Assembly: GCF_009663395.1 (NCBI RefSeq) | Contig: NZ_QKNW01000001.1 | Location: 186,001 to 250,000, forward strand | Reading direction: 5' to 3' | Length of the DNA stretch: 64,000 nt | Origin: Halosegnis longus | GTDB lineage: Archaea > Halobacteriota > Halobacteria > Halobacteriales > Haloarculaceae | In this document: in pieces, positions 1-64,000 of the stretch | Numbering within the stretch: the stretch's first letter is position 1 | Layout: each line of letters starts with the position of its first letter | Made by a program: the position numbers and the translations under genes | Notes under the pieces: generated by a model | What the model was told of the DNA's origin: nothing | What the model saw: the letters and a program-made list of their open reading frames with translations, nothing else | Databases searched by the model: none

Positions 1-653
1 GCGTGCTCGGGATGCCGGGCGTGACGGGCTACTGGGGGATTCTCGACGTCGGCTCCCCACAGCCGGGCGACACGGTCGTCGTCAGCGCGGCCGCCGGCGC
101 GGTCGGCAGCGTCGTCGGACAGGTCGCCAAGCTCGGTGGGTGTGACGTGGTCGGCATCGCCGGCGCGGACGAGAAGCTGGAGTGGCTCACCGAGGACCTC
201 GGCTTCGACGCGGCAATCAACTACAAGACGGAGAACGTCCACAAGCGCCTGCGCGAAGAGACCGACGGCGTCGACGTCTACTTCGACAACGTCGGCGGCG
301 AGGTGACCGACGCGGTGTGGGACCTGCTGAACGTCCGCGCCCGCGTCGTCGTCTGTGGCCAGATTGCGCTGTACAACGCGACGGAGGTGCCGACCGGGCC
401 GCGAAAGCTCGCGAAGCTCATCGAGACGCGCGCGACGGTCGAGGGCGTGCTCGTGCGCGACTACGGTCCCGAGCAGTGGGGCGAGGCGCTCCAGCAGCTG
501 GGCGAGTGGGTCGCGACCGGCGAGGTCGACTACCGCGAGAACGTGGTCGACGGGTTCGAGAACGCGCCCGACGCGTTCCTCGGCTTGTTCGAGGGGGTCA
601 ACATCGGCAAGCAGGTCGTGAAGGTGAGCGACGCCGAGTACGCCGATATCTGA
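1..653 (+). CDS. NADP-dependent MDR oxidoreductase, 5' partial
   Basis: C-terminal part of a zinc-independent medium-chain dehydrogenase/reductase of the prostaglandin-reductase/curcumin-reductase type, expected to reduce activated C=C bonds with NADPH in the cytoplasm. The visible part opens with the conserved GMPGVTGYWG stretch, followed by the nucleotide-binding loop AAAGAVGSVVGQ and the NYK motif about 75 residues in. No zinc-binding cysteines are seen. The reading frame is open at the left edge, and by comparison with the usual ~340 residues roughly the first 110-120 are missing. It ends 200 bp before the l7ae start and is probably a separate transcription unit. The substrate cannot be told. 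Confidence 0.85.
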   Translation, partial: VLGMPGVTGYWGILDVGSPQPGDTVVVSAAAGAVGSVVGQVAKLGGCDVVGIAGADEKLEWLTEDLGFDAAINYKTENVHKRLREETDGVDVYFDNVGGEVTDAVWDLLNVRARVVVCGQIALYNATEVPTGPRKLAKLIETRATVEGVLVRDYGPEQWGEALQQLGEWVATGEVDYRENVVDGFENAPDAFLGLFEGVNIGKQVVKVSDAEYADI

Positions 654-700
654 CGAACGGCCGTGCGACAGCGGCCCACAGCCGGCCGCGTTCGGACACC

Positions 701-709
701 CTTTTATGC
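701..709 (+). promoter_or_regulatory. Putative TATA box for the l7ae operon
   Basis: CTTTTATGC resembles the haloarchaeal TATA element. It lies about 145 bp before the l7ae ATG, so a start about 25 bp downstream would leave a leader of roughly 120 nt. Most haloarchaeal mRNAs have no leader, so this would be an unusually long one. No better TATA candidate is seen closer to the gene. Confidence 0.45.
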
Positions 710-837
710 TCGCGTTCGGTATGACAGGCTACAGCCGACACGCAGTTGTGATGCCCCTAGCCAAGGATTAACGCGGTACGGGAAACTGTGCCGTAGACCC
801 ACTCGGGTCGAGGCGGGGGGGTGCGAGCTGACGTGTC

Positions 838-845
838 GGAGGTGA
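838..845 (+). promoter_or_regulatory. Strong Shine-Dalgarno site of l7ae
   Basis: GGAGGTGA matches the anti-Shine-Dalgarno of 16S rRNA very well and ends 8 nt before the ATG at 854. It settles the start of l7ae over an upstream in-frame codon at 821, and shows that this message is translated from a leader. Confidence 0.8.
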
Positions 846-853
846 CCACACAC

Positions 854-1216
854 ATGCCAGTATACGTAGACTACGACGTTCCTGCAGACCTCGAAGACGA
901 CGCCCTCGCGGCGCTCGAGGTTGCACGGGACACAGGCGCGGTGAAGAAGGGTACGAACGAAACGACGAAGGCAGTCGAGCGCGGCAACGCCGAGCTCGTC
1001 TTTGTCGCAGAGGATGTCTCCCCGGAGGAGGTCGTGATGCACCTCCCCGAGATTGCGGGCGAGCGTGACATCCCACACATCTTCGTCGAGACACAGGACG
1101 ACCTCGGACACGCGGCCGGGCTGTCGGTCGGCTCCGCCGCCGCCGCCATCACGGACGCAGGCGAGGCCGTCAACGACGTCGAGGATATCACCTCGAAGGT
1201 CGAGGAGCTGAACTAA
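854..1216 (+). CDS. rpl7ae: Ribosomal protein L7Ae
   Basis: Archaeal L7Ae, 120 residues. It binds kink-turns in 23S rRNA, in box C/D and H/ACA guide RNAs, and in archaeal RNase P. The L7Ae/L30e/S12e/Gadd45 fold is recognisable from the [19 protein letters not shown] core near residue 30 and the [14 protein letters not shown] segment that follows. Length and sequence match the haloarchaeal family. It heads a tight run with S28e, L24e and Ndk (4-bp spacing to S28e). Its partners Nop5 and fibrillarin are encoded at 61.2-62.7 kb. A long leader and strong ribosome-binding site raise the possibility of autoregulation. Confidence 0.97.
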
Positions 1217-1220
1217 GCCC

Positions 1221-1445
1221 ATGTCGGCAGAAGAGACTGAGAGCGACGCCACGTCCGCCGAGGTCATCGAGGTCGTCGGAAAGACCGGGATGCACGGCGA
1301 GGCGATGCAGGTAAAGTGCCGCATCAAGGAGGGTGAGAATCAGGGCCGCATCATCACGCGGAACTGTCTCGGTCCCGTCCGCGTCGGTGATGTGGTGCAA
1401 CTGCGCGAAACCGCCCGAGAGGCGGACTCCATCGGAGGTCAGTAA
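1221..1445 (+). CDS. rps28e: 30S ribosomal protein S28e
   Basis: Small-subunit protein S28e, 74 residues, with an OB-like fold near the mRNA exit in the 30S head. The family signature is clear in [15 protein letters not shown] and the C-terminal [21 protein letters not shown], ending just short of residue 74. About 13 acidic residues precede the core, as usual in halophiles. The last base of its stop codon is the first base of the L24e start (TAATG), indicating translational coupling within the l7ae operon. Confidence 0.97.
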
Positions 1446-1825
1446 TGCCACGAACGCGAGAATGTGATTTCTGTGGCGCGGACATCGAACCCGGCACGGG
1501 GACGATGCTCGTGCTCAACGACGGTAGCACACACCACTTCTGCTCGGCGAAGTGCGAGAAGAACGTCGACCTCGGGCGCGAAGCCCGCGACCTCGAGTGG
1601 ACCGAGTCCGGTCAGCGCCAGTCCGGCCCGCAGACGACCCAGCCGGAGCCGGAACCGGTCGAAGAGGTCGAGGACGCTGACGAGGAGGCTGAAGCGACCG
1701 AGGACGCCGAAACCGAGGCGTCCGAGGAGTCGGACGAATCCGACACCGAGGAATCGGAGGCCGAAGCTGAGGAAGCTGAGGAAGCCGAGGAAGCCGCTGC
1801 CGACGAGGAGGACGACGAGGAATGA
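1445..1825 (+). CDS. rpl24e: 50S ribosomal protein L24e with long acidic tail
   Basis: L24e core in residues 1-56: a zinc-binding module with CDFCG near the N terminus and CSAKCEKN near residue 35 (four cysteines). From about residue 57 to 126 the protein continues as a low-complexity tail that is about half Asp and Glu, with EEAEEAEE-type repeats, more than doubling the protein. The core alone matches the usual archaeal size of roughly 55-70 residues. The stop overlaps the ndk start by four bases (ATGA). Such tails suit a high-salt cytoplasm, but this one is long; its role is unknown. Confidence 0.93.
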
Positions 1826-2301
1826 GCCACCACGACGAGCGGACGTTCGTGATGGTCAAGCCCGACGGCGTCCAGCGCGGTCTCATCGGCGACATCGTCT
1901 CCCGGTTCGAGGACCGCGGGCTGAAGCTGGTCGGCGGGAAGTTCATGGAGATCGACGAGGAGCTCGCCCACGAGCACTACGGTGAACACGAGGACGAGCC
2001 GTTCTTCGACGGACTCGTCGAGTTCATCACCTCCGGCCCCGTCTTCGCGATGGTCTGGGAGGGTGCCGACGCGACCCGACAGGTCCGCAACATGATGGGC
2101 GAGACCGACCCGGCCGACTCCGCGCCGGGCACCATCCGCGGTGACTTCGGTCTCGACCTCGGTCACAACGTCATCCACGGCTCCGACCACGAGGACGAGG
2201 GAGCCAACGAACGAGAGATCGACCTCTTCTTCGACGAGGAGGAACTCGTCGACTACACGCTCGACGCGGCGGCGTGGGTCTACGAGGACGAAGACCACTG
2301 A
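1822..2301 (+). CDS. ndk: Nucleoside diphosphate kinase
   Basis: Transfers the gamma phosphate of ATP to nucleoside diphosphates through a phosphohistidine. The phospho-acceptor histidine is seen in NVIHGSD at residue 119, the nucleotide-binding start [15 protein letters not shown] at about residue 11, and the Kpn-loop region [16 protein letters not shown] before the active site. At 159 residues it is slightly longer than the common ~150 because of a short acidic C-terminal segment. Last gene of the l7ae-s28e-l24e-ndk run, a linkage common in archaea, and coupled by overlap to l24e. Confidence 0.97.
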
Positions 2302-2372
2302 ATCGGCGACTCCTCTTTCGGTTTCGCGGCGTGAGCCACAGCTTTTCGTGTCAGTAGCCACAACTGTCGAAT

Positions 2373-2621
2373 ATGGGCAAAGAGCTACTCACGATACTGT
2401 CGGGCATCGTTCAGATACTGCTGCCGCGGCGCGTGCTCGCCGTCGCCGGCAAGGTACTGCTCGCTGGATACGAGAACCCCGAGGACCTCAAGCCAAAGGA
2501 GTGGTACGTGAAGGCCGTCCGCGTACAGGGACTCGTTACGGTGCTCGTCGGCCTGCTCGGCCTGGCGAAGAAGAAAAAACAGGCGCGTGGCGGTGCAGAG
2601 AAGGACGAAGCCGAGGCCTAA
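2373..2621 (+). CDS. Small membrane-associated protein, unknown function
   Basis: 82 residues, not assigned to a family I can name. Residues 4-30 are hydrophobic but interrupted by an arginine pair, then comes a polar segment with NPEDLKPKEWYVK, a second hydrophobic helix at about 50-66, and a lysine-rich end (KKKK) followed by acidic residues. This suggests a small membrane protein with two helices and cytoplasmic ends. It starts 71 bp after ndk in the same direction and may have its own promoter. A short T-run just after the stop could be a terminator. Confidence 0.65.
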   Translation: MGKELLTILSGIVQILLPRRVLAVAGKVLLAGYENPEDLKPKEWYVKAVRVQGLVTVLVGLLGLAKKKKQARGGAEKDEAEA

Positions 2622-2927
2622 TCGCGGCAACAGCTATTTTTGCTCGCTCTCGTGAACGTGACACGTGAGCAAGAATATCGTCCGGTAGCCGAGACCCCGG
2701 TCGACCGACGCGCTCGCCCGTCGGTCGACGCCGGAACCAAGAGTATTAATATCGTTGACAGCAATGATGAGGGCGACTGACATTGGACCACCTGCACGAC
2801 GCAGCCACACAGCAGCCGGAGGTTTGTTTTTCTCGCGGTCCGGAGCAGTCAGTCGTCGATGCCGCCTGTCGCGTATCGGACGGCCAGAGAGCCGGTGCTG
2901 TTGGTCCACTGACGGGGGTGACCACTC
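2622..2927. other. Intergenic region with hairpin, TATA-like element and short ORF
   Basis: The only gap above 300 bases in the window. It holds a T-run near 2634 after the preceding gene, a perfect 11-bp inverted repeat at 2700-2729, a TATA-like GTATTAATAT at about 2742-2751, and 22 bp further on an ATG (2764) opening a 55-codon frame. That frame ends at 2931, overlapping the GTG of the next gene. The frame is rich in arginine and poor in acidic residues, unlike real proteins here, so I do not call it a gene. Confidence 0.5.
2700..2729. repeat. Perfect inverted repeat, 11-bp stem and 8-nt loop
   Basis: GTCGACCGACG at 2700-2710 is followed 8 nt later by its exact complement at 2719-2729. The hairpin could terminate transcription of the upstream gene, mark a small RNA, or be a dyad bound by a protein. 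It is not followed by a T-run on the plus strand. Confidence 0.7.
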
Positions 2928-4586
2928 GTGAGTGACGGCAACGACAGCGTACGACGGTTCACCGAGTCGTGGGACGGACCGACGACAGATATCGAAATCG
3001 AGTCCGTCGCGGTCGACCAACTCACGGCGGGAGACCACATCGTCGTCTCGCCGGGTGAGCGGATTCCGCGCGCCGGCAGACTCATCGCCGTCGACGGGAG
3101 CGATGACAGAGCGCCGGCGTTCACGGCCGTCGGCGAGACGTGCCGCGTCGAGACCGACGAGGGCGTCGAGTCTCGGTCGGTCGGGAGCCGAGTCGCGGCA
3201 GGCGAGTCAGTGCGCGACCGGACGGTCATCGTCGAGGTCGGTCGTGGAGGGGTGGCGACGCTGCTACCGACGGGGGCGCTCGGATTCTCCGGCCGGCTCG
3301 GCGGGCGTATCGCCGTCGTCACGCTCGTCGTGCTCATCACGCTCGCAGGGGCTGGCGTGGGTGCAATCAGCATGTTCGGAGGGGGAGGCGGGGGCGACCC
3401 CGTCGGCCCCGGAACTCCGACCGAGACACCGCCAGCACCGGAGGTGACAGTCACGCCACCGGGAACGGCGACGCCCGAGTCGTCAGAGACGCCCACTCCG
3501 CCTGAGGAAACACCGACGGGACCGACATCAGGAAGTGACGCGCCGACGGCGACCGCAACCCCTGGAACGGATACGCCGACGGGGACGGCCACGCCGACAG
3601 CCTCGCCGACGCCGACAGCTACGTCCACCAGCGGCGGGAACACGGGTGGAGACAGTGGAACCGACGACGCCCAGCCGCCGCGCGTCAGCGTGGACGCCGA
3701 GGCCGGCGACCCACCGGCGTACCAGGCTGCTGATGGCCGGGTTTCGTCCGTCTCGGGGACGGTTAGCGGGAGCGTGTCGTGGTCCGGTGTCGACGCCGAC
3801 AGCGTCGTCATCGTCGTCCAGACGTGGCTCCCCGGCGCGGGCTGGGCAGAAGTGGAACGGGTGACGGTGTCGGGGGCTGCACTCGACGGCGGGACCGTCG
3901 ACCTCGAAACCGCTCTCGGGAGCGTCGAGTACGCCGACGCGGCCCGGACGGGCGGCTTAACGAACCCCGACCCGGGAACGACGGCCACCCGAACTGGCCG
4001 GGTCGCGGTGACGGCGGTCGCGTTCGCCGACGGCGCTGAGGCCGCGCGCACGACCGTCGAAGACGAGTTCGAGACGACAGTCGAACACGTCGAGTTCGAC
4101 CTCGCCCTCGGCTCGGCGTCGGGTGACGGCGGGTCGTTCTCCTTCGACGGAGGGGCGACGGATGCGCTGACGCCCGGCCAGCGAGTCGCCCTCGTCGGAA
4201 ATCTCACGAACACCGGGGAGATGGCCGGACAGCTTTCGATCGCCCGCGTGAACGTGACCGACTTCGAGAACGGGCAGACAGCACCCGAACGGGCGGTGGA
4301 TTCGACCGGCGGGGACCCCGGTGTCGGTGCGGGTGAGCTGTCCGAAGCGCTCGAAGTTCGGGTTCTCGTGCGCGACGGGGACGGCGAGACGAGCTACGCT
4401 CTCGGCGGCGAGGACAGCTACGTCCCGCTGTCGGCGCTGACGGACGGAGAGACGGCACTCGGGACGCTCGATGCGGGAGAGACGGCAGAGCTGACCGTCG
4501 AGATGCGCGTCCCGCCGGACGTGGGCAACGAGATACAGACGGACTCCGTCGACATCGACTTGGCGTTCGCGTTGACGAGTGCGTAA
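2928..4586 (+). CDS. Membrane-anchored surface protein with orphan P-type-ATPase-like actuator domain
   Basis: 552 residues from a GTG start; an in-frame stop at 2919 rules out a longer form. Residues ~22-112 read like the actuator (A) domain of P-type ATPases: LTAGDHIVV, PGERIP at 42-47, then VGETCRV around 68-74 where transporters have TGESxPV, then a segment equivalent to VxAGT. No phosphorylation or nucleotide-binding domain follows. Instead there is one membrane helix (~126-150), a Thr/Pro-rich linker (~157-245) typical of haloarchaeal surface proteins, and an acidic ectodomain (~250-552), possibly beta-sandwich. Topology should be N-in, C-out. Function unknown; the A-domain match is motif-based. 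Confidence 0.75.
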   Translation: MSDGNDSVRRFTESWDGPTTDIEIESVAVDQLTAGDHIVVSPGERIPRAGRLIAVDGSDDRAPAFTAVGETCRVETDEGVESRSVGSRVAAGESVRDRTVIVEVGRGGVATLLPTGALGFSGRLGGRIAVVTLVVLITLAGAGVGAISMFGGGGGGDPVGPGTPTETPPAPEVTVTPPGTATPESSETPTPPEETPTGPTSGSDAPTATATPGTDTPTGTATPTASPTPTATSTSGGNTGGDSGTDDAQPPRVSVDAEAGDPPAYQAADGRVSSVSGTVSGSVSWSGVDADSVVIVVQTWLPGAGWAEVERVTVSGAALDGGTVDLETALGSVEYADAARTGGLTNPDPGTTATRTGRVAVTAVAFADGAEAARTTVEDEFETTVEHVEFDLALGSASGDGGSFSFDGGATDALTPGQRVALVGNLTNTGEMAGQLSIARVNVTDFENGQTAPERAVDSTGGDPGVGAGELSEALEVRVLVRDGDGETSYALGGEDSYVPLSALTDGETALGTLDAGETAELTVEMRVPPDVGNEIQTDSVDIDLAFALTSA

Positions 4587-4694
4587 CCCCACCCGTCTGT
4601 GTCTCGCCCGACGAGCCAGGAATCACACTCGGCGGTGACCCGCGGCCGAGCGGCGAGGGGAGTGTTTACGTTCCCGCCGTTGGGAGACACGGAC

Positions 4695-5147
4695 ATGACC
4701 GACTCCAGTTCCGGTTCCTCGCGCGTCTCCGTCTCGACCGAGGGACAGAGTCCGTCGCTCGTCGTTCGTGCGGTGTACTTCCTGCTCGTCGGGTGGTGGG
4801 CGAGTGGCGTCTGGCTGAGCGTCGCGTGGCTGTTGAATCTCACCATCATTCTGATGCCGGTCGGGATCAAGATGATAAACTACGTCCCGAAGGTCGTCTC
4901 GCTCAAAAATCGGACCATCGAGATGGAGACGCTCACCGACGAGGACGGAACCACCACCGTCTCACAGCGGTCCAGAGACCAACACTCGCTGCTCGTCCGG
5001 GGCGTCTACTTCCTGCTCGTCGGCTGGTGGGCAAGCGGCGTCTGGATGTCGGTCGCGTGGGTCGCCTCGGTCTCCATCGTCGGGCTTCCCGTCGCGGTGT
5101 GGATGTACAGCCGTCTGCCGTACGTCGTCTCGCTGTACCGGTACTGA
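4695..5147 (+). CDS. Tandem YccF (DUF307) membrane protein
   Basis: 150 residues from the ATG at 4695, chosen because an upstream in-frame start at 4599 adds only a non-membrane arginine-rich stretch. Two YccF-type repeats are obvious: each begins with an (R)AVYFLLVGWWASGVW-like helix, followed by a second helix ending in MPVG or LPVA, then PKVVSL or PYVVSL. The two copies share an identical 12-residue stretch, FLLVGWWASGVW. The link between them is hydrophilic and threonine-rich. YccF proteins are inner-membrane proteins of unknown role. Likely four membrane segments. Confidence 0.8.
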   Translation: MTDSSSGSSRVSVSTEGQSPSLVVRAVYFLLVGWWASGVWLSVAWLLNLTIILMPVGIKMINYVPKVVSLKNRTIEMETLTDEDGTTTVSQRSRDQHSLLVRGVYFLLVGWWASGVWMSVAWVASVSIVGLPVAVWMYSRLPYVVSLYRY

Positions 5148-5219
5148 GATTCAGCAGGGTTCACGCCGAGAGAACATTCCCGAAACGACTTTCACCACTT
5201 TCGCCGAACGGGTGGACGT

Positions 5220-5783
5220 ATGTCCACCAGAATTGACAGAAACGACGTGCCGGTCGTGTCGGGTGTCGTCGCCGGGGTCGCCGCATGGGTCGTCGGCTAC
5301 GTGCTCACGTACGCCGTCACCGCCGGGTCGATACGGAACAGCCTCATCGGCCAGTTGCTCCAGAACAGCGACGGCGGGGGCGTTCCACAGGCGGTCGGAC
5401 TCGTCTTCTACAACGCTCACTTCGTCCAGACGGTCGTGGAGGCCGGCTTCCTCGGCTCCTCGGCGGTGAGCTTCATCGGCGGCGAGAACGGCTTCACGCC
5501 CGTGTTGTACGTCGTGCCCGTCGTCGTCCTCCTCGCGGCAGGAGTCGCCGTGGCCGTGCAATCCGACGCGGACGACGCCGCCGCCGGCGCGAAGGCGGGC
5601 GGAACCGTCGCGGTCGGCTATCTCGTCGTCTCTGTCGTCGGCGTCTTCATCATGCAGGTCGGGTCGGGAAGCACTTCGGCCGCCCCGGACCTCGTGACGG
5701 GAATCGTCCTCGCTGGCGTTCTCTACCCGGCTATCGTGGGTGTTGTCGGCGGGGCGCTGGGCGGTGAACTCGTCGACAGATAG
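5220..5783 (+). CDS. Polytopic membrane protein, unknown function
   Basis: 187 residues; no family recognised with confidence. Hydrophobic helices at about 10-33, 97-118, 125-148 and 158-183, plus a less hydrophobic helix near 63-83. The short N terminus carries arginines (MSTRIDR), favouring a cytoplasmic start, and the loop after the second strong helix is Asp/Ala rich. It resembles small haloarchaeal integral membrane proteins with Gly/Ala-rich helices. It runs towards the DUF2270 gene on the other strand, and the two ends are only 7 bp apart. Confidence 0.7.
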   Translation: MSTRIDRNDVPVVSGVVAGVAAWVVGYVLTYAVTAGSIRNSLIGQLLQNSDGGGVPQAVGLVFYNAHFVQTVVEAGFLGSSAVSFIGGENGFTPVLYVVPVVVLLAAGVAVAVQSDADDAAAGAKAGGTVAVGYLVVSVVGVFIMQVGSGSTSAAPDLVTGIVLAGVLYPAIVGVVGGALGGELVDR

Positions 5784-5790
5784 GTTACTG

Positions 5791-6498
5791 TCACTCGTGG
5801 GGACTGCGGAGATTCTCCTGCCGGAGTTCGTCTCTGGCGCGCCACGTTCGGGGACGGACCGCGACGACGAGTCCACAGGCGAACGCGACGGCGACCGTCG
5901 CGGTGACGACGTCCCCGGGCACCATACCGATGGCCGCGCTCGCCGGCCACGACACCGAACTGAACGCGGTGACGCGCACGACCCACGCGCCGTTGAGGAT
6001 GGCGAACAGCGGGAGATACACCCGGCGCAGGCGGTGGGCGATAGCCTCCTCCGCGGAGATTTTCAGCGTCGGCTGGTGGTAGTCAGCCGCGAGTCGCTCA
6101 CGCCAGCCGTCGGTCGGCTCGCGCGTCGGGTCCAAGCCGAGCGCCCAGACATTCCGCTGGAGCGTTCGGACCCGCGACCGCCACATATCGTACGCTCGAT
6201 ACCGGCGCGCCTCGATGACGAGAAACAGCCCGACAGCGAGATTTCCGATGAGCAGGACGTAGTGGGGGTTCGACTGAGTGGTGAACGCCCACGTCAGAAT
6301 TGCGGCCAACAGCAGGACGGCCCAGTTGGTCGTCCGGTCGAGCCGCTCTCGCCACAGCTTCATGCGGTGAACCTCGCCGCGGTAGAGATGTGCCATCGCG
6401 CCGGAGGGACCCATCTCCGTATCGAGCAGCCCGCGACCGACACCGGGGTCAGCACCGCCGAGAGTGTCCTCGACGGCGTCGTCGGTTGCGTCGGTCAT
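5791..6498 (-). CDS. DUF2270 membrane protein
   Basis: 235 residues, matching the DUF2270 pattern: an acidic N terminus, then MAHLYRGEVHRMKLWRERLD (~34-53), two close membrane helices (~58-76 and 81-96), EARRYRAYDMWRSRVR, and a second helix pair near 165-215. The arginine-rich, Trp-containing amphipathic segments between helices are characteristic. Function unknown. The start overlaps the stop of the regulator at 6495-6911 by four bases (ATGA), so the two are translated together, and the pair lies at the end of the sulfur-transport genes. Confidence 0.8.
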   Translation of the reverse strand: MTDATDDAVEDTLGGADPGVGRGLLDTEMGPSGAMAHLYRGEVHRMKLWRERLDRTTNWAVLLLAAILTWAFTTQSNPHYVLLIGNLAVGLFLVIEARRYRAYDMWRSRVRTLQRNVWALGLDPTREPTDGWRERLAADYHQPTLKISAEEAIAHRLRRVYLPLFAILNGAWVVRVTAFSSVSWPASAAIGMVPGDVVTATVAVAFACGLVVAVRPRTWRARDELRQENLRSPHE

Positions 6499-6911
6499 TC
6501 CGGATCGGGGGGTGTCGGCTCCGTCGACTCGCTCGCCCGGTCTTCGTACTTGTCGCGGAACTCAGCGATGAGCTGGCCGATCGTCGCGTACCAGTCGTTG
6601 AGCAGCCGCTGCATGTCGTCTGCAATCTCGTCTGGCGCGACCGGCGAGAACACGTCGTAGTAGCTGCCCGACTCGAAGCTCTCTCGATCCTTCTTGACGA
6701 TGCCGGCATCGAGCAGCCGCTGGAGCGACCGGTAGGCGGTCGTGCGCTCGCGGTCGATTTCCTCCGCGAGTTCGTCGACGGTAAGCGGGTCGGCGGACTC
6801 GACGAGCAGCCGAAAGACGCGCCGGTCGAGGTCGTTGAGTCCGTGGAAACAGTCGAGTAACGACTCACACTCCAGGTCCTGTTCCAACATCGCGGCCATC
6901 GAGTCTGGCAT
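6495..6911 (-). CDS. Winged-helix transcriptional regulator, TrmB-like, with two cysteines
   Basis: 138 residues. Residues ~28-85 form a winged helix: LDRRVFRLL, PLTVDELAEEI, then the recognition helix RERTTAYRSLQRLLDAGIV and a wing with GSYYDVF. The C-terminal part (~90-125) is a helix that could dimerise. Two cysteines at 15 and 21 (CESLLDC) precede the DNA-binding domain; cysteines are scarce in haloarchaeal proteins and the spacing invites a thiol-switch reading. It follows the YeeE/YedE genes by 46 bp in the same direction and overlaps the DUF2270 gene, so it is a plausible local regulator of the sulfur module. That role is inferred. Confidence 0.82.
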   Translation of the reverse strand: MPDSMAAMLEQDLECESLLDCFHGLNDLDRRVFRLLVESADPLTVDELAEEIDRERTTAYRSLQRLLDAGIVKKDRESFESGSYYDVFSPVAPDEIADDMQRLLNDWYATIGQLIAEFRDKYEDRASESTEPTPPDPE

Positions 6912-6957
6912 TATCGAACCCCTCCGAGAGGGACGGCGAAAACGCTTGTGCGCGGCG

Positions 6958-7419
6958 TCATGCGCCCACCCCGTCGGGGTCGTCTGCTCGCACTACGTCG
7001 CGGAGCCACCCCTGCAGGTACGCGCCGGCGAACATTCCGGCGATGGCCCACAGAATCGGGAGGTTGCCGACGCCGAGACTCGCGTAGGCCGCGCCGGGAC
7101 AGATACCCGACAGTCCCCAGCCGACGCCGAAAACCCCGCCGCCGAGCAGAACGTTCGAATCGAACGTCTTCAGCCGACGACCGTACGGGCGACCGGTGAG
7201 CGGGGCCCGCTTGCCTGATGTGACCGCGAGCGTCACCGTCACAGCCGTCACGGTCGCCGCACCGCCCATGACGAGCAGGAGCCCGAAGTCCTCGAACTGG
7301 AGGAAATCGAGCACGACCTCCGGGCGCGCCATCCCGCTGACGGCGAGTCCGACGCCGAAGACGAGTCCGCCGACGAACACCGCCGGCAGAAACAGCGGGT
7401 GCTGGTCGTGGTCGCTCAC
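6958..7419 (-). CDS. YeeE/YedE-type sulfur transporter, half-size protein B (DUF6691-like)
   Basis: 153 residues from a GTG at 7419 whose bases overlap the stop of the preceding gene (GTGA). About four membrane helices. It carries the family repeat GVFGVGWGLSGICPG with its conserved cysteine, and earlier GGLVFGVGLAVSGM. YeeE/YedE (TsuA-like) proteins import thiosulfate or related sulfur species through cysteine relays. In many prokaryotes the ~350-residue transporter is split into two halves, and this is the second, DUF6691-like half. It should work with the protein at 7416-7880. Confidence 0.85.
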   Translation of the reverse strand: MSDHDQHPLFLPAVFVGGLVFGVGLAVSGMARPEVVLDFLQFEDFGLLLVMGGAATVTAVTVTLAVTSGKRAPLTGRPYGRRLKTFDSNVLLGGGVFGVGWGLSGICPGAAYASLGVGNLPILWAIAGMFAGAYLQGWLRDVVRADDPDGVGA

Positions 7420-7880
7420 GGCGACACCCCCAGTGCCGCGACCAGTTGTGCGGTCCCGACTGCGACGGCGACGAAGGTGGCGACACCGACGAGCGAGGTA
7501 CGCGACCCCGAGCCGATGCCACAGACGCCGTGGCCCGAGGTACACCCCTTCCCGAGTCGGGTGCCGACGCCGACGAGTAGCCCGCCGACGGCGAGTCGCC
7601 ACGGCTGTACGTCCGTCGTCCACGGGCCGTCGCCGAGGGTGAAGGCGTACGCGGCCGCGCCGAGCACGATAGCGACGGAGAAGACGACACGCCAGTCCCG
7701 GGAGCCGCGGTATTTCTGGAACCGCGGCCGGTCGGAGGCGTACGAGAGCGTGGATTCGAGGAACGTGCTCGCGCCGGCGGGGATAGCCGTCGTCAGGTAG
7801 ATGACCGCCGTCCCGAGACCGATGAGGACGCCGCCGACGAGATACGGAAGCCAGCCGTTGGGAAACAGCATCTCACTCAC
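7416..7880 (-). CDS. YeeE/YedE-type sulfur transporter, half-size protein A
   Basis: 154 residues, about four membrane helices. The signature is GTRLGKGCTSGHGVCG near residue 110, holding the cysteine that in TsuA-like transporters passes thiosulfate. Its start overlaps the end of the rhodanese/metallo-hydrolase gene by 8 bp, and its stop overlaps the start of the partner half by four bases, so three proteins are made as one block. The expected role is uptake of thiosulfate or a similar sulfur compound across the cell membrane; the exact substrate cannot be told. Confidence 0.87.
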   Translation of the reverse strand: MSEMLFPNGWLPYLVGGVLIGLGTAVIYLTTAIPAGASTFLESTLSYASDRPRFQKYRGSRDWRVVFSVAIVLGAAAYAFTLGDGPWTTDVQPWRLAVGGLLVGVGTRLGKGCTSGHGVCGIGSGSRTSLVGVATFVAVAVGTAQLVAALGVSP

Positions 7881-9045
7881 CCGCCGCGCAGTTGTTCGGG
7901 CCGAGTTCCATCGTGAACGCGTCCTCGACGCTCGGGGTCGTCGCTCCGAGGTTGGCCGCGATGATCTCCTGGTAGTTCGCCGGGCGTGGCGGCATGTTCG
8001 CGAGCACGCGGTCGACGAACGTCTCTTTATTCACGCCGAGCAGCGGCAGTCGGTCGACCACACTGGCGAGCGTGGCCAGATGGGCACCGTCCTCGCGGGC
8101 GGTCTCCGCGTCGCCGAAGTGTGCCGGCCCGACCAGCGTGTCCTCGGGAAGCGTGAGCAGTCGGTCGTGGAGGGTGTCGTACAGCTGCTCGGCCGCGGCG
8201 CGTGCACCCTCGTCGCCGTCTTCGAGGTCGGGACGGGCGACGCTGTCCAGGAACAGCGTGTCGCCGGTGAGCGCGAGGTGGTCGTCGACGCGGTAGGTCG
8301 TCATGCCGGAGGTGTGGCCCGGCGTCGGGCGCACGGCGACGGTTGCTCCACCCACCGTGAGCGTATCACCACCGTCGACCGTGCGCATCGCGTCGGCGTC
8401 GACGACGCCACGAGCCGCGGCAGCAGCGGGAATAATCATCGCTGCGCCGGTCGCGTCGGCGAGGTCGCGCAGCCCGCTCACGTGGTCCGCGTGGATGTGC
8501 GTGTCGAGCACGTACTCGATGCTCGCGTCGAGGTCGTTGGCGTGGGCGACGTAGCGGTCGGTGAACGCGCGCAGCGGGTCGACGACGGCAGCCTCGCCCT
8601 CGCTCACAATCATGTACGCGAGACAGCCCGAGGAGGGGCGGCGGTACTGGCGCACGAGCGTCCCGGACGGCAGTTCGATGTCGGTGTGCTCGTACAGCCG
8701 CGCCCAGCCGCGCATCCCGTCTTCGAGGTGGGAGGTATCGTAGCCCGCGTCGGCGAGCAGTTCCGCGACGAACTCGCTGGATTTCCCCTTCGCACAGACC
8801 ACGACCACCGGCTCGTCGGTCGGCACGTCCGCTACGAGGTCGGCGTCGAAACCGTCGAGGAACTCGAAGTACGGGACGTTCACCGTGCGGACGGTCGGCC
8901 CGTCGATGTGCCACGTCTCGTACTCCGATTCCGCTCGCGTGTCAAGTAGAGTTACGGATTCGCCGGCGTCGATGCGCGCTTTCAGCTCGGCGGGCGTCGT
9001 CGGGACGATTTCGGCGTCCGTCTCCGGAAACATCGGTTTGCTCAT
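7873..9045 (-). CDS. Rhodanese / ETHE1-like metallo-beta-lactamase fusion
   Basis: 390 residues. Residues ~12-125 are a rhodanese domain: LLDTR, then the active-site loop CAKGKSS with the sulfur-carrying cysteine. Residues ~130-385 are a metallo-beta-lactamase fold of the persulfide-dioxygenase (ETHE1) type, with THIHADHVSG as metal motif, PTPGHTSGMTTY, ALTGDTLF and a later GPAHFG histidine. Expected to oxidise or transfer persulfide sulfur in the cytoplasm. Known ETHE1-rhodanese fusions that I recall have the rhodanese at the C terminus; here it comes first. First gene of the minus-strand sulfur operon, divergent from tusA. Confidence 0.88.
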   Translation of the reverse strand: MSKPMFPETDAEIVPTTPAELKARIDAGESVTLLDTRAESEYETWHIDGPTVRTVNVPYFEFLDGFDADLVADVPTDEPVVVVCAKGKSSEFVAELLADAGYDTSHLEDGMRGWARLYEHTDIELPSGTLVRQYRRPSSGCLAYMIVSEGEAAVVDPLRAFTDRYVAHANDLDASIEYVLDTHIHADHVSGLRDLADATGAAMIIPAAAAARGVVDADAMRTVDGGDTLTVGGATVAVRPTPGHTSGMTTYRVDDHLALTGDTLFLDSVARPDLEDGDEGARAAAEQLYDTLHDRLLTLPEDTLVGPAHFGDAETAREDGAHLATLASVVDRLPLLGVNKETFVDRVLANMPPRPANYQEIIAANLGATTPSVEDAFTMELGPNNCAAGE

Positions 9046-9086
9046 ACCCCCATTCGTGGGTTCGTCTTCAAAAGGATTGCGTTAGT

Positions 9087-9105
9087 ATTGCAACTACTAT
9101 GCAAT
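9087..9105. promoter_or_regulatory. Candidate operator: ATTGCA-N7-TGCAAT palindrome
   Basis: ATTGCA at 9087-9092 and its complement TGCAAT at 9100-9105 are separated by 7 nt. A second inverted pair, TAGTA (9083-9087) and TACTA (9095-9099), is interleaved with it. The element lies 42-60 bp upstream of the rhodanese/metallo-hydrolase start, where a promoter is expected in the divergent sulfur-gene region. Probably a regulator-binding site; the protein is not known. Confidence 0.5.
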
Positions 9106-9266
9106 CAGTAGAAGAGTAGAAGCTCGCCGATGTAGCCTGAGAGAGATAGATATGGGCAGCAGAGGCTAATTTAATCCATTATAGTGCAGTGTAGCCGATT
9201 TGCCGGTGTGCAGTCGCCCAGAGTGGGTTGCACGACAGGCGAAGGTCTCTTGTCGCGCCGCACCTG

Positions 9267-9283
9267 ATTGCAGTTCGATTGCA
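9267..9283. promoter_or_regulatory. Direct ATTGCA repeats upstream of tusA
   Basis: ATTGCA occurs at 9267-9272 and again at 9278-9283, an 11-bp period (one helical turn), 5 bp before the tusA ATG. The same hexamer forms the palindrome at 9087-9105 on the other side of the region. The shared word suggests one regulator acting on both operons; this is inference from the repeats alone. A TATA-like TAATTTAATCC is present near 9168-9178. Confidence 0.4.
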
Positions 9284-9287
9284 ACCC

Positions 9288-9536
9288 ATGACGGACACTC
9301 CGACGGAGACACTCGACGTGAAAGGTGAAGCCTGCCCGATGCCGGTCGTCAAGACGAAGCAGTCGGTCGACGACCTCGGTGCCGGTGAGGTGCTGGAAGT
9401 GCACGCGACTGACTCGGGAAGCGTGAGCGATATCGACGGCTGGGCGGCGGGCACGCCCGGCGTCACCCTCGTCGACCAGGCCGAGACGGACGACGGCGGC
9501 GAGACGGTGTACGTCCACCGGGTGCGCGTCGAATGA
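9288..9536 (+). CDS. tusA: TusA-family sulfurtransferase
   Basis: 82 residues from the ATG at 9288; an upstream in-frame start at 9228 would add 20 atypical residues. The family motif CPMP has its persulfide-carrying cysteine at residue 16 (GEACPMPVVKTK), followed by the beta-alpha-beta core with GEVLEVHATDSGS. TusA proteins relay sulfane sulfur for oxidation pathways or tRNA and cofactor thiolation. The stop overlaps the start of the DsrE-type gene (ATGA), and both diverge from the rhodanese/transport operon, pointing to handling of imported sulfur rather than only tRNA modification. Confidence 0.92.
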   Translation: MTDTPTETLDVKGEACPMPVVKTKQSVDDLGAGEVLEVHATDSGSVSDIDGWAAGTPGVTLVDQAETDDGGETVYVHRVRVE

Positions 9537-10078
9537 GCACCGCATCGAGCGAGGCGAGCGAACGAATCGCACAGTTGGAAGCGCGCATCGAGGAGCTGGA
9601 AGCCGAGGACACGGGCGACGAACGGTCGATGGTCATCGTCGCCACGCAGGGCACCCTCGACATGGCGTACCCACCCCTGATTCTCGCGTCGACGGCCGCG
9701 GCCTTCGACTGGGACGTGACGGTGTTTCACACCTTCTGGGGGCTGGACATTCTCCACGAGGACCACGCCGAGAATCTCCAGTTGAGCGCGGTCGGCAATC
9801 CGAGCATGCCGATGCCGAACGCCGTCGCCGCCCTCCCGGGAATGGACCGGCTCGCCACGGCGATGATGGAGCGGAAGATTGCGGACAACGACGTGGCGAC
9901 GGTCGAGGAGCTGCTCGACACCTCCATCGCGATGGGCGTCGAGCTACAGGCGTGTCAGATGACCATCGACCTGATGGGCTACGACGAGGAGCGCTTCCAC
10001 GACGGCGTCACCGTCGGCGTCGGCGCGGCGACAGCGCTCTCGCGCATGGCTGACGCCGACGTGCAACTGCTCGTATGA
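9533..10078 (+). CDS. DsrE/DsrF/DrsH-like (DsrE2) sulfur carrier protein
   Basis: 181 residues. The first ~30 form an acidic, possibly coiled, helix (SERIAQLEARIEELEAE); then a DsrE2-type alpha/beta domain: SMVIVATQGTLDMAYPPLILAS, VTVFHTFWGLDIL, and the conserved cysteine at residue 141 in ELQACQMTIDLMGY. DsrE-like proteins hold sulfur as persulfide and exchange it with TusA, encoded just upstream with a 4-bp overlap. The pair is a standard sulfur-relay couple. No membrane helix is seen, although some DsrE2 proteins are membrane-bound. Confidence 0.9.
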   Translation: MSTASSEASERIAQLEARIEELEAEDTGDERSMVIVATQGTLDMAYPPLILASTAAAFDWDVTVFHTFWGLDILHEDHAENLQLSAVGNPSMPMPNAVAALPGMDRLATAMMERKIADNDVATVEELLDTSIAMGVELQACQMTIDLMGYDEERFHDGVTVGVGAATALSRMADADVQLLV

Positions 10079-10117
10079 ACCGCGGGCTACTTCGGCCCGC
10101 GCGTGGAGGGGTGTGAT

Positions 10118-10681
10118 ATGGGCCACCACACGTTCGACGCCGAGAGAGCCGCCACGCTCGAAGACGCCGGCCGCCGCTACCGGTACGTCTCCCGTGAGGA
10201 ACTGCTCTGGAAGCTCGCGCTCGACGGCACGGAGACGGTCGCGGACCTCGGGAGCGGCACCGGCTTCTACACCGACGACGTGGCGGCCCACGCCGGCCAC
10301 GTCTACGGGGTCGACATCCAGCCGGCGATGCACGACTTCTACCGGCAGAAATCCCTACCCGACAACGTGGAGCTACTCGAGTCGGACGTGGCGACGCTTC
10401 CCGTCAGAGACGACGCGCTCGATGCTGCGGTTTCGACGATGACGTACCACGAGTTCGCGAGCGACGACGCGCTCGCGGAGCTCGCGCGGACGATTCGGCC
10501 GGCGGGACGGCTCGTCGTCGCCGACTGGTCGGCCGACGGCGAGGGCGAGGCGGGGCCGCCGCTCGCGGAGCGGTACGACCTCGATGCCGTCACGACCGCG
10601 CTCACCGCGGCCGGCTTCGAGATGGAGTTGGCCGCCGACCGGCCGGAGACGCTGTTCGTCGCCGCGGTTCGAGAGGAGTAG
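10118..10681 (+). CDS. Class I SAM-dependent methyltransferase
   Basis: 187 residues from the ATG at 10118, preferred over an upstream start at 10103. SAM-binding motif I is VADLGSGTGFYTDDVA at about residue 42, followed by YGVDIQPAMHDFY, motif IV AAVSTMTYHEF and a C-terminal beta strand. It resembles the UbiE/arsenite-type family; no cysteine set for arsenite is present. It lies 39 bp after the DsrE gene in the same direction and may belong to the sulfur module, where thiol methylation would fit, but the substrate is unknown. It ends 2 bp from the convergent metE-like gene. Confidence 0.85.
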   Translation: MGHHTFDAERAATLEDAGRRYRYVSREELLWKLALDGTETVADLGSGTGFYTDDVAAHAGHVYGVDIQPAMHDFYRQKSLPDNVELLESDVATLPVRDDALDAAVSTMTYHEFASDDALAELARTIRPAGRLVVADWSADGEGEAGPPLAERYDLDAVTTALTAAGFEMELAADRPETLFVAAVREE

Positions 10682-10683
10682 GG

Positions 10684-11757
10684 TTAGTCGTCTGCGGGGG
10701 CCTGAGTACCGGCGTAGCCGACGTCGATTTCGCCGGCGTCGAGTTCGGCCTCGATTTCGCGGGCGGCCTGCACCATGTTCTCCATCTTCCCGTAGGCGAC
10801 CTCGCGGGGGAGGAGCTTCAGCCCGCAGTCGGGGCTGACGGTGAGTCGCTGTGGCGGAACGACCTCGAAGCCCTTCTTGATGTTCTCCTTGATTTCGGCG
10901 ACGGACTCGACCTCGGCGACGTGGGCGTCCACGACACCGAGCGCGAGGTCCTTCGTGAACTCGTCGGCGGTGAACACGTCCAGCTGCTCGTAGTTCCCGT
11001 TCGCGAGCTCGAGGTCGTACTCGTCGACGGGGTACTCCAGCATCTCGGGGTAGATGCGCGAGTAGTCGCCGTAACAGACGTGGAGTCCGATGCGAACGTC
11101 GTCGGGGATGCCCGCGACGATGTGTTCGAGACACTCGCCGACGATGGCGTGGTCGTCTGGCGTGGTCGCGAGCGCCGGCTCGTCAATCTGGATGTAGCGT
11201 GCGCCGGCGTCGACGAGTCGCTCGATTTCCTCGTTCACGAGGTCGGCGAGGTCGTACGCGAGCTCCTCCTCGCTCTCGTAGGCCTCGTTGAACGCCCAGT
11301 TCGCGAGCGTGTACGGGCCGGTAATCGGCACCTTCACCGGGCGGTCGGTGACGCCGGTCGTGAACTCGAACTCGTCGACCAGCCACGGCTCGTCGTATTC
11401 GACCTCCTCGGCGACGGAGGGCTTGTCGAAGTAGTTGTGGCCCCACACCTTCACCGGGCCGTTGAACTCGTAGCCGTCGATGCGGTGGGCGAAGAACTCG
11501 ACCATCTCGTTGCGGCGCATCTCGCCGTCGACCACGGCGTCGAGTCCGGCGCGCTCGTGCTCGTTCGTGATGAGCCGGCAGGCGTCGTCGTGGGCCTCGT
11601 CGAGGTGGTCGTGGTCGAAGTCATACTCCTCGTCGTCGGTCAGCTCCTCGGCGCGGTTCAGCCACTTCGGCTTCGGATACGAGCCGACGACGGTGGTGAG
11701 GAGGAAGCTGTCTGTCGGGTGGTTCGGCGGTCGGAACTGTGCTCGGTTGTCGCTCAT
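10684..11757 (-). CDS. Core MetE-like methionine synthase (zinc-site protein)
   Basis: 357 residues, corresponding to the C-terminal catalytic barrel of cobalamin-independent methionine synthase. Zinc ligands are visible: GLHVCYGD gives the His-x-Cys pair, a Glu follows in DLELANGN, and the second cysteine lies in SPDCGLKLLP near the end. The start VVGSYPKP is typical of archaeal core-MetE proteins. These lack the N-terminal folate domain of bacterial MetE, and related Mes families are reported to use other methyl donors, so the donor here is open. ATG overlaps the stop of the gene at 11754-12749, so the two are co-translated. Confidence 0.87.
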   Translation of the reverse strand: MSDNRAQFRPPNHPTDSFLLTTVVGSYPKPKWLNRAEELTDDEEYDFDHDHLDEAHDDACRLITNEHERAGLDAVVDGEMRRNEMVEFFAHRIDGYEFNGPVKVWGHNYFDKPSVAEEVEYDEPWLVDEFEFTTGVTDRPVKVPITGPYTLANWAFNEAYESEEELAYDLADLVNEEIERLVDAGARYIQIDEPALATTPDDHAIVGECLEHIVAGIPDDVRIGLHVCYGDYSRIYPEMLEYPVDEYDLELANGNYEQLDVFTADEFTKDLALGVVDAHVAEVESVAEIKENIKKGFEVVPPQRLTVSPDCGLKLLPREVAYGKMENMVQAAREIEAELDAGEIDVGYAGTQAPADD

Positions 11758-12749
11758 TGTGTCACCTCTTCGAGGTCCGCGGCGTTCGCAAGCGTCTCTG
11801 CCTTCGCTTCGGCCTTGTTGACGGGCAGATAGAACAGCTCGGTGTTGCTCGTCAGGTAGGCGGTGTCGAACTCCTGGGCCGGGATCTGGGCGTCGAACCA
11901 CTCGAACCGCTCGCGGACGGTCTCCGGGTCCTCGAGCAGCGTGTTCTGTCCGTCGACGACGCCGAGTGCGACGGAGTCCTTCGTCCCGTACTCCTGGACG
12001 TTGTAGACGTTCTGCTCGTGGTTCGCGATGAGGTCGAACCCGATGGCGTCGACGTCGGCGTCCATCAGGTGGGCGTACACCTTCTCGTCGAGGGCGCCGT
12101 AGAACGGGTGGACGACGACCTCGGCGTCGGTCGCCTCGGCCACGGCGTCGATAGCCTCGCTGGCGAGCGCGTCGAAGCCGTCCTCGGGGGCGTCCTCCAC
12201 GAGCGACGGTTCGAGCAGGAACAGCGTCTCGTGGGCCGGGAACTCGGCCACCTCGCCCGCGAGGAACTCTGCGACCGCGTTCAGGAACGCCGACCGGTCG
12301 GGGTAGTGTTCGTTCGTCGCGAGTTCGGCGAGCGTGTACGGTCCCGGGAGGACGGCCTGCAGGTCGTCGGTCAGCTCCGCGGCCGCCTCCAGTTCCGCTG
12401 CCACGTCACCGCTCGGCGTGAGGTCGTCTGCGACCACCGGCTCGCGGTAGAAGTTGTTGTTGTCGTAGTAGCGGACGATACCGCGGGTCTCCACGTTGTC
12501 GTGGACCGTCAGCGGGTGCGCGAGCATGTCGTCCCACCGACCCTGGCCTTCGGTGACGCGGTCGAGTCCAGCGTCACTCTGCGTCTCGACGAGTTCCTCG
12601 CGTACGTCGCCGTACGTCTCGGCCAGCTCGCCCGTCTCGTCGCCGGCGATGAGGTCGGACTTCTGGTGGCCCTTCAGGTCAGACAGCCGGTCTTTCGCCC
12701 AGTCGGGGAGGGGAAACAGCCCCGGCGTCGTCGCGACTAGTTCCGTCAT
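11754..12749 (-). CDS. MetE-like homolog lacking zinc ligands
   Basis: 331 residues from the ATG at 12749, with an in-frame ATG three codons upstream as alternative. It has the UROD/MetE-like barrel pattern: TTPGLFPLPDW, AVLPGPYTLAELATNEHYP, VVVHPFYG, LGVVDGQNTLLEDPETVRER. Where the partner protein has HVC it reads HPFYG, and the C-terminal cysteine is absent (SNTELFYLP), so it cannot bind zinc the usual way. Likely a non-catalytic or donor-binding partner of the downstream MetE-like protein, by analogy with the N-terminal half of MetE. First gene of the pair. Confidence 0.8.
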   Translation of the reverse strand: MTELVATTPGLFPLPDWAKDRLSDLKGHQKSDLIAGDETGELAETYGDVREELVETQSDAGLDRVTEGQGRWDDMLAHPLTVHDNVETRGIVRYYDNNNFYREPVVADDLTPSGDVAAELEAAAELTDDLQAVLPGPYTLAELATNEHYPDRSAFLNAVAEFLAGEVAEFPAHETLFLLEPSLVEDAPEDGFDALASEAIDAVAEATDAEVVVHPFYGALDEKVYAHLMDADVDAIGFDLIANHEQNVYNVQEYGTKDSVALGVVDGQNTLLEDPETVRERFEWFDAQIPAQEFDTAYLTSNTELFYLPVNKAEAKAETLANAADLEEVTQ

Positions 12750-12793
12750 TACGAACACGTGGACATACCGCGGCTTAATATTTCCGAAGCGTT

Positions 12794-13393
12794 CTAATGC
12801 TTCTTAGTAATTTCGAGGATGGCGAGCCGCTCGAACGGGAACGACTCCTCCCTGGCCGTCTCTGCGGCGAGGTTACGCTCGGCGGCGTAGCCCGCGACCG
12901 CCTCGATGTCCGTCAGCGTCGAGACGAGCAGGAAGACGACGCCCTCGGGGGTTAGTACGCGAGCAACGTCGTCGAGGAACGACTCGATGACCGCACGGCC
13001 GGTCTCACCGCCCGTGAGCGCGCGTTCCATCCAGTCGTCGCGCTCGGCCGCCTCGTCGCGCGGGAGATACGGCGGATTGAACGTCACGGCGTCGAACGTC
13101 TCGGCGTCGAACGGACGCGTACAGTCCCCTCGGACCACGTCGAGCGAGATGGCCTCTTCGCGGGCGTTGTCACGCGCCTGCCGACAAGCATGGGGATTCA
13201 CGTCGCTGGCGACGACACTTGCCGCGGTTTCGCTAGCGATTCGCCCGGCGACGTAGCCAGACCCCGTCCCGACATCGAGGACGCGGTCAGAATCGTCGAC
13301 GGACTCGACGGCCACGTCCGCGAGCAGCTTCGAGTCCTCCGCGGGCTGGTACACCGCCGTCTCCATCCCGCGCTGGTCGGCCAAGTCACCCAT
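12794..13393 (-). CDS. HemK2/Mtq2-like protein methyltransferase
   Basis: 199 residues. It shows VYQPAEDSKLLAD, then SAM motif I VLDVGTGSGYVAG, and the NPPY motif (FNPPYLPRDE) that defines glutamine/adenine N-methyltransferases. The short form without an N-terminal helical domain is the archaeal/eukaryal Mtq2 type, expected to methylate the GGQ glutamine of release factor aRF1. Its start lies inside the end of mscS (8-bp overlap). Start chosen at 13393; a later Met at 13366 is possible. It belongs to the operon with RsmA and RpoF. Confidence 0.85.
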   Translation of the reverse strand: MGDLADQRGMETAVYQPAEDSKLLADVAVESVDDSDRVLDVGTGSGYVAGRIASETAASVVASDVNPHACRQARDNAREEAISLDVVRGDCTRPFDAETFDAVTFNPPYLPRDEAAERDDWMERALTGGETGRAVIESFLDDVARVLTPEGVVFLLVSTLTDIEAVAGYAAERNLAAETAREESFPFERLAILEITKKH

Positions 13394-14573
13394 TATGATC
13401 ACTCGCCTCGTCTGGGGTGTCTCCGGCGTCGGACGAGTCCGCATCGACGGAGCGCACGTCCAGCCCGCCGGTGTGTTCACGCCCCGAGAGCACGCGCTGC
13501 GGGAACGGAATCGCGATGTCGTGCTCCTCGAAGGCCTGCTTGACGGCCTCCATCACGGCGTTTTGGGCGGCCCACTTCTTCTGTATCGTCGGGTCCGAAA
13601 TCCAAAATCGGAGGTTCAGCGTGACCGCGCTGTCGCCGAACTCCTTGACGACGACCTCCGGTTCGGGCCCGTCCATCAGCATCTCGATGTCGTCCATCGC
13701 CTCGGTCGCGATGCGGCAGGCCTCGGGCACGTCGGTGTCGTAGTCGACCCCCACGTCCGTCTGCACGCGGAGTCGCTCGTTGCGCGACCGGTTCGTAATC
13801 GCCGAGTCGGTGATCTGGTCGTTGGGTATCATCACCATCTCGTCGTCGAACGTCTGGAGTCGCGTGTTGACGATGGAGATGTCGGTGACGACGCCCTCGT
13901 TGTCGTCGATTTCGACCCAGTCGCCCACCTCGAACGGGCGCGAAAAGAGGAGGACGAAGCCGGCGAGGACGGCCCCGAGCGTCTGGCGGGCGGCCAGTCC
14001 GAGCACCACACCGAGTGCGCTCGCGGACAACAGGAGGTTCTGTGCCGGAATCCCGTACAGCGTGAGCGAGAACAACACCGCGGGGATGAACAGCACAATC
14101 TGGACGAGGTGGTGGAGCACCTCCCGCTGGTGGGAGGTGATGGCGTTGCGACTCTCGCCGACCCGGATGAATCGCTTTGCGACCCGCGTCGCCGTGTAGG
14201 TGATGCTCAACGCGACGAGGACGATGAACAGTCGCACCCCGGCGACGGGTGACGGGCTGACGCTGTCGAGTGCGAGTCTGACCGCCGGCGTCCGTCGCCA
14301 GACCACGACGAGCACGCCGGCAGAACAGATGCTCAACAGCGTCGCGACCGCCACCTGAAGCCCCTCGGCACCGTCGTCCGTGAGCCGCCGCTTCAACAGC
14401 GGGCCGGACCGATAGACGAGATACGTACCGAGCAGGAAGCCAGCGAGCGCGACGAGGCTGACGAGATACTGCATCGGCCGCGTCGGTGCGAGCGTGTCCG
14501 CGAGTTCAAGCGCGAACTCCGACGGCTCCGGCGGCGTCCCCGGCGTCGGCGTGGCCGTCGACTGGCCCGCCAT
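13386..14573 (-). CDS. MscS-family mechanosensitive channel
   Basis: 395 residues. An N-terminal segment with Thr/Pro is followed by helices at roughly 30-55, 70-92, 105-125 and 150-170, then the pore helix region SASALGVVLGLAARQTLGAVLAGFVLLFSRPFEVGD split over ~180-215, whose Ala/Gly pattern is diagnostic of MscS TM3. The beta domain follows (VEIDDNEGVVTDISIVNTRL) and an alpha/beta C-terminal domain. It should open on hypo-osmotic shock to release solutes. The ATG shares bases with the rsmA stop (TGATG), and its end overlaps hemK: a channel gene embedded in a translation operon. Confidence 0.92.
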   Translation of the reverse strand: MAGQSTATPTPGTPPEPSEFALELADTLAPTRPMQYLVSLVALAGFLLGTYLVYRSGPLLKRRLTDDGAEGLQVAVATLLSICSAGVLVVVWRRTPAVRLALDSVSPSPVAGVRLFIVLVALSITYTATRVAKRFIRVGESRNAITSHQREVLHHLVQIVLFIPAVLFSLTLYGIPAQNLLLSASALGVVLGLAARQTLGAVLAGFVLLFSRPFEVGDWVEIDDNEGVVTDISIVNTRLQTFDDEMVMIPNDQITDSAITNRSRNERLRVQTDVGVDYDTDVPEACRIATEAMDDIEMLMDGPEPEVVVKEFGDSAVTLNLRFWISDPTIQKKWAAQNAVMEAVKQAFEEHDIAIPFPQRVLSGREHTGGLDVRSVDADSSDAGDTPDEASDHNG

Positions 14574-15409
14574 CACCGACCGACCTCCCACGCGACCGTG
14601 GCGAGTTCGGCGAACTCGGCGGGCGTCACGTTGCCGGCTCGCTTCGAGAGCAGCGTCTCGTCGGCGGCGTCGACGACGGCGTCACCGTCTGCCAGCCCGG
14701 AGATGTGGGTCGTGTTTCTGATCGCGTTGCGCATCGTCTTCCGGCGCTGGGTGAAACACGCGGTCACGAAATCCAAGAAGAACTGGTCGTCGGGCACCGC
14801 GTACTCGGGGTCGCGCGGCGTACACCGGACGATGGCGCTCTCGACGCGGGGCTGTGGATCGAACGCCTCCTTCGGGACGGTCTCGACCAACGCCACGTCG
14901 GCGTAGTGGCCCGCGGTGACGGAGAGCCGGCCGTACTCGTCGGTGCCGGCGTCGGCGGCCATCCGCGCCGCGAACTCGTACTGGAACATCAAGACGAGCG
15001 GGCGCTTCTCGGGGAGGAGCCGGAAGGCGAGTTCCGAGGAGACGCCGTAGGGGAGATTCGAAACGCAGGCCGAAAACTCGGGGAGGGACACGTCGAGCGC
15101 GTCGCCCTCGACGACGGTCAGCCGCCCGGCGTCGACGGCGTCGGCGAACTCCCGGCGGAGAAACGCCGCCAGGTCGGGGTCGCGCTCCACGACGGTGACG
15201 TGTTCGCCCGCGACGAGCAGCCGGTCGGTCAACGCGCCCGTGCCGCCGCCGATTTCGAGGACGTGACTGGTGTCGGCGTCCGCGGGGAGGTGCGTCGGTA
15301 TTCGATCGAGCACCCGGTCGTCGACGAGGAAATGCTGGTCGAACTCCGGGTCACCCCGCTTCGCCCGGCGAATGAGGGCGTCCGGGTCGCGATACTCAGG
15401 GTCGGTCAC
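14573..15409 (-). CDS. rsmA: 16S rRNA dimethyladenosine transferase RsmA/KsgA
   Basis: 278 residues from a GTG. The family start DQHFLVDDRVLDRI, SAM motif VLEIGGGTGALTDRL, VVERDPDLA, and catalytic motif NLPYGVSSELAF are all present, followed by the C-terminal domain with VESAIVR and FTQRRKTMRNAIR. It dimethylates two adjacent adenosines in helix 45 of 16S rRNA late in small-subunit assembly. It lies between DUF655 and MscS in the RpoF operon, the usual archaeal position after DUF655. Confidence 0.96.
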   Translation of the reverse strand: MTDPEYRDPDALIRRAKRGDPEFDQHFLVDDRVLDRIPTHLPADADTSHVLEIGGGTGALTDRLLVAGEHVTVVERDPDLAAFLRREFADAVDAGRLTVVEGDALDVSLPEFSACVSNLPYGVSSELAFRLLPEKRPLVLMFQYEFAARMAADAGTDEYGRLSVTAGHYADVALVETVPKEAFDPQPRVESAIVRCTPRDPEYAVPDDQFFLDFVTACFTQRRKTMRNAIRNTTHISGLADGDAVVDAADETLLSKRAGNVTPAEFAELATVAWEVGR

Positions 15410-15455
15410 TACCCGTGGGTTTGCGGGCGGCGGAGAAAAGCCTTCACGAGTCGGC

Positions 15456-16037
15456 TCACTCGGCGACGAAGATGCGGTACTTCAGGTCGTCCTCGCGAAG
15501 CTCTTCGAGGATGCGGTCGATTATGGTCTGTTTCGGGTCGTGAAGTCCCGAGACCCGGTCTGACACCTCTTCGAACGACTCGAACGGCTTGCGCTTTCGC
15601 TCGTCGAGGATGTCGTTGCGGAGCTTCTTGCCGATGCCAGGGAAGAGATTCAGCTGGTGGAGCCGAATCGTGATTGGTTGCGCCTCGTTGTAGTAGTCGA
15701 CGAACCGGCGTTCTTCCTCCTCGATGAGGTCCTCGATGACGTACGCCAGTTCCGACTGCGCGCCCCCCGAGAGGTCGTCGTACTCGACGCGTCGGCTGCG
15801 TTTCACGTCGTCGCTCTGGTCGTCAGCCGGCGCGAGCGTGAGTTCGTTGCCGACGAGCACGTGGGCGTCGTCCGTCAGCGTTAGCTCGTACAACCGGAAC
15901 GCGTCGGTGTCGAGTCCGTACGCGATGGGCGTCGCCTGCGATGGCGGGCGATTGTCCGACGGAAGACCGTTCGGAAGCACGTCCAGCGTGACCACGTCGA
16001 TACGGTCGCCGGACGACTCGCTGTCGGCGTTACTCAT
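15456..16037 (-). CDS. DUF655 protein with helix-hairpin-helix
   Basis: 193 residues. The N-terminal half (~10-90) is beta-rich with VVTLDVLPNG and acidic loops; the C-terminal half holds a helix-hairpin-helix motif, LNLFPGIGKKLRNDILDERK, around residue 130, suggesting contact with RNA or DNA. DUF655 proteins are widespread in archaea, always beside RpoF and RsmA as here, and probably act in ribosome assembly or RNA handling. No experimental role is known to me. Confidence 0.88.
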   Translation of the reverse strand: MSNADSESSGDRIDVVTLDVLPNGLPSDNRPPSQATPIAYGLDTDAFRLYELTLTDDAHVLVGNELTLAPADDQSDDVKRSRRVEYDDLSGGAQSELAYVIEDLIEEEERRFVDYYNEAQPITIRLHQLNLFPGIGKKLRNDILDERKRKPFESFEEVSDRVSGLHDPKQTIIDRILEELREDDLKYRIFVAE

Positions 16038-16078
16038 ACTGGTTTGTACGGCAACGGTGTATTTAAAATCCGCCGCCC

Positions 16079-16435
16079 TCAGGCGTACTGCGAGACGACG
16101 TTGAGCACGTCGTCGAGTTCGTCGCCGGACAGCGAGTAGCGCTCCTGTGCGTAGATGGACCGCAGTTCCGCACGGTCCTCGGGAAGTAAGTCGGCGATTT
16201 TGTAGGCGGTCGCCTCGGACACCTTCTCCAGCTCCAGCAGGTCCGCGACGAGCGCGCGCGAGTCCTCGGCCGAGAGGTCACCGAACCGGTTGGCGTGTTC
16301 GATTGCACGCGCCAGCTCGTAGGGCATCTCGGGGCTGTCCTCGCCGGACCGCTCCTCCTCGATGACTTCGAGTTCCTCTTTCACCTCGCTGGTGGTGAGA
16401 TACTCCTCGTCGACGATCTCCTTGAAGATGGTCAT
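16079..16435 (-). CDS. rpoF: DNA-directed RNA polymerase subunit F (Rpb4)
   Basis: 118 residues, archaeal Rpb4. The pattern EEYLTTSEVKEELEVIEEER at the N terminus, YELARAIEHANRFGDLSAEDSRAL in the middle and the HRDC-like C-terminal helices (ATAYKIADLLPEDRAELRSI) match the family. It forms the polymerase stalk with RpoE, which aids promoter opening and binds nascent RNA. It starts 4 bp after the L21e stop and leads into DUF655 and RsmA, the standard archaeal order. Confidence 0.95.
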   Translation of the reverse strand: MTIFKEIVDEEYLTTSEVKEELEVIEEERSGEDSPEMPYELARAIEHANRFGDLSAEDSRALVADLLELEKVSEATAYKIADLLPEDRAELRSIYAQERYSLSGDELDDVLNVVSQYA

Positions 16436-16439
16436 CGGG

Positions 16440-16730
16440 TTACTCCTGCCGGCGGAGATGTGCCGGACTCGAGATGAGCGTCTTCTCCTTGCCGCCGTCG
16501 GTGATGAGCACCTTGTACGCGCGGCCCTGCGACCCCTCGATTTCGCCGGTCTGCCCGTCGAAGCGCGGGTGGAAGCGGCCCTTGTGGACCGACGGGTCGA
16601 TTTTGAGATGGACCTTCTCGCCGGCCTCGTACTCCTCGACCGAGCGCCGTGGCGGGGAGGTGCCGCGCTCTCGGGGCTTGTTCTTGAGTTTGTTCCGCGT
16701 ACCGTGGAGGGGTCCGTTGGAACTTGGCAT
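16440..16730 (-). CDS. rpl21e: 50S ribosomal protein L21e
   Basis: 96 residues from the ATG at 16730. Recognised by [20 protein letters not shown] at the N terminus, the SH3-like barrel with [20 protein letters not shown], and [24 protein letters not shown] longer in-frame reading is discarded because the extra residues look like translated promoter and a TATA box lies at 16761-16767. First gene of the L21e-RpoF-DUF655-RsmA-MscS-HemK unit. Confidence 0.96.
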
Positions 16731-16760
16731 TGTCGTACCCCACGGTAACCCGGTCAGCGT

Positions 16761-16767
16761 TATAAAA
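16761..16767 (-). promoter_or_regulatory. TATA box of the L21e operon
   Basis: TTTTATA on the minus strand, 31-37 bp before the L21e start. Transcription from about 25 bp downstream would leave a leader of only a few nucleotides, the normal haloarchaeal arrangement. A T-run (GTTTTTGC) near 16810 further upstream could end the aEF-1beta transcript. Confidence 0.6.
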
Positions 16768-16830
16768 CGTGCGTTCCGCCCCGGCCGCGCCGCTGGCGGA
16801 CGAAACGACGCAAAAACGCAGCGAGCGAAG

Positions 16831-17097
16831 CTACAGTCGACCCTGCGACTCGACTTCGAGCGACTCGACGCCCTCGACGGTCGAGAACGCCTCCTCAACG
16901 GCACCGCTGCCGCCGGCGTCGTCGGGGACGATGACGGTCGGCAAGAGTGCGACGAGACCGAAGGCCACGTCCTCGCGCTGGAACCCGTTGATTTTCGCGC
17001 CTTCCGGGAGCGACTGCTCGAGTCGGTCCTGGAGCGCGTCGAGGTCCACGTCGGGGCTTTGCGGCATGACCTTCATTTTGACAGCGACCTGTCCCAT
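16831..17097 (-). CDS. ef1b: Elongation factor 1-beta (aEF-1B)
   Basis: 88 residues from the ATG at 17097: [21 protein letters not shown] at the N terminus, then [25 protein letters not shown] and [14 protein letters not shown] at the end. This is the small archaeal nucleotide exchange factor for aEF-1alpha, a ferredoxin-like alpha-beta domain equivalent to the C-terminal domain of eukaryotic eEF1B. It starts 2 bp after the zinc microprotein stop, so both are translated from one message. Confidence 0.95.
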
Positions 17098-17099
17098 CG

Positions 17100-17279
17100 T
17101 TACGGCCCCGTGAACCCGCAGTCCGGGCACTCGTAGAGGTTGCTCTGTTTGCGACACGTCGCACAGCGGAAAATCTCACAGCCACAGTCCGGACAGTCGA
17201 ACCGGGCGGCCGCCGTGCCGGAGATGTTGATTCCACAGGAGACGCACTTGCGTGCGCGCTTCTGCTCGGTTTCGCTCAT
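17100..17279 (-). CDS. Two-zinc-finger microprotein (HVO_2753-type)
   Basis: 59 residues from the ATG at 17279. Four paired cysteine motifs appear in order: CVSCG, CPDCG, CATCR and CPDCG, enough to ligate two zinc ions. Length, cysteine layout and the aEF-1beta neighbour match Haloferax volcanii HVO_2753, a zinc-finger microprotein with a solved solution structure, reported to be needed for swarming and biofilm formation. Its molecular partner is not known; co-expression with an elongation factor hints at the ribosome. A reading from 17318 is possible but lacks support. Confidence 0.9.
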
Positions 17280-17327
17280 ACTCACGCGTCGGTGTGCGCG
17301 CGGTTTAACCTTTGTCAAAAGGGGCGA

Positions 17328-17873
17328 TTACGAGCCTGGCAGGATATCACCCAACGCCGCGCCGATGGACATCGGCACGAACGCGACGGTCGTCGTCGCG
17401 ACCGCGAGCAGCGGCGACCCCCACTCGATTCGCCCCCATCCGGTCAGCCCGAGCGCCGCGACGAGAAACGTCACGCCACAGATGCCGACCATCCGACGGG
17501 GCACGATACCGAAGAACGGCTGGTGGACGCGCACGTCCTGGAAGTCGGCGACGTAGACGATACCGTAGACGATAGCGACGGCCACGGCAATCGTCGCGAG
17601 GAGCTGAAGCGGTCTGGTCGCGAGGTAGCTACCGACCTCGTTGGTCCCCCCTTCCACGAACATCGGGATTCCGAACACGAGCGAGCCGATGGCCGCCTCC
17701 GAGAGGTCGGTCCGGTCGAAGCCCACGATGACGTTTCCGCGGCCGCGGGGCTGGAGTTCCGTCACCTGCTCCATCAGTTCGCCGACGTGCTCGCGGGTCG
17801 CCGGGTCCACCCGGTCGTGGAGCTCCTCCAACTCGTCGATGATGTCGGCGTGGTCGGAATCCGAGTCGCTCAT
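17328..17873 (-). CDS. DUF2391 membrane protein
   Basis: 181 residues. An acidic N terminus with a short helical, coiled segment (DIIDELEELHDRVD) is followed by GNVIVGFDRTDLSEAAIGSLVFGIPMFVEGG and then four hydrophobic helices at about 58-72, 85-107, 125-143 and 152-175. The pattern agrees with DUF2391 (TIGR02587-like) integral membrane proteins of unknown function. Its start directly abuts the stop of the hydroxyacyl-CoA dehydrogenase gene, so the two may share a transcript. Confidence 0.75.
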   Translation of the reverse strand: MSDSDSDHADIIDELEELHDRVDPATREHVGELMEQVTELQPRGRGNVIVGFDRTDLSEAAIGSLVFGIPMFVEGGTNEVGSYLATRPLQLLATIAVAVAIVYGIVYVADFQDVRVHQPFFGIVPRRMVGICGVTFLVAALGLTGWGRIEWGSPLLAVATTTVAFVPMSIGAALGDILPGS

Positions 17874-18731
17874 CTACTTGACCGGCTCGCCGTCCTCCCA
17901 GACGTAGAACCCTTCGCCGCTTTTCTTCCCGAGCTTGCCGGCGCGGACCTTCCGCTTGAGCACCTGTGGCGGCTTGAACCGCTCGCCCAGCTCTTCGCGC
18001 AGATACTCCAAGATGTCGAGCCGCACGTCGAGTCCGACCACGTCCGTCAGTTCGAGCGGCCCCATCGGATGCCGATACCCCAACTCCATCGCGGCGTCGA
18101 TGTCGGCCGGGGCCGCGACGCCGGACTCGACCATGCGCATCGCCTCACAGCCGAGCGCGACACCCAGCCGCGAGGAGGCGAATCCGGGCGTGTCGGTGAC
18201 CGTCACGGCCTCTTTGCCGATGTCGGCGACGAACGACTCCGCTCTGTCGCGGGTCGCCTCGCTCGTCCGTTCGCCGAGGACGACCTCGACTAACCCCATG
18301 ATGTACGCGGGGTTGAAGAAGTGGAGTCCGACGCCCCGACTCGGGTCGTCGAGACAGTCCATCACGCTCGTCACGGACAGCGAAGAGGTGTTCGTGCCGA
18401 CGAGCGCGTCGTCGGCGAGCACCGGGTCGACCTCGGAGAGGACGGCGTGTTTCAGCTCGATGTCCTCGGGGACGGCCTCGACGGCCAGCTCCGCACCGGC
18501 GAGCGCATCGAGTTCGGTCGTGGTCGTGAGCCGGTCGAGCGCGGCGTCACGTTCCGCGCCCGTGAGCTTCTCGCGGTCGACGCTCCCGTCGAGATTGCTC
18601 GCGACGTGGTCGCGCGCCTCCCCGAGCACGGACTCGTCTACGTCTCGCAGCGTTACCTCGTGGCCGGCGACGGCACAGACGTGTGCGATATCGCGGCCCA
18701 TCGTTCCGGCACCGAGTACGGCGACGTGCAT
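17874..18731 (-). CDS. 3-hydroxyacyl-CoA dehydrogenase
   Basis: 285 residues, the stand-alone (PaaH/Hbd) form. The NAD-binding start VAVLGAGTMGRDIAHVCA, the catalytic loop with Ser and His in SLSVTSVMD and GLHFFNPAYIMGLVEVV, and the C-terminal domain GYRHPMGPLELTDVVGLDVRLD are all visible. It oxidises (S)-3-hydroxyacyl-CoA to 3-ketoacyl-CoA. The thiolase and HMG-CoA-synthase-like genes upstream on the same strand fit a beta-oxidation or ketoacyl-CoA route, although haloarchaea also use such enzymes for polyhydroxyalkanoate chemistry. An intact, normal-length protein. Confidence 0.92.
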   Translation of the reverse strand: MHVAVLGAGTMGRDIAHVCAVAGHEVTLRDVDESVLGEARDHVASNLDGSVDREKLTGAERDAALDRLTTTTELDALAGAELAVEAVPEDIELKHAVLSEVDPVLADDALVGTNTSSLSVTSVMDCLDDPSRGVGLHFFNPAYIMGLVEVVLGERTSEATRDRAESFVADIGKEAVTVTDTPGFASSRLGVALGCEAMRMVESGVAAPADIDAAMELGYRHPMGPLELTDVVGLDVRLDILEYLREELGERFKPPQVLKRKVRAGKLGKKSGEGFYVWEDGEPVK

Positions 18732-18768
18732 ACCGGCCCGTCACGGCGAGGGGGAAAAGTCGTTCCGC

Positions 18769-20166
18769 CTACGTGGTCTGCACTTTGAATCCGTAGCGGG
18801 TGACCCCCTCCTGCGTGTAGATTTTTCGCTGGACGGACTCGACCTCGTCGCCCACGGCCGCGTCGCCGACGACCATCGCTGGACTGCTCGCCGTCTCCTC
18901 GTCGGGCGTGTCGAAGGCGACGATGGCGACGCCGAAGGCCCCGGATTTGGACTGGAGCGCCTCGAACTCCGGGGGAGCACCTCCGGAGCCGATTTCGGTC
19001 TTCGCCTCGACAGTACCCGTTCCGGCGAGTGCGACCTCCTCGAACTCGACGAGCGTGTCACAGCCGCGACAGGCACCCTCCGGCGGGAAGGTGTAGGTGC
19101 CGCAGTCGGGACACCGGCCGGCGACGAGTCGGTGGCGTTGCGGGAGCGATCGATGCCACGTCGGCACGGAGACGTACGCGCCGCCGCCGTCCGGCTCTTC
19201 TGCCGTGATTTCGCCGCGCAGCCGGAGGTAGGCGGCGTAGCTGACCGATTCGCCCGCATCGAGCGAAATGGCGGTCGATAGGTCGTCGTCGCGCTCGAAG
19301 ACGAGCGCGTCGGCCCCTGCGCCCGACCCCCACGAGGCCGCGAGGACGCGTTCAGCGCCATCCTCGAAGGCCGTCGCCAGCCCGAGCGGGACCGAGGCCG
19401 CGCCCGTATCGCCGAGCGTGGAGACCGTCTCCGCGGCGTGGATGGTTTCGGTCTCGACGCCCATCGCCCCGGCCGCGCGGTAGGGCTGTTTGCCGTCGGG
19501 CATCTGGACGGCGGCTGCGTCGAGGTCACCGGTCTCGACGCCGTCGACGGCCGCGCCGAGCGGGCGCGCGAAGGCGTTCCGGTCGTACGTGCCGGCGTCG
19601 ATGCTGTCGACGGTGTCGCTGCCGCGCTCGCGGAACCGCGTTCCGGGGTACGCCTCGGTGTGAGTCGCCGAGTCGGCGACCACGACCGGTGCGTCCGGCC
19701 CGACGAGGAACGCCGCTGCGCCGGCACCCGCGGCGTGCTCGCGCGCGTCGTGCGGTTCGCCCTGCGGGCAGTCGGACACGACGACGAGCCCGCAGTCCGG
19801 TTCGGCGGTGAGTGCCGAATCGAGCGCCTGCGTGCCGGCGCGCGTACTGCCGGTGAAGACGCGGCGAGTCGCGTCGGTCGACACGCCGAGCAGCGAGCCG
19901 AGTCGCGCGGTCAAATCTTCCTCTTCGAGCGGCGGGGTCGTGCTCGCGAACGCGAGCCAGTCGACCGACTCGGGAGAAACGTCGCCGGCATCGAGCGCGC
20001 GGGTCGCAGCCTCCCACCCCATCGTCAGCGCGTCCTCGTCGGCATCGGGGACGGCGGTCGTCTCGACACCGGGCGCGTGGAAGGAGTCCCACGCGTCCTC
20101 GAACTCCTCGGCCGCGATGCGGTAGTCGGGGGCGTACGCGCCGACTGCGGTGAATCCGTAGCTCAT
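18769..20166 (-). CDS. HMG-CoA-synthase-like domain fused to DUF35 zinc-ribbon/OB domain, active-site residues replaced
   Basis: 465 residues. Residues 1-335 have the thiolase-fold pattern of archaeal HMG-CoA synthase (ALTMGWEAATRALDAG, LAFASTTPP). Where the enzyme has ACKAGT the protein reads STRAGT (Thr108 for the cysteine), and where it has HxPNGK it reads QMPDGK (Gln221 for the histidine). Residues ~345-465 are a DUF35 domain: zinc ribbon CPDC and CRGC, then an OB fold. In archaea DUF35 bridges thiolase and HMG-CoA synthase; here it is fused to the synthase-like part and the thiolase gene is coupled upstream. Probably a scaffold or acyl carrier subunit. The loss of residues rests on my motif alignment. 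Confidence 0.8.
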   Translation of the reverse strand: MSYGFTAVGAYAPDYRIAAEEFEDAWDSFHAPGVETTAVPDADEDALTMGWEAATRALDAGDVSPESVDWLAFASTTPPLEEEDLTARLGSLLGVSTDATRRVFTGSTRAGTQALDSALTAEPDCGLVVVSDCPQGEPHDAREHAAGAGAAAFLVGPDAPVVVADSATHTEAYPGTRFRERGSDTVDSIDAGTYDRNAFARPLGAAVDGVETGDLDAAAVQMPDGKQPYRAAGAMGVETETIHAAETVSTLGDTGAASVPLGLATAFEDGAERVLAASWGSGAGADALVFERDDDLSTAISLDAGESVSYAAYLRLRGEITAEEPDGGGAYVSVPTWHRSLPQRHRLVAGRCPDCGTYTFPPEGACRGCDTLVEFEEVALAGTGTVEAKTEIGSGGAPPEFEALQSKSGAFGVAIVAFDTPDEETASSPAMVVGDAAVGDEVESVQRKIYTQEGVTRYGFKVQTT

Positions 20167-21341
20167 TGTTCCACCTCCTGTTCCCGCTCGAAGACGTGGA
20201 CGACGGCAGCACCGCCGGAACCGCCGACGTTGTGGGTGAGTCCGACCGCGGGGTCGTCGAGCTGGCGGTCGCCCGCCTGTCCGGAGAGCTGTTTGTACGC
20301 CTCGACCACCTGTCCGGCACCGGTCGCGCCAATCGGGTGACCCTTCGACTTGAGTCCGCCCGAGGTGTTGACCGGCATCTCGCCGTCCATCTTTGTCGCC
20401 CCCGACTCGATGTACTCGCCGGCCTCCCCGCGCTCACAGAGGCCGATATCCTCGTAGGCCATCAGCTCGGCGATGGCGAAGCAGTCGTGCACCTCGGCGA
20501 AGTCCAGGTCGGCGGCGGAACGGTCGGCCATCTCGTAGGCCTCGTCCGCGGCGCGTTTCGAGGCCGGCACGCCGGAGTAGGTGTCTCGCTGGAACAGGCC
20601 GACGCGGTCGGAGGAGGCACCGACGCCGGCGACGCGAATCGGGTCGTCGGTGAACTCATCCACCACGTCCTCGCTGACGATGAGCGCCGTCGCTGCGCCG
20701 TCGGTCGTCGGACAGCAGTGATACAGCGTGAGCGGGTCCGCGACCGTCGGGGCGTTCATCGCGTCCTCGAGCGTGCACTCGAAGCCGAGCTGTGCGTGGG
20801 GGTTCTTCGCGCCGTTCGAGTGGTTCTTGACGGCGACGTGCGAGAGCTGCTCTTTCGTCGTGCCGTGTTCGCGCATGTGGGCGGAGGCCATCTGCGCGTA
20901 CACGCCGGAGAACGTCGTTCCGGAGAGCCGTTCCCACTCGGTTTCGCCGGAGACGCCGAGCCAGTAGCGCACGGCGTCGCCGGAGGCGTCGGTCATGATT
21001 TCGACGCCGCCGGCCAACACCACGTCGGCCATCCCCGATTTGACGGCCTGGACGGCCTGGCGGACGGCGTAGCCCGAGGCGGCACACGCGTTCTCGACGC
21101 GCGTGGTCGGGACCCCGTGGAGCCCGACGTGTTCGGTGACGGCCGGCCCAGAGAGACCGAGCTGGCGACCGCCGACGCCGAGCGTGCCGACGAACGCCTC
21201 GTCGATGCGGTCCGGGTCGATGCCCTCGGGAACGGCGTCGAGGGTGTTCTCGTAGGCCGTCGCGAACAACGACCGGTACGATTCATCCGGGAAGCTGCCG
21301 TAGTCGGACTGTCCTGCGCCGACGAGATACGCGTCGGTCAC
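20163..21341 (-). CDS. Thiolase (SCP-2/acetyl-CoA acetyltransferase type)
   Basis: 392 residues. The acyl-accepting cysteine is at residue 86 in VENACAASGYAV, the C-terminal HPIGATGAGQ histidine is present, and the end reads LTHNVGGSGGAAVV, as in SCP-2-type thiolases rather than bacterial AtoB. It should condense or cleave acyl-CoAs at the 3-keto position. Its stop overlaps the start of the HMG-CoA-synthase-like/DUF35 protein by four bases, so a complex is likely, as known for the methanococcal thiolase-HMGCS-DUF35 assembly. Which direction it works in is not evident. Confidence 0.9.
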   Translation of the reverse strand: MTDAYLVGAGQSDYGSFPDESYRSLFATAYENTLDAVPEGIDPDRIDEAFVGTLGVGGRQLGLSGPAVTEHVGLHGVPTTRVENACAASGYAVRQAVQAVKSGMADVVLAGGVEIMTDASGDAVRYWLGVSGETEWERLSGTTFSGVYAQMASAHMREHGTTKEQLSHVAVKNHSNGAKNPHAQLGFECTLEDAMNAPTVADPLTLYHCCPTTDGAATALIVSEDVVDEFTDDPIRVAGVGASSDRVGLFQRDTYSGVPASKRAADEAYEMADRSAADLDFAEVHDCFAIAELMAYEDIGLCERGEAGEYIESGATKMDGEMPVNTSGGLKSKGHPIGATGAGQVVEAYKQLSGQAGDRQLDDPAVGLTHNVGGSGGAAVVHVFEREQEVEQ

Positions 21342-21403
21342 GGTTGGCTCACTCGCATACGGGTATCACCACGCCCGAGGTAAAATAACCGACTACTGAG
21401 GCG

Positions 21404-23113
21404 TTACTCGTGGGTGAAGTAGACGACCGTCTCGCGGTCGGTCTGTTCGTCGATGCGGACGAAGCCGATGCGCTCGAACTGGAGCAGGTCGTCTTCCTCG
21501 TAGGATTCGATAGCCGGCTCGCCGAAGCAGGCCACGTCACCGTCCATCGTCCGCATCCGGACCGAGACGGAGCCGTCGGTCGGCACCCAGTGGACGACCG
21601 GCACGTCCTTCTCGCGCACGATGTCGATGGACTCGTCGGTGTACACGAGCGTGTCGCCCTCGCGCCCGAACGGCCCGAACCCCTTGAGCCAGACGCGCTC
21701 GCCGACCGCCGGCACGTCGTCGGGTTCGAGCATGACCGAATCGCCGACCGGGATGTCGCGCTCGCCTCTGTCCTCGTGGTCGGGGTGGACCGGCGGGTGC
21801 GCGGAGCCGGGACCGCCGGCGATTTCGAAGCGGACGCCCTCGCGGACGGCGAAGGCGCGGTCCGTCTCGTCGTCCACCAGTTCGCGGTTGTGCGCGTAGA
21901 TGTTCGACATCGGGAGGTCTACGTCGGAGGTGGAGGTGCCGAGTTCGACCATCGCGTCGACGATGGCCTGGCCGCGAATGCCCCGGCGGCGCAGCGACTT
22001 GATGGTCGGCACGCGGGGGTCGTCCCAGCCGTCGTACTCGCCGGCCTCGATTTTCTCCTTCAGCGTCGAGGTGGAGAGTTTCACGTCGTAGGCGTCCACC
22101 TGCACGTGGCCCCAGTGGACCACCTCGGGGTACTCCCAGCCGAAGTAGTCGTAGACGAACCGCTGTTTCTTCGCCGAGTCCTGCAGGTCGATACCGCGGA
22201 TGATGTGGGTGACGCCCGTCAGGTGGTCGTCGATGCCGGACTGGAAGTCGAGCATGGGCCAACACCGGTAGTCGGCGGCTTCCTCGCGCGGGTGTGGCGT
22301 GTCTATCATCCGGAAAGCGACGAAATCGCGCAGTGCAGGATTTTTGTGCTCGATGTCGGTGCGCACGCGCAGGACGATATCGCCCGACTCGTACTCGCCG
22401 TCGACCATCGCGTCGAACTCCTCGTGGACCGTCCCGGCGTCCTTCTCGCGGTGCGGGCAGGCCTCGCCGCTATTCTTCAGCTCGGAAAACTCCCCCTGCG
22501 GGCAGGTACAGGTGTAGGCACCGCCGGCGTCGATGAGCTCGCGGGCGTGCTCGTAGTAGATGTCCAGCCGGTCGCTGGCGCGGTACACCTCGCTCGGCTC
22601 GAAGCCGAGATACTCGATATCCTCGAGGATGGCGTCGTAAGCATCGAGGTCCGGACGCTTCGTCTCCGGGTCGGTGTCGTCAAAGCGGACGATGAACTCA
22701 CCGTCGTACCGCTCGGCGTAGGTGCCGATGACGGCAGGCATCCGCGCGTGGCCGATGTGCCACGGGCCGTTCGGATTCGGCGCGGCCCGCATCTTCACGC
22801 CGTCTTCGGTGTTCGAGAGGTCAGGCAGGTCGTGTTCGTCCTCCTCGTCGTCGGCGTCGAGTTCGGCGACGGCCTCGGGGTCGAGTGCTTCGAGGCGGTC
22901 GCGCTTTGCCGACTCCTCGAGCCCGTTCACGCGTTCGATGACCGGCGCGATGACGCCCGGAATCTGGTCGCCGTGCTCGCGGAAGTCCGGATTCTCGCCC
23001 AGCAGCGGCCCCATGATGGCCCCGACCTGTGCGTCGCTACCGTGTTTGAGCGCGTTGAACAGCGCGGCCCGCTCGGCCTCGCGTTCGACTCGCTCGCGGA
23101 GGTCCTCGTCCAT
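21404..23113 (-). CDS. gltX: Glutamyl-tRNA synthetase (archaeal)
   Basis: 569 residues, class I synthetase of the GlnRS-like archaeal type. An N-terminal helical region of about 100 residues ends in an acidic stretch (ADDEEDEHD); then MRAAPNPNGPWHIGHARMP carries the HIGH motif, and VKLSTSTLKEKIEAG replaces KMSKS. A beta-barrel anticodon domain closes the protein. It should charge tRNA-Glu and tRNA-Gln, the latter being amidated by GatDE, since archaea lack GlnRS. It ends the isoprenoid run (45 bp after IdsA), a linkage seen in other haloarchaea. Confidence 0.96.
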   Translation of the reverse strand: MDEDLRERVEREAERAALFNALKHGSDAQVGAIMGPLLGENPDFREHGDQIPGVIAPVIERVNGLEESAKRDRLEALDPEAVAELDADDEEDEHDLPDLSNTEDGVKMRAAPNPNGPWHIGHARMPAVIGTYAERYDGEFIVRFDDTDPETKRPDLDAYDAILEDIEYLGFEPSEVYRASDRLDIYYEHARELIDAGGAYTCTCPQGEFSELKNSGEACPHREKDAGTVHEEFDAMVDGEYESGDIVLRVRTDIEHKNPALRDFVAFRMIDTPHPREEAADYRCWPMLDFQSGIDDHLTGVTHIIRGIDLQDSAKKQRFVYDYFGWEYPEVVHWGHVQVDAYDVKLSTSTLKEKIEAGEYDGWDDPRVPTIKSLRRRGIRGQAIVDAMVELGTSTSDVDLPMSNIYAHNRELVDDETDRAFAVREGVRFEIAGGPGSAHPPVHPDHEDRGERDIPVGDSVMLEPDDVPAVGERVWLKGFGPFGREGDTLVYTDESIDIVREKDVPVVHWVPTDGSVSVRMRTMDGDVACFGEPAIESYEEDDLLQFERIGFVRIDEQTDRETVVYFTHE

Positions 23114-23158
23114 TATCGGTACCTGACCCGCGGGCGCGAAAAGGGCGTGGGTTCGCCG

Positions 23159-24196
23159 TCAGTACTCCCGGGTGATGAGGAAGTCCGCGATATCCTCGAG
23201 CAGCGACCGCGCCTCGTTGTCGGGGAGCCGCTGGAGCCGCTGTTTCCCGTTCTCGACGTGTTCCTCGGCGAGGTCGCTGGCGAACTGAATCGAGCCGACG
23301 GATTCGAGTTCCGCGACGGCCTCGTCGATGGTCGCCTCGGTGACGGCCTCGGGGTCGTCGGTGTCGACCAGACTCTCGATGTCGACGCCCTGCTCGCGGG
23401 CGTGGAGCGTAATCGCGGTCCGTTTGCCCTCGACGAGGTCGGAGCCGCGCTGTTTGCCCAGCTTCTCGGAGGGCGTCGTCAGATCGAGCACGTCGTCGTG
23501 AATCTGGAACGCGCGCCCGATGTCGATGCCGTACTGGTGGAGTGCGTCGACGGTCTCGTCGTCGGCACCCAACAGGATGGCCGGGATGGCGGCCGCAGCA
23601 GCGTACAGAACGGCGGTCTTCAGCTCCACCATCTCCATGTACTCGTCGGTGGTCACGTCGCCGCGCCCCTCGAACTCCACGTCGAACGCCTGCCCCTCAC
23701 AGATTTCGGTGCAGGTGGTCGCGAGTTCATCGAGCGCGCGGACCTGTCGGTCCGGTGGTGCGCCGGTCTCCAGCATGTACTCGAAGGCCTTCGAGTAGAG
23801 CGTGTCCCCGGCGAGGATGGCCGTGCCAACGTCGTACTCGCGGTGGACCGACGGGACCCCGCGACGGAGGTCGTCGTCGTCCATGATGTCGTCGTGGATG
23901 AGCGTGAACGACTGGATGACCTCGATGGAGACGGCACCGCTCATCAGGTCGACCGGCTCGTCGGTGAGGTCCGGGAACGACCGGTACGGCTGGGTCTGCG
24001 GGTCGGTGTCGGTGAGCGCCTCCGCGACGAGCAACAGCAGCGTCGGTCGCAGGCGCTTCCCACCGGCGGTGAGGAGATACCGGGAGGCCTCGTAGAGCCG
24101 CTCGGGTCGCGCCAGCGGTAGCTGTTCGTCAATCGCGTCGTTCACCTCCTCGCGACGGGCTTCGACAGCCGCGCGGACGCGCTCTTTGCAGCTCAT
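23159..24196 (-). CDS. idsA: Polyprenyl diphosphate synthase (geranylgeranyl/farnesyl)
   Basis: 345 residues, trans-prenyltransferase. The first Asp-rich motif is [17 protein letters not shown] at about residue 100 and the second [15 protein letters not shown] near 230; [17 protein letters not shown] lies close to the N terminus. It joins isopentenyl units to make C15/C20 chains for archaeal ether lipids. The two residues before the first Asp motif (LIH) are mid-sized, compatible with C20 products, but length cannot be settled by eye. The start overlaps the RNase J stop (ATGA); mevalonate kinase and IPK are upstream on the same strand. Confidence 0.93.
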
Positions 24197-25545
24197 TCGA
24201 CCAGGTTGATGATGTTGCCGTTGCGCGTTACGTGGAGGTCACGTCCGAGCGTGTACCCCTTCTTGGCCGCGAGGTCCACGTACGGCGCGAAGCCTTTCAT
24301 GTCCTGGTGGGCCGGGATGACGTTCTGGGGTTCGAGCGCGTCGAGCATCTGGTAGTGGCCCTCCTCGCGGAGGTGGCCCGAGACGTGGATGTCGTCGTAG
24401 ATGCGGGCACCCTGCATGCCGAGCAGCTTCTCGGACTGGTAGCGCTGCCCCTCGTTGGTCGGCTCCGGGATGACGCGGGCAGAGAACAGCACCTTGTCAC
24501 CCTCGTCGAGCTGGTACGGCGTCTCGCCGCGACCCATCCGGGTGAGCATTGCACGCGGCTCGCCCTGGTGGCCCGTCACGATGGGGAGGAAGTTCTCCTT
24601 CCCCTCGTTCATGATTCGCTTGAACGTCCGGTCGACGGACTTGCGGTGGCCGTACATCCCCACGTCGTCGGGGAAGTCAACGAAGCCGAGCCGCTCTGCC
24701 GTGCCGGAGTACTTCTCCATCGAGCGGCCGAGCAGGACCGGCTGGCGGCCCATGTCCTTGGCGAACTCGACGAGCGAGGAGACGCGCGCGATGTGAGAGG
24801 AGAACGTGGTGGCGACGATACCGCCGTCGTAGTCCTCGATGGACCCCATCACGTCCTTCAGGTGACCGCGGGCGGTCGACTCGGAGGGCGTGCGGCCCTT
24901 GCGACCGGCGTTGGTACAGTCCTCGATATACGCGAGCACGCCGTTGCCCTCGCGGCCGATCTCTCGGAACCGGTCCATGTCGATCGGGTCGCCGATGACC
25001 GGCGTGTGGTCCATCCGCTTGTCCAGCCCGTAGACGACCGCGCCCTCGGGCGTGTGGACGACCGGATTGATCGCGTCGATGATGGAGTGGGTGACGTTGA
25101 CGAACTCCAGTTGGACGTTGCCGGAGTCACCGATTTCGAGCATCTCGCCCGCCTCCATCTTCTGGAGGTCGTTGTTGACGCCGAACTTCTGTTCGCCCTC
25201 GATCTGCTGTTTCACCAGTTCGATAGTGAACGGCGAGGCGACGATGGGTGCGTCGTACCGGTGTGCCAGCTTCGAGATGGCACCGATGTGGTCGAGGTGG
25301 CCGTGCGTCGGCACGATAGCCTGCACGTCACCCTCGAGGTCGCTCATGACGCGGTCGTCAGGAATCGCCCCCATGTCGATGAGGTCGAGGCTGTGCATTC
25401 GTTCCGTCTCTACGTTGTCGTGGATGAGGACCTTCGACAGGTTCAGCCCCATGTCGAAGATGACGATGTCGTCGCCAGCGCGGACGGCAGTCATCTGCCG
25501 ACCCACTTCCTCGTAGCCGCCGATTGTTGCAATATCGATTTCCAT
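24193..25545 (-). CDS. rnj: Ribonuclease J
   Basis: 450 residues from the ATG at 25545, fixed by a good ribosome-binding site. Metallo-beta-lactamase/beta-CASP nuclease: [14 protein letters not shown], the metal motif [11 protein letters not shown], and beta-CASP motifs with [20 protein letters not shown] and [11 protein letters not shown], ending in [10 protein letters not shown]. It acts as a 5'-to-3' exoribonuclease in RNA decay and maturation. Archaeal RNase J commonly lies before IdsA, as here, with a 4-bp overlap. A longer frame to 25722 exists but is arginine-rich and lacks support. Confidence 0.94.
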
Positions 25546-25551
25546 AGATTT

Positions 25552-25557
25552 ACCTCC
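25552..25557 (-). promoter_or_regulatory. Shine-Dalgarno site of the RNase J gene
   Basis: GGAGGT on the minus strand, 6 nt before the ATG at 25545. It decides the start, and shows a leadered message in a region where most first genes seem leaderless. Confidence 0.8.
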
Positions 25558-25764
25558 GAGGGGCCGCCACGAGTGCGACCGGCGAGTACCCGCAACTGTC
25601 GTCCGATACGGCACGCGCGGGTGACAGTCGACCGGAACGGTGGCCCGAAAGCCAGCCGTCCACGACTGTCGAAGCCGGTCGCCCGCTTGGTCCGGGGCGA
25701 CCGCGTCTCGGTTACCTGTCACTCTCGTGGCCAGCCGTAAAAGTGTCGTGGGTCGTCGGTCGGG

Positions 25765-26556
25765 TCAGGCGACGACGCCGGCCGCAAGCAACCCGACGCC
25801 GAGCAGCGTCACGAGAACGCCGCCGACCAGTCGCCACCGCGCCGACGAGGACTGTGCGTCGATGAGGTCGGACTCAGAGCGGTTCGAGACGATGAATCGC
25901 TCGGCGTCGCGGTGACCGTCGTCCGCGCTCGCGACGATTTCGAAGTCGTTCGCGCCGAACGACTGGGCTCCGACGCGGGTCGCCGTCCCGAGCACGTACA
26001 CCTGTTCGCCCGCCTCGATGGTGTGTTGCGTGTAGCGTCGGTCCCCGACCTGCTGGCCGAAATCCAGCGCCTTGATGAACGCCTCACTCGGCCCGCCGGG
26101 CGTCGAGTCCATCGCGAGAAACTCCCGTATCGGGTCCGGCAGCGGCTCGTCGACGCCGATTTCCCGCTCCCACCGGCCGGCGGGGTCGAACTCCAGGGTC
26201 GCATCCTCCGGGCGCACGAGCACGCGGTCGGTTCCGTCGTCCAGATAAAACGCCGTCGCGTACGACCCCGATCCCTCCGTGCGCCACGAGGAGTGTTTCC
26301 CCGACTCTTCCCACTCCTCGATTTCCCACGAGGCCGCGACGACCTCGTCGTCGGTGAAGGGCGCGGGAAACAGTCCGTCGTCCGTCGCCTCGCTTTCGCC
26401 CACGACCTCGACCGGTCCCGGAGTGAGTTGGAGAAGCTCGGTCGTCTCGGTCGACTCGATGAGATTTCGCGTCGCGCGCGTCTGCCAGCCCGAGTAACAG
26501 AGGTAGCCACCGATACCAACGCCGAGGACGCCGAGAATCAGGAGGAGCGGATTCAC
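25765..26556 (-). CDS. GIDE-like (MUL1/MAPL-type) membrane protein
   Basis: 263 residues with a membrane helix at each end (~3-22 and ~240-262). The soluble middle shows the GIDE/BAM pattern of mitochondrial MUL1 and its prokaryotic homologs: GPVEVVGESE, APFTDDEVVAASWEIEEWEE, then SYATAFYLDDGTDRVLVRPEDATLEF and EAGEQVYVLGTATR. No RING finger follows, so there is no sign of ligase activity. It starts 62 bp after IPK on the same strand, between the kinases and RNase J. Expected to act on the membrane; function unknown in archaea. Confidence 0.72.
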   Translation of the reverse strand: MNPLLLILGVLGVGIGGYLCYSGWQTRATRNLIESTETTELLQLTPGPVEVVGESEATDDGLFPAPFTDDEVVAASWEIEEWEESGKHSSWRTEGSGSYATAFYLDDGTDRVLVRPEDATLEFDPAGRWEREIGVDEPLPDPIREFLAMDSTPGGPSEAFIKALDFGQQVGDRRYTQHTIEAGEQVYVLGTATRVGAQSFGANDFEIVASADDGHRDAERFIVSNRSESDLIDAQSSSARWRLVGGVLVTLLGVGLLAAGVVA

Positions 26557-26618
26557 CGCGGGTCACCGTCGTGCATACGCCGACTGCTCGTGGCACTCAG
26601 TTGAATCTTGACACTCGC

Positions 26619-27356
26619 CTAGCCGATGCGCGTCCCCGGCCGCTCGCCGGCGAGGAAGGGACCGACACCCGCGGCGTCGAAGATGTACGCCGGCGAGTCG
26701 AGCGCGAGCAGCTCCCGCACCTTCGCCGCCATCCCGCCGGTCACGTCCGTCGACTCGCTCCCGCCGAGGACGTGGGCCACGTCGTCGAACGCCTCGATGG
26801 TCGGAATGACGTTCTCCTCGTTGTCGAGGACGCCCGGTACGGCAGAACAGAGGCCGACACGCTCTGCCCCCAGTGATTCGGCCAGTGAGACGACCAGTTC
26901 ATCGCCCGAGAGGATGGTCACGCCCTCACCAGCGTGGGCGACCACGTCGCCGTGGAGCACGGGGACGAAGCCCGAATCGAGCATCGTCTCGACACTCGCG
27001 GTCGGGAGCGTGAGGTCGCCGTCGGTGTCGCGTGCGGCCACCGAGAGCGGGTGGACGGGGACGGCAGGCACGCCGGCGTCAGCGAGCGCCGCGACCACGG
27101 CGTCGTTGAGGGTTCGCATCGCGTTCGTGATATCGCGGGCCGCCTGCGCGTCGCGGCTCCCGTCGGTCCGGGAGATACCGTGTCGGCTAGCGTGGTGGTG
27201 GCCGAAGCTCCCGCCGCCGTGGACGACGACGAGCGGGTCGTCGAACGCAGCGATGTCGGCAGCGAGTCGCGCCAGTGACTCGGTCGCGACGGTCTCTGGT
27301 TCGTCCTTGTCGGTGACGACGCTCCCCCCGAGCTTGAGAATCGTCGGGCTACTCAC
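26619..27356 (-). CDS. Isopentenyl phosphate kinase
   Basis: 245 residues, amino-acid-kinase fold. It has ILKLGGSVVTDKD at the start, VVHGGGSFGHHHASRHG at about residue 45 with the histidine that marks isopentenyl phosphate kinases, and SGDELVVSLAESLGAERVGL and DVTGGMAAKVRELL further on. It phosphorylates isopentenyl phosphate to the diphosphate in the archaeal variant mevalonate pathway. The start lies inside the end of mevalonate kinase (8-bp overlap), an arrangement consistent with sequential steps made together. Confidence 0.95.
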   Translation of the reverse strand: MSSPTILKLGGSVVTDKDEPETVATESLARLAADIAAFDDPLVVVHGGGSFGHHHASRHGISRTDGSRDAQAARDITNAMRTLNDAVVAALADAGVPAVPVHPLSVAARDTDGDLTLPTASVETMLDSGFVPVLHGDVVAHAGEGVTILSGDELVVSLAESLGAERVGLCSAVPGVLDNEENVIPTIEAFDDVAHVLGGSESTDVTGGMAAKVRELLALDSPAYIFDAAGVGPFLAGERPGTRIG

Positions 27357-28332
27357 GGCGAACGCCCTCCGTGTCGAGTTCGGCGCGGAACGCCGTCTCG
27401 CAGGCCGTCGTGTACTCGAGGGCGGTCAGGGTTGCGTCGCTCTCGTCGAGCGCGACGACACAGCCGCCACCGCCGGCTCCCGTCAGCTTCGCCCCCATCG
27501 CCCCCGCGCCGCGGGCACCCCACACCATCGCGTCCAGCGACCGCGCCGAAACGCCGAGCGCGGAGAGCAACCCGTGGTTGAAGTCCATCAGTTCACCGAT
27601 CCGGGCGACGTCGTCGTCGCGGAGCGCGCGCTCGCCTTCTCGCACGAGGTCGCCGATCGACGCGACGGTGTCGGCGGCGAACTCGTACTGCTCGCGGAGG
27701 TCGCGCACGCCGGCGACGAGCTCGCCGGTGTTGCCGGCACCACCGTCGTAGCCGACGACGAACGGGAGGTCCGGCGGGTCCGGCAGTCGCTTGCAGTCGT
27801 CGCCCTCGACGCGGACGGCCCCGCCCATCGCCGAGCAGAAGGTGTCGGCCCGCGAGGCCTGCCCCTCCTGCACCTCGTGTTCGACGCGGTAGGCGCGGTC
27901 GGCAAGTTCGGTCGCCGAGAGTTCGACGCCGAGTTCACGCGTCGCGGCGTCGATGCCGGCGACGGCGACGGCGGCCGACGACCCGAGTCCCGCACCGAGC
28001 GGGATATCCGACTCGATAGTAACGGAGAAGCCGGCGTCGGGCGCGTCCGCGGCGTCGCGCGCCTGTGCGACCGCGCCGTCGACGTACCCCGTCGCGGCCG
28101 CCACGAGGTCGCCGGGGACGTTCACGTCGGCGTCGTCCGGGTCGTCGCCGTAGGTGACGGTGAACCCGTCCAGCGAGAGGTCCTCCGCCTCGACGCGGAT
28201 GCGGTCGTCGTCGCGTTCCTCGACGGTGACGCGCGCTCGCCGACCGACGGCACACGGCACCGCCGGCTCCCCGTAGACGACGGCGTGCTCCCCGAACAGA
28301 TACACCTTGCCGGGAGCACTCGATGTTGTCAT
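27349..28332 (-). CDS. mvk: Mevalonate kinase
   Basis: 327 residues from the ATG at 28332, GHMP kinase. Motif 1 is SAPGKVYLFGEHAVVYGEPA, motif 2 (P-loop) is IPLGAGLGSSAAVAVA near residue 105, and motif 3 is AKLTGAGGGGCVVAL close to the C terminus. It makes mevalonate 5-phosphate, feeding the decarboxylase and the IPK encoded next. An in-frame extension reaches 28854 but overlaps the real NUDIX-like gene on the other strand and is rejected. First gene of the mvk-ipk-GIDE-rnj-idsA-gltX run. Confidence 0.95.
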   Translation of the reverse strand: MTTSSAPGKVYLFGEHAVVYGEPAVPCAVGRRARVTVEERDDDRIRVEAEDLSLDGFTVTYGDDPDDADVNVPGDLVAAATGYVDGAVAQARDAADAPDAGFSVTIESDIPLGAGLGSSAAVAVAGIDAATRELGVELSATELADRAYRVEHEVQEGQASRADTFCSAMGGAVRVEGDDCKRLPDPPDLPFVVGYDGGAGNTGELVAGVRDLREQYEFAADTVASIGDLVREGERALRDDDVARIGELMDFNHGLLSALGVSARSLDAMVWGARGAGAMGAKLTGAGGGGCVVALDESDATLTALEYTTACETAFRAELDTEGVRRE

Positions 28333-28416
28333 ATCTCGTCGTGACTCCGCGCTCGGGTTAAGTGTGTTCGATACGCGCTGGAACAGGACTAAGCCGCCGC
28401 CGCCGTAACTGTCGCC

Positions 28417-28923
28417 GTGTCCGTCCTCGATGCCCGCCGCCATCTCGACCGCACCCTCTCGGAGCTGGCCGCCGAGTACGGGAATGTCGACGTGGTCGGT
28501 GAACGCCGCGAGGTCGAGCCAGACGTGTACGACCGCCTGCGTGAACGCGCGGCCGCCTTCGACGGGCCCGGGGGCGCAGGTGCGTGGGTTCGTGACCCCG
28601 ACGGTCGCGTTCTGCTGGTCGACACCGACGAGGGGTGGGCCGAGCCGGCAGCCACCTGCCGTCCCGGACAGGAGTACGTCGAGTGTGCAGAGACCGCGGT
28701 CCGCGAGTACGGACTGAACGTCTCGCTCACCGGCTTGTCCCACATCCACGTCCGGTATCTCAGCGACTGGACCGACCGCGACCCGCTGCCGCAGCCGTTC
28801 GCCGTCTTCTCGGCGCGAGCGACGGGGACGCCGACAGACGGGGCAGCGTGGCACGCGACGCTTCCCGATGACCTGCTGTACGCGTATCTGCAGGAGCTAC
28901 CGCTGTCGGGCGCGAGAAAGTAG
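28417..28923 (+). CDS. NUDIX-like protein with degenerate box
   Basis: 168 residues from a GTG start. The N-terminal helix (DARRHLDRTLSELAAEYG) is followed by a NUDIX-fold strand pair, GAGAWVRDPDGRVLLVDTDEGWAEP, and a shortened box: RPGQEYVECAETAVREYGLNV, missing the usual REUxEExGU spacing because three or four residues between the two glutamate positions are gone. Metal-dependent hydrolysis may therefore be weak or absent. It is inserted on the plus strand between S2 and mevalonate kinase, which are both minus-strand. Substrate unknown. Confidence 0.72.
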   Translation: MSVLDARRHLDRTLSELAAEYGNVDVVGERREVEPDVYDRLRERAAAFDGPGGAGAWVRDPDGRVLLVDTDEGWAEPAATCRPGQEYVECAETAVREYGLNVSLTGLSHIHVRYLSDWTDRDPLPQPFAVFSARATGTPTDGAAWHATLPDDLLYAYLQELPLSGARK

Positions 28924-28933
28924 AAACGCGGCC

Positions 28934-29689
28934 TTACAGTTCGGTCTCGAAGTCTTCGAGCGCGTACGTCGGCTCCGCGCCGCGCTTGTCGAGCGTCTCG
29001 TTGGCGAGCAGCCAGTAGACGACCGACAGCGCCTTTCGACCCTTGTTGTTCGTCGGGACGACGAGGTCGACGTTCGAGGTCGTGTTGTTGGAGTCGCACA
29101 TCGCGATGACCGGGATACCGACGGTGATTGCCTCCTTCACTGCCTGGGCGTCACCGATGGGGTCGGTCACCACGACCACGTCCGGCTCGATGTAGCCGTC
29201 GTAGTCGGGGTTGGTCAGGGTGCCGGGGATGAAGCGGCCGGTGCGGGCGCGTGCGCCCACGGCCTCGGCGAACTTCTCGGCCGGGAAGCGACCGTACTGG
29301 CGCGAGGAGGCGACCAGAATCTGCTCCGGCTCGTAGTTCGAGAGGAACGACGCCGCGGTGCGGATGCGGCTGTCGGTCTGGGACACGTCGAGCACGTACA
29401 GCCCGTCCGTGCGGACCCGGTGGATGAACCGCTCCATCGACTTGGTCTTCTGCTGGGTCCCGATGTGGGCACCAGCAGCCAGGTAATCCTCGACGGGGAT
29501 GAGGAGGTCTGCCTCGTCGTCCGGCATGACGTCCTCGTCCAGCATCGGTGTCTCGTCGCTCGATTCGTCTGTGTCATCAGTCTCGGCGACCGGCTCCGGG
29601 TCCTCGGACGGAACGGCACCGGTCTCGCCGGTGGGCTCCTCCTCGACCTCGGATTCGGCCGCTTCGAGACCTTCGTCGTTGTCGCTCAT
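28934..29689 (-). CDS. rps2: 30S ribosomal protein S2
   Basis: 251 residues. The core begins at about 65 with [34 protein letters not shown] and includes [39 protein letters not shown] and [18 protein letters not shown], a typical archaeal S2/uS2. The first ~60 residues are an acidic low-complexity extension, common in halophilic S2. It overlaps the enolase stop by four bases (ATGA) and ends the large ribosomal/polymerase cluster. Confidence 0.96.
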
Positions 29690-30882
29690 GCGTTTGCCTC
29701 GATTCGGATTAGTTCGTTCAGCTTGGCGGTTCGCTCACCGCCGACCGCGCCCGTCTTGATGAACGGGGCGTCGGTCGCGACGGCGAGGTGTGCAATCGTC
29801 GTGTCCTCCGTCTCTCCGCTCCGGTGGGAGACGACGGCGTCGTAGCCGTTCTCACGGGCGAGTTCGATCGCGTCGAACGCGTCCGAGAGCGTGCCAATCT
29901 GGTTCGGCTTGACGAGAATCGAGTTTGCCGCACCGGCCTCGATACCCGCCGCGAGCCGCTCCGTGTTGGTGACGAACAGGTCATCACCACAGACCAGCGT
30001 CTCGTCGGAGACGCGGTCGGTCAGTTCGGCAAAGCCCTCGTAGTCGTCTTCGTCCAGCGGGTCCTCGATGTACGCGAGGTCGTAGTCGCTCGCCAGTCCG
30101 GCGATGTGCTCGATCTGTTCGTCTGGCGTGCGCGTCGTGTCCGCGTAGACGTACTGCTCGCCGTCGAACAGTTCGCTCGCGGCCACGTCGAGCCCCATGC
30201 GAATCTCGAAGCCGACCTCGTCCTCGACGGACTCGATGGCGGCCGAGACGATGGCGAACGCCTCCTCGTCGGTGATCGACGGGGCCCACGCCCCCTCGTC
30301 CCCCTTCGCTGCGGGGATGTCACGCTCGGCGAGCAGGTCGGCGACCGCCTCGTGGACGGCCGCGTTCGCGAACACCGCATCCGTCACGCTGGGTGCGCCG
30401 ACGGGTGCGGCGAGGAATTCCTGGATGTCCGTCGCGTCGGCGGCGTGTTCACCGCCACCGACGACGTTCCCGAGCGGCGTCGGGAAGCCGTCGCCGCGGA
30501 ACGCACCACCGAGGTGCTGGTACAGCGGCGCGCCGAGCATGTCGGCCCCCGCCTTCGCTGCGGCCATCGAGACGGCGACGGCGACGTTGGCTCCGATGCC
30601 GGAGAAGTCGTCCGTGCCGTCCGCGCCGTGGAGCGTCCGGTCGACCGTCCGCTGGTCGCCGGCGTACACCTGTCCCTCGATACGCGGGACGGCGCGCTCG
30701 CGAGCGTTCGCGATTGCCTCCTCGGCCGGGAGTTCGACGGCCTCGTACTCGCCGGTCGAGGCTCCGGACGGAGCCGCCGCGCGACCGAAGCCGCCGGACT
30801 CGGTCCGGACCTCGGCTTCGACCGTCGGATTCCCCCGCGAGTCGAGTATCTCTCGCAGCCGCACCTCGGTGATGAGCGTCAC
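29686..30882 (-). CDS. eno: Enolase
   Basis: 398 residues from a GTG that overlaps the rpoK stop (GTGA). Catalytic and metal motifs are complete: [17 protein letters not shown] at the N terminus, the GASTGEYEA loop, [31 protein letters not shown] and [12 protein letters not shown], ending with [18 protein letters not shown]. Interconverts 2-phosphoglycerate and phosphoenolpyruvate. Its position between RpoK and S2 is conserved across archaea. Confidence 0.97.
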
Positions 30883-31055
30883 GTCTCGTCACCTCGCCGC
30901 ACGGTGAACGGAAGCACACCGGCGTCGTACTCCTCGGCCGCGATGAGGATCGGCTCGGTCTGGTTCGTGTCCACGAGCACGGGCGCACCGTAGCTCACCT
31001 GCAGGGCGCGTGCCCCGAGGAGTCGGGCCTTCTCGTATCGGTTGTCGGTTTTCAT
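30879..31055 (-). CDS. rpoK: DNA-directed RNA polymerase subunit K (Rpb6)
   Basis: 58 residues, read directly from the minus strand between RpoN and enolase. It begins [19 protein letters not shown] and continues [10 protein letters not shown], then [12 protein letters not shown] and VLPFTVRR, the archaeal Rpb6 core. It helps hold the largest polymerase subunit. It overlaps RpoN upstream (ATGA) and enolase downstream (GTGA), so translation of the three is coupled. Slightly acidic N-terminal extensions known in some archaea are absent. Confidence 0.95.
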
Positions 31056-31246
31056 TGGTATGGAGCAACGATGTCGACGAGGTCTTTGTGCGAGACGAGC
31101 ATGCGTCGACAGCAGGCGCGGTCCACGCCGAGCTCGTCGAGCACCTGTTTGGGGTTCTCGTCGCCCTCGCGGGAGCGCTCTTTGAACTCCTCCCAGTGCT
31201 CACCGACGACCTTGCCGCACGTGAAACACCGAACTGGAACCATCAT
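31052..31246 (-). CDS. rpoN: DNA-directed RNA polymerase subunit N (Rpb10)
   Basis: 64 residues from the ATG at 31246 (a second ATG follows at once). The zinc-bundle signature is clear: [19 protein letters not shown] and, near residue 44, [21 protein letters not shown], giving the four cysteines CxxC and CC. It stabilises the D-L-N-P assembly platform of the polymerase. It starts 11 bp after S9 in the archaeal L18e-L13-S9-RpoN-RpoK order. Confidence 0.97.
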
Positions 31247-31257
31247 GTGTGAATCAC

Positions 31258-31656
31258 CTAGCGGTAGGACTTCTGGTAGCGAGCCCGCGCACCGGGACCG
31301 CCCCACTTCTTCGATTCGGACTGCCGCACGTCGTTGACCAGCAGCGAGCGGTCGAACGAGAGGTACGCGTCGCGAAGTTCGGCGTCGTTGTTGTGCTGGA
31401 CCAGCCCGCGCGCGATGGCTGTCCGGGCGGCGTCTGCCTGCCCGGCGAAGCCGCCGCCGCTGATTTCGACGTCGATGTCGATATCCTCACGGAGGTCGGC
31501 CTCCGCGATGCGGAACGGTTCGAGCATCTTCAGCCGGGACTGCTCCGGTTCGACCAACTCGACCGGCTGGCTGTTGATGCGCACCTTACCAGTGCCGTCG
31601 CTGACGGTCGCCCGTGCGACGGCGGTCTTCTTCTTGCCGGATGTGTTCGTTACCAT
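31258..31656 (-). CDS. rps9: 30S ribosomal protein S9
   Basis: 132 residues, uS9. [24 protein letters not shown] opens it, [21 protein letters not shown] is the central helix, and [18 protein letters not shown] is the basic tail reaching the P site. The start overlaps the L13 stop by 7 bp. Normal archaeal length. Confidence 0.97.
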
Positions 31657-32087
31657 GTGACGTTTGCACCAAGTTCCTCGGACACCTCGGCGAGCGAGGT
31701 GAATTTGATGTTCGACAGTCGGTCGAGCGACGTGCCCTCGAGCACCTCACCCTCCTCGTCGTGCGGATTCCCGACGTAGACGCGGACGTTCTCGAACGCC
31801 TCGCGGCCGTTCGTCGTCTTGTACGGGAGCATGCCGCGCACGGCTCGCTTGAAGATGCGGTCCGGGCGCTTCGGGTAGTAGGGGCCGCTGTCGGAGCCGA
31901 CCTCCGCGCGCGTGCGGTACACGTCCATCGTGGCCTCTTCGTTCCCCGTGATGACGGCGCGTTCGGCGTTGACGATAGCCACGCGGTCACCGTCGAGGGC
32001 CTGCTGTGCGACGTTGGACGCGACGCGACCGACGATGCAGTCGCGGGCGTCGACGACGAGATCTGCGTCGAACTCTGCTGTGTTCAT
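31650..32087 (-). CDS. rpl13: 50S ribosomal protein L13
   Basis: 145 residues, uL13: [23 protein letters not shown] at the N terminus, [17 protein letters not shown], and [41 protein letters not shown] spread over the middle. Early-assembling 50S protein. ATG overlaps the L18e stop by four bases, and the S9 start overlaps its own end. Confidence 0.97.
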
Positions 32088-32434
32088 CGAATCACCCGAA
32101 CGTCGTTGCCGTCTGGGTTGTTCTCGAGCGCTTCCTCAAGTGTCTGGGTCTCACCAGCGGCCTCGATCTTCGTCTCGGCGGAGCCGGAGAAGTCGACGGC
32201 GGCGACGGTGACGTCCTTGCGGAGCGCACCGGAGCCGAGCACCTTGCCCGGCACGAGTACCGTCTCGTCCTCGCGGGCGTACCGCTCGATACGACCGAGG
32301 TTGACCTCCGCGTGGGTGCGCCGGGGCTTTTCCAGCCGCTCGGCGAGGTCTGCCCACACGTCTCCACCGCCGTTGCGGGCGGTCGATTTGAGGTCGGCGA
32401 TGAGACTATCAAGTCTCGGATTTGTCTTACTCAT
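32084..32434 (-). CDS. rpl18e: 50S ribosomal protein L18e
   Basis: 116 residues, eL18-type: [48 protein letters not shown], then [32 protein letters not shown] in the L15-like domain. It lies 33 bp after the tRNA-Leu gene and begins the L18e-L13-S9 run, coupled to L13 by ATGA. Confidence 0.96.
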
Positions 32435-32467
32435 TCGGTATCACTCTCCATCTGGTAGGAAAATGGA

Positions 32468-32552
32468 TGCAGGGAGCAGGATTCGAACCTGCGAACGTCT
32501 ACACGACAGCGCCCTGAACGCTGCGCCTTTGGCCTGACTTGGCTATCCCTGC
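32468..32552 (-). tRNA. tRNA-Leu (anticodon CAG)
   Basis: 85 nt on the minus strand. The acceptor strand GCAGGGA pairs with TCCCTGC, the anticodon stem CAGCG/CGCTG encloses loop TTCAGGG giving anticodon CAG, the long variable arm is of type II, and the T-arm carries GGTTCGAATCC. The discriminator base is A, and CCA is not encoded. No intron. It lies inside the ribosomal cluster between RpoD and L18e, a conserved archaeal position. Confidence 0.96.
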
Positions 32553-32653
32553 AGGCAGACGACCGTACCACACGCCCGTACGTAACCCCTTCGGTGTCGC
32601 CGCCGCTGACAGAGCCAGCGGACGCGACCGAAGTGTGGGCGTGTGTGGTCATC

Positions 32654-33400
32654 TTACAGTTGGACTGCGGATTCCAGTTCGTCCGCGCGAGCGCGGAGTG
32701 TGCCGACGGCCTCGGTCACGAGCTCGTCGACGCTCATCGACCCGTCCGTCTCCACCTCGAAGACGAACGCGTTCGGCACGTCGTGGACCTCGATCTCCTT
32801 GCCGTCGTAGCGGTTCGTCAGGTCGTTGTCGAACGCCTCGGCGGGGATGAGTTCACCATCCTCCTCGATGACGCCGCGCACGACCTGCGGCTCTTCGTCC
32901 TCGAACTCGCCGCGGTCGCCGACGACCTCCACGCGCTGGAGATGTCGGTAACCGACGGCCACGCCGCCCTGGTGTTTGGCGTGGGACTTTCCGGTGTCGA
33001 GGACGGCGTCGGCTTCGACTTCGAGCCGCTGGTCCTCCTTCAGTTCGATAATGGGGATGCCGTCGGTGGCAGGCTCGACGAGTCCGTCGCTCGACACGAG
33101 GTCGCCCGAGTAGGCCGTGTCCGGCCCCTCGACGTCGATGGCGAGCGTGACGACATCGTCCTCGTCGAACTCGCTCGGGGGCGTGGTCAGCGGGACCATC
33201 CCGAGTCGGTGGGCGATCTGCTCGTCGAACATCACCGACGAGTTCTCGACGACCCGCACTTCGTCGATCGAGAGCGTCGGCACGTCGGCCACCATCGCAC
33301 GGCGGATACCGTTGGCGAACGCCGGTTCGATATTGCGCACGAGGAACCGCGCCTCGGTGTCGCCCCGCTCGATGAACTCTACGGCGTACTCCTCGCTCAT
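32654..33400 (-). CDS. rpoD: DNA-directed RNA polymerase subunit D (Rpb3)
   Basis: 248 residues, archaeal Rpb3/alpha-like. [38 protein letters not shown] in the first 50 residues, GMVPLTTPP and the dimerisation domain are evident; [10 protein letters not shown]-like and [20 protein letters not shown] segments follow. The ferredoxin-like Fe-S cluster domain of some archaeal RpoD is not seen, as is usual in haloarchaea. Starts 1 bp after the S11 stop. Confidence 0.97.
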
Positions 33401-33401
33401 C

Positions 33402-33782
33402 TCAGAACCCTGCGTTCTTCGGTGCGCGCGTTCCGTCGTGCGGAATCGGAGTTACGTCCTCGATGCGACCGATTTCGAGCCCTGCGCGTGCGAGCGCACG
33501 AATCGTCGCCTGCGCGCCGGGGCCCGGAGACTTGTTGAGGTTCCCACCGGGGCCGCGCACGCGGACGTGCAGTCCGGTGATGCCGGCCTCCTGGATGTCG
33601 TCGGCGACCGCCTCGGCCATCTGCATGGCCGCGTACGGCGACGCCTCGTCGCGGTTTTGTTTCACGACCGTCCCACCGGATGATTTCACGATGGTCTCCG
33701 CGCCGGTCACGTCCGTTACTGTGATGATCGTGTTGTTGAACGAGGCGTACACGTGTGCGACGCCCCATTTCTCGTCACTCAT
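33402..33782 (-). CDS. rps11: 30S ribosomal protein S11
   Basis: 126 residues, uS11: [77 protein letters not shown] and the conserved end with [13 protein letters not shown]. It lines the mRNA path on the platform. ATG overlaps the S4 stop by four bases. Confidence 0.98.
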
Positions 33783-34309
33783 TCTTGGTCACCTCCTGCA
33801 CGCTCGGGGTGCAGGTCGTCTGCGAGCGGACTCCGCTCCTCGTACTCGAGGTCGTCCGATGCGCCGGATTCGACTTTCATCGACGGCGTGGAAACGCGTG
33901 CGCCGTCGAGCGTGATGTGGCCGTGGTTGATGAACTGCCGCGCCTGGTTCGGCGTGTTCGCCAGTCCAGAGCGGTAGACGACCGTCTGGAGCCGTCGTTC
34001 GAGCACGTCGGTCAGGTCGAGCGACAGCACGTCGTCGAGGCTCTCGTTCTCGTCGAGGATGCCGTAGCGCTTGAGCCGGGCGAGGAACTCCGCGCCCGCC
34101 TCGGCGGCAACTTCGGCGTCGCCCTGTGCGTCGCCGAGCAGGTCACGCGCCTCCTGTCGGTAGCTGCGAAGCTCGGACTGTGCCCGCCACAGTTCCTCCT
34201 TGTTCTTCAGCCCGTAGGTTTCGAGGGTGCGCGCCTCGTCGTCGATGCGCTCGCCCTGGAACGGGTGGTTCGGCGTCTCGTAGAACTTCGTGTTCGAACC
34301 GAGGGGCAT
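33779..34309 (-). CDS. rps4: 30S ribosomal protein S4
   Basis: 176 residues, uS4 archaeal form: [44 protein letters not shown] at the N terminus (in pieces across residues 7-52), then the S4 RNA-binding domain with [33 protein letters not shown]. The first base of its ATG is in the S13 stop (TAATG). The acidic C terminus is typical of halophiles. Confidence 0.97.
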
Positions 34310-34827
34310 TACTCTTCACCTCCCTCGGCTTCCTCAGCCTGCTGTTCCTTGATTGCCTCGACGTTCACACCGATGGTCCCCTCGGTACGACCGGTGGACT
34401 TGGTGCGCTGTCCGCGGACCTTCTGGCCGCGTTTGTGTCGAACGCCACGGTACGAATCGATCATCTTCATGCGGTTGATGTCGCGTCGACGCGTCATCTC
34501 GAGGTCGTTGCCGAACTCGTGGGTCGACTCGCCGGTGAAGTAGTGGTCCTGGTGGTTGACCATCCACTCGGGAATCTCGTCGGCGAGATTCTCGACGGTC
34601 TCGACGACGCGTGCGATGACGTCCTCGTCGAGCGAGCCGAAGACCGAGTCGCGGTCGACGTCTGCCTTGGCTGCGACAATGCGGGCCGTTCGCTGGCCGA
34701 TTCCGTTCAACTCCATCAGTGACCGCTCGACGCTCTTCGTCCCGTCGAGGTCGGTCTGGCCGATGCGGACGAAGTACTGAATGTCCTCGTCTTCCTCGGC
34801 GTCTGTGTCTGGTTCTTCCGCGCTCAT
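34309..34827 (-). CDS. rps13: 30S ribosomal protein S13
   Basis: 172 residues from the ATG at 34827, uS13: an acidic 18-residue start, then [41 protein letters not shown] (helix-hairpin-helix) and the basic [34 protein letters not shown] region. A longer frame would run through the tRNA-Ser gene and is rejected. First protein gene of the S13-S4-S11-RpoD cluster, 25 bp after the tRNA. Confidence 0.97.
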
Positions 34828-34851
34828 ATCTGTGATTATCGGGTGGGTGAG

Positions 34852-34934
34852 CGTTGCGGCGGGGATTCGAACCCCGGGGGCATTACGCCACTGAGTTAGC
34901 AACCCAGCGCCTTGGGCCACTTGGCTACCGCAAC
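34852..34934 (-). tRNA. tRNA-Ser (anticodon GCT)
   Basis: 83 nt on the minus strand. Acceptor GTTGCGG pairs with CCGCAAC, the anticodon stem CTGGG/CTCAG holds loop TTGCTAA giving GCT, a long variable arm (GGCGTAATGCC) is present, and the T-arm reads GGGTTCGAATCCC. The discriminator is G, as in serine tRNAs. It precedes S13 on the same strand. An inverted repeat GGGGCC-TC-GGCCCC lies about 40 bp upstream (34972-34985). Confidence 0.96.
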
Positions 34935-35061
34935 ACGCGGTCGTGTATCTTCGCCCAGCAGACCTGGACTCGGGGCCTCGGCCCCTGCATCGAGTGCGTG
35001 TGTAGGAACTCGGCTTGCCCACTTAAGCATCACGAACCGAACGCCGGTGTGCCACCGCTGA

Positions 35062-35613
35062 TCACGCCGCCGTCGCCGGCTGCCACGCCCCCTCAGTCGG
35101 GAGCGGCCGAGGACAGCCGGCGAGCGACCCTGTCACCGAGGCAGTACAGCCCGCAGGTCGCCCGTTCTCTAGGGTGAACAGCCGATGGCCGTGGTCGTCC
35201 GGAAACAGCCCCGGCGGATTCGATCCAGAGAACGACACGCCAACGCGGTACTGGACACCTGGCCGACAGTCGCTCGCCGTCGAATTCGCCGACGTGGAAC
35301 GGATTTGCAACACGAATGTCGAACGGTCGCTACCCTGCTCGGATACTCTGTCGACGCGCGCCGACAGGCTCGCGTCCTTGTTGTCGGTCGCAATCGTTCC
35401 GACGGATTCGTACCCCGGCCCGCCGCCCAGACTGCTTCGGCTGTAGTCGGTCAATTCGTCCAGACACCCGCGGTCGAGTATCTCGAACTCGGTGACCTGT
35501 GCCTGCTGTGGCCCTGTGTGATTGCTGAATCCGGGGAGCGCGTTCACCGGAACAGCCGTCAGAAGCAGTCCGACGACGACACCGGCCACGAGGAACTGGA
35601 CTCTGGAAGACAT
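35062..35613 (-). CDS. Secreted or surface-exposed protein, unknown function
   Basis: 183 residues. The N terminus is a Sec-type signal: a short basic start (MSSR), a hydrophobic core VQFLVAGVVVGLLLTAVPV and a likely cleavage region ending VNA near residue 25. The mature part contains cysteine pairs (about residues 50, 117, 156 and 167 vicinity) that may form disulfides, with acidic and serine-rich stretches such as SGSNPPGLFPDDHGHR. No domain recognised. It lies alone, 127 bp from tRNA-Ser, on the minus strand. Confidence 0.65.
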   Translation of the reverse strand: MSSRVQFLVAGVVVGLLLTAVPVNALPGFSNHTGPQQAQVTEFEILDRGCLDELTDYSRSSLGGGPGYESVGTIATDNKDASLSARVDRVSEQGSDRSTFVLQIRSTSANSTASDCRPGVQYRVGVSFSGSNPPGLFPDDHGHRLFTLENGRPAGCTASVTGSLAGCPRPLPTEGAWQPATAA

Positions 35614-35821
35614 CTATCCAGAGCGAGAATGCGCGACTATTAGTGATTCTGGTCCGACACGAGCATTCAAATCGGAAGCCGAGGCCACCACCGACATGAG
35701 TTGACGAGCAGCCCGGACCGGTCACGGCGGGAGCGCGGGCAACCGCGGCGGCAGCAACCGTGTGACGCGCCGGTTCGGAACGCAGATGCGTCGCCTGTTC
35801 GCTACGACGGACACTCTCGAG

Positions 35822-36031
35822 TCAATCGCGCGCCAGCGTGCCTCGGTCTTTGATCTCGAAGATCGTTTTCACGTTCCGGTACACGTCCTGCGGGTCGGTG
35901 TCTTCCTCCTCGTCGTAGAGGTCTGAGACGCGATAGAGAATCGCCGCGAGCTGTTCGGACTCGGAGCTATCCCCCCGCACGTCCTCGGCGACCTCACGCA
36001 GGAGTTCGCGGTACTCGTCGGCGTCGCTCAT
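35822..36031 (-). CDS. Small acidic helical protein, unknown function
   Basis: 69 residues, mostly helical and acidic: EYRELLREVAEDVRGDSSESEQLAAILYRVSDLYDEEEDTD in pieces, then QDVYRNVKTIFEIKDRG. No family recognised. Its ATG overlaps the stop of the Mrp/NBP35 ATPase gene by four bases, so the two are translated together, suggesting a role near iron-sulfur cluster delivery, but this is context only. Confidence 0.68.
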   Translation of the reverse strand: MSDADEYRELLREVAEDVRGDSSESEQLAAILYRVSDLYDEEEDTDPQDVYRNVKTIFEIKDRGTLARD

Positions 36032-37068
36032 CGGTTCGCGGTGCGCTGGCGGTGGACGATTCCCTGCATGTCGGCCGTCTCGCGGACGAACTTGCGGAAC
36101 GCCGCTCCCGTGTCGCTCTCGTCGTCCAGCACGACCGGCTGTCCCGTGTCGCCACCCTCGCGCACGTCGGGGTCGAGGGGGAGCTCACCGAGGAACGGCA
36201 GGTCGTTCTCGTCGGCGAACCGCTGGCCGCCGCCGGAGCCGAAGATATCGTGGACGTTCCCGCAGTCGGGACACTTGAACCCGGACATGTTCTCCACGAT
36301 ACCGAGCACAGGGGTGTCGTGCTTGCCGAACATGCGCAGCCCCTTGCGCGCGTCGTCGAGCGCCACCTCCTGTGGCGTCGTCACGATTACCGACCCCGAG
36401 ATCGGTACCGACTGGAGCAGCGTGAGCTGTGTGTCGCCCGTCCCGGGCGGAAGGTCGACGACCATGTAGTCGAGTCGCCCCCACTCCACGTCCTCAACGA
36501 GTTGGGTGATGAGCTTGTGAATCATCGGGCCGCGCCAGATGACGGGGTCGTCCTCGCCGACAAGGAAGGCCATGCTCATCAGCTTCATGCCGAAGCGTTC
36601 GGGCGGGACGATGGTCTCGTCCGGCGTCGCCTGCGGTCGCTCGTCGCTCTCGACCATCCGCGGGACGTTCGGGCCGTACACGTCGGCGTCGAACAGCCCG
36701 ACGCTCGCACCCATGTCCGCGAGGCCGGCCGCGAGGTTGACGGCGACGGTCGACTTTCCGACGCCACCCTTACCGGAGGAGACTGCGATGACGTTCTCGA
36801 CGCCCGGAAGCACCTCCTCGTCGGGGTCGAGTCCCCGGTCGACGTTGGCCGCAAGCTCGACGTCGAGTCCCTCGGCTTCGAGCAGTTCACGCACCTCGTC
36901 TGCGATGTCGGTCTCGACGGGCGAGTACGGTGCCCCGAGCGCAAGGTCGACGGTCACGGCGTCGCCGTCGAGTTCGATGCTGTTGACCAGTCCCAACGAG
37001 ACGATATCGTCGCCCAGCGCTGGGTCCTCGACTCCGCGCAGGATGTCACGGACCCGCTCCTCGTTCAT
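36028..37068 (-). CDS. Mrp/NBP35-family iron-sulfur carrier ATPase
   Basis: 346 residues from the ATG at 37068. Residues 1-85 are a DUF59/MIP18-like domain (VRDILRGVEDPALGDDIVSLGLV); then the deviant Walker A VSSGKGGVGKSTVAVNLA near 100, VDLPPGTGDTQLT as Walker B, and FKCPDCGNVHDIFG near 270 with the CxxC that bridges a 4Fe-4S cluster between subunits. It should assemble or carry iron-sulfur clusters to apoproteins. A longer start at 37089 adds seven unconvincing residues. Confidence 0.95.
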   Translation of the reverse strand: MNEERVRDILRGVEDPALGDDIVSLGLVNSIELDGDAVTVDLALGAPYSPVETDIADEVRELLEAEGLDVELAANVDRGLDPDEEVLPGVENVIAVSSGKGGVGKSTVAVNLAAGLADMGASVGLFDADVYGPNVPRMVESDERPQATPDETIVPPERFGMKLMSMAFLVGEDDPVIWRGPMIHKLITQLVEDVEWGRLDYMVVDLPPGTGDTQLTLLQSVPISGSVIVTTPQEVALDDARKGLRMFGKHDTPVLGIVENMSGFKCPDCGNVHDIFGSGGGQRFADENDLPFLGELPLDPDVREGGDTGQPVVLDDESDTGAAFRKFVRETADMQGIVHRQRTANR

Positions 37069-37160
37069 ACTCCGGGTAGCCGTCACCACCGAATAAGAAT
37101 TGTGTCACGCCACCCGACCGAGGAGACTGCTTTTGGCCACGCCCCGAGAGATACGAGACG

Positions 37161-37979
37161 ATGGGCCCATTGCCTCGGCGCGGAACGGTGGCGGGACATC
37201 CGTACGTGAGCTACGGAACCGGCCCGCCGCTGCTCGTCGTTCCGGGCGTGAACGACCCCCTCCTTCCGGCCGGCAGCCGGGCGTGGTTCGACGGCGTGCT
37301 ATCCGGCTACTGCTACCGACAGGCGAGGGCGTGTGCAGCAGCCGGTGTCCCGCGGACGGTGTGGTACGTCTCGCGTCCGGCCGCGAGCGGAGCAGCGACG
37401 GCAGCGGCGATGGCCGACGGCTACCGAGCTGTCCTCGATGAGCTTGGGCCGGTCGACCTGCTCGGCGTCTCAATGGGCGGCTTCGTCGCGCTCGAACTCG
37501 CACGCGGCGACGACCGGGTTCGGTCGGTCACCCTGGCATTGGCCGCGGCTCGCCTCTCCAGACACGGACGGGAGTCACTGGAAACGTGGGACGCGTGGGC
37601 CCGCGGTGGGCAGTGGGCGAAGGTGTACCGCGCCGGACTCGCCGCCGTCACCAGCGGCTGGTGGAGTCGGCTGACGGCACCGGCTATTCGGCCCTTCGAG
37701 CGGCTCCGCGACCACCCGACCGAAGCGTTTCGGCGCTCGCTCGCCGTCGCAACGAGGTTTGACGCGATGCCGTGGCTCTCCGAGCTATCGGTGCCGAGTC
37801 TGGTCGTCGGGGGCACCGCCGACCCGTTCTTCACGACGACGGCGTTTGCGACCACCGCAGACGCGCTCGGGGGTCGGTACGAACGGCTCAACGGCTGGGG
37901 ACACGACGTGTTGATAGACGACGGCCGGCGCGTCGACGAGCCGATAGCACGGTTCCTCAGTCGATGCGAGAGCGCGTGA
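37161..37979 (+). CDS. Alpha/beta hydrolase
   Basis: 272 residues. A GVSMGGF nucleophile elbow places the serine at 104; the acid is likely in GGTADPFF and the histidine in NGWGHDVLIDDG near the end, completing a catalytic triad. The oxyanion region PPLLVVPGVNDPLL precedes. No signal peptide. Substrate unknown; resembles haloarchaeal alpha/beta-fold esterase-like proteins. It diverges from the Mrp-type ATPase gene with 92 bp between starts. Confidence 0.82.
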   Translation: MGPLPRRGTVAGHPYVSYGTGPPLLVVPGVNDPLLPAGSRAWFDGVLSGYCYRQARACAAAGVPRTVWYVSRPAASGAATAAAMADGYRAVLDELGPVDLLGVSMGGFVALELARGDDRVRSVTLALAAARLSRHGRESLETWDAWARGGQWAKVYRAGLAAVTSGWWSRLTAPAIRPFERLRDHPTEAFRRSLAVATRFDAMPWLSELSVPSLVVGGTADPFFTTTAFATTADALGGRYERLNGWGHDVLIDDGRRVDEPIARFLSRCESA

Positions 37980-38173
37980 GCGTCGCCGTCCACGACGCCG
38001 GCGCGCACCCGAATGAACAACGGGGGTAGATTGCGAACCACGGTCGTATCCTCCCGGTTGTAGTAGCGTGGAGTCGCCGGAAATCGCGGGCAGAGAGCCT
38101 CGCGGACGCGAAGCCGACTCCCCGGCTGACGACCACCACCAACGCTTTTGGCCGATTCGAGTGACGTTCGACC

Positions 38174-40057
38174 ATGGACCTCTCCGGCCGGCCCGAGCGT
38201 GCGCTTGCGGGCCTTTCAGTTTGTGCGCTGGGTGCCGGTCTCGTCACCGTTCCCGTGCTCGACATGTACGAAGACGTCACCGTCGGGGGGAAGCCGATCT
38301 ACTCGACCGTTATCGAGAACTCGATTGGGCTGTTTCTCGCCTTGCTACTCGTCGCCGGCGGCTTCTGGATCGCCTCCCGAGACTGGGAGTTCCGCTACGT
38401 CCGTCGGATGATCGTCTGGACGTGGGGTATCGCCGCCGGCTTCGGCTTCGTGTTCACGTGGGTGCTCGGCATCCAAATCGGGCTTCAGGGAGAGTACAAA
38501 CCGATAATCATCGCGCTGGACGCGATTCTGCTGGGGAGCGTCGTCGCCTTCGGCGTCGGCGTCTTCGACGTGCGCCGAGAGCAGGGCAAACAGCGTGCGG
38601 ACAGAGAGCAAAACCGGGCGGCCGCGCTGTTCGAAAACACCGCAGACGACGTTGCTGCGCTCCGCGTCTCGCCCGAACGGGTCGTCACGCTCTCGACGAA
38701 CAGCGTCTTCGACGACAACTTCGACGACGCCGCGGCCGTCTTCGAGGAGGTGATTCGGGCGGCCGGAATGGAGTCCCGCACCGCGTTCATCGAGTACATC
38801 GTCGCCGGCGAGCCGTTCGAAGTGGAAGTGACCCTCGACGACCGCGGGGAACAGCGTGACTTCATCGCGCAGGTGACGCCGTACGACGAGACCGACGGCA
38901 ACGTCGCAGAGCTGTTTCTCGTGTTGACTGACGTGACAGAGCAAAAACAGCTCGCTCGCGAGCGGGTCGCTCGCAGCCGCATCGAACAGCTCCACCAGTC
39001 GGCCTCGGAGATGGCGAATGCGCCCGACGACGACGAGGCGTTCGACCTCGCGATGAGCGCGGCAGAGCAGTCGCTCCACTTCGACAGCGCCGTCCTCTGC
39101 ATCGACGACGAGCCGGTACGGACCAGCGGGACGGACGGGCTGCTCGACGAGGCTGCGGCCGACAGGATTGCGCTCGACGAACAGCCGCTCGTCGTGCGGG
39201 ACGGCGGGTTGTCGGTGACGCGGCGAGACGACGAGGAGATACTGACGATTCCAATCGGTGGCCAGGGGCTGTTGCAGGCGAGCAAGCGCGGCGAGAGCTT
39301 CGAGGAGAGTCAAATACGGGCCGGTGAGCTGTTGACGACGCATCTGCGCGAGACCTTACGACGGCTCGAGCGCGAACAGACCATCCGGGAGGAGCGTGAA
39401 CGCATGGAGTTTCTCAACCGCATCCTCCGTCACGACCTCCTCAACGGGATGAACGTCGTCCGGATGCAGGGGCAGTTCCTCGAATCGAGCGTCGACGACG
39501 ACGACCGCGAGCGCGTCGAGACGATTATCGACCGCGTCGACTCGATGACCGACCTCGTTAACACGATGCGCTCGTTCATGAAGGCGGTCATCGAGGGGAA
39601 CGAACACGAGCTGTTCGCGATGCCGCTGGACGAGGAGCTGACCGACGCCATCGAGGATGCCCGCGAGGCCCACCCCACGGCCGTCTTCGAGGTCGACGGC
39701 GTCTTCCCCCCCGTCGAGGTGTTGGCCGACGACCTCATCTCCGAGCTGTTCCACAACCTGTTGACCAACGCCGTCGAGCACAACGACGCCGACGAGCCGC
39801 TCGTCCGCATCACCACCGAGACGACCGCAGACAGCGTGCTCGTCCGTATCGCGGACAACGGTCCCGGTATCCCCGAGGGGATGCGCTCGCGCGTGCTGGA
39901 GAAAGGGGAGAAGGGAGCAGAAAGCGAGGGAACTGGGCTCGGACTCTACCTGTGTGAGGAGATAATCAGCACGTACGACGGGGAGATGCGCGTCAACGAA
40001 AGCGAGCTCGGTGGTGCGGAGTTCGAGTTGGAGCTGCCCCGCGCCGACGCCGAGTAA
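38174..40057 (+). CDS. Membrane sensor histidine kinase (4TM-PAS-GAF-HisKA-HATPase)
   Basis: 627 residues. Four membrane helices in the first ~130 residues (ALAGLSVCALGAGLVTVPVL, IGLFLALLLVAGG and others) form a MASE-like sensor. A PAS-like segment (~155-255, FENTADDVAAL) and a GAF-like segment (~270-400) follow, then a coiled linker REQTIREERERMEF and the H-box ILRHDLLN with its histidine near 419, N-box HNLLTNAVEHN and G-boxes DNGPGIP and GTGLGLYL. Typical haloarchaeal kinase without receiver domain. No response regulator adjoins, so partner and stimulus are unknown. Confidence 0.9.
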   Translation: MDLSGRPERALAGLSVCALGAGLVTVPVLDMYEDVTVGGKPIYSTVIENSIGLFLALLLVAGGFWIASRDWEFRYVRRMIVWTWGIAAGFGFVFTWVLGIQIGLQGEYKPIIIALDAILLGSVVAFGVGVFDVRREQGKQRADREQNRAAALFENTADDVAALRVSPERVVTLSTNSVFDDNFDDAAAVFEEVIRAAGMESRTAFIEYIVAGEPFEVEVTLDDRGEQRDFIAQVTPYDETDGNVAELFLVLTDVTEQKQLARERVARSRIEQLHQSASEMANAPDDDEAFDLAMSAAEQSLHFDSAVLCIDDEPVRTSGTDGLLDEAAADRIALDEQPLVVRDGGLSVTRRDDEEILTIPIGGQGLLQASKRGESFEESQIRAGELLTTHLRETLRRLEREQTIREERERMEFLNRILRHDLLNGMNVVRMQGQFLESSVDDDDRERVETIIDRVDSMTDLVNTMRSFMKAVIEGNEHELFAMPLDEELTDAIEDAREAHPTAVFEVDGVFPPVEVLADDLISELFHNLLTNAVEHNDADEPLVRITTETTADSVLVRIADNGPGIPEGMRSRVLEKGEKGAESEGTGLGLYLCEEIISTYDGEMRVNESELGGAEFELELPRADAE

Positions 40058-40064
40058 GCCGCGA

Positions 40065-41096
40065 TTACTCGTACGCGTCCGGGTAGGCGTTCGCCAGCAG
40101 TTCGGGCTGGCTCGTGAGTCGCTCCCGGACCGGGTCGATGACCGCGGAGATTGCCGCCGCCGCCCCCGGCTTCAGGTCGGCGGGGTGAAGCTCACCGGAG
40201 ACGTAGTCGCGTTCCAGTTCGTCGTACGTTTCGTAGACGAGATTCCCGCCGTACTCCTCGGGGCGTTCGACCGTGAGCGTCTCGCCGCGCTCGTCGAACA
40301 CCGGGAAGACGAGGTACTCGAGGTATTCGAGAACGCCGTTGTCCTCGACTTCGCCTTGTGGACAGTAGGCCCCCTGAATCTTCTCGTCGACCTCGTCGGG
40401 CGAGTCGGTGAGGTTCACCTTCGAGGTGGCGTCGGAGGCCGACATCTTCCCGCCGGTCAGTCCCGAGAGCAGGGGCGCGAAGACGCAGGCCGGCTTCTCG
40501 TCCTCGTCGAACAGTTCGCGAGAAAGCATGTAGATGCCCCGCTGGTCGATACCGCCGTAGGCGATGTCGGCATCGAGCGCGAGCACGTCGAGACTCTGCA
40601 TCAGGGTGTACACCAGGCCGCCGAGCTTGGGGTTGTCGGACTGGCGGACGACCTCGCTGCCAGCGCGTTTCGCCCGCGAGATGGTGGTGTCGGCGATGAG
40701 CCGGTAGAGCTCGAGCGTGTACGGCTCTTCGAGCTGGTAGTCGGTGCCGCGGACGAACTCCACGTCGTCGGGGTCGCCGCCGGCGGCCTCGATCATGCCG
40801 CGGATGGCCTCCTCGTAGTAGGTCGAGCGGGCCTCCAGTAGCTCGAAGGGGGATTTCTCGTCGTCGAGGTGGGCGTGGAGGTCGGCGACGAGGACGGTCA
40901 CCTCGAGTCCGGCGGCGACGAAGTCGGCGAGCTTGCGCATCGTCGTGAAGTGGCCGATGTGCATCTCGCCGGTCGGCGCGTAGCCGATGTACGCGTGGGG
41001 GTTCTCGCGTTCTTGCAGCAGCGTCTCGATTTCTTCCTCGGTGACGGTTTCCTCGGTGTACCGCGTAATCAGGTCCGTGCGGTCGCGGGCGTTCAT
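40065..41096 (-). CDS. tyrS: Tyrosyl-tRNA synthetase
   Basis: 343 residues, class I archaeal TyrRS. GYAPTGEMHIGHFTTMRKLAD holds HIGH; YGGIDQRGIYMLSREL and GGKMSASDATSKV hold the amino-acid site and the KMSKS-like loop. The tyrosine-contacting residues GYAP and YQLEEPY fit Tyr rather than Trp. Length is typical of archaea. It converges on the histidine kinase gene, 7 bp apart. Confidence 0.94.
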   Translation of the reverse strand: MNARDRTDLITRYTEETVTEEEIETLLQERENPHAYIGYAPTGEMHIGHFTTMRKLADFVAAGLEVTVLVADLHAHLDDEKSPFELLEARSTYYEEAIRGMIEAAGGDPDDVEFVRGTDYQLEEPYTLELYRLIADTTISRAKRAGSEVVRQSDNPKLGGLVYTLMQSLDVLALDADIAYGGIDQRGIYMLSRELFDEDEKPACVFAPLLSGLTGGKMSASDATSKVNLTDSPDEVDEKIQGAYCPQGEVEDNGVLEYLEYLVFPVFDERGETLTVERPEEYGGNLVYETYDELERDYVSGELHPADLKPGAAAAISAVIDPVRERLTSQPELLANAYPDAYE

Positions 41097-41238
41097 GCTC
41101 GCAGTTTCGGGGTGAGGTGGATAAAACGTCTGTTGTCGCGTGCGACACCCCGAACCGGAAGGGGTAACTCGGAGCCACTACATCTGGAGGTATGGAGATG
41201 CGTACGGAGCGACGGGGACGCGCTCGGGGGCGGAACTG

Positions 41239-41481
41239 ATGGTCGGTCCCATCAGCTCCGAGGAGCGCGACTCCTTCGCGTTCCGCGTGAAGGCCGGACT
41301 GACTGCGATTGTTGCACTTTCTGCGGGGCTCATCGCGGTGCAGGCGGAGGCGTCGCCGCTGGCGATTCTCGTCGTCACCCTCGCCGGTGGCGTCATCGGC
41401 GCGCCGCTCATCTGGCTCGCGATTCCCGGCTCTGGCGGGAGGGAACAGCGCGACCCCCCGGACCGGGAGTTCCGGAAGTAG
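41239..41481 (+). CDS. Small two-helix membrane protein
   Basis: 80 residues from the ATG at 41239, following a good initiator context. A hydrophilic start (VGPISSEERDSFAFRVK) leads to two hydrophobic helices, AGLTAIVALSAGLIAVQA (~19-36) and PLAILVVTLAGGVIGAPLIWLAI (~40-62), and a charged end. No family known. It starts 142 bp from the divergent tyrS start and 47 bp upstream of the thiolase gene. Confidence 0.65.
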   Translation: MVGPISSEERDSFAFRVKAGLTAIVALSAGLIAVQAEASPLAILVVTLAGGVIGAPLIWLAIPGSGGREQRDPPDREFRK

Positions 41482-41528
41482 CCGCCGACAAGCGGACCCT
41501 TGATTAGCGCTCACACACGAACAGCAGT

Positions 41529-42695
41529 ATGACTCGCGCAGCAGTCGTCGGCGCCGGCATGACCAAGTTCGGCGTCCACGACACACCCCTACAGGAACTG
41601 TTCGGCGAGGCAGCCTTCGGCGCGCTCGATGACGCGGGCGTGACGACCGACGACCTCGATGCGCTCTACTTCGGGAACGCGATGAGCGGACAGGCCGAAA
41701 ACGAGACGCACCTCGGCCCGCGCGTCGCCAGCCACATCGGCGCGGCCGGACTCGAAGTCCAGCGGTTCGAGGACGCCTGTGCCACCTCGGCAAACGCGTT
41801 CAAAAACGCCGTCCGGGCGGTCGACGCCGGCGTCCACGACGTCGTGCTCGTCGGCGGCGTCGAGCGGTGTACGCCCGAGACCGGAAAGGACACTCCGGCG
41901 ATGACGCGCATCTTCGCGTCCGCCTCCCACCGCCAGTACGAGCAGCCGACCGGGCTGACGTTCCCGAGCGTCTTCGCCCTCCTGACGAAACGCCACATGC
42001 ACGAGCACGGGACGACCGAGGAGGACCTCGCGGCCGTCGCCGTCAAGAACCACGCGAACGGTCGGCTGAACCCCCGCGCCCACTTCGGGAAGGAGACGAG
42101 CGTGGAGGAGGTGCTCGACGGTCCCGTGGTGGCGGACCCGTTCCGCCTGATGGACTGTTGTCCCTTCTCCGACGGCGCGAGCGCGGTCGTCGTCGTGAGC
42201 GACGACCTCGCTGACTCCTTCGACGCGCCCGTCGACGTGACCGGCGTCGGCCACGCGACCGACGTGGTGCCGATTGCCGACAAGGCCGACCTGCCCGCGA
42301 CACAGGCCGCCCGCGACGCCGCGACCGAAGCGTACGCGCAGGCCGGCATCGAGGCGGACGACGCCGACTTCGCGGAGGTCCACGACTGTTTCACCGGCGC
42401 GGAGATTCTCGCCAGCGAGGCCATCGGCTTCGCCCCCGAGGGTGAGGGTGGGACCTACGCGGCCGAGGGCCGCACCGCGCTGGACGGCGACCGACCCATC
42501 AATCCGTCGGGTGGCCTGAAGGCGAAGGGCCACCCCATCGGCGCGACGGGGACGGCCCAAATCGTCGAGTTGACCGAACAGATTCGCGGCACGGTCGGCG
42601 AGCGACAGGTCAGCGACGCGAACGTCGGCGTCGCGCACAACCTCGGCGGAGACTCTGCGACCACCGTCGTCAGCGTCCTGGAGGGTCGCGCATGA
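41529..42695 (+). CDS. Thiolase (SCP-2 type) paired with DUF35
   Basis: 388 residues. The catalytic cysteine is at 84 in RFEDACATSANAF; HPIGATGTAQIV supplies the second active-site histidine, and the end reads VAHNLGGDSATTVV. Like the thiolase at 20163 it is of the archaeal SCP-2 kind. The stop overlaps the DUF35 gene start (ATGA), and here DUF35 is a separate small protein. Neighbouring acyl-CoA dehydrogenase and crotonase genes suggest acyl-CoA degradation or ketoacyl-CoA formation. Confidence 0.9.
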   Translation: MTRAAVVGAGMTKFGVHDTPLQELFGEAAFGALDDAGVTTDDLDALYFGNAMSGQAENETHLGPRVASHIGAAGLEVQRFEDACATSANAFKNAVRAVDAGVHDVVLVGGVERCTPETGKDTPAMTRIFASASHRQYEQPTGLTFPSVFALLTKRHMHEHGTTEEDLAAVAVKNHANGRLNPRAHFGKETSVEEVLDGPVVADPFRLMDCCPFSDGASAVVVVSDDLADSFDAPVDVTGVGHATDVVPIADKADLPATQAARDAATEAYAQAGIEADDADFAEVHDCFTGAEILASEAIGFAPEGEGGTYAAEGRTALDGDRPINPSGGLKAKGHPIGATGTAQIVELTEQIRGTVGERQVSDANVGVAHNLGGDSATTVVSVLEGRA

Positions 42696-43060
42696 ACCTG
42701 ACGTACGACGAGTGGGCCGCGGCGGTTCGCGAGGGCGAACTGCTCGGTCTCTCTTGTGACGCGTGTGACCACACGAACGGCGTGCCGACGGGCGCGTGTC
42801 CCCACTGCGGGAACCGCGACCTCACTCGGGTGTCGCTCCCGACGGACGGCGTCGTCCACTCGGAGACGACCATTCAGGTGCCGCCGGAAGGGTTCGAGGA
42901 GCGCGGCTATCAGGTCGCGGTTATCGAACTCGGCGACGCGAAGGTGATGGGACGCATCGACGGGGACAGCGAGCGCGTCGCTATCGGCGACGAGGTTGTG
43001 CTGTCGGGCGTAATAACGGAAGACGACGACCACCCCGCGCCGCTGTTCGCGTCGGCTTAG
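42692..43060 (+). CDS. DUF35 zinc-ribbon/OB-fold protein
   Basis: 122 residues. An N-terminal zinc ribbon has CDACDH and CPHCGN cysteine pairs around residues 22-45, followed by an OB fold (GVVHSETTIQVPPEG, YQVAVIELGDAKVMGRI). DUF35 proteins dock to thiolases and, in archaea, to HMG-CoA synthase to form an acyl-transfer complex; the overlap with the thiolase gene supports that here. Its stop overlaps the convergent thioredoxin-like gene by 4 bp. Confidence 0.9.
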   Translation: MNLTYDEWAAAVREGELLGLSCDACDHTNGVPTGACPHCGNRDLTRVSLPTDGVVHSETTIQVPPEGFEERGYQVAVIELGDAKVMGRIDGDSERVAIGDEVVLSGVITEDDDHPAPLFASA

Positions 43061-43425
43061 GCGAACTGGTCTGCGAGGTAGACGATGATGGGGGCGTCTT
43101 CCTCCTCAACGAAGCGAGCGCGCTCCTCGCCGTCGAGTTCGACGACGACCGTCGGAATCAGCTCGATGCCGTACTCCTCGACCAGTTCGCCCGACTTCGA
43201 GCCGTCGTCGTTCTTCTCGACGGGGTGGTGGTGAATCTGCTCGTCGGGGATGCCGGCGGCTTCGAGCGCGGCACCGAAGTCCGGAAGCTGTGACCGGCAG
43301 TCCTTACACCAGTCGCCGCCCCAGACGCGGATGGTCGGGTCGTCCAGCCCCGCGAACGTTTCGACGGCGTTCTCGTAGGAGGCCGCGTCCCACGTCGGAT
43401 TCGGCCGCATGGTTTCGAGTTGCAT
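43057..43425 (-). CDS. Thioredoxin-fold protein with WCKDC motif
   Basis: 122 residues from the ATG at 43425. The redox motif GGDWCKDCRSQLPDFG is centred near residue 41, and PTVVVELDGEERARF supplies the cis-proline region. The beta-alpha pattern is thioredoxin-like but the Trp-Cys-Lys-Asp-Cys motif differs from canonical WCGPC, so it may be a reductase of unknown partner. A longer frame to 43509 is unlikely. Convergent overlap with DUF35 by 4 bp. Confidence 0.85.
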   Translation of the reverse strand: MQLETMRPNPTWDAASYENAVETFAGLDDPTIRVWGGDWCKDCRSQLPDFGAALEAAGIPDEQIHHHPVEKNDDGSKSGELVEEYGIELIPTVVVELDGEERARFVEEEDAPIIVYLADQFA

Positions 43426-43510
43426 ACCGGAGGGAGGGAGGGTCCGGGGCGATTTAGCAGTTGTCGTCCCGCCGGCTCGGGTCGTTCCGGCGGGTGAACA
43501 CACCTCCACG

Positions 43511-43517
43511 AATTAAC
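43511..43517 (+). promoter_or_regulatory. TATA box of the acyl-CoA dehydrogenase gene
   Basis: GAATTAA-type element 24-30 bp before the ATG at 43541, which gives a leaderless or nearly leaderless message, as is normal in haloarchaea. Confidence 0.5.
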
Positions 43518-43540
43518 CGTCTGGCACCCCAAATCGAGGT

Positions 43541-44680
43541 ATGCAGGCATTATCGCCGGAACTGCAAGCGTACGCCGAGCGCGTCGAGGAGGTCGCGTCG
43601 GAGTTCGAAGACGAGGCGTACACGTGGGAAGGGGACATTCCGTGGGAGAACCTCCAGTTGCTCGCCGACGAGGGGGTGTACTGTCCGTCGATCGACGAGA
43701 CGTACGGCGGGCAGGGGATGTCGGACCTCGCGTCGGTCGTGTTGACCGAGGCCGTGAGCCGGGCCTGTCCGGACACGGGCTGGTTCGTGTACACCCAGTC
43801 GATGGTCGGCCCACGCGCCATCGACCTGTTCGGGAGCGAGTCGGTGAAAGAGCGGTATCTGCCGGGCGTGACCGCTGGCGAGGACCACATCTCCATCGCC
43901 ATCTCCGAACCCGACGCCGGCTCTGACGTGGGAAACATGACGACGACCGTCGAGGAAGAGGACGGCCGACTCGTCTGTAACGGCGAGAAGATGTGGGTCG
44001 GGGGAGTCCCGTTCTCCGACGTGGCCGTCACGTGGGTCCGGTTCCCGGAGGGGCTCGGCTCGGTCGTGCTCCCGCTCGATGACCCCGGCATCGAGGTTGT
44101 CGAAGAGTACCGAAACATGGCGGGGTACAGCCAGACTCACTTCAGTATCGACGACGTGGAGATTCCGGCGGACCACGTCCTCACCCGGGGCGAAGACGGC
44201 TTCAAACAGCAGTTGGTGTCGCTGAACTGGGAGCGACTCGGCAGTTCGACGCTCGCCATCGGGTGGGCCGCGGCCGCGCTGGAGCAGGCGCTCGCGTACG
44301 CGGACGGGCGCGAGCAGTTCGACCAGTCGCTCGACGACTTCCAGGGCATCGAGTGGAAGCTCGCCGAGATGTATCGTCAGTTGGAGACGGCTGCCGGCGT
44401 CGTCTACAACACGGCCGCGAGCGCAGACGGCCACGAGAGTGCACCCTCGCGGCTCAAGACCTCGGTCGCGAAGCTCCACGCCTCGCAAATCGCCGAGGAG
44501 GTCATCAGCGAGGCGGTCCAGGTCGTCGGCGCACGCGCCTACCAGCAGGGCCACCCGCTGGAGTATCTCTACCGGCTGGCCCGAGGCCGCCGCATCGCGG
44601 CCGGCACCGACGAGATGCAGCTGAACACCATCGCGCGGGCGCTGAAGGAAGACGGGGTCCCGAAGGTCTCGGAACGTTAG
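43541..44680 (+). CDS. Acyl-CoA dehydrogenase, isovaleryl/long-chain-type active site
   Basis: 379 residues, full ACAD fold: GGQGMSDL near 57, ISEPDAGSDVGNMTT near 121, FAD/CoA region GEKMWVGG, LNWERLGSS (Glu231) and RQF-like YADGREQFDQSLDDFQGIEWKLAEM. The position of the usual medium-chain catalytic Glu (EGT) is Ala here (AAGTDEMQ), as in isovaleryl-CoA dehydrogenase, and Glu231 matches the base used by that enzyme and long-chain ACAD. A branched or longer acyl-CoA is likely. Convergent 4-bp overlap with the crotonase gene. Confidence 0.88.
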   Translation: MQALSPELQAYAERVEEVASEFEDEAYTWEGDIPWENLQLLADEGVYCPSIDETYGGQGMSDLASVVLTEAVSRACPDTGWFVYTQSMVGPRAIDLFGSESVKERYLPGVTAGEDHISIAISEPDAGSDVGNMTTTVEEEDGRLVCNGEKMWVGGVPFSDVAVTWVRFPEGLGSVVLPLDDPGIEVVEEYRNMAGYSQTHFSIDDVEIPADHVLTRGEDGFKQQLVSLNWERLGSSTLAIGWAAAALEQALAYADGREQFDQSLDDFQGIEWKLAEMYRQLETAAGVVYNTAASADGHESAPSRLKTSVAKLHASQIAEEVISEAVQVVGARAYQQGHPLEYLYRLARGRRIAAGTDEMQLNTIARALKEDGVPKVSER

Positions 44681-45474
44681 CGGTCGAAGTCGGGGTCGCG
44701 GCCCTCGTTGAACGCCGCGACCGCCTCCGCGTGTTCCGGGTCGGTGACGCACTCCCACTGGTACTCGCTCGCGAGCTGACAGTACTCCTCGAAGGAGCGG
44801 GTCGGGTCCACGAGGTCGTTCGTGCGGCGGACGGCCGTCGCGGGCTTGCTCGCGATTTCCCTCGCGAGGTCGGTCGCCGCCTCGAGCGGGTCGGGGCTGG
44901 CTTCGACGGCGAGCCCGATGTCGACGGCCGCCTCGGGCGTGATATCGCGGCCGGTGAGCAGATACTCGCGGGCTTTCGCCTCGCCGATGAGCCGGGGCAA
45001 CAGCCACGCGCCGCCGTCGCCCGGGATGAGACCGATGTTGACGAATCCCTCCCGGAGGAGCGATTCCTCGCCGACGACCCGGAGGTCACACGCGAGCGCG
45101 AAGTCACAGCCAGCCCCGACGGCCGGCCCGTTGACGGCCGCGATGGAGGGCGTCGACAGGCCTCGGAGTTTTCCGACCAGCTGTTGGATGAGCCAGAGGT
45201 ACGCGCCGTACTCCTCGGGCGACTGGTCGTCCCAGTCGGGCATCTCGGTCGTGTCCGCGCCGGCACAGAAGCCGTCGCCCGCCCCTGTCAGGACGACCGC
45301 GTAGGTGTCCTCGTCGTTCCCGGCGCGCCGGACCGCGTCGTTGAGTTCGAGCACCGTCGTCCGGGTGAATGCGTTGTACACCTCCGGGCGGTCGATGGTG
45401 ATGGTCGTGATGCCGTCGTCCGTCTCGTAGCGAATCTCGTCGTACTCCACACCGGGTGTACGGCTGACGGTCAC
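44677..45474 (-). CDS. Enoyl-CoA hydratase/isomerase family protein, PaaG-like
   Basis: 265 residues, crotonase fold: ITIDRPEVYNAFT, GAGDGFCAGADTTEM, NGPAVGAGCDFALACDLRV and FVNIGLIPGDGGAWLLPRLIG. Of the two catalytic glutamates of hydratases, the first is Asp (GCDFA) and the second position is not acidic (GFVN), which fits isomerases such as PaaG more than hydratases. The reaction is therefore uncertain. Paired in convergent orientation with the acyl-CoA dehydrogenase gene. Confidence 0.85.
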   Translation of the reverse strand: MTVSRTPGVEYDEIRYETDDGITTITIDRPEVYNAFTRTTVLELNDAVRRAGNDEDTYAVVLTGAGDGFCAGADTTEMPDWDDQSPEEYGAYLWLIQQLVGKLRGLSTPSIAAVNGPAVGAGCDFALACDLRVVGEESLLREGFVNIGLIPGDGGAWLLPRLIGEAKAREYLLTGRDITPEAAVDIGLAVEASPDPLEAATDLAREIASKPATAVRRTNDLVDPTRSFEEYCQLASEYQWECVTDPEHAEAVAAFNEGRDPDFDR

Positions 45475-45537
45475 ATATAACGGGCGGCGACCCGCGAGAC
45501 CGTAGCCCCCTTATCCGTCGCTGGCGAACGTCGGCCA

Positions 45538-46515
45538 ATGAATCGGAGCGTACTCGGCACGGTTGGCTCTCCGCTCGTGCAGGTGGAGTCACCCCCCGGC
45601 AGCATCGTCGCCGCGAAGGTGGAGTCGCGCAATCCGGGCGGGAGCGCGAAGGACCGTCCCGCCCTCGCCATGATTGAGGCCGCCGAGCGCGCCGGCGAAA
45701 TCGAGCCCGGCGACACCATCGTCGAACCCACCTCGGGGAACACGGGCATCGGTATCGCGATGGTCGCCGCGGCGCGCGGCTACGACGCCATCATCGTGAT
45801 GCCGGGGTCGAAATCCCCCGAACGCCAGCGGATTATGCGGGCCTACGGCGCGCGCCTCGACCTCGTGGACGGGGATATCTCCGACGCGAAAGACCACGCC
45901 GACGAGCTGGAGGAGACGGAAGACGCCGTCCAGCTCCGACAGTTCGAAAACGAGGCGAACCCGCGTGCCCACTACGAGACGACGGGCGAGGAGATTCTCG
46001 AGCAGGTCGACGGGCGGGAGATTGACGCGCTCGTCGCCGGCGTCGGGACGGGCGGGACGATTTCCGGGGTCGGACGGCGACTCCGCGAGGAGCACCCGGA
46101 GATGGATATCATCGCCGTCGAACCCGAGGACAGCGCGGTGCTCTCCGGGCGCGAACCGGTCGGCGACTCGTTTCAGGGGATGGGGCCGGGGTTCGTCTCG
46201 CCGAATCTGGACCGCGACCTGCTCGACGGCGTGGAGACGGTCTCGCTGGACGCCGCCGAGGCGGAGGCGCGCCGGCTCGCCCGCGAGGAGGGGCTGCTCG
46301 TCGGTCAGTCGTCCGCGGCGTCGAATCTCGCCGCCAAGCGCGTGGCCGAGCGGCTCGCGACCGACGCGGACGTTCCGGGACCGGACACGCAGACGAATCT
46401 TCTCGACGGCGAGCCGGAAGCTCCCGAGCGTGAGTTACCCGCGGACGCGCCGCTCATCGTCACGGTGTACTGGGACTCCGGCGAACGGTACATGTCCACG
46501 GGGATGTTCGACTAG
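45538..46515 (+). CDS. cysK: Cysteine synthase (PLP-dependent)
   Basis: 325 residues. The PLP lysine is in NPGGSAKDRPALAM near residue 38, the substrate loop is PTSGNTGIGIAMVAAARGY, and the phosphate-binding glycine loop is VGTGGTISGVGR near 165. It makes cysteine from O-acetyl- or O-phosphoserine with sulfide; CysK versus CysM, or cystathionine synthase, cannot be fully separated. Located between fatty-acyl genes and a Bax-inhibitor-like gene; its stop overlaps the latter by 4 bp, convergently. Confidence 0.9.
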   Translation: MNRSVLGTVGSPLVQVESPPGSIVAAKVESRNPGGSAKDRPALAMIEAAERAGEIEPGDTIVEPTSGNTGIGIAMVAAARGYDAIIVMPGSKSPERQRIMRAYGARLDLVDGDISDAKDHADELEETEDAVQLRQFENEANPRAHYETTGEEILEQVDGREIDALVAGVGTGGTISGVGRRLREEHPEMDIIAVEPEDSAVLSGREPVGDSFQGMGPGFVSPNLDRDLLDGVETVSLDAAEAEARRLAREEGLLVGQSSAASNLAAKRVAERLATDADVPGPDTQTNLLDGEPEAPERELPADAPLIVTVYWDSGERYMSTGMFD

Positions 46516-47201
46516 CGGCGGGCCAGCGCGCGAACGACCAGCTGGAGGATGTGGACGAAGACACCGGCGACGGCGACGTAGAGCCCGATAGCTTGCATCG
46601 CCGTGTTCAGCCCGCGGTTCTCGCGAATCTCCCACATCTCGTAGCCGAGCCGGAAGAGGAAGCCGAGGAAGATGGCCACGAAGCCGACCAGCAACACGAC
46701 GGGGATGAACGAGCCGGCGAGGATGGCGACCAGTCCGACGAGGAACGCGCCCGTCGCGATTTTGCCGTAGTGGTCGAAGTCAGTGTCCGAGCGGGCGTAG
46801 ACGTAGGTGCCGATGCCGGCAGTCATCGCGACCGTGGCGGCGCCCGTGATACCGAGCGCGAGGAGTCGCACGTCGGCAGCGAGGAAGGAGAGTATCCCGC
46901 CGCCGAACAGCCCGAACCCTGCTTCCAGCAGGACGACACCCACCAGCGTGAGCGGCGTCGTGTTGTTCTTGAAGCCGCGCTCGGCGAGCAGTTCGCCGAC
47001 GGTGATGACGGCTCCGTAGACGAGCGAGCCGACGATTGGCACCGCGAAGACGATGCGGTTGATGCCGGCGAGCGGGGTGAAGGCGACGGCGTACATCAGA
47101 ATGACGTTCAACGCCATGAGGCCGGTCGCGCCGCCGATTGCCTGCCACTCGCGCGCCGCGAGCAGGAAGCCCTCGTTCGACTGCGTCTCGTAGCTACTCA
47201 T
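46512..47201 (-). CDS. Bax inhibitor-1/YccA-like membrane protein
   Basis: 229 residues from the ATG at 47201, about seven helices. Family-like features are the seven-helix pattern and the last part, RLGYEMWEIRENRGLNTAMQAIGLYVAVAGVFVHILQLV, matching the BI-1 ending in which an AIGLY motif precedes the last helix. BI-1-like proteins of prokaryotes are calcium-leak or proton-sensitive channels. A longer reading is excluded because it would overlap the next membrane gene; the two are coupled by a 4-bp overlap. Role here unknown. Confidence 0.72.
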   Translation of the reverse strand: MSSYETQSNEGFLLAAREWQAIGGATGLMALNVILMYAVAFTPLAGINRIVFAVPIVGSLVYGAVITVGELLAERGFKNNTTPLTLVGVVLLEAGFGLFGGGILSFLAADVRLLALGITGAATVAMTAGIGTYVYARSDTDFDHYGKIATGAFLVGLVAILAGSFIPVVLLVGFVAIFLGFLFRLGYEMWEIRENRGLNTAMQAIGLYVAVAGVFVHILQLVVRALARR

Positions 47202-48034
47202 GGAGTCGTGGAGTCGTCGGATGCCGAAAAGCGTTCGCGTCCCTCTGCAGGCGACAGGTCGAACGCGTCGTGGACGAACGCCATCGTCGCCGCGTCGAAG
47301 ACGAGTCCGACCGGCGCGAGCACGGCCAGTCCGCCGACGACACCCGGAACGCCGAGATTGACGAACAGCGCGGTCGCCGGCAGCGAGATGATGGCGGTCG
47401 CGAGGAGATACCGACCGGCGTACGAGAGTGCCGGCCCGCCAGCGCTCGTGAACTGGTAGCTCCGCACGAGCGCGGTGAGGAGATCTCGGTCGTCGGCCAC
47501 GACCAGGTGTAACGCGGGATAGAGGAAGTAGCCGCCGGCGAGTATCAAAACGGCGAGAACGATGAGAAACAGCGGGAAGATGAGCGTGAACACCAACGCG
47601 GCGAGCACGTAGACCAACACGAGCAGCTGGAAGCCGAACATCGGGGCGAAGTAGCGGCGGGCGTCGGCCAGAAACTGCGGCTGTTCGTCGGCGAGCGCGC
47701 GGTGTATCGTCCCGAGGTAGCCCGCGGTGAGCGCGGCCGTTGCGACCATCGAGAGCAGGGCGAAGCCGACCGCGGCGGGACCGAACTGATTGACCGCCGT
47801 CCGGACGCCGCCGGCCCCGACTTCGGCGGCGGTATCGGGGAGACTCAGGAACGCCCACCCGCCCGTGACGGGAAACGGGAACGAGAAGGAGACGCCGACG
47901 TGGAAGTCGGCGTTGCCGAGCTGGGTGAACTTCTCCGCCGAGAGGAGGGCGACGGCGAACGGGACGACCGCGAGCCACCAGACGCCATCGAGGCTGGCTC
48001 GCGCGCGAGCGAGATACGGCTGGAGGGAGACCAT
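47198..48034 (-). CDS. Polytopic membrane protein, unknown function
   Basis: 278 residues, about six membrane helices (~18-34, 92-112, 130-148, 150-170, 205-225 and 230-250). Conserved-looking pieces are QPYLARARASLDGVWWLAVVPFA at the start and FLADARRYFAPMFGFQLLVLVYVLAALVF in the middle, where DUF4013-like proteins have comparable helices. No function recognised. Its end overlaps the start of the Bax-inhibitor-like gene (ATGA), so they are probably co-expressed. Confidence 0.7.
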   Translation of the reverse strand: MVSLQPYLARARASLDGVWWLAVVPFAVALLSAEKFTQLGNADFHVGVSFSFPFPVTGGWAFLSLPDTAAEVGAGGVRTAVNQFGPAAVGFALLSMVATAALTAGYLGTIHRALADEQPQFLADARRYFAPMFGFQLLVLVYVLAALVFTLIFPLFLIVLAVLILAGGYFLYPALHLVVADDRDLLTALVRSYQFTSAGGPALSYAGRYLLATAIISLPATALFVNLGVPGVVGGLAVLAPVGLVFDAATMAFVHDAFDLSPAEGRERFSASDDSTTP

Positions 48035-48068
48035 ACCGGGTCGTGTTCGTCCGCCTACAAGTCAGTTG

Positions 48069-48521
48069 CTACGCGCCGAACTCGGATTCGGTCACCCGGA
48101 CGCGAACCGTCTCGTCGACTTCCCGGAGGTCGTAGTCGGGGAGCTCATGGCCGGTGCGGGCGACGAACATCGGCTCGACGAGTTCGCCGTCGTCGACGCC
48201 GTACACCTTCAGATACCGGTCGGTCTCCTCGGGCGCTATCTCGTCGTCGCGGACCTGCCGCGCGAGATCGCGCGAGAGCCACTCCTCGTCGCTGACAGAG
48301 GGTTCGAGCACGAACGCGGCGTCGGCGAACCGGACGAGATACCAGTTCAGGTCGTTGAGCAGCGAGACGGCCGCGCCGAGGCTGACGGTTTCGACGGCGA
48401 CGGTGTTCTCGTACGGTTCGGCGAGCGAGTAGGTCGCGAGCGCGTTGCGTGCGGTCTCGCGGGAGACGAGTTCGTAGCGGAGATTCACCTCCGGGTCGCC
48501 GACGAGACACACGCGGGTCAT
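48069..48521 (-). CDS. DUF5804-like protein
   Basis: 150 residues, an alpha/beta protein with no membrane helix: MTRVCLVGDPEVNLRYEL, VAVETVSLGAAVSLLNDLNWYLVRFADAAFVLEP and the acidic DEIAPEETDRYLKVYGV. It appears to be a haloarchaea-specific family that I recall as DUF5804. No catalytic motif is evident. It lies 34 bp upstream of the DUF4013-like gene, on the same strand, beyond a hairpin-rich spacer after mat. Confidence 0.7.
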   Translation of the reverse strand: MTRVCLVGDPEVNLRYELVSRETARNALATYSLAEPYENTVAVETVSLGAAVSLLNDLNWYLVRFADAAFVLEPSVSDEEWLSRDLARQVRDDEIAPEETDRYLKVYGVDDGELVEPMFVARTGHELPDYDLREVDETVRVRVTESEFGA

Positions 48522-48592
48522 ACTTCGAGCAACGGAGGCGACGGCAAAGCGGTTTCGTTCACTTGGTCGAGCAGTGAGTCCACAGCAAGCAT

Positions 48593-48697
48593 ACGCCGAA
48601 CGAAGTGAGGCGTTTCACCGAGCCGACCGGAGGGAGGCTCGGCTGCGTTGCGGTTTTTGGTGCAGATTTTTGCAAGGAGTGGTGCGCGAAGCGCACC
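48593..48697. repeat. Three tandem hairpins between mat and the DUF5804-like gene
   Basis: Inverted repeats in a row: ACGCC-N11-GGCGT (48593-48613), CCGAGCC-N11-GGCTCGG (48618-48642), and GGTGCGC-GAA-GCGCACC (48681-48697, 7-bp stem). Between the second and third are two TTTTTG runs, GGTTTTTGGTGCAGATTTTTGCA, given here in pieces. The region follows the mat stop on the minus strand and could be its terminator and 3' end; similar GAACGAAGTGAG-type sequence recurs between haloarchaeal genes in my recollection. Confidence 0.6.
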
Positions 48698-48717
48698 CGA
48701 CGCAGCAAAAAGGTGCG

Positions 48718-49950
48718 TTAGAAGGTAGAGAGTTCGCCGTCGATGACGCGCTGGGTGATACTCGACACGTCGGCGAGTTCGCGGTCGACGACGGCCTCGA
48801 CCTCCGCTTCCACGTCGGCAATCTCGACGCCCTCTTCGGTGACGAGGGCGGCGTCGGCGACGTGCGGGTCGTCGATCGGCTTGCCGATCTGTGAGAGCAG
48901 GCGAATCCGAATCTCGCGCAGCCCGTCGACCTCGGCGACGACGGCCTCAGCGATCTGGGTGGCGAGCAGATTGTAGATCTTCCCGATGTGGTTGACGGGG
49001 TTCTTGCCGGAGGTGGCCTCCATCGACATCGACCGGTTCGGGGTGATGAGCCCGTTGGCGCGGTTGCCGCGGCCGACGGAGCCGTCGTCGCCCTGCTCCG
49101 CGGAGGTGCCGGTCGTGGTGAGGAACACGGAGTTGTGGTCGTAGTCGTCGGCGGTGTTGACGTGGACGGTCACGTCGCGGTCGGTGTACTCGCCGGCGAG
49201 GTCGATGACGAACTCGCGGACGGCGGCGACGTTCTCCTTGTAGGCTTCCAGCGAGTCGACGTAGCTGTCGACCATCGCGACGGCCAGCGTCACGTCGATT
49301 TCGTCCCCCTCGCGTTTGCCCATCACCTTCACGTCCTGTCCGATGGCGGGGTGGCGCTCGCCGAAGCTGCCGTTGAGCTCGCGCTCGGCGTTGAGCACGA
49401 TCTGTTCGGTTTCCGTCAGCGGGGCGTGACCGACACCGAAGGAGGTGTCGTTGGCCTTCGGAATCTGTTTGCCTTCCTCGCCGAAGACCTCCTGGAGGTC
49501 GCCCGAGCCCTCGCCGAGTTTCACGTCGACGATGACCTCGGTGCCGAAGTCGATTTCCGGGAAGTTCTCGGCGAAGTAGTCGCGGGCGGCGCGGAGCGCG
49601 ATGGTCTCGGTGGGGATGGTGTGGTGGCGGACGACCTGTCCGTTCTCGTACTCGGCGTACTCCTTCGTGGCGCGACCGGTGATGAGCAGATAGATGGGTT
49701 CGACGACCTCACCGCCGCCGTAGGCGGGCGCGGAGGTGCCGGCGACCAACTGCGTCTCGTCGGTGTTGTAGTGGAGCACCTTGCCGACGCGGTCGAGATA
49801 CGCGCGGGCGAGTGCCTGCGAGACGTGTTCTGCGATGCCGTCGGAGATGGAGTCCGGGTGGCCGAGCCCCTTTCGCTCGACGATCTCGGTCTCTTGGTCT
49901 TCCACCGCGCGGCCGGCGACCGGCTCGACGCGAATATTGCGGTCTGTCAT
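48718..49950 (-). CDS. mat: S-adenosylmethionine synthetase (archaeal MAT)
   Basis: 410 residues, the archaeal MAT family, distinct from bacterial Met[31 protein letters not shown] near residue 24, [36 protein letters not shown] and [27 protein letters not shown] are all present. It makes SAM from methionine and ATP, so it uses the product of the MetE-like genes at 10.7-12.7 kb. Ends in the hairpin-rich spacer. Confidence 0.97.
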
Positions 49951-50009
49951 TGTCTCCGATACCTCGCGGGCGGTTCTATAACTTACGGAAACACCGCAGC
50001 CACGGAAAA

Positions 50010-50561
50010 TTACTGCTGCGTATCGGATTTCGAGAGCAACAGCCCGAGATAGGAGGTCCGGATACCCTCGTCGGGGTCGGCTCCGAGGTCGGCAAGCAGG
50101 TCGCGAGCGCGGTCGCGGGCGGCCGGTATCTCGGCTTCGGTCTCGACTTCCGTCTCGATTTCGACGAACTCCCCGAGGTCGGTGACGGCGTCGAGAGTGA
50201 CGGTGTAGCCGTCGAGGGCGTAGAAGACGCGGTCCTTCTCGACGGTGGCGGCCGGTTCGAAGCCGAGCCCGTCGAGAATCCCGCGCACCGCCGTCTCGTC
50301 CGCGACGACCGTCTCGTGTTCCTCGCGGGTCTTCGACTCCGCATCGAGCAGCGGTCCCTTGTAGGTGAGTTTCGCGACCGACTCGTCGTCGTCGCGTTCG
50401 ACGCGGACCCGGACGGCCTCGTCGGTCTCGGCGAAGTCGCGGTGGGGTGCATCGTAGTAGGTGTCGGTTTGGGTGACGGACCGGACGCGGGTCGCGCGGG
50501 CGTCGAGTCGCTCGCGGAGGGGGTCGTGGTCGGCGCGGAGTTTGAGTTCGACCTCGTACAC
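50010..50561 (-). CDS. CYTH-domain protein (class IV adenylate cyclase/thiamine triphosphatase family)
   Basis: 183 residues from a GTG at 50561; a much longer frame upstream is unsupported. The N-terminal ExExK motif, YEVELKLRAD, defines the CYTH tunnel fold, and QTDTYYDAPHRDFAETDEAVRVR, LTYKGPLLDAESKTREEHE and FVEIETEVE supply the other charged strands. These enzymes bind triphosphate with metal; a role as cyclase, triphosphatase or polyphosphate enzyme cannot be chosen. Stands alone between mat and the FKBP gene. Confidence 0.87.
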   Translation of the reverse strand: MYEVELKLRADHDPLRERLDARATRVRSVTQTDTYYDAPHRDFAETDEAVRVRVERDDDESVAKLTYKGPLLDAESKTREEHETVVADETAVRGILDGLGFEPAATVEKDRVFYALDGYTVTLDAVTDLGEFVEIETEVETEAEIPAARDRARDLLADLGADPDEGIRTSYLGLLLSKSDTQQ

Positions 50562-50645
50562 AAGGCGGTGTGAGCGGGCGAGACGCAAAAACGCGCCGAC
50601 GGGCGAAACGTGATTGTTAAGGGTGCGACGTGAGTTTCGTGTGGT

Positions 50646-51566
50646 ATGAGTGAGGAAGCCGACGAGACCGAGGAGACGGAGACGACCGGACTGCAGGACG
50701 GCGACTTCGTCCGTATCGCTTACACCGCCCGCACGACCGAGGGCGGCCAGCTCGTCGACACGACCGACGAGGAGGTCGCAGAGGAGGAAGGCGTCGCCGA
50801 CCAAGGCGAGTTCGAGCCGCGCGTCATCGCGCTGGGCGAACAGCATCTCTTCCCGACCGTCGAGGAGGACATCATCGGGAAGGAAGCCGGCGACTCCGGC
50901 TCCGTCACCGTCAGCGCAGAGAACGCCTTTGGCGAGTACGACGAGAGCGAGGTCCGCACCGTCTCTGCGGACAAGATTCCGGAAGACTCCATGCGTCCTG
51001 GCGCACAGGTTGAGATCGACGGCGACCAGGGGTATCTCGAGACCATCGTCGGCGGCCGCGCACGCGTCGACTTCAATCACCCGCTGGCCGGCGAGTCCGT
51101 CGAGTACGAGTACGAGCTCCTCGAAGAGGTCGAGGACACGCTCGAACAGGCGAAGGGGCTGTTCAGCATGTTCCTCGACGTCGACCTCGAGATGCGACTC
51201 GAAGAGGAGGAAGTCGAGGAGACGAGCGTCGAGGAGCCAGAGGACGACGAGGGCGAGCCGGAGACCGTCACCGAGACGGTCCAGAAGACGACGCTGTACA
51301 TCGAGTCCACGCCGCAGCTGGCCATGAACCAGCAGTGGATGTTCCAGAAACAGCAGATCGGCCAGCAGGTCATCGACCAGACCGGCATCGACCGCATCAT
51401 CATCGAGGAGGTCATCGACGGCTCCGGTATGGGCATGGGTGGCATGATGGGCGGCATGGGCGGTATGGGCGGCATGGGTGGCGGCGCAGAGGATGCCGAC
51501 ATTGAGGAGGCGCTCGAAGACGCCGACATCGACGCCGACGAACTCGCCGCAGAGATCGAAGAGTAA
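50646..51566 (+). CDS. FKBP-type peptidyl-prolyl isomerase with Gly-Met-rich tail
   Basis: 306 residues, SlyD-like FKBP. DGDFVRIAYTARTTEGGQLVDTT starts the FKBP domain (~18-170), interrupted by an insert-in-flap region (SAENAFGEYDESEVRTV), with FNHPLAGESVEYEYELLE closing it. A C-terminal domain (~170-260) follows, ending in a tail GMGMGGMMGGMGGMGGMGGG near 260-282 and an acidic end. GGM repeats recall the C-terminal tails of chaperonins. It should catalyse proline isomerisation and act as a folding helper in the cytoplasm. Confidence 0.93.
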   Translation: MSEEADETEETETTGLQDGDFVRIAYTARTTEGGQLVDTTDEEVAEEEGVADQGEFEPRVIALGEQHLFPTVEEDIIGKEAGDSGSVTVSAENAFGEYDESEVRTVSADKIPEDSMRPGAQVEIDGDQGYLETIVGGRARVDFNHPLAGESVEYEYELLEEVEDTLEQAKGLFSMFLDVDLEMRLEEEEVEETSVEEPEDDEGEPETVTETVQKTTLYIESTPQLAMNQQWMFQKQQIGQQVIDQTGIDRIIIEEVIDGSGMGMGGMMGGMGGMGGMGGGAEDADIEEALEDADIDADELAAEIEE

Positions 51567-51611
51567 CGGTCAGACGCGCGATTTTACTGTTTTCACCCCC
51601 TCCGTACAGCC

Positions 51612-51908
51612 ATGTCCGACGAGTCGGAGCCGTGTGCGTTGTGCGGTCGCTACGGCGACGCGCTCCCGATGGAGCGTCACCACCTCGTCCCCGAACACCG
51701 CGAGGAGTCGCCCGTCGTGCTGGTCTGTTCGCCGTGTCACGACCAACTCCACGCGCTGTTCACGAACGAGGAACTCATCGAGGAGTACCACACCGCAGAA
51801 AAGCTGCGTGGGGCCGACCGGATGGCGTCGTATCTCGGTTGGATTCGCACGACGAACAAGACGAGTATCGACGTGCGAACGAGCAACGACGTGCGACAGC
51901 GGCGCTAA
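51612..51908 (+). CDS. HNH-type zinc-finger protein
   Basis: 98 residues. CALCGRYGD, then MERHHLVPEHR, then VCSPCHDQLHALF give two CxxC knuckles and the His-His/His arrangement of HNH nucleases. The C terminus is basic. It resembles small haloarchaeal HNH-like proteins; nuclease activity is unproven. It starts 45 bp after the FKBP gene, with an AT-rich promoter-like stretch between, and overlaps the end of the ParA-like gene convergently by 4 bp. Confidence 0.78.
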   Translation: MSDESEPCALCGRYGDALPMERHHLVPEHREESPVVLVCSPCHDQLHALFTNEELIEEYHTAEKLRGADRMASYLGWIRTTNKTSIDVRTSNDVRQRR

Positions 51909-52504
51909 ACGAGCCGCCGCCACAGCCGGTCGTACGCCCGACGGGCGCGTCGCCACGCCGGCCGAGCTGCGGCTTGAATTGTCGCCGTCACCGCGGGCCG
52001 AAGGCGCGTCGCTGGCCCCGACTCCTCGGCTCGGGTCACGACCGTCGCAATCGGCGGCGCGTCGAGCCGACGCGCCATCGTATCCGTCTGCTCGGCCGCG
52101 CGAACGCCGCGTTCGGTCGCCGTCGTCGCGAGGACGGTCCGGCTGGCGAACCGGAGCGGTCGCGTCGCGTCCGGGCCGGCCCCCGCGGGGCAGTCGATGA
52201 ACACCGGTCGCGTGCTCTGGGCCAGCCGCGCGAGCGCGGATTCGTAGTCAGCCGTCGGCGTCTCGTAGCTCGCTCCGACGACGGTGATACCGTCAGTCGC
52301 ATCGCCGGCCTCGGAGAGCGAACCGCCGGCCGCGAGCGTCTCGACGCCGCCGGTGTCGACGCCGGCCCGGCGCGCGAGGTCCGGACAGTCGCGGTTCGCG
52401 TCGACCACCACCGGCGCGTAGCCGACCCGAGCGGCGGCAGCGGCGAGCCCGAGGGCGGTCGTCGTCCGTCCGACACCGCCCTTTCCGCCGGCGACTGCGA
52501 GCAC
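51905..52504 (-). CDS. ParA/MinD-family ATPase with Arg in P-loop
   Basis: 199 residues from a GTG at 52504. The P-loop reads GGKGGVGRTTT: the signature lysine after GG is present, but the Walker A lysine (GKT) is Arg. VVVDANRDCPDLARRAG and VFIDCPAGAGPDATRPLRF supply the switch regions. The C-terminal half is arginine-rich and could bind membrane or nucleic acid. Smaller than typical MinD (~260). It diverges from pyrB. Role unknown; the K-to-R change argues for altered ATP hydrolysis. Confidence 0.8.
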   Translation of the reverse strand: MLAVAGGKGGVGRTTTALGLAAAAARVGYAPVVVDANRDCPDLARRAGVDTGGVETLAAGGSLSEAGDATDGITVVGASYETPTADYESALARLAQSTRPVFIDCPAGAGPDATRPLRFASRTVLATTATERGVRAAEQTDTMARRLDAPPIATVVTRAEESGPATRLRPAVTATIQAAARPAWRRARRAYDRLWRRLV

Positions 52505-52611
52505 ACCGGGCGTGCGTCGTCATCGGATAAAAACGTCGACCGCACCCGACCACCGGACGAGAGAGCCGCGTGCCGAAAGCTTGGTAGTGCTCGCAGTCGC
52601 GGAGACACATA

Positions 52612-53514
52612 GTGCGCCACGACCACCTCATCGGCGCGAAACAGCTCTCGCGGGCGGACATCGAATCGGTGCTCGACCGGGCCGCCGAGTTCGACGCCGA
52701 CCCGACCGCCTTCGCCGACGCGCACCCCGATGCGCTGTTGGCGCTCTGTTTCTTCGAGCCGAGTACCCGAACGAAGATGAGCTTCGAAACCGCCATCAAG
52801 CGGCTCGGCGGCGACACCGTCGACATGGGGACCGTCGAGTCGTCGTCGGTCAAGAAGGGCGAGTCGCTCGCCGACACGATGCGCGTCGTCGAAGGATACG
52901 CCGACGGCATCGTCCTCCGCCACCCGAGCGAGGGGGCGGCTCGCCTCGCCGCCGAGTTCGTCGACGTGCCCGTCGTCAACGCCGGGGACGGTGCCGGCCA
53001 ACACCCCTCACAGACCTTACTCGACCTCTACACCATCCGGGAGAACGCCGGGCTGGACGACCTGACGGTCGGCGTGATGGGCGACCTGAAGTACGGCCGC
53101 ACGGTCCACTCGCTTGCCGGCGCGTTGACGAACTTCGACGCCCGGATGCACTTCATCAGTCCCGATTCGCTCCGGCTCCCCCGGAACGTCCGATTCGACC
53201 TCCACGAGTCGGGCGCAGTGGTGAAAGAACACACCGACCTCGACGCCGTGCTCGAAGAGTTGGACGTGTTGTACGTCACGCGCATCCAGCGTGAACGCTT
53301 CCCCGACGAGAGCGAGTACCGCGCCGTCGCCGGCGAGTACCGCATCGACGCCGAGACGCTCAACGACGCGCGCGACGACCTGACGGTGATGCACCCGTTA
53401 CCCCGCGTCGACGAAATCGCGCCGGATATCGACGACACCGACCACGCCCGCTACTTCGAACAGGCCCACAACGGCGTCCCGGTCCGGATGGCGCTGCTCG
53501 ATTCCATGCTATGA
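52612..53514 (+). CDS. pyrB: Aspartate carbamoyltransferase, catalytic chain
   Basis: 300 residues from a GTG. Carbamoyl-phosphate motif [15 protein letters not shown] at residues 47-61, [22 protein letters not shown]-like segment, [18 protein letters not shown] (given in part), aspartate-binding [13 protein letters not shown] and [15 protein letters not shown]. Makes carbamoyl aspartate in pyrimidine synthesis. It overlaps the regulatory gene pyrI by 4 bp. Confidence 0.97.
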
Positions 53515-53972
53515 CAGACACCGAACTCCGCGTCTCCAAGATTCAAGACGGCACCGTCATCGACCACATCCCCGGCGGCACCGCGCTCCACGTGCTCGCC
53601 GTCCTCGGCATCGACGGCTCCGGCGGCGAGGAGGTCTCCGTCGGGATGAACGTCCCCTCCGACCGGCTCGGCCGGAAGGATATCGTCAAGGTCGAAGACC
53701 GGGAGCTGAGTGCCGACGAGGTGGACGTGCTCTCGCTCATCGCCCCGCAGGCGAGTATCAACATCATCCGCGACTACGAGGTGTCCGAGAAGTCGCGCGT
53801 CTCCCGGCCCACGGAGGTCGTCGGCGTCCTCTCGTGTCCGAACGTGAACTGCATCACCACCGGCGACGAACCGGTCGATTCGGTGTTCGACGTGCTCGAC
53901 GACGGTGTCCGGTGTCGCTACTGCGACACCATCGTGCGCGACGACGTGGCGTCGCTCATCGAGAGTACGTAG
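53511..53972 (+). CDS. pyrI: Aspartate carbamoyltransferase, regulatory chain
   Basis: 153 residues. The nucleotide-binding half begins [24 protein letters not shown]; the zinc half has [11 protein letters not shown] and RCRYCDTIV with the four cysteines (C-x4-C and C-x2-C) that link regulatory to catalytic chains. It should give allosteric control by CTP and ATP, as in bacterial PyrI. Coupled to pyrB by ATGA. Confidence 0.97.
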
Positions 53973-53983
53973 ACCAGAAAGAA

Positions 53984-53989
53984 TTTTAC
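53984..53989 (+). promoter_or_regulatory. TATA-like element before the microprotein frame
   Basis: TTTTAC about 21-26 bp before the ATG at 54010, the spacing of a leaderless haloarchaeal message. It supports the small gene at 54010-54081. Confidence 0.4.
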
Positions 53990-54009
53990 GCGCGACTGCG
54001 AGCAATCTA

Positions 54010-54081
54010 ATGATGTCGAAGAAACTACTCGTCGCCGCCGTCGCACTGGTCGCCGTCGTCGCGCTCGTCGCGCGTCGGTAA
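54010..54081 (+). CDS. Putative 23-residue membrane microprotein
   Basis: Reads MMSKKLLVAAVALVAVVALV plus three last residues ARR, then TAA. A lysine pair, one hydrophobic helix of ~16 residues, and a basic end are those of a single-pass membrane peptide, or a signal-peptide-like fragment. It sits between pyrI and the next gene with a promoter-like element at the right distance. Acidic residues are absent, and it could also be a chance frame; no homologs can be checked here. Confidence 0.45.
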   Translation: MMSKKLLVAAVALVAVVALVARR

Positions 54082-54134
54082 CAACCACCCCTTCTTTCGA
54101 ACGACTTACCCCCGAGCGTCGGCTACCGCGGAGC

Positions 54135-55001
54135 ATGTACGGGGTCGTCACGCGGAATCCGGAAGACATCGAGTATCCGGAGTTCGAGCGGAACTTCTTC
54201 GAGGTGAAAGACGTGTCCGGGCGGTCGAACGAGCCGCTCGAAGACGCGGTCAGCATGATTTCCTGTTTCGGCGACAACGCGGCCGGGAGCGAGAACGACG
54301 AGCTCGTGCCCGTCAACCCGGAGGGCCAGGAGGCGACCCGCGACCGCCAGTTCTTCGACTGGGCGTACGTCTGTCCGACCCACGAGGGGTACCGCGAGGG
54401 GCTGCTCGAAATCATCGAGGATTGCGCCGAGGTGAACGCCGACGTGCGACTCGACGACGTGGGGTTTCCCCGCCAGGAGTACTGCTACTGCGACCGGTGT
54501 AACGCCCGCTTCGAGGAGTGGGTAGAGAGTAGACACGAGGCGGGCGAGGGCCCACCGCCCGAGGAGACGACCGTCGACGACCGCTACGAGTGGCGCAGCG
54601 AGGTCATCACCGAGTTCGTCCGGGAGGCCACCGACCGGATTCCCGGTCGGACCTACTTCACGCTGTATCCGGACCCCTACGGCGACCATCTCTACGAGCG
54701 CGCCGGGCTGGATTTGGACGCGCTCGAACCGCTCGTCGACGAGTTCGTGGTTCCGCTGTACGACACCCACTACGGGACGACCTACTGGCTGGAGACCATC
54801 GCATCGGGCTTTCGCGACCGACTGGACACGCCGATGTCGGTCGAGCTGTACGCGGTCGACGTGGACATCGACAATCTCCTGCACGCCGTCGAGGTGGCGG
54901 AAGCGTACAGCGAGAGCGTCCTCTTCGGCTACGACGCCTCGAACGCGCGGGCCGCGCTCCGGCGACAGGAGGCCGAGACGCAGGAGGGCGTGGAGTGGTA
55001 A
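54135..55001 (+). CDS. TIM-barrel-like protein with CxCxxC cluster
   Basis: 288 residues. The strand pattern and DDVGFPRQEYCYCDRCNARFEEW near residue 115 resemble families of putative glycoside hydrolases of the TIM-barrel type, in which an acid is followed by a cysteine cluster C-x-C-x2-C. Other acidic motifs are FTLYPDPYGDHL and VVPLYDTHYGTTYW. No signal peptide, so it would be cytoplasmic. Family assignment is tentative, and it could be a carbohydrate enzyme or an unrelated barrel. Confidence 0.65.
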   Translation: MYGVVTRNPEDIEYPEFERNFFEVKDVSGRSNEPLEDAVSMISCFGDNAAGSENDELVPVNPEGQEATRDRQFFDWAYVCPTHEGYREGLLEIIEDCAEVNADVRLDDVGFPRQEYCYCDRCNARFEEWVESRHEAGEGPPPEETTVDDRYEWRSEVITEFVREATDRIPGRTYFTLYPDPYGDHLYERAGLDLDALEPLVDEFVVPLYDTHYGTTYWLETIASGFRDRLDTPMSVELYAVDVDIDNLLHAVEVAEAYSESVLFGYDASNARAALRRQEAETQEGVEW

Positions 55002-55047
55002 TCCGACGAAACGACGCGCTTTTTGCTCGTTCGCTGGAATCGCGGGT

Positions 55048-55251
55048 ATGAGCTTCGAAGAGGACGACGAGGTCGTGCTGCACGACGAGCACAGCGAACA
55101 CGACGGCGAGGTCGGCATCGTCCAGAGCGTCTCCGAGACGATGTTCGGCGACGAACAGTACGTCATCTCCTTCGAGGACGGCCAGGAGGCCGGCATCGCG
55201 GCCGACTCTCTGACCGCCGCCGAGGAGAACAGCGAGGACGACGAGGAGTAA
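55048..55251 (+). CDS. Small acidic beta-barrel protein (DUF1918-like)
   Basis: 67 residues: EEDDEVVLHDEHSEHDGEVGIV, then GDEQYVISFEDGQEAGI and an acidic end. The pattern of four to five short strands with DGEVGIV is that of an SH3/KOW-like barrel, close to DUF1918. It stops 1 bp before the RNA-binding protein gene, so the pair is likely co-translated. A role with nucleic acid or ribosomes is possible but unproven. Confidence 0.68.
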   Translation: MSFEEDDEVVLHDEHSEHDGEVGIVQSVSETMFGDEQYVISFEDGQEAGIAADSLTAAEENSEDDEE

Positions 55252-55252
55252 C

Positions 55253-55693
55253 GTGGCGTCGGTCCCGTTCCACTACGTCGACCTCCGGGCGTTCTGTTAC
55301 GTCACGGAAGACAGAAAGCGCGTCGCGGACGCGCTCCGGACGTTCATCCCCGACGACGACGAGTTGGAACTGGACTACGCCGAGACGGAGGGGTTCAACG
55401 GCGACCGCATCCTCGTGGTCTCCATCCGGCTGGAGCGCGCAGACGAGATGCGCCACGTGTTGTCGAAACTCACCGAACTGGACGACATCGACACCGTCGT
55501 CAGGGAACTCGACCACCGCGTCGACGAGGACTGCACCTTCTTCCTGACGCTGGACAAGCAGGCCGCGTTCCGCGGTGACGTCGTACGGGGCGACGGGATT
55601 ACCCTCCGCGCGAAGGTGGAGGCGTATCCGGCGAAGAAGGAACACGCCGTCGAGAACGTCGCCGAGACGCTCGCCTCGCTGCGCGGCGACTAA
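55253..55693 (+). CDS. RNA-binding domain protein (PF01877-like, exosome-linked)
   Basis: 146 residues from a GTG. The archaeal RNA-binding family signature is recognisable: HYVDLRAFCYVTEDRKRVADALR at the start, LERADEMRHVLSKL, and LTLDKQAAFRGDVV. Members lie near exosome and tRNA-processing genes in archaea and are thought to bind RNA, but the biochemical role is unknown. Linked to the DUF1918-like gene by 1 bp. Convergent with the BCCT transporter, 3 bp apart. Confidence 0.8.
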   Translation: MASVPFHYVDLRAFCYVTEDRKRVADALRTFIPDDDELELDYAETEGFNGDRILVVSIRLERADEMRHVLSKLTELDDIDTVVRELDHRVDEDCTFFLTLDKQAAFRGDVVRGDGITLRAKVEAYPAKKEHAVENVAETLASLRGD

Positions 55694-55696
55694 CCG

Positions 55697-57295
55697 TCAG
55701 TCGTCGTCGGCCGGCCGCTCGGTCGGCTGTGGTCCCGCTTTCTCCTGGGTGAACACCGCCGCGCCGTACCGCGAGGAGAGCCGCCAGAGGAAGCTGCCGA
55801 AGGCGGCCACACAGACGAACGCGAACGGTGCGCCCGTGATGATGACCGACGAGCGGAGCGCGTCCGCGCCGCCCAGCACGACGAGAGTCGAGGCGATGAT
55901 TCCCTGCAGGATGCCCCAAAAGAGTCGGTTGACGCGGCTCGGCGACGCCTCGCCGCCGGTGGTCAACATCGCCACGGCCAGCGTCGACGAGTCGGCCGAG
56001 GTGGCGAAGAAGGTCACTACGAGCACGAAGAAGCCGACGCTCCAAACTGCACCGAGGGGAAGCGCGCCGAAGAGCGCGTAGCCGGCGACCCCATTGCCGT
56101 ACTCGGAGATCGCGCCGATGATGTCGGCCGCGCCGGCCTGCTGGAGCAGCATCGACGTGCCGCCGATGACGGTGAACCAGACGACGGAGACGGCGGACAT
56201 GCTCACGAAGCCCGTGAACAACACCTGTCGAATCGTCCGGCCGCGGGAGATGCGCGCGAGGAACAGCCCGACGAACGGTGCCCACGCGAGATACCACGCC
56301 CAGTAGAACACCGTCCAGTAGGAACTCCACGACGCGCCGCCCTCGACGCCGTTCCCGGTAAAGAGGCTCATCGCGAAGAACTCCGAGAGGTAGGTCCCGA
56401 CCGCCGCCGTCCCGAGGTTGAGAATCTCGAGCGTCGGACCGAGGAGGAACGTCACCGACAACAGTCCCATCATCAACGCGAGATTGAAATCCGAGAGCCG
56501 GCGAATCCCGCGGTCGACGCCGGCCAGCAGCGAAATCGTGAACACCGTCGTGATGCCGACGACGGCGAGGAGCGTCTCGACGCTGCCGAACTCGACGCCG
56601 GTGAGGTACGTCACCCCGGTGAGCAGTTGGGTCGCGATGAAGCCGAGCCCGGTCGCGATACCCCCGAGCGTAGCGATGACCGCCAGCGTGTCGACCGTCC
56701 GCCCGACGACGCCGTCCAGATTCTCACGTCCGAGTATGGGAATCAGCGCCGTCGACACGCGGAACGGTGCGCCCCGATTGTAGACGTAGTACGCGACGGG
56801 AATCCCGACGGCGAGATACGCCCCCCACGCCGACAGCCCGTAGTGGAAGAGGCTGTACGCGAGGGCCGGAATCATCGCCGCGTCGGTCTGTGGTGCCGTC
56901 TCGGCGAACAGCGGCGGCACCGTCTGGAAATGCGTAATCGACTCCGACGGGCCGAAGAAGACGACGCCGGCGGAGAGTCCGGCGGAGAAGAACATCGCGA
57001 GATACGAGAACTGTCCGTACTCTGGGTCGCCGTCCCCGAGTTTGATGTTCCCGTACGGACTGACCATCAGGTACGCACCGATAGCGACCAACAGCAGGAC
57101 GCTCCCGAGATACAGCCACGCGAGGTTCTGCCCGACGACGGTAAACGCCCGATTGATACCCGTCTGCACGAGACTCGTCCGGAGACCGGCGAGTGCCACG
57201 AACGCGAGTGTCACCACCAACCCCCCGACGAACGGCACGGGGTCGATTTCCGTGAGGAACCGCGCGATGGGTCCCTCGTCGCTCTCCTGACTCAT
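55697..57295 (-). CDS. BCCT-family osmolyte transporter
   Basis: 532 residues from the ATG at 57295, about twelve helices. The family region of the eighth helix reads WSSYWTVFYWAWYLAWAPFVGLFLARISRGRTIRQ (in part), with the aromatic box that binds trimethylammonium groups. ATSADSSTLAVAMLTTGG is the conserved later stretch. Transports glycine betaine, choline or carnitine with sodium or proton, useful for osmoadaptation in a halophile. A longer start upstream lacks support and a TATA box lies close. Converges with the RNA-binding gene. Confidence 0.95.
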   Translation of the reverse strand: MSQESDEGPIARFLTEIDPVPFVGGLVVTLAFVALAGLRTSLVQTGINRAFTVVGQNLAWLYLGSVLLLVAIGAYLMVSPYGNIKLGDGDPEYGQFSYLAMFFSAGLSAGVVFFGPSESITHFQTVPPLFAETAPQTDAAMIPALAYSLFHYGLSAWGAYLAVGIPVAYYVYNRGAPFRVSTALIPILGRENLDGVVGRTVDTLAVIATLGGIATGLGFIATQLLTGVTYLTGVEFGSVETLLAVVGITTVFTISLLAGVDRGIRRLSDFNLALMMGLLSVTFLLGPTLEILNLGTAAVGTYLSEFFAMSLFTGNGVEGGASWSSYWTVFYWAWYLAWAPFVGLFLARISRGRTIRQVLFTGFVSMSAVSVVWFTVIGGTSMLLQQAGAADIIGAISEYGNGVAGYALFGALPLGAVWSVGFFVLVVTFFATSADSSTLAVAMLTTGGEASPSRVNRLFWGILQGIIASTLVVLGGADALRSSVIITGAPFAFVCVAAFGSFLWRLSSRYGAAVFTQEKAGPQPTERPADDD

Positions 57296-57330
57296 AGCAG
57301 TCGCATACGACACACAACGGTCGCGATTCG

Positions 57331-57338
57331 GAAATATT
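57331..57338 (-). promoter_or_regulatory. TATA box of the BCCT gene
   Basis: On the minus strand the AT-rich core CAATATTTCC lies 36-43 bp before the ATG at 57295, implying a leader of about a dozen nucleotides. Confidence 0.55.
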
Positions 57339-57445
57339 GTGTGCGAGAACGGGCGACATACCGGCGCAGTCGGGTGTTTCGTGTCGCATCGGCGAGTACA
57401 GAATTTCGGTGACGGCGTCGTCCCCCTCGTCACTCCGTTCCTCAG

Positions 57446-57469
57446 TGCGTGGGACCGGATTCGAACCGG
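57446..57469 (-). repeat. Copy of the 3' end of tRNA-Leu
   Basis: 24 bp identical to 57545-57568, the T-arm half and acceptor strand of the tRNA-Leu gene (GAACCGG.. direction: GGTTCGAATCCGGTCCCACGCA core on the minus strand, quoted here in part). No matching 5' acceptor GCGTGGG lies upstream, so it is not a second tRNA. It lies 99 bp from the intact copy, with GTCGCTCGC twice in tandem in between. Either a partial duplication or an attachment-site trace. Confidence 0.75.
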
Positions 57470-57544
57470 AGTCGCTCGCGTCGCTCGCGACAGGGTTCAG
57501 AATCCGTGGCACAGACACAACTCTCACGGTCGTTCGAGTCGGTA

Positions 57545-57629
57545 TGCGTGGGACCGGATTCGAACCGGCGGACCTCTACAGGACAGCGTCCTAAGCGCTG
57601 CGCCGTTGGCCTAGCTTGGCTACCCACGC
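57545..57629 (-). tRNA. tRNA-Leu (anticodon TAG)
   Basis: 85 nt on the minus strand. Acceptor GCGTGGG pairs with CCCACGC, anticodon stem CAGCG/CGCTG with loop CTTAGGA gives TAG, the variable arm is long (type II), and the T-arm carries GGTTCGAATCC. Discriminator A; no CCA encoded; no intron. It lies between the BCCT gene and the MOSC gene. Confidence 0.96.
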
Positions 57630-57662
57630 GCGTCCCGAAATCCGCCGACGCGAACCAAGAAG

Positions 57663-58181
57663 CTAACGTTGTGACTCGCGGTCGCGAATCGCCGCCGCCA
57701 ACCCCTCGCCGTCGAAGGCGGTGTCTTCCAGATACTCGATGGCGTCGCCGACGCCGAACGGTCCCGGTTCGACTACGTCCGCACAGATACCCCCGCGGTC
57801 CCGGAGCGCGTCCATCAGTCCGTCGAGTTCGGCGACCGCCTCGACGTGGCGACACGGCGGGCGCGGCCGCGTCCCCTCGAACACCGCCTCGCCGACGCGA
57901 AAGCGGGCGTCGAGGAGGTCGGACAGGTCCACGTCACGGGTGACGACGTTGCGGCGGTGTTGGCCCTCCGAGAGGTCGAGGCCGACCTCCTCGCGGATGC
58001 GGTCGAGGGCCTCGCCGGCGACGAAGGTCACCGCACACACGTCGAACGGGGAGTAGTAGCCCGTTCCGCGCTGATACCGGTCGCCGGCGAGTCCACCGTC
58101 GACGGCTTCGATTCGTTCGACGGAGTCCATCGGCGCACTCCCCTCGGCTGTCGTCCAAATCTGCGTGACGCGTCCGGCCAT
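57663..58181 (-). CDS. MOSC-domain protein
   Basis: 172 residues. GGLAGDRYQRGTGYYSP near residue 29, then TRDVDLSDLLDARFRVGEAVFEGTRPRPPC with the conserved cysteine at 110, and GGICADVVEPGPFGVGD. MOSC domains occur in molybdenum-cofactor sulfurase and mARC-like proteins and bind a sulfur or molybdopterin group at this cysteine. Stand-alone form without rhodanese or PLP part. Substrate unknown. Confidence 0.9.
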   Translation of the reverse strand: MAGRVTQIWTTAEGSAPMDSVERIEAVDGGLAGDRYQRGTGYYSPFDVCAVTFVAGEALDRIREEVGLDLSEGQHRRNVVTRDVDLSDLLDARFRVGEAVFEGTRPRPPCRHVEAVAELDGLMDALRDRGGICADVVEPGPFGVGDAIEYLEDTAFDGEGLAAAIRDRESQR

Positions 58182-58253
58182 ACGGTAGTTCAGTACGCGA
58201 GCGGCAAAGCAGTAGCCCCGAAGACACTTGTCGGTGGTCGCACAGGCACGGAT

Positions 58254-58604
58254 ATGCCCTCCCGACGTGCGGTGTTAGCGACGACGGCCGCAGCGGTCGC
58301 AGCCACGGGTGGCTGTCTCTACGACCACCCCGACCCGGAGCCGACGCCGAACCCGAGTTGCGACCACGCGAGCGTGAGCGACCTCCGAATCGACCGGACG
58401 GAGACGGAGTCGGGCGAACGACGGTACGCGGTCGTCGAGGTGGCCGTGACGGAGCTACCGGCACCGGCGCTCGTCGCGGAAATCACTACGTGCGACGGGA
58501 GCGAGCGGCTGCGCCGGTCGCTGTCCGAGACCGGAACACAGGAGTTCAGGTTCGGCCCGTACGAGTGTCTCGACGGCATCACGCCGCAGTTTGCCGACTG
58601 CTGA
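58254..58604 (+). CDS. Tat-type lipoprotein
   Basis: 116 residues from the ATG at 58254, with a Tat signal SRRAVLATTAAAVAATGGC ending in a lipobox (TGGC), so it is probably exported by Tat and anchored by a lipid on the cysteine at about residue 21, the usual haloarchaeal route. The mature region begins with Asp/Pro-rich spacer, then a beta-rich domain with cysteine pairs (CDHAS, TTCDG, YECL, ADC). Function unknown. Confidence 0.75.
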   Translation: MPSRRAVLATTAAAVAATGGCLYDHPDPEPTPNPSCDHASVSDLRIDRTETESGERRYAVVEVAVTELPAPALVAEITTCDGSERLRRSLSETGTQEFRFGPYECLDGITPQFADC

Positions 58605-58729
58605 GTTGAACTCCGGTACATCCCCGTTCCGACTGCCGGAGACTCGAAAGCAGACGGGAACGCGCGTCTCGTCGGGCACGCCCCCTCAACCGTGGGAAAA
58701 TTGAAGCCGCTCGGTGCCCGACTCGCGGT

Positions 58730-59038
58730 ATGTACCGCGCGAGCGACGAGGTGGACAACGAGGCGTGGCTCGCCGACCTCGAACGCGCCTGCGACCGGCT
58801 CGACCTCCCGAGCGAGACGCGCTCGCGGGCCGCGGATTTGTTCTTATCGACGGTGCCGGACGGCGACCGGTCGAAGCAGCCGGCGCTCGCGGCGGCGCTT
58901 TACGTTGCGACGCTCGCCACCGGCGAACGCCGGTCACAGGGTGAGGTGGCCGACGCCGTCGGCGTCTCGCGGCTCTCGGTCCAACAGCGCTGGAAGTCGC
59001 TGATGGAGTCTGCGGGGCTGGAGCCGCCGAGTTGGTAG
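58730..59038 (+). CDS. Single TFB cyclin-repeat protein
   Basis: 102 residues matching the C-terminal cyclin repeat of transcription factor B: helix ADLFLSTVP, then PALAAALYVATLATGERRSQGEVADAVGVSRLSVQQRWKSLM (in part), including the helix-turn-helix that contacts BRE DNA. There is no zinc ribbon, B-finger or first cyclin repeat, so it cannot recruit polymerase like TFB. Could be a DNA-binding regulator or modulator of TFB. It abuts coaD convergently, 1 bp apart. Assigned by motif, not by alignment tool. Confidence 0.72.
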   Translation: MYRASDEVDNEAWLADLERACDRLDLPSETRSRAADLFLSTVPDGDRSKQPALAAALYVATLATGERRSQGEVADAVGVSRLSVQQRWKSLMESAGLEPPSW

Positions 59039-59530
59039 CTACTCGCGTGTCGCCTCGCGCCCGTCGCGGTCGGGTGTGAGGTTGCCGTGCGCGTCGATTT
59101 CTCCGTTGACGATGCGCGTCGAGGAGATGATACCGCCGTCCTCTGCGGTGACGTGGTCGACGACCTCGATGTCGAGCGGGTCGAGTCCCTTCTCGCGGCG
59201 AATCTCGTTGATCGTCTCGCCGCCGTCTTCGGTTTCGGGCGAGACGATGAGCACGTCGAAGCCGGGTTCGGTGGCGATACCGGTCGGCTCCGTGAGTTCG
59301 CGAATCTCGAACTCGCGGTCGTGTTCGGTCGCGAGGTCGGAAAGCGCGGCCGCGAGGTCGGCTTTTCGCTCGTCGAACGGGCGGACGTAGCGCTCTTCGT
59401 TGCGCGTCTTGGGCGCGAGCGAGTCGCTCGTCAGCCCGACGGTCACGTCGCCAAGCTCGAAGGCGCGAGCAAAGAGTGCGCGGTGGCCGTCGTGGACCGG
59501 GTCGAACGTCCCCCCGAGCGCGACCTGCAT
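59039..59530 (-). CDS. coaD: Phosphopantetheine adenylyltransferase (archaeal)
   Basis: 163 residues, archaeal PPAT. GGTFDPVHDGHRALFARA contains the HxGH nucleotide site, LAPKTRNEERYVRPFDERKADL follows, and IISSTRIVNGEID is the ISSTxIR-type ending. It transfers AMP to phosphopantetheine in coenzyme A synthesis. An acidic/basic tail (NLTPDRDGREATRE) extends the fold. Convergent with the TFB-repeat gene. Confidence 0.93.
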   Translation of the reverse strand: MQVALGGTFDPVHDGHRALFARAFELGDVTVGLTSDSLAPKTRNEERYVRPFDERKADLAAALSDLATEHDREFEIRELTEPTGIATEPGFDVLIVSPETEDGGETINEIRREKGLDPLDIEVVDHVTAEDGGIISSTRIVNGEIDAHGNLTPDRDGREATRE

Positions 59531-59577
59531 ATCCGGTCCAGAGCGGCCCCCGGTAAAGCCGTTCCGCTCGGCTCCCG

Positions 59578-60033
59578 TCAGTCGTCGTCGCTGACGGAAA
59601 TCGAGACGGGCCCGTCCCCGCGGCGGTCGCGCTCGCGGGCGTCGTCACCGAGCACGGCGTCGAGTTCGAACACCGTGTTCAGCTCCGCCTGCACGTCGTC
59701 GACGATGTCGGCCACGAGTTCGCTGGGTGCGATGGTCTCGTACTCGTAGGGGTTGTTGCCGGCCCCCGCCGCGGAGCGCTTTTCTCGCAACACGATACCT
59801 TCCTGGTGGAGTGCGGCCAGCGACTCGCGGACCGTGCTCGGATACAGCCCGGTCCCCTCGGCGATTTCCTCGCTCGTCGCCGGGGCGTGTGTCCGGAGAT
59901 ACACGTAGATGCGCGCTCGCGTCTCCGTGTCGAGCACCCACGCGAGTAAATCGAGGATGCGGTCGTCGAGCCCCTCTGTCGCCGCCAGTCGTTGTCGCGG
60001 CTCCCCACCCGTCTCGGAGTCGTCAGAGCTCAT
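59578..60033 (-). CDS. Winged-helix transcriptional regulator
   Basis: 151 residues from the ATG at 60033. ILDLLAWVLDTETRARIYVYLRTHAPATSEEIAEGTGLYPSTVRESLAALHQEGIVLRE (in part) is a winged-helix DNA-binding domain of the TrmB/ArsR-like archaeal type, residues ~25-95, with a Gly-rich NNPYEYE wing. The C-terminal end is an acidic helix. Neighbours are coaD and gshA on the same strand, but no operator is seen. Target unknown. Confidence 0.82.
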   Translation of the reverse strand: MSSDDSETGGEPRQRLAATEGLDDRILDLLAWVLDTETRARIYVYLRTHAPATSEEIAEGTGLYPSTVRESLAALHQEGIVLREKRSAAGAGNNPYEYETIAPSELVADIVDDVQAELNTVFELDAVLGDDARERDRRGDGPVSISVSDDD

Positions 60034-60088
60034 CGTTCGGTCGATGGTGAGGGGTTTCGAAGGAAAAAACGCCACGCTCAGCGTACCC

Positions 60089-61159
60089 TCACAGTGTCAG
60101 CGACGCACACAGTTCATCGAGACTCTCCTCGCGGAGTCGCCGCTGCTCGCTCGCGCCCGACTCCGCGTCGTACAGCTCCTTGATGCCGGTGACGCCGAGT
60201 CGTTCTGCCTCCCGGTCGACGAGTTCGCCGAGCGGGACCGACCGCTCGAACTCGCGGTCCAACAGTTCGGCGTCGTGGCCGTGGCGGAGCGCGCGCCACT
60301 TGTTCTCGTCTAACGGCTCGCGCCGGTGGCGGTACCCCGACTCGCCGTCGTCGTAGCGGGCCGCGAGGTCCTCGACCAGCGCCTTCGTGTACTCCACGAA
60401 CGCGAGGACGCGTGCGGGGTCGGATTGGCCGTCCGGCGTTCGCACCTCCACCGTGCCGTGGCCCGAGTGGGGCCGCACGTCGTACCACAGCTCCCCGCGG
60501 TCGTTGATACTCCCCGTCTCCACCATCGTGCGCTCGAAGTCGGCGTACGCCTCGAAATCCCGGAACGTCGTCGGCATCCCCGTGTTCGGCAGGTTCTCGA
60601 AGATTTTCGCGCGTGCCGAGGATAATCCCGTGTCGAAGCCGTTCCAGAACGGCGAGTTCGCGGAGAGTGCCAACATCACGGGCAGCGCCCACCGAATCTC
60701 GTTTGCGATCCACGTCGCCTTGTCGGCGTCGTCCACCCCGACGTGGACGTGGAGTCCGGCCGTCGTGTTCCGGTGTTGCGGGTACTGGATGCGGTCGAGC
60801 TGGGCGCGGTAGCGCGGCTTCGAGGCGTGTTCGAGTTCCCGCCACTTCGCCAGCGGATGCAGGCCGGCGGCCGCGATCTGGTAGCCGTGCGCCTCGGCGT
60901 GTGCGACGAGCGCGGCCCGGACCTCGCGCACCTGTTCGCGCGCCTCAGCGAGCGACTCACACCGGGGCGTCTGTATCTCGATAACAGATTTGAACAGTTC
61001 GTGGTCGAGTTTCCCCTCCAGCGTCGCGGGCGGGTCGGAGCCGTACACGAGCGTGTCGGTGCCGGCGGTGGGGCGACCGTCCTCGTCGACGACGAAGAAC
61101 TCCTCCTCGACACCGAGCGTGCCCATCCGGTCGAATGCGTCCGCCGACCCCAGTTCCAT
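60089..61159 (-). CDS. gshA: Glutamate-cysteine ligase (GCS2 type)
   Basis: 356 residues, the GCS2 (YbdK-like) family: [18 protein letters not shown] near the N terminus, [20 protein letters not shown], the metal loop [15 protein letters not shown], and [23 protein letters not shown]. Haloarchaea use this enzyme for gamma-glutamylcysteine, their main low-molecular thiol, and no glutathione synthetase is nearby. TTTACC lies close upstream. Ends near the regulator gene. Confidence 0.93.
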
Positions 61160-61203
61160 CGCCCGAGAATCTGCCCCCCGCGGGTAAAGTGGTTCCGCTC
61201 GGC

Positions 61204-61833
61204 CTACTTCGGTCGGGCGACGACGCCGAGGTGCGAGTCGTGGAACGGCTCCAGTCGCCGGGTTTCGAGCACCTCGTACGCCTCCCGCAGCGTGGCGAGT
61301 TCGCGCTCGAACACCTCGCTCGGGTCGGCGACGACGTCCTCAGAACGCGCTTTGATGGCCGCGAGCAGCCGTCCCTCGCCGTCGAGGAACTGCGCGTTCG
61401 CGTTCGCCACCGCCGCCTGTCCGCGCGTCGCCACGTCCTGGACGATAACGTCGACCGGCTCCACGACGTGGGCGTACGTCTCCGGCTTGCGCGCGTCCTT
61501 CAGGAGTGGGAACAGTCGGTCGCGCGGCTCCGCGGCGTCGAGTAGGTCCCGCGTCGGCCGGGGTGCGAACTCGACGGCGTACGTCGGGCCGGCGAAGTCG
61601 GCGACGTGGGAGACGGTCGTGCCTGCTGCCGCGCCGAGATACAACACCGTCTCGCCGCCGGCGAGTCCGGTGTCCATCCCCGTTTCCAACATCGCACCGA
61701 GCTTGGAGCGTCTGGCGTCCCACGCCCGCCACTCGCCGTCGGTCGGCTCACCGTACACCGGCTCACCCTGCGTGGCCAGCCGCGACTCCCCGTCGAACTG
61801 TCGGCGCTCGACGCCGTCCGGGAGCTCACTCAT
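61204..61833 (-). CDS. flpA: Fibrillarin-like rRNA/tRNA 2'-O-methyltransferase
   Basis: 209 residues from the ATG at 61833, overlapping the nop5 end by 8 bp; a GTG at 61842 is an alternative. SAM motif [17 protein letters not shown] near residue 65, [31 protein letters not shown] and AIKARSED are the fibrillarin set. Methylates ribose at sites chosen by box C/D RNAs, with Nop5 and L7Ae (at 854). Starts inside the end of Nop5 and continues its transcript. Confidence 0.96.
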
Positions 61834-62677
61834 CGTCGTCACCCTCGGCTCGCGCCCGAATCGTCGCCATCCGTTCTTCCAGCTGGGTCTCTATCTCGGG
61901 GTTGAACTCCCCGCGGTAGTGGTCGCCGCGGGCAGCGATGGCGAGTTTGCCGGCCAGTGCCCGCGCAGCGCTCCCGCGGTCTGCCTGTCGCGTCCCGCGC
62001 ACGTACTCGTGGGTGAAGATGACGCCGTGTTTGGGGGAGGGTGCACGCCCCCGGAGGTGGGCAAACAGCGCGTCTTCGGCCCCGAGCACCTGTATCGTGC
62101 CGGCCGGCTTCTTCGCCAGCGACTCCAGGCCGCCGGCGAGCGCGATGAGCCGCGCCGCGAGCACCGGTCCCGCGAGTCGCGCGAGGTTCGGCGCGACGGA
62201 CGGAGCGGTCTGTTGGATATACTCGCGGAGGTCGTCGGCCTCGTCCGCGAGCCCGGCCACCCGGTCGGCTAACGCGACTACCCGGCGCTCGGTCGGGTCC
62301 GTCGGGTCGCGCTCGGCGATGTCGCGCGCGCCTTCGATACCCGTGCCGGCGTCGGGAAACAGCGACCCGGCCCACTCCTGGACGCGCTCTGCCAGTTCGT
62401 TGGCCGTGCGGTCGCAGTCGTCCATCCCGCGAACCGCGTGGATGAGCTGTCGGTCGCCGGCGCGTTCTCCCTCGCGGACGGCCGCCTCCGTCGCCGCCAT
62501 CGTCACCTCGTGGAGCCGGTCGTAGTACGCCTCCTCGTCGGCGGCGACCCCCTGCTCTGTGGCCAGCGTCGGCCAGTCGGCCGGGCGCGCGGCGCTTCCC
62601 GTTCGGACTCGCTCGCTCGCGGTCTCGACATCGCCGGCGTCGACCCCCGCGAACCACGCGTCCGTCTCCTCGGTCAT
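61826..62677 (-). CDS. nop5: Nop5/Nop56-like box C/D RNP scaffold protein
   Basis: 283 residues from the ATG at 62677. The NOSIC/NOP region is seen: YIQQTAPSVAPNLARLAGPVLAARLIALAGGLESLAKKPAGTIQVLGAEDALFAHLRG (in pieces around 165-225), GVIFTHEYVRGTRQADRGSAARALAGKLAIAARGDHY. It binds L7Ae-RNA and fibrillarin, positioning the methylase. Shorter than the ~370-410 of other archaeal Nop5, with a reduced N-terminal and no lysine-rich tail. CTTTACC at ~62699-62705 would be its promoter. Confidence 0.93.
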   Translation of the reverse strand: MTEETDAWFAGVDAGDVETASERVRTGSAARPADWPTLATEQGVAADEEAYYDRLHEVTMAATEAAVREGERAGDRQLIHAVRGMDDCDRTANELAERVQEWAGSLFPDAGTGIEGARDIAERDPTDPTERRVVALADRVAGLADEADDLREYIQQTAPSVAPNLARLAGPVLAARLIALAGGLESLAKKPAGTIQVLGAEDALFAHLRGRAPSPKHGVIFTHEYVRGTRQADRGSAARALAGKLAIAARGDHYRGEFNPEIETQLEERMATIRARAEGDDDE

Positions 62678-62774
62678 ACCCCCCGTTGTCGGTCCCACGG
62701 TAAAGCCGTTCGTGACTGCGCGCGACCGGCGGTGAACACTACGCCTTTCACCCCTGGTCTCGTCGTACGAGATA

Positions 62775-64000
62775 ATGGACGGACGCCGCGGAGAGCTACG
62801 ACTCGCAGTCCCCGAACAGGTGGACTGCCCGCTCGTCGACGAGCTCGCCGCGGCCGACGGCGTCACCGTCGAGGAGACGCCGCTCACGGACGACGACCTC
62901 GGCGAGCGGTACGACTGTGCGGTCGTTCCCGTCGGCGGCGGTGACGCCGAGCCAATCGAGCCGACCCTCCCCACGCTGTACGTCGCCGAGCCGGCGGCGC
63001 TGTCTGCCCTGCTCGGCGCACGAGCCGATGCGGTCACGCCCGAGGCCACCGTCGAGGAGGCACTCGCACGCCTGCGGGCGCTGGCCGGGTCGGGAGCGGG
63101 AGCCGACGCACCGGCAGTCGACCGGATGAGCGACGGATACGTCGCCGTGGACGGCGAGTGGCGGGTGACGCGCGCGAACGACGCGGGAAGGTCGGTGTTG
63201 CGCGAGGCGCTGGAACTCGACGACGGACAGCTCGTCGGGCGACAGCTCTGTGACTCGCTGACCGACGCCGTGGAGCCGTCGCTCCGCGAGACCTGCCGCG
63301 AGGTCGCCCGGACGGGAGCGCCGGCGACCGTCGAGACGCGGTTCGAGCCGCTGGACGCGTGGTTTTCGGTCCACGCGTACCCCGACACCGACGGCGTCTC
63401 CCTGTATTTCCGCGAGATATCGACCGAGAAGGGTCTCCAGACGGGGTACCGGGCGCTGTTGGAGACGGCACAGACGCTGCTCGCGGCGACGGACCCGGAC
63501 GAGATCGCGACGACGGTCATGGAGACCATCGTGGACGAACTCGGCTACGAACACTGCGTGGTCCGGCTGGTCGACGGCGACACGCTCAGACCAGCGGCGA
63601 TGAGCGAGCCGGTTGGCGGCGAGACGGCGACGCGACCGACCTACAACCGCGACGAGGGACTTCCGGGCGAGACACTCCAGCGAGGCGAGCCAATCGAGGT
63701 GCCGGACCTCGACGCGGCGGGCGTCGACATCGGAATCCCGGACGTGCGCTCCACGCTCACGGTGCCGATGGGCGAACAGGGAACGATCTCGGTCGGCGCG
63801 ACGGAGCCAGACGGGTTCAGCGAGGTCGACACGCAGCTACTGGAGGTGCTCGCGCTCGTCGCGACGGCGGCGCTCGAACGCGACGACAGGCTCCAGCTGC
63901 TCGGCCGGTACCGGGCGGCGCTCGAACGCACGAACGAGATGGCGTTCGCGCTCGACGCCGGCGGCAACCTCACGCTGGCGACGGAGTCGCTGGCGAACCG
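62775..64000 (+). CDS. PAS/GAF sensor protein, 3' partial
   Basis: 408 residues visible, open at the right edge. Residues 1-105 form a degenerate receiver-like domain (LRLAVPEQVDCPLVDELAAADGV); ~118-215 is a PAS domain (MSDGYVAVDGEWRVTRANDAG); ~222-370 a GAF domain (LLETAQTLLAATDPDEIATTV, RLVDGDTLRPAAMSEP); a second PAS begins near 385 (NEMAFALDAGGNL). Probably a haloarchaeal sensor kinase or Bat-type HTH regulator, depending on its missing end. CCTTTCACC 25-32 bp before the ATG looks like its promoter. It diverges from nop5, 97 bp apart. Confidence 0.85.
   Translation, partial: MDGRRGELRLAVPEQVDCPLVDELAAADGVTVEETPLTDDDLGERYDCAVVPVGGGDAEPIEPTLPTLYVAEPAALSALLGARADAVTPEATVEEALARLRALAGSGAGADAPAVDRMSDGYVAVDGEWRVTRANDAGRSVLREALELDDGQLVGRQLCDSLTDAVEPSLRETCREVARTGAPATVETRFEPLDAWFSVHAYPDTDGVSLYFREISTEKGLQTGYRALLETAQTLLAATDPDEIATTVMETIVDELGYEHCVVRLVDGDTLRPAAMSEPVGGETATRPTYNRDEGLPGETLQRGEPIEVPDLDAAGVDIGIPDVRSTLTVPMGEQGTISVGATEPDGFSEVDTQLLEVLALVATAALERDDRLQLLGRYRAALERTNEMAFALDAGGNLTLATESLAN

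Follow-up and report, generated by a model that had tools for sequence, protein, structure and literature searches.

A predicted actuator-type beta-roll on a candidate membrane anchor of haloarchaeal SipW/TasA-type fibres

The gene at 2928-4586 of the window, the 64,000-nucleotide stretch of the Halosegnis longus genome analysed here, codes for a protein in which a predicted actuator (A) domain of the P-type ATPase kind is joined through one membrane helix to a surface stalk that ends in a TasA-like domain. We favour, with moderate confidence, the interpretation that this protein crosses the membrane once, is not cleaved, and either anchors a SipW-dependent TasA-like fibre or helps to assemble it, with a dead A-domain beta-roll as its cytoplasmic cap; we infer this role from its anatomy and from the operon position of its relatives. 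The pairing of the A-like domain with a TasA-like end recurs in several archaeal lineages and is for that reason probably a real, so far undescribed machine part. To our knowledge the pilins of archaeal SipW/TasA-type fibres are known and their link to the membrane is not; by position and anatomy, this family is the best candidate for the membrane anchor of the haloarchaeal fibres.

Upstream of the GTG the frame stays open for two codons only (554 codons in total), and therefore the start of the gene is tightly bounded. The GTG is preceded by a Shine-Dalgarno-like sequence, and a comparable GGTGA lies a few bases 5' of the GTG start in the Haloferax orthologues. The features of the gene, all on the + strand, are as follows.

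2914..2921, + strand: Shine-Dalgarno-like GGGGGTGA, 6 nt ahead of the GTG, recognised from the sequence
2928..4586, + strand: whole gene, 552 amino acids, GTG start; A-domain-like module, membrane helix, Thr/Pro linker, Ig-like domain and TasA-like domain
2940..3263, + strand: A-domain-like beta-roll, residues 5-112 (PF00122, hhalign, AlphaFold2 model and fold search)
2994..3263, + strand: Pfam PF00122 match, residues 23-112 (Pfam scan)
3129..3140, + strand: VGET, residues 68-71, at the alignment position of the catalytic TGES loop; TGES not kept (alignments)
3264..3308, + strand: hydrophobic stretch ahead of the membrane helix, residues 113-127, with positive charges at its end; a similar segment is found in relatives
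3309..3380, + strand: membrane helix, residues 128-151; its end has the GAGxG pattern seen in SipW-type signals, with no F-[S/N]-D box
3381..3677, + strand: Thr/Pro-rich linker, residues 152-250 (sequence)
3678..4085, + strand: predicted Ig/FnIII-like ectodomain 1, residues 251-386 (AlphaFold2 model, fold search)
4086..4583, + strand: predicted TasA/camelysin-like jelly-roll ectodomain 2, residues 387-552 (fit to TasA 5of2, BLAST, weak PDB profile matches)

The single membrane helix, the Thr/Pro linker and the long ectodomain (residues 251-552) are all present as the sequence-only reading of this DNA had described them. The layout is common to 10 other genomes, and an artefactual fusion or frame error was rejected on the ground that the same domain order is found in independent assemblies of several genera. 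Directly 3' of the gene, at 4695-5144 of the window, a protein is encoded that consists of two YccF-like halves scoring just below the Pfam cut-off.

The N-terminal beta-roll is an A domain in its predicted fold, and independent tests place the resemblance above chance. Pfam model PF00122 gave an E value of 4.8e-6 when residues 1-131 were scanned by themselves and of 8.8e-5 for the whole protein, the score of 22.5-26.6 bits being below the curated cut-off of 28.1; the relative L071, from genome G106, passes this cut-off (37.5 bits, E 2.3e-9). The best NCBIfam matches of the window protein are models of P1B heavy-metal ATPases. Profile comparisons pointed in the same direction: the N-terminal part of the family profile matches A domains of haloarchaeal ATPases with E values down to 6e-13, and hhalign against nine haloarchaeal P1B A domains gave 98.7% (E 4.6e-16). 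The control comparison with SipW peptidases gave 1.5%, and on this value an origin of the N-terminus from the beta-domain of a SipW or S26 peptidase was rejected. The AlphaFold2 model of the N-terminus, built on an alignment of family members only, has a pLDDT of 73 overall and mostly 77-90 over the beta-strands. A Foldseek search of the PDB with this model returned P-type ATPases in all 50 of the 50 best rows, and VIA-align placed P-type ATPase A domains at Z 9.4-12.9, among them 7r0g (1.6 A, 82 residues aligned) and 2hc8, the A domain of CopA in isolation (Z 10.8).

Against the PDB the family profile matched KdpB (4e-7), the ATP7A A domain (1.8e-5) and the CopA A domain (1e-4), and it also matched SPT5 KOW and uL24 (E 1e-3 to 2e-2). 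The latter matches are what may be expected if the N-terminus were a KOW/SH3-like small barrel, or some other beta fold sharing the GDxVxVxPG pattern, instead of an A domain. However, the P-type ATPases are three to four orders of magnitude better in that same profile search, and the uniform Foldseek rows, the VIA Z-scores and the passage of L071 over the PF00122 cut-off also argue against such a barrel, which we regard as very improbable. Both the lone actuator-type beta-roll on a membrane-anchored surface protein proposed by the sequence-only reading and its suggested comparison with PF00122, which led to the A-domain fold and not to an unrelated family, have thus held; its alternative of a repurposed beta-roll fits as well. 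We know the A domain only as an internal part of P-type ATPases, and no report of a lone A domain was found in the literature searched, the coverage of which was partial.

The A-like part is predicted to be catalytically dead, and not a working actuator, because the TGES motif has been lost and the P domain is missing. In the alignments TGES is kept in nine of nine P1B ATPase controls and absent from all five A-bearing lineages. The GETCRV that had been read as standing in place of TGES is indeed a replacement of that motif, to be understood as a degenerate loop that is different in every relative. As had been claimed from the letters, neither a P domain (DKTGT) nor an N domain was found by Pfam in the window protein, which has one membrane helix as against six or more in a P-type ATPase. 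DKTGT is likewise absent from the proteins encoded across the window and around the relatives with the full architecture. The genome, that of a 2.77-Mb haloarchaeon, includes exactly two DKTGT sites, both in complete ATPases with their own A domain; consequently, a split P-type ATPase completed in trans was rejected for this genome. The same search for a partner bears on the suggestion that the lone domain binds and modulates a P-type ATPase in trans, which would couple metal or ion pumping to the surface fibres. The true A-domain fold and the two P-type ATPases encoded in the genome speak for it, but each of these ATPases carries its own A domain and no DKTGT protein lacks one, TGES is lost, and an ATPase gene adjoins none of the relatives examined, the neighbourhoods of which point instead to SipW/TasA fibre genes. 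This suggestion is left unsupported, and modulation in trans is highly unlikely.

An Arg and other positive charge stand before the membrane helix and no charge follows it, so the distribution suggests that the protein would be inserted with the N-terminus inside and the C-terminus outside. The end of the helix is GAGxG-like in nearly all family anchors, as in the signals of SipW substrates. On the other hand, the F-[SN]-D cleavage box was present in 35 of 69 family proteins, all of the TasA-pilin type; the 23 anchor-type proteins all lack it. Model TIGR04088 (SipW-type signal) does not match the window protein or five anchor-type relatives, whereas it matches the TasA-like proteins of the window genome itself.

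In its AlphaFold2 model (residues 246-552, pLDDT 83) the long ectodomain is composed of an Ig-like domain and a jelly roll of the TasA/camelysin type. The sequence-only reading was right that a long ectodomain is present, and missed that it consists of two identifiable domains and that it is TasA-like. Residues 251-386 form a predicted Ig/FnIII-like sandwich that matched no Pfam family, the nearest structures being RbmA (4kkr, Z 9.7) and the factor XIII Ig-like domain (Z 9.0). Residues 387-552 superimpose on TasA 5of2 with Z 11.0, at 2.7 A over 135 residues; two of the 20 alignment rows of the model are PF12389-bearing TasA-like proteins, and the model is in this respect not wholly independent of the TasA link. 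BLAST connects the ectodomain to PF12389-bearing SipW-dependent proteins at about 1e-15. When the ectodomain profile was compared with all PDB sequences only TasA and the archaeal bundling pilin AbpX were matched, and weakly (E 0.04-0.6). The VIA list for the ectodomain holds monomeric TasA only, and the absence of the AbpX/TasA fibre entries 9sj2 and 8aur from it is not evidence against them. Outside the haloarchaea, relatives of the TasA-like ectodomain occur in Patescibacteria (L091, L092, L101, L111, L115) and Thermobifida (L105, L107). A Haloferax TasA-like protein (L055:9124-10767) has a choice-of-anchor W domain behind its TasA-like domain.

A search with the ectodomain found the family in 67 of 292 Halobacteria. 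Of about 415 haloarchaeal genomes, 11 have the full architecture. One is the window genome and seven belong to the Haloferax genus group (the members named are marisrubri, gibbonsii, prahovense, sulfurifontis, massiliensis and denitrificans); the others are G099 and G211 from one further genus and G106 from another. A search with the N-terminus by itself yielded, besides the gene itself, frames of 600-1000 codons that resemble complete P-type ATPases. In a tree of the ectodomains the A-bearing proteins form a group (99/98) that also holds a single member without an A domain, and a single clade of A-bearing proteins is not rejected (p-AU 0.44). This A-less member, G343 (Halorarius), which belongs to the same family group as the window genome, has probably lost the A domain. 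In Haloferax denitrificans (L064 / L082) the anchor frame is broken inside the ectodomain into two ORFs, by decay or sequencing error.

Selection on the A-like part in Haloferax is purifying, real but modest: among the orthologues the dN/dS was 0.31 for the A-like part, 0.36 for the linker, and 0.20 and 0.11 for the two ectodomains (0.11 for the TasA-like one). That the linker is nearly as constrained as the A-like part is a point against the anchor interpretation. The weak constraint on the A-like part, the one probable loss in Halorarius and an identity of only 30-41% between lineages are all compatible with a passive remnant: a piece of an ATPase, acquired by accident, whose sole remaining use is to hold the N-terminus in the cytoplasm as a topogenic plug. 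The domain has nevertheless been kept across at least four haloarchaeal genera in two families, its core residues V27, L32, G35, D36, G43, G50, G86 and V102 are invariant, and the dN/dS is below 1, and we consider a remnant of this kind improbable.

Most relatives lie in clusters that include a signal peptidase, with the Bacillus SipW ranked first or second among its curated matches, as well as TasA-like proteins with SipW-type signals and a DUF7344 winged-helix gene. The order in Haloferax is one or more TasA-like genes, sipW and the anchor gene, with 7 nt from the sipW stop to the anchor GTG; family members that lack the A domain occupy the equivalent position in other genera. Each of the 13 genomes tested, all the A-bearing ones among them, codes for SipW-type peptidases. 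The window gene stands alone at 188.9 kb, about 118 kb from the nearest sipW. At C1:69.9-72.9 kb the window genome includes sipW, two TasA-like (TIGR04088/PF12389) pilin genes and a DUF7344 gene, the anchor gene being absent from this locus, and a second sipW locus is found at 1382-1388 kb. Since the gene is not adjacent to sipW in the window genome, G099, G211 or G106, the link to fibres is there by homology only.

Two other features of these neighbourhoods were observed. A membrane protein of about 120 amino acids with the motif YGVGDIVTT adjoins the anchor gene in most SipW clusters (L055:6070-6423, L060:8028-8381, L144:7063-7413 and others), and no Pfam family matched the two members scanned. 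The second SipW locus of the window genome (L143, C1:1378000-1392000) encodes TasA-like proteins, of which one weakly matches von Willebrand A, and similar vWA genes adjoin SipW-dependent genes on haloarchaeal plasmids (L074, L075).

The DUF7344 genes raise the possibility of signal transduction, in which the TasA-like ectodomain would sense the assembly of a fibre or contact with a surface, and the event would be relayed by the A-like domain to a cytoplasmic regulator such as a DUF7344 winged-helix protein. RsgI, an anti-sigma factor with one transmembrane segment, provides a general model. The topology is appropriate, with a small cytoplasmic beta-domain, one helix, a long stalk and a binding ectodomain, and helix-turn-helix genes of the DUF7344 type adjoin most SipW loci, those of the window genome included. 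Yet most members of the family have no A-like domain and still keep the DUF7344 neighbour, and we know of no signalling role for an A domain; signalling is unlikely to be the function. A speculative reading, for which we would claim only a minor chance, is that the actuator domain has been removed from its pump and now serves a receptor that anchors the fibre, as its lever or docking module in the cytoplasm, through which attachment or tension on the fibre may be passed across the membrane to an intracellular partner.

If the protein is a fibre anchor, as we favour, the missing cleavage box implies that SipW would leave it uncleaved, and the Thr/Pro stalk would hold both ectodomains at a distance from the membrane. 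The TasA-like domain at its end could then join the TasA-like pilins that have been secreted and cleaved by SipW, with donor-strand complementation as the probable mode, and as a consequence the fibre would be held or nucleated at the cell. Inside the cell, the A-like beta-roll might act as a folded cap and as a module for protein docking or oligomerisation. A point against this interpretation is that the TasA-like domain cannot polymerise exactly as TasA does, because it lies behind the Ig-like domain and has no free N-terminal strand. The protein is a concrete candidate for the anchor of archaeal SipW/TasA-type fibres that is directly testable in Haloferax, and the recurrence of the arrangement after loss of the catalytic loop suggests that the actuator beta-roll can be a free module.

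With the A domain of P1B ATPases (CopA 2hc8, ATP7B 7si7, ZntA 4umv; PF00122) the N-terminus shares the predicted beta-roll fold, the GDxVxVxPGExxPxxG signature and a predicted cytoplasmic location with a membrane helix next to it. The window protein differs from these ATPases in lacking TGES and the P and N domains, in having one helix instead of eight, and in being joined to a surface protein. The likeness to TasA/camelysin (CalY) and the AbpX pilins consists of the C-terminal 166 residues, with their predicted TasA jelly-roll fold, and of the location of family genes beside SipW and PF12389 genes. Unlike in those pilins, the TasA-like domain forms the tip of a stalk tethered to the membrane and is preceded by an Ig-like domain; the protein has no SipW cleavage box and is unlikely to be a repeating pilin.

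In Bacillus, TasA polymerises by donor-strand exchange, the signals are cleaved by SipW, and TapA, encoded next to sipW, initiates the fibre and perhaps anchors it (PMC9674648, PMC10151520). TapA, which is itself cleaved by SipW and has no cytoplasmic domain, differs from the window protein in both respects. TapA resembles the family in anatomy and, as regards the Haloferax members, in gene position: in the tapA-sipW-tasA operon of B. subtilis TapA is a minor partner encoded beside sipW, includes an Ig-type domain and is thought to anchor or start the fibre (PMC10151520, PMC9674648), and the genes tapA and sipW overlap there; in Haloferax the anchor gene and sipW lie 7 nt apart.
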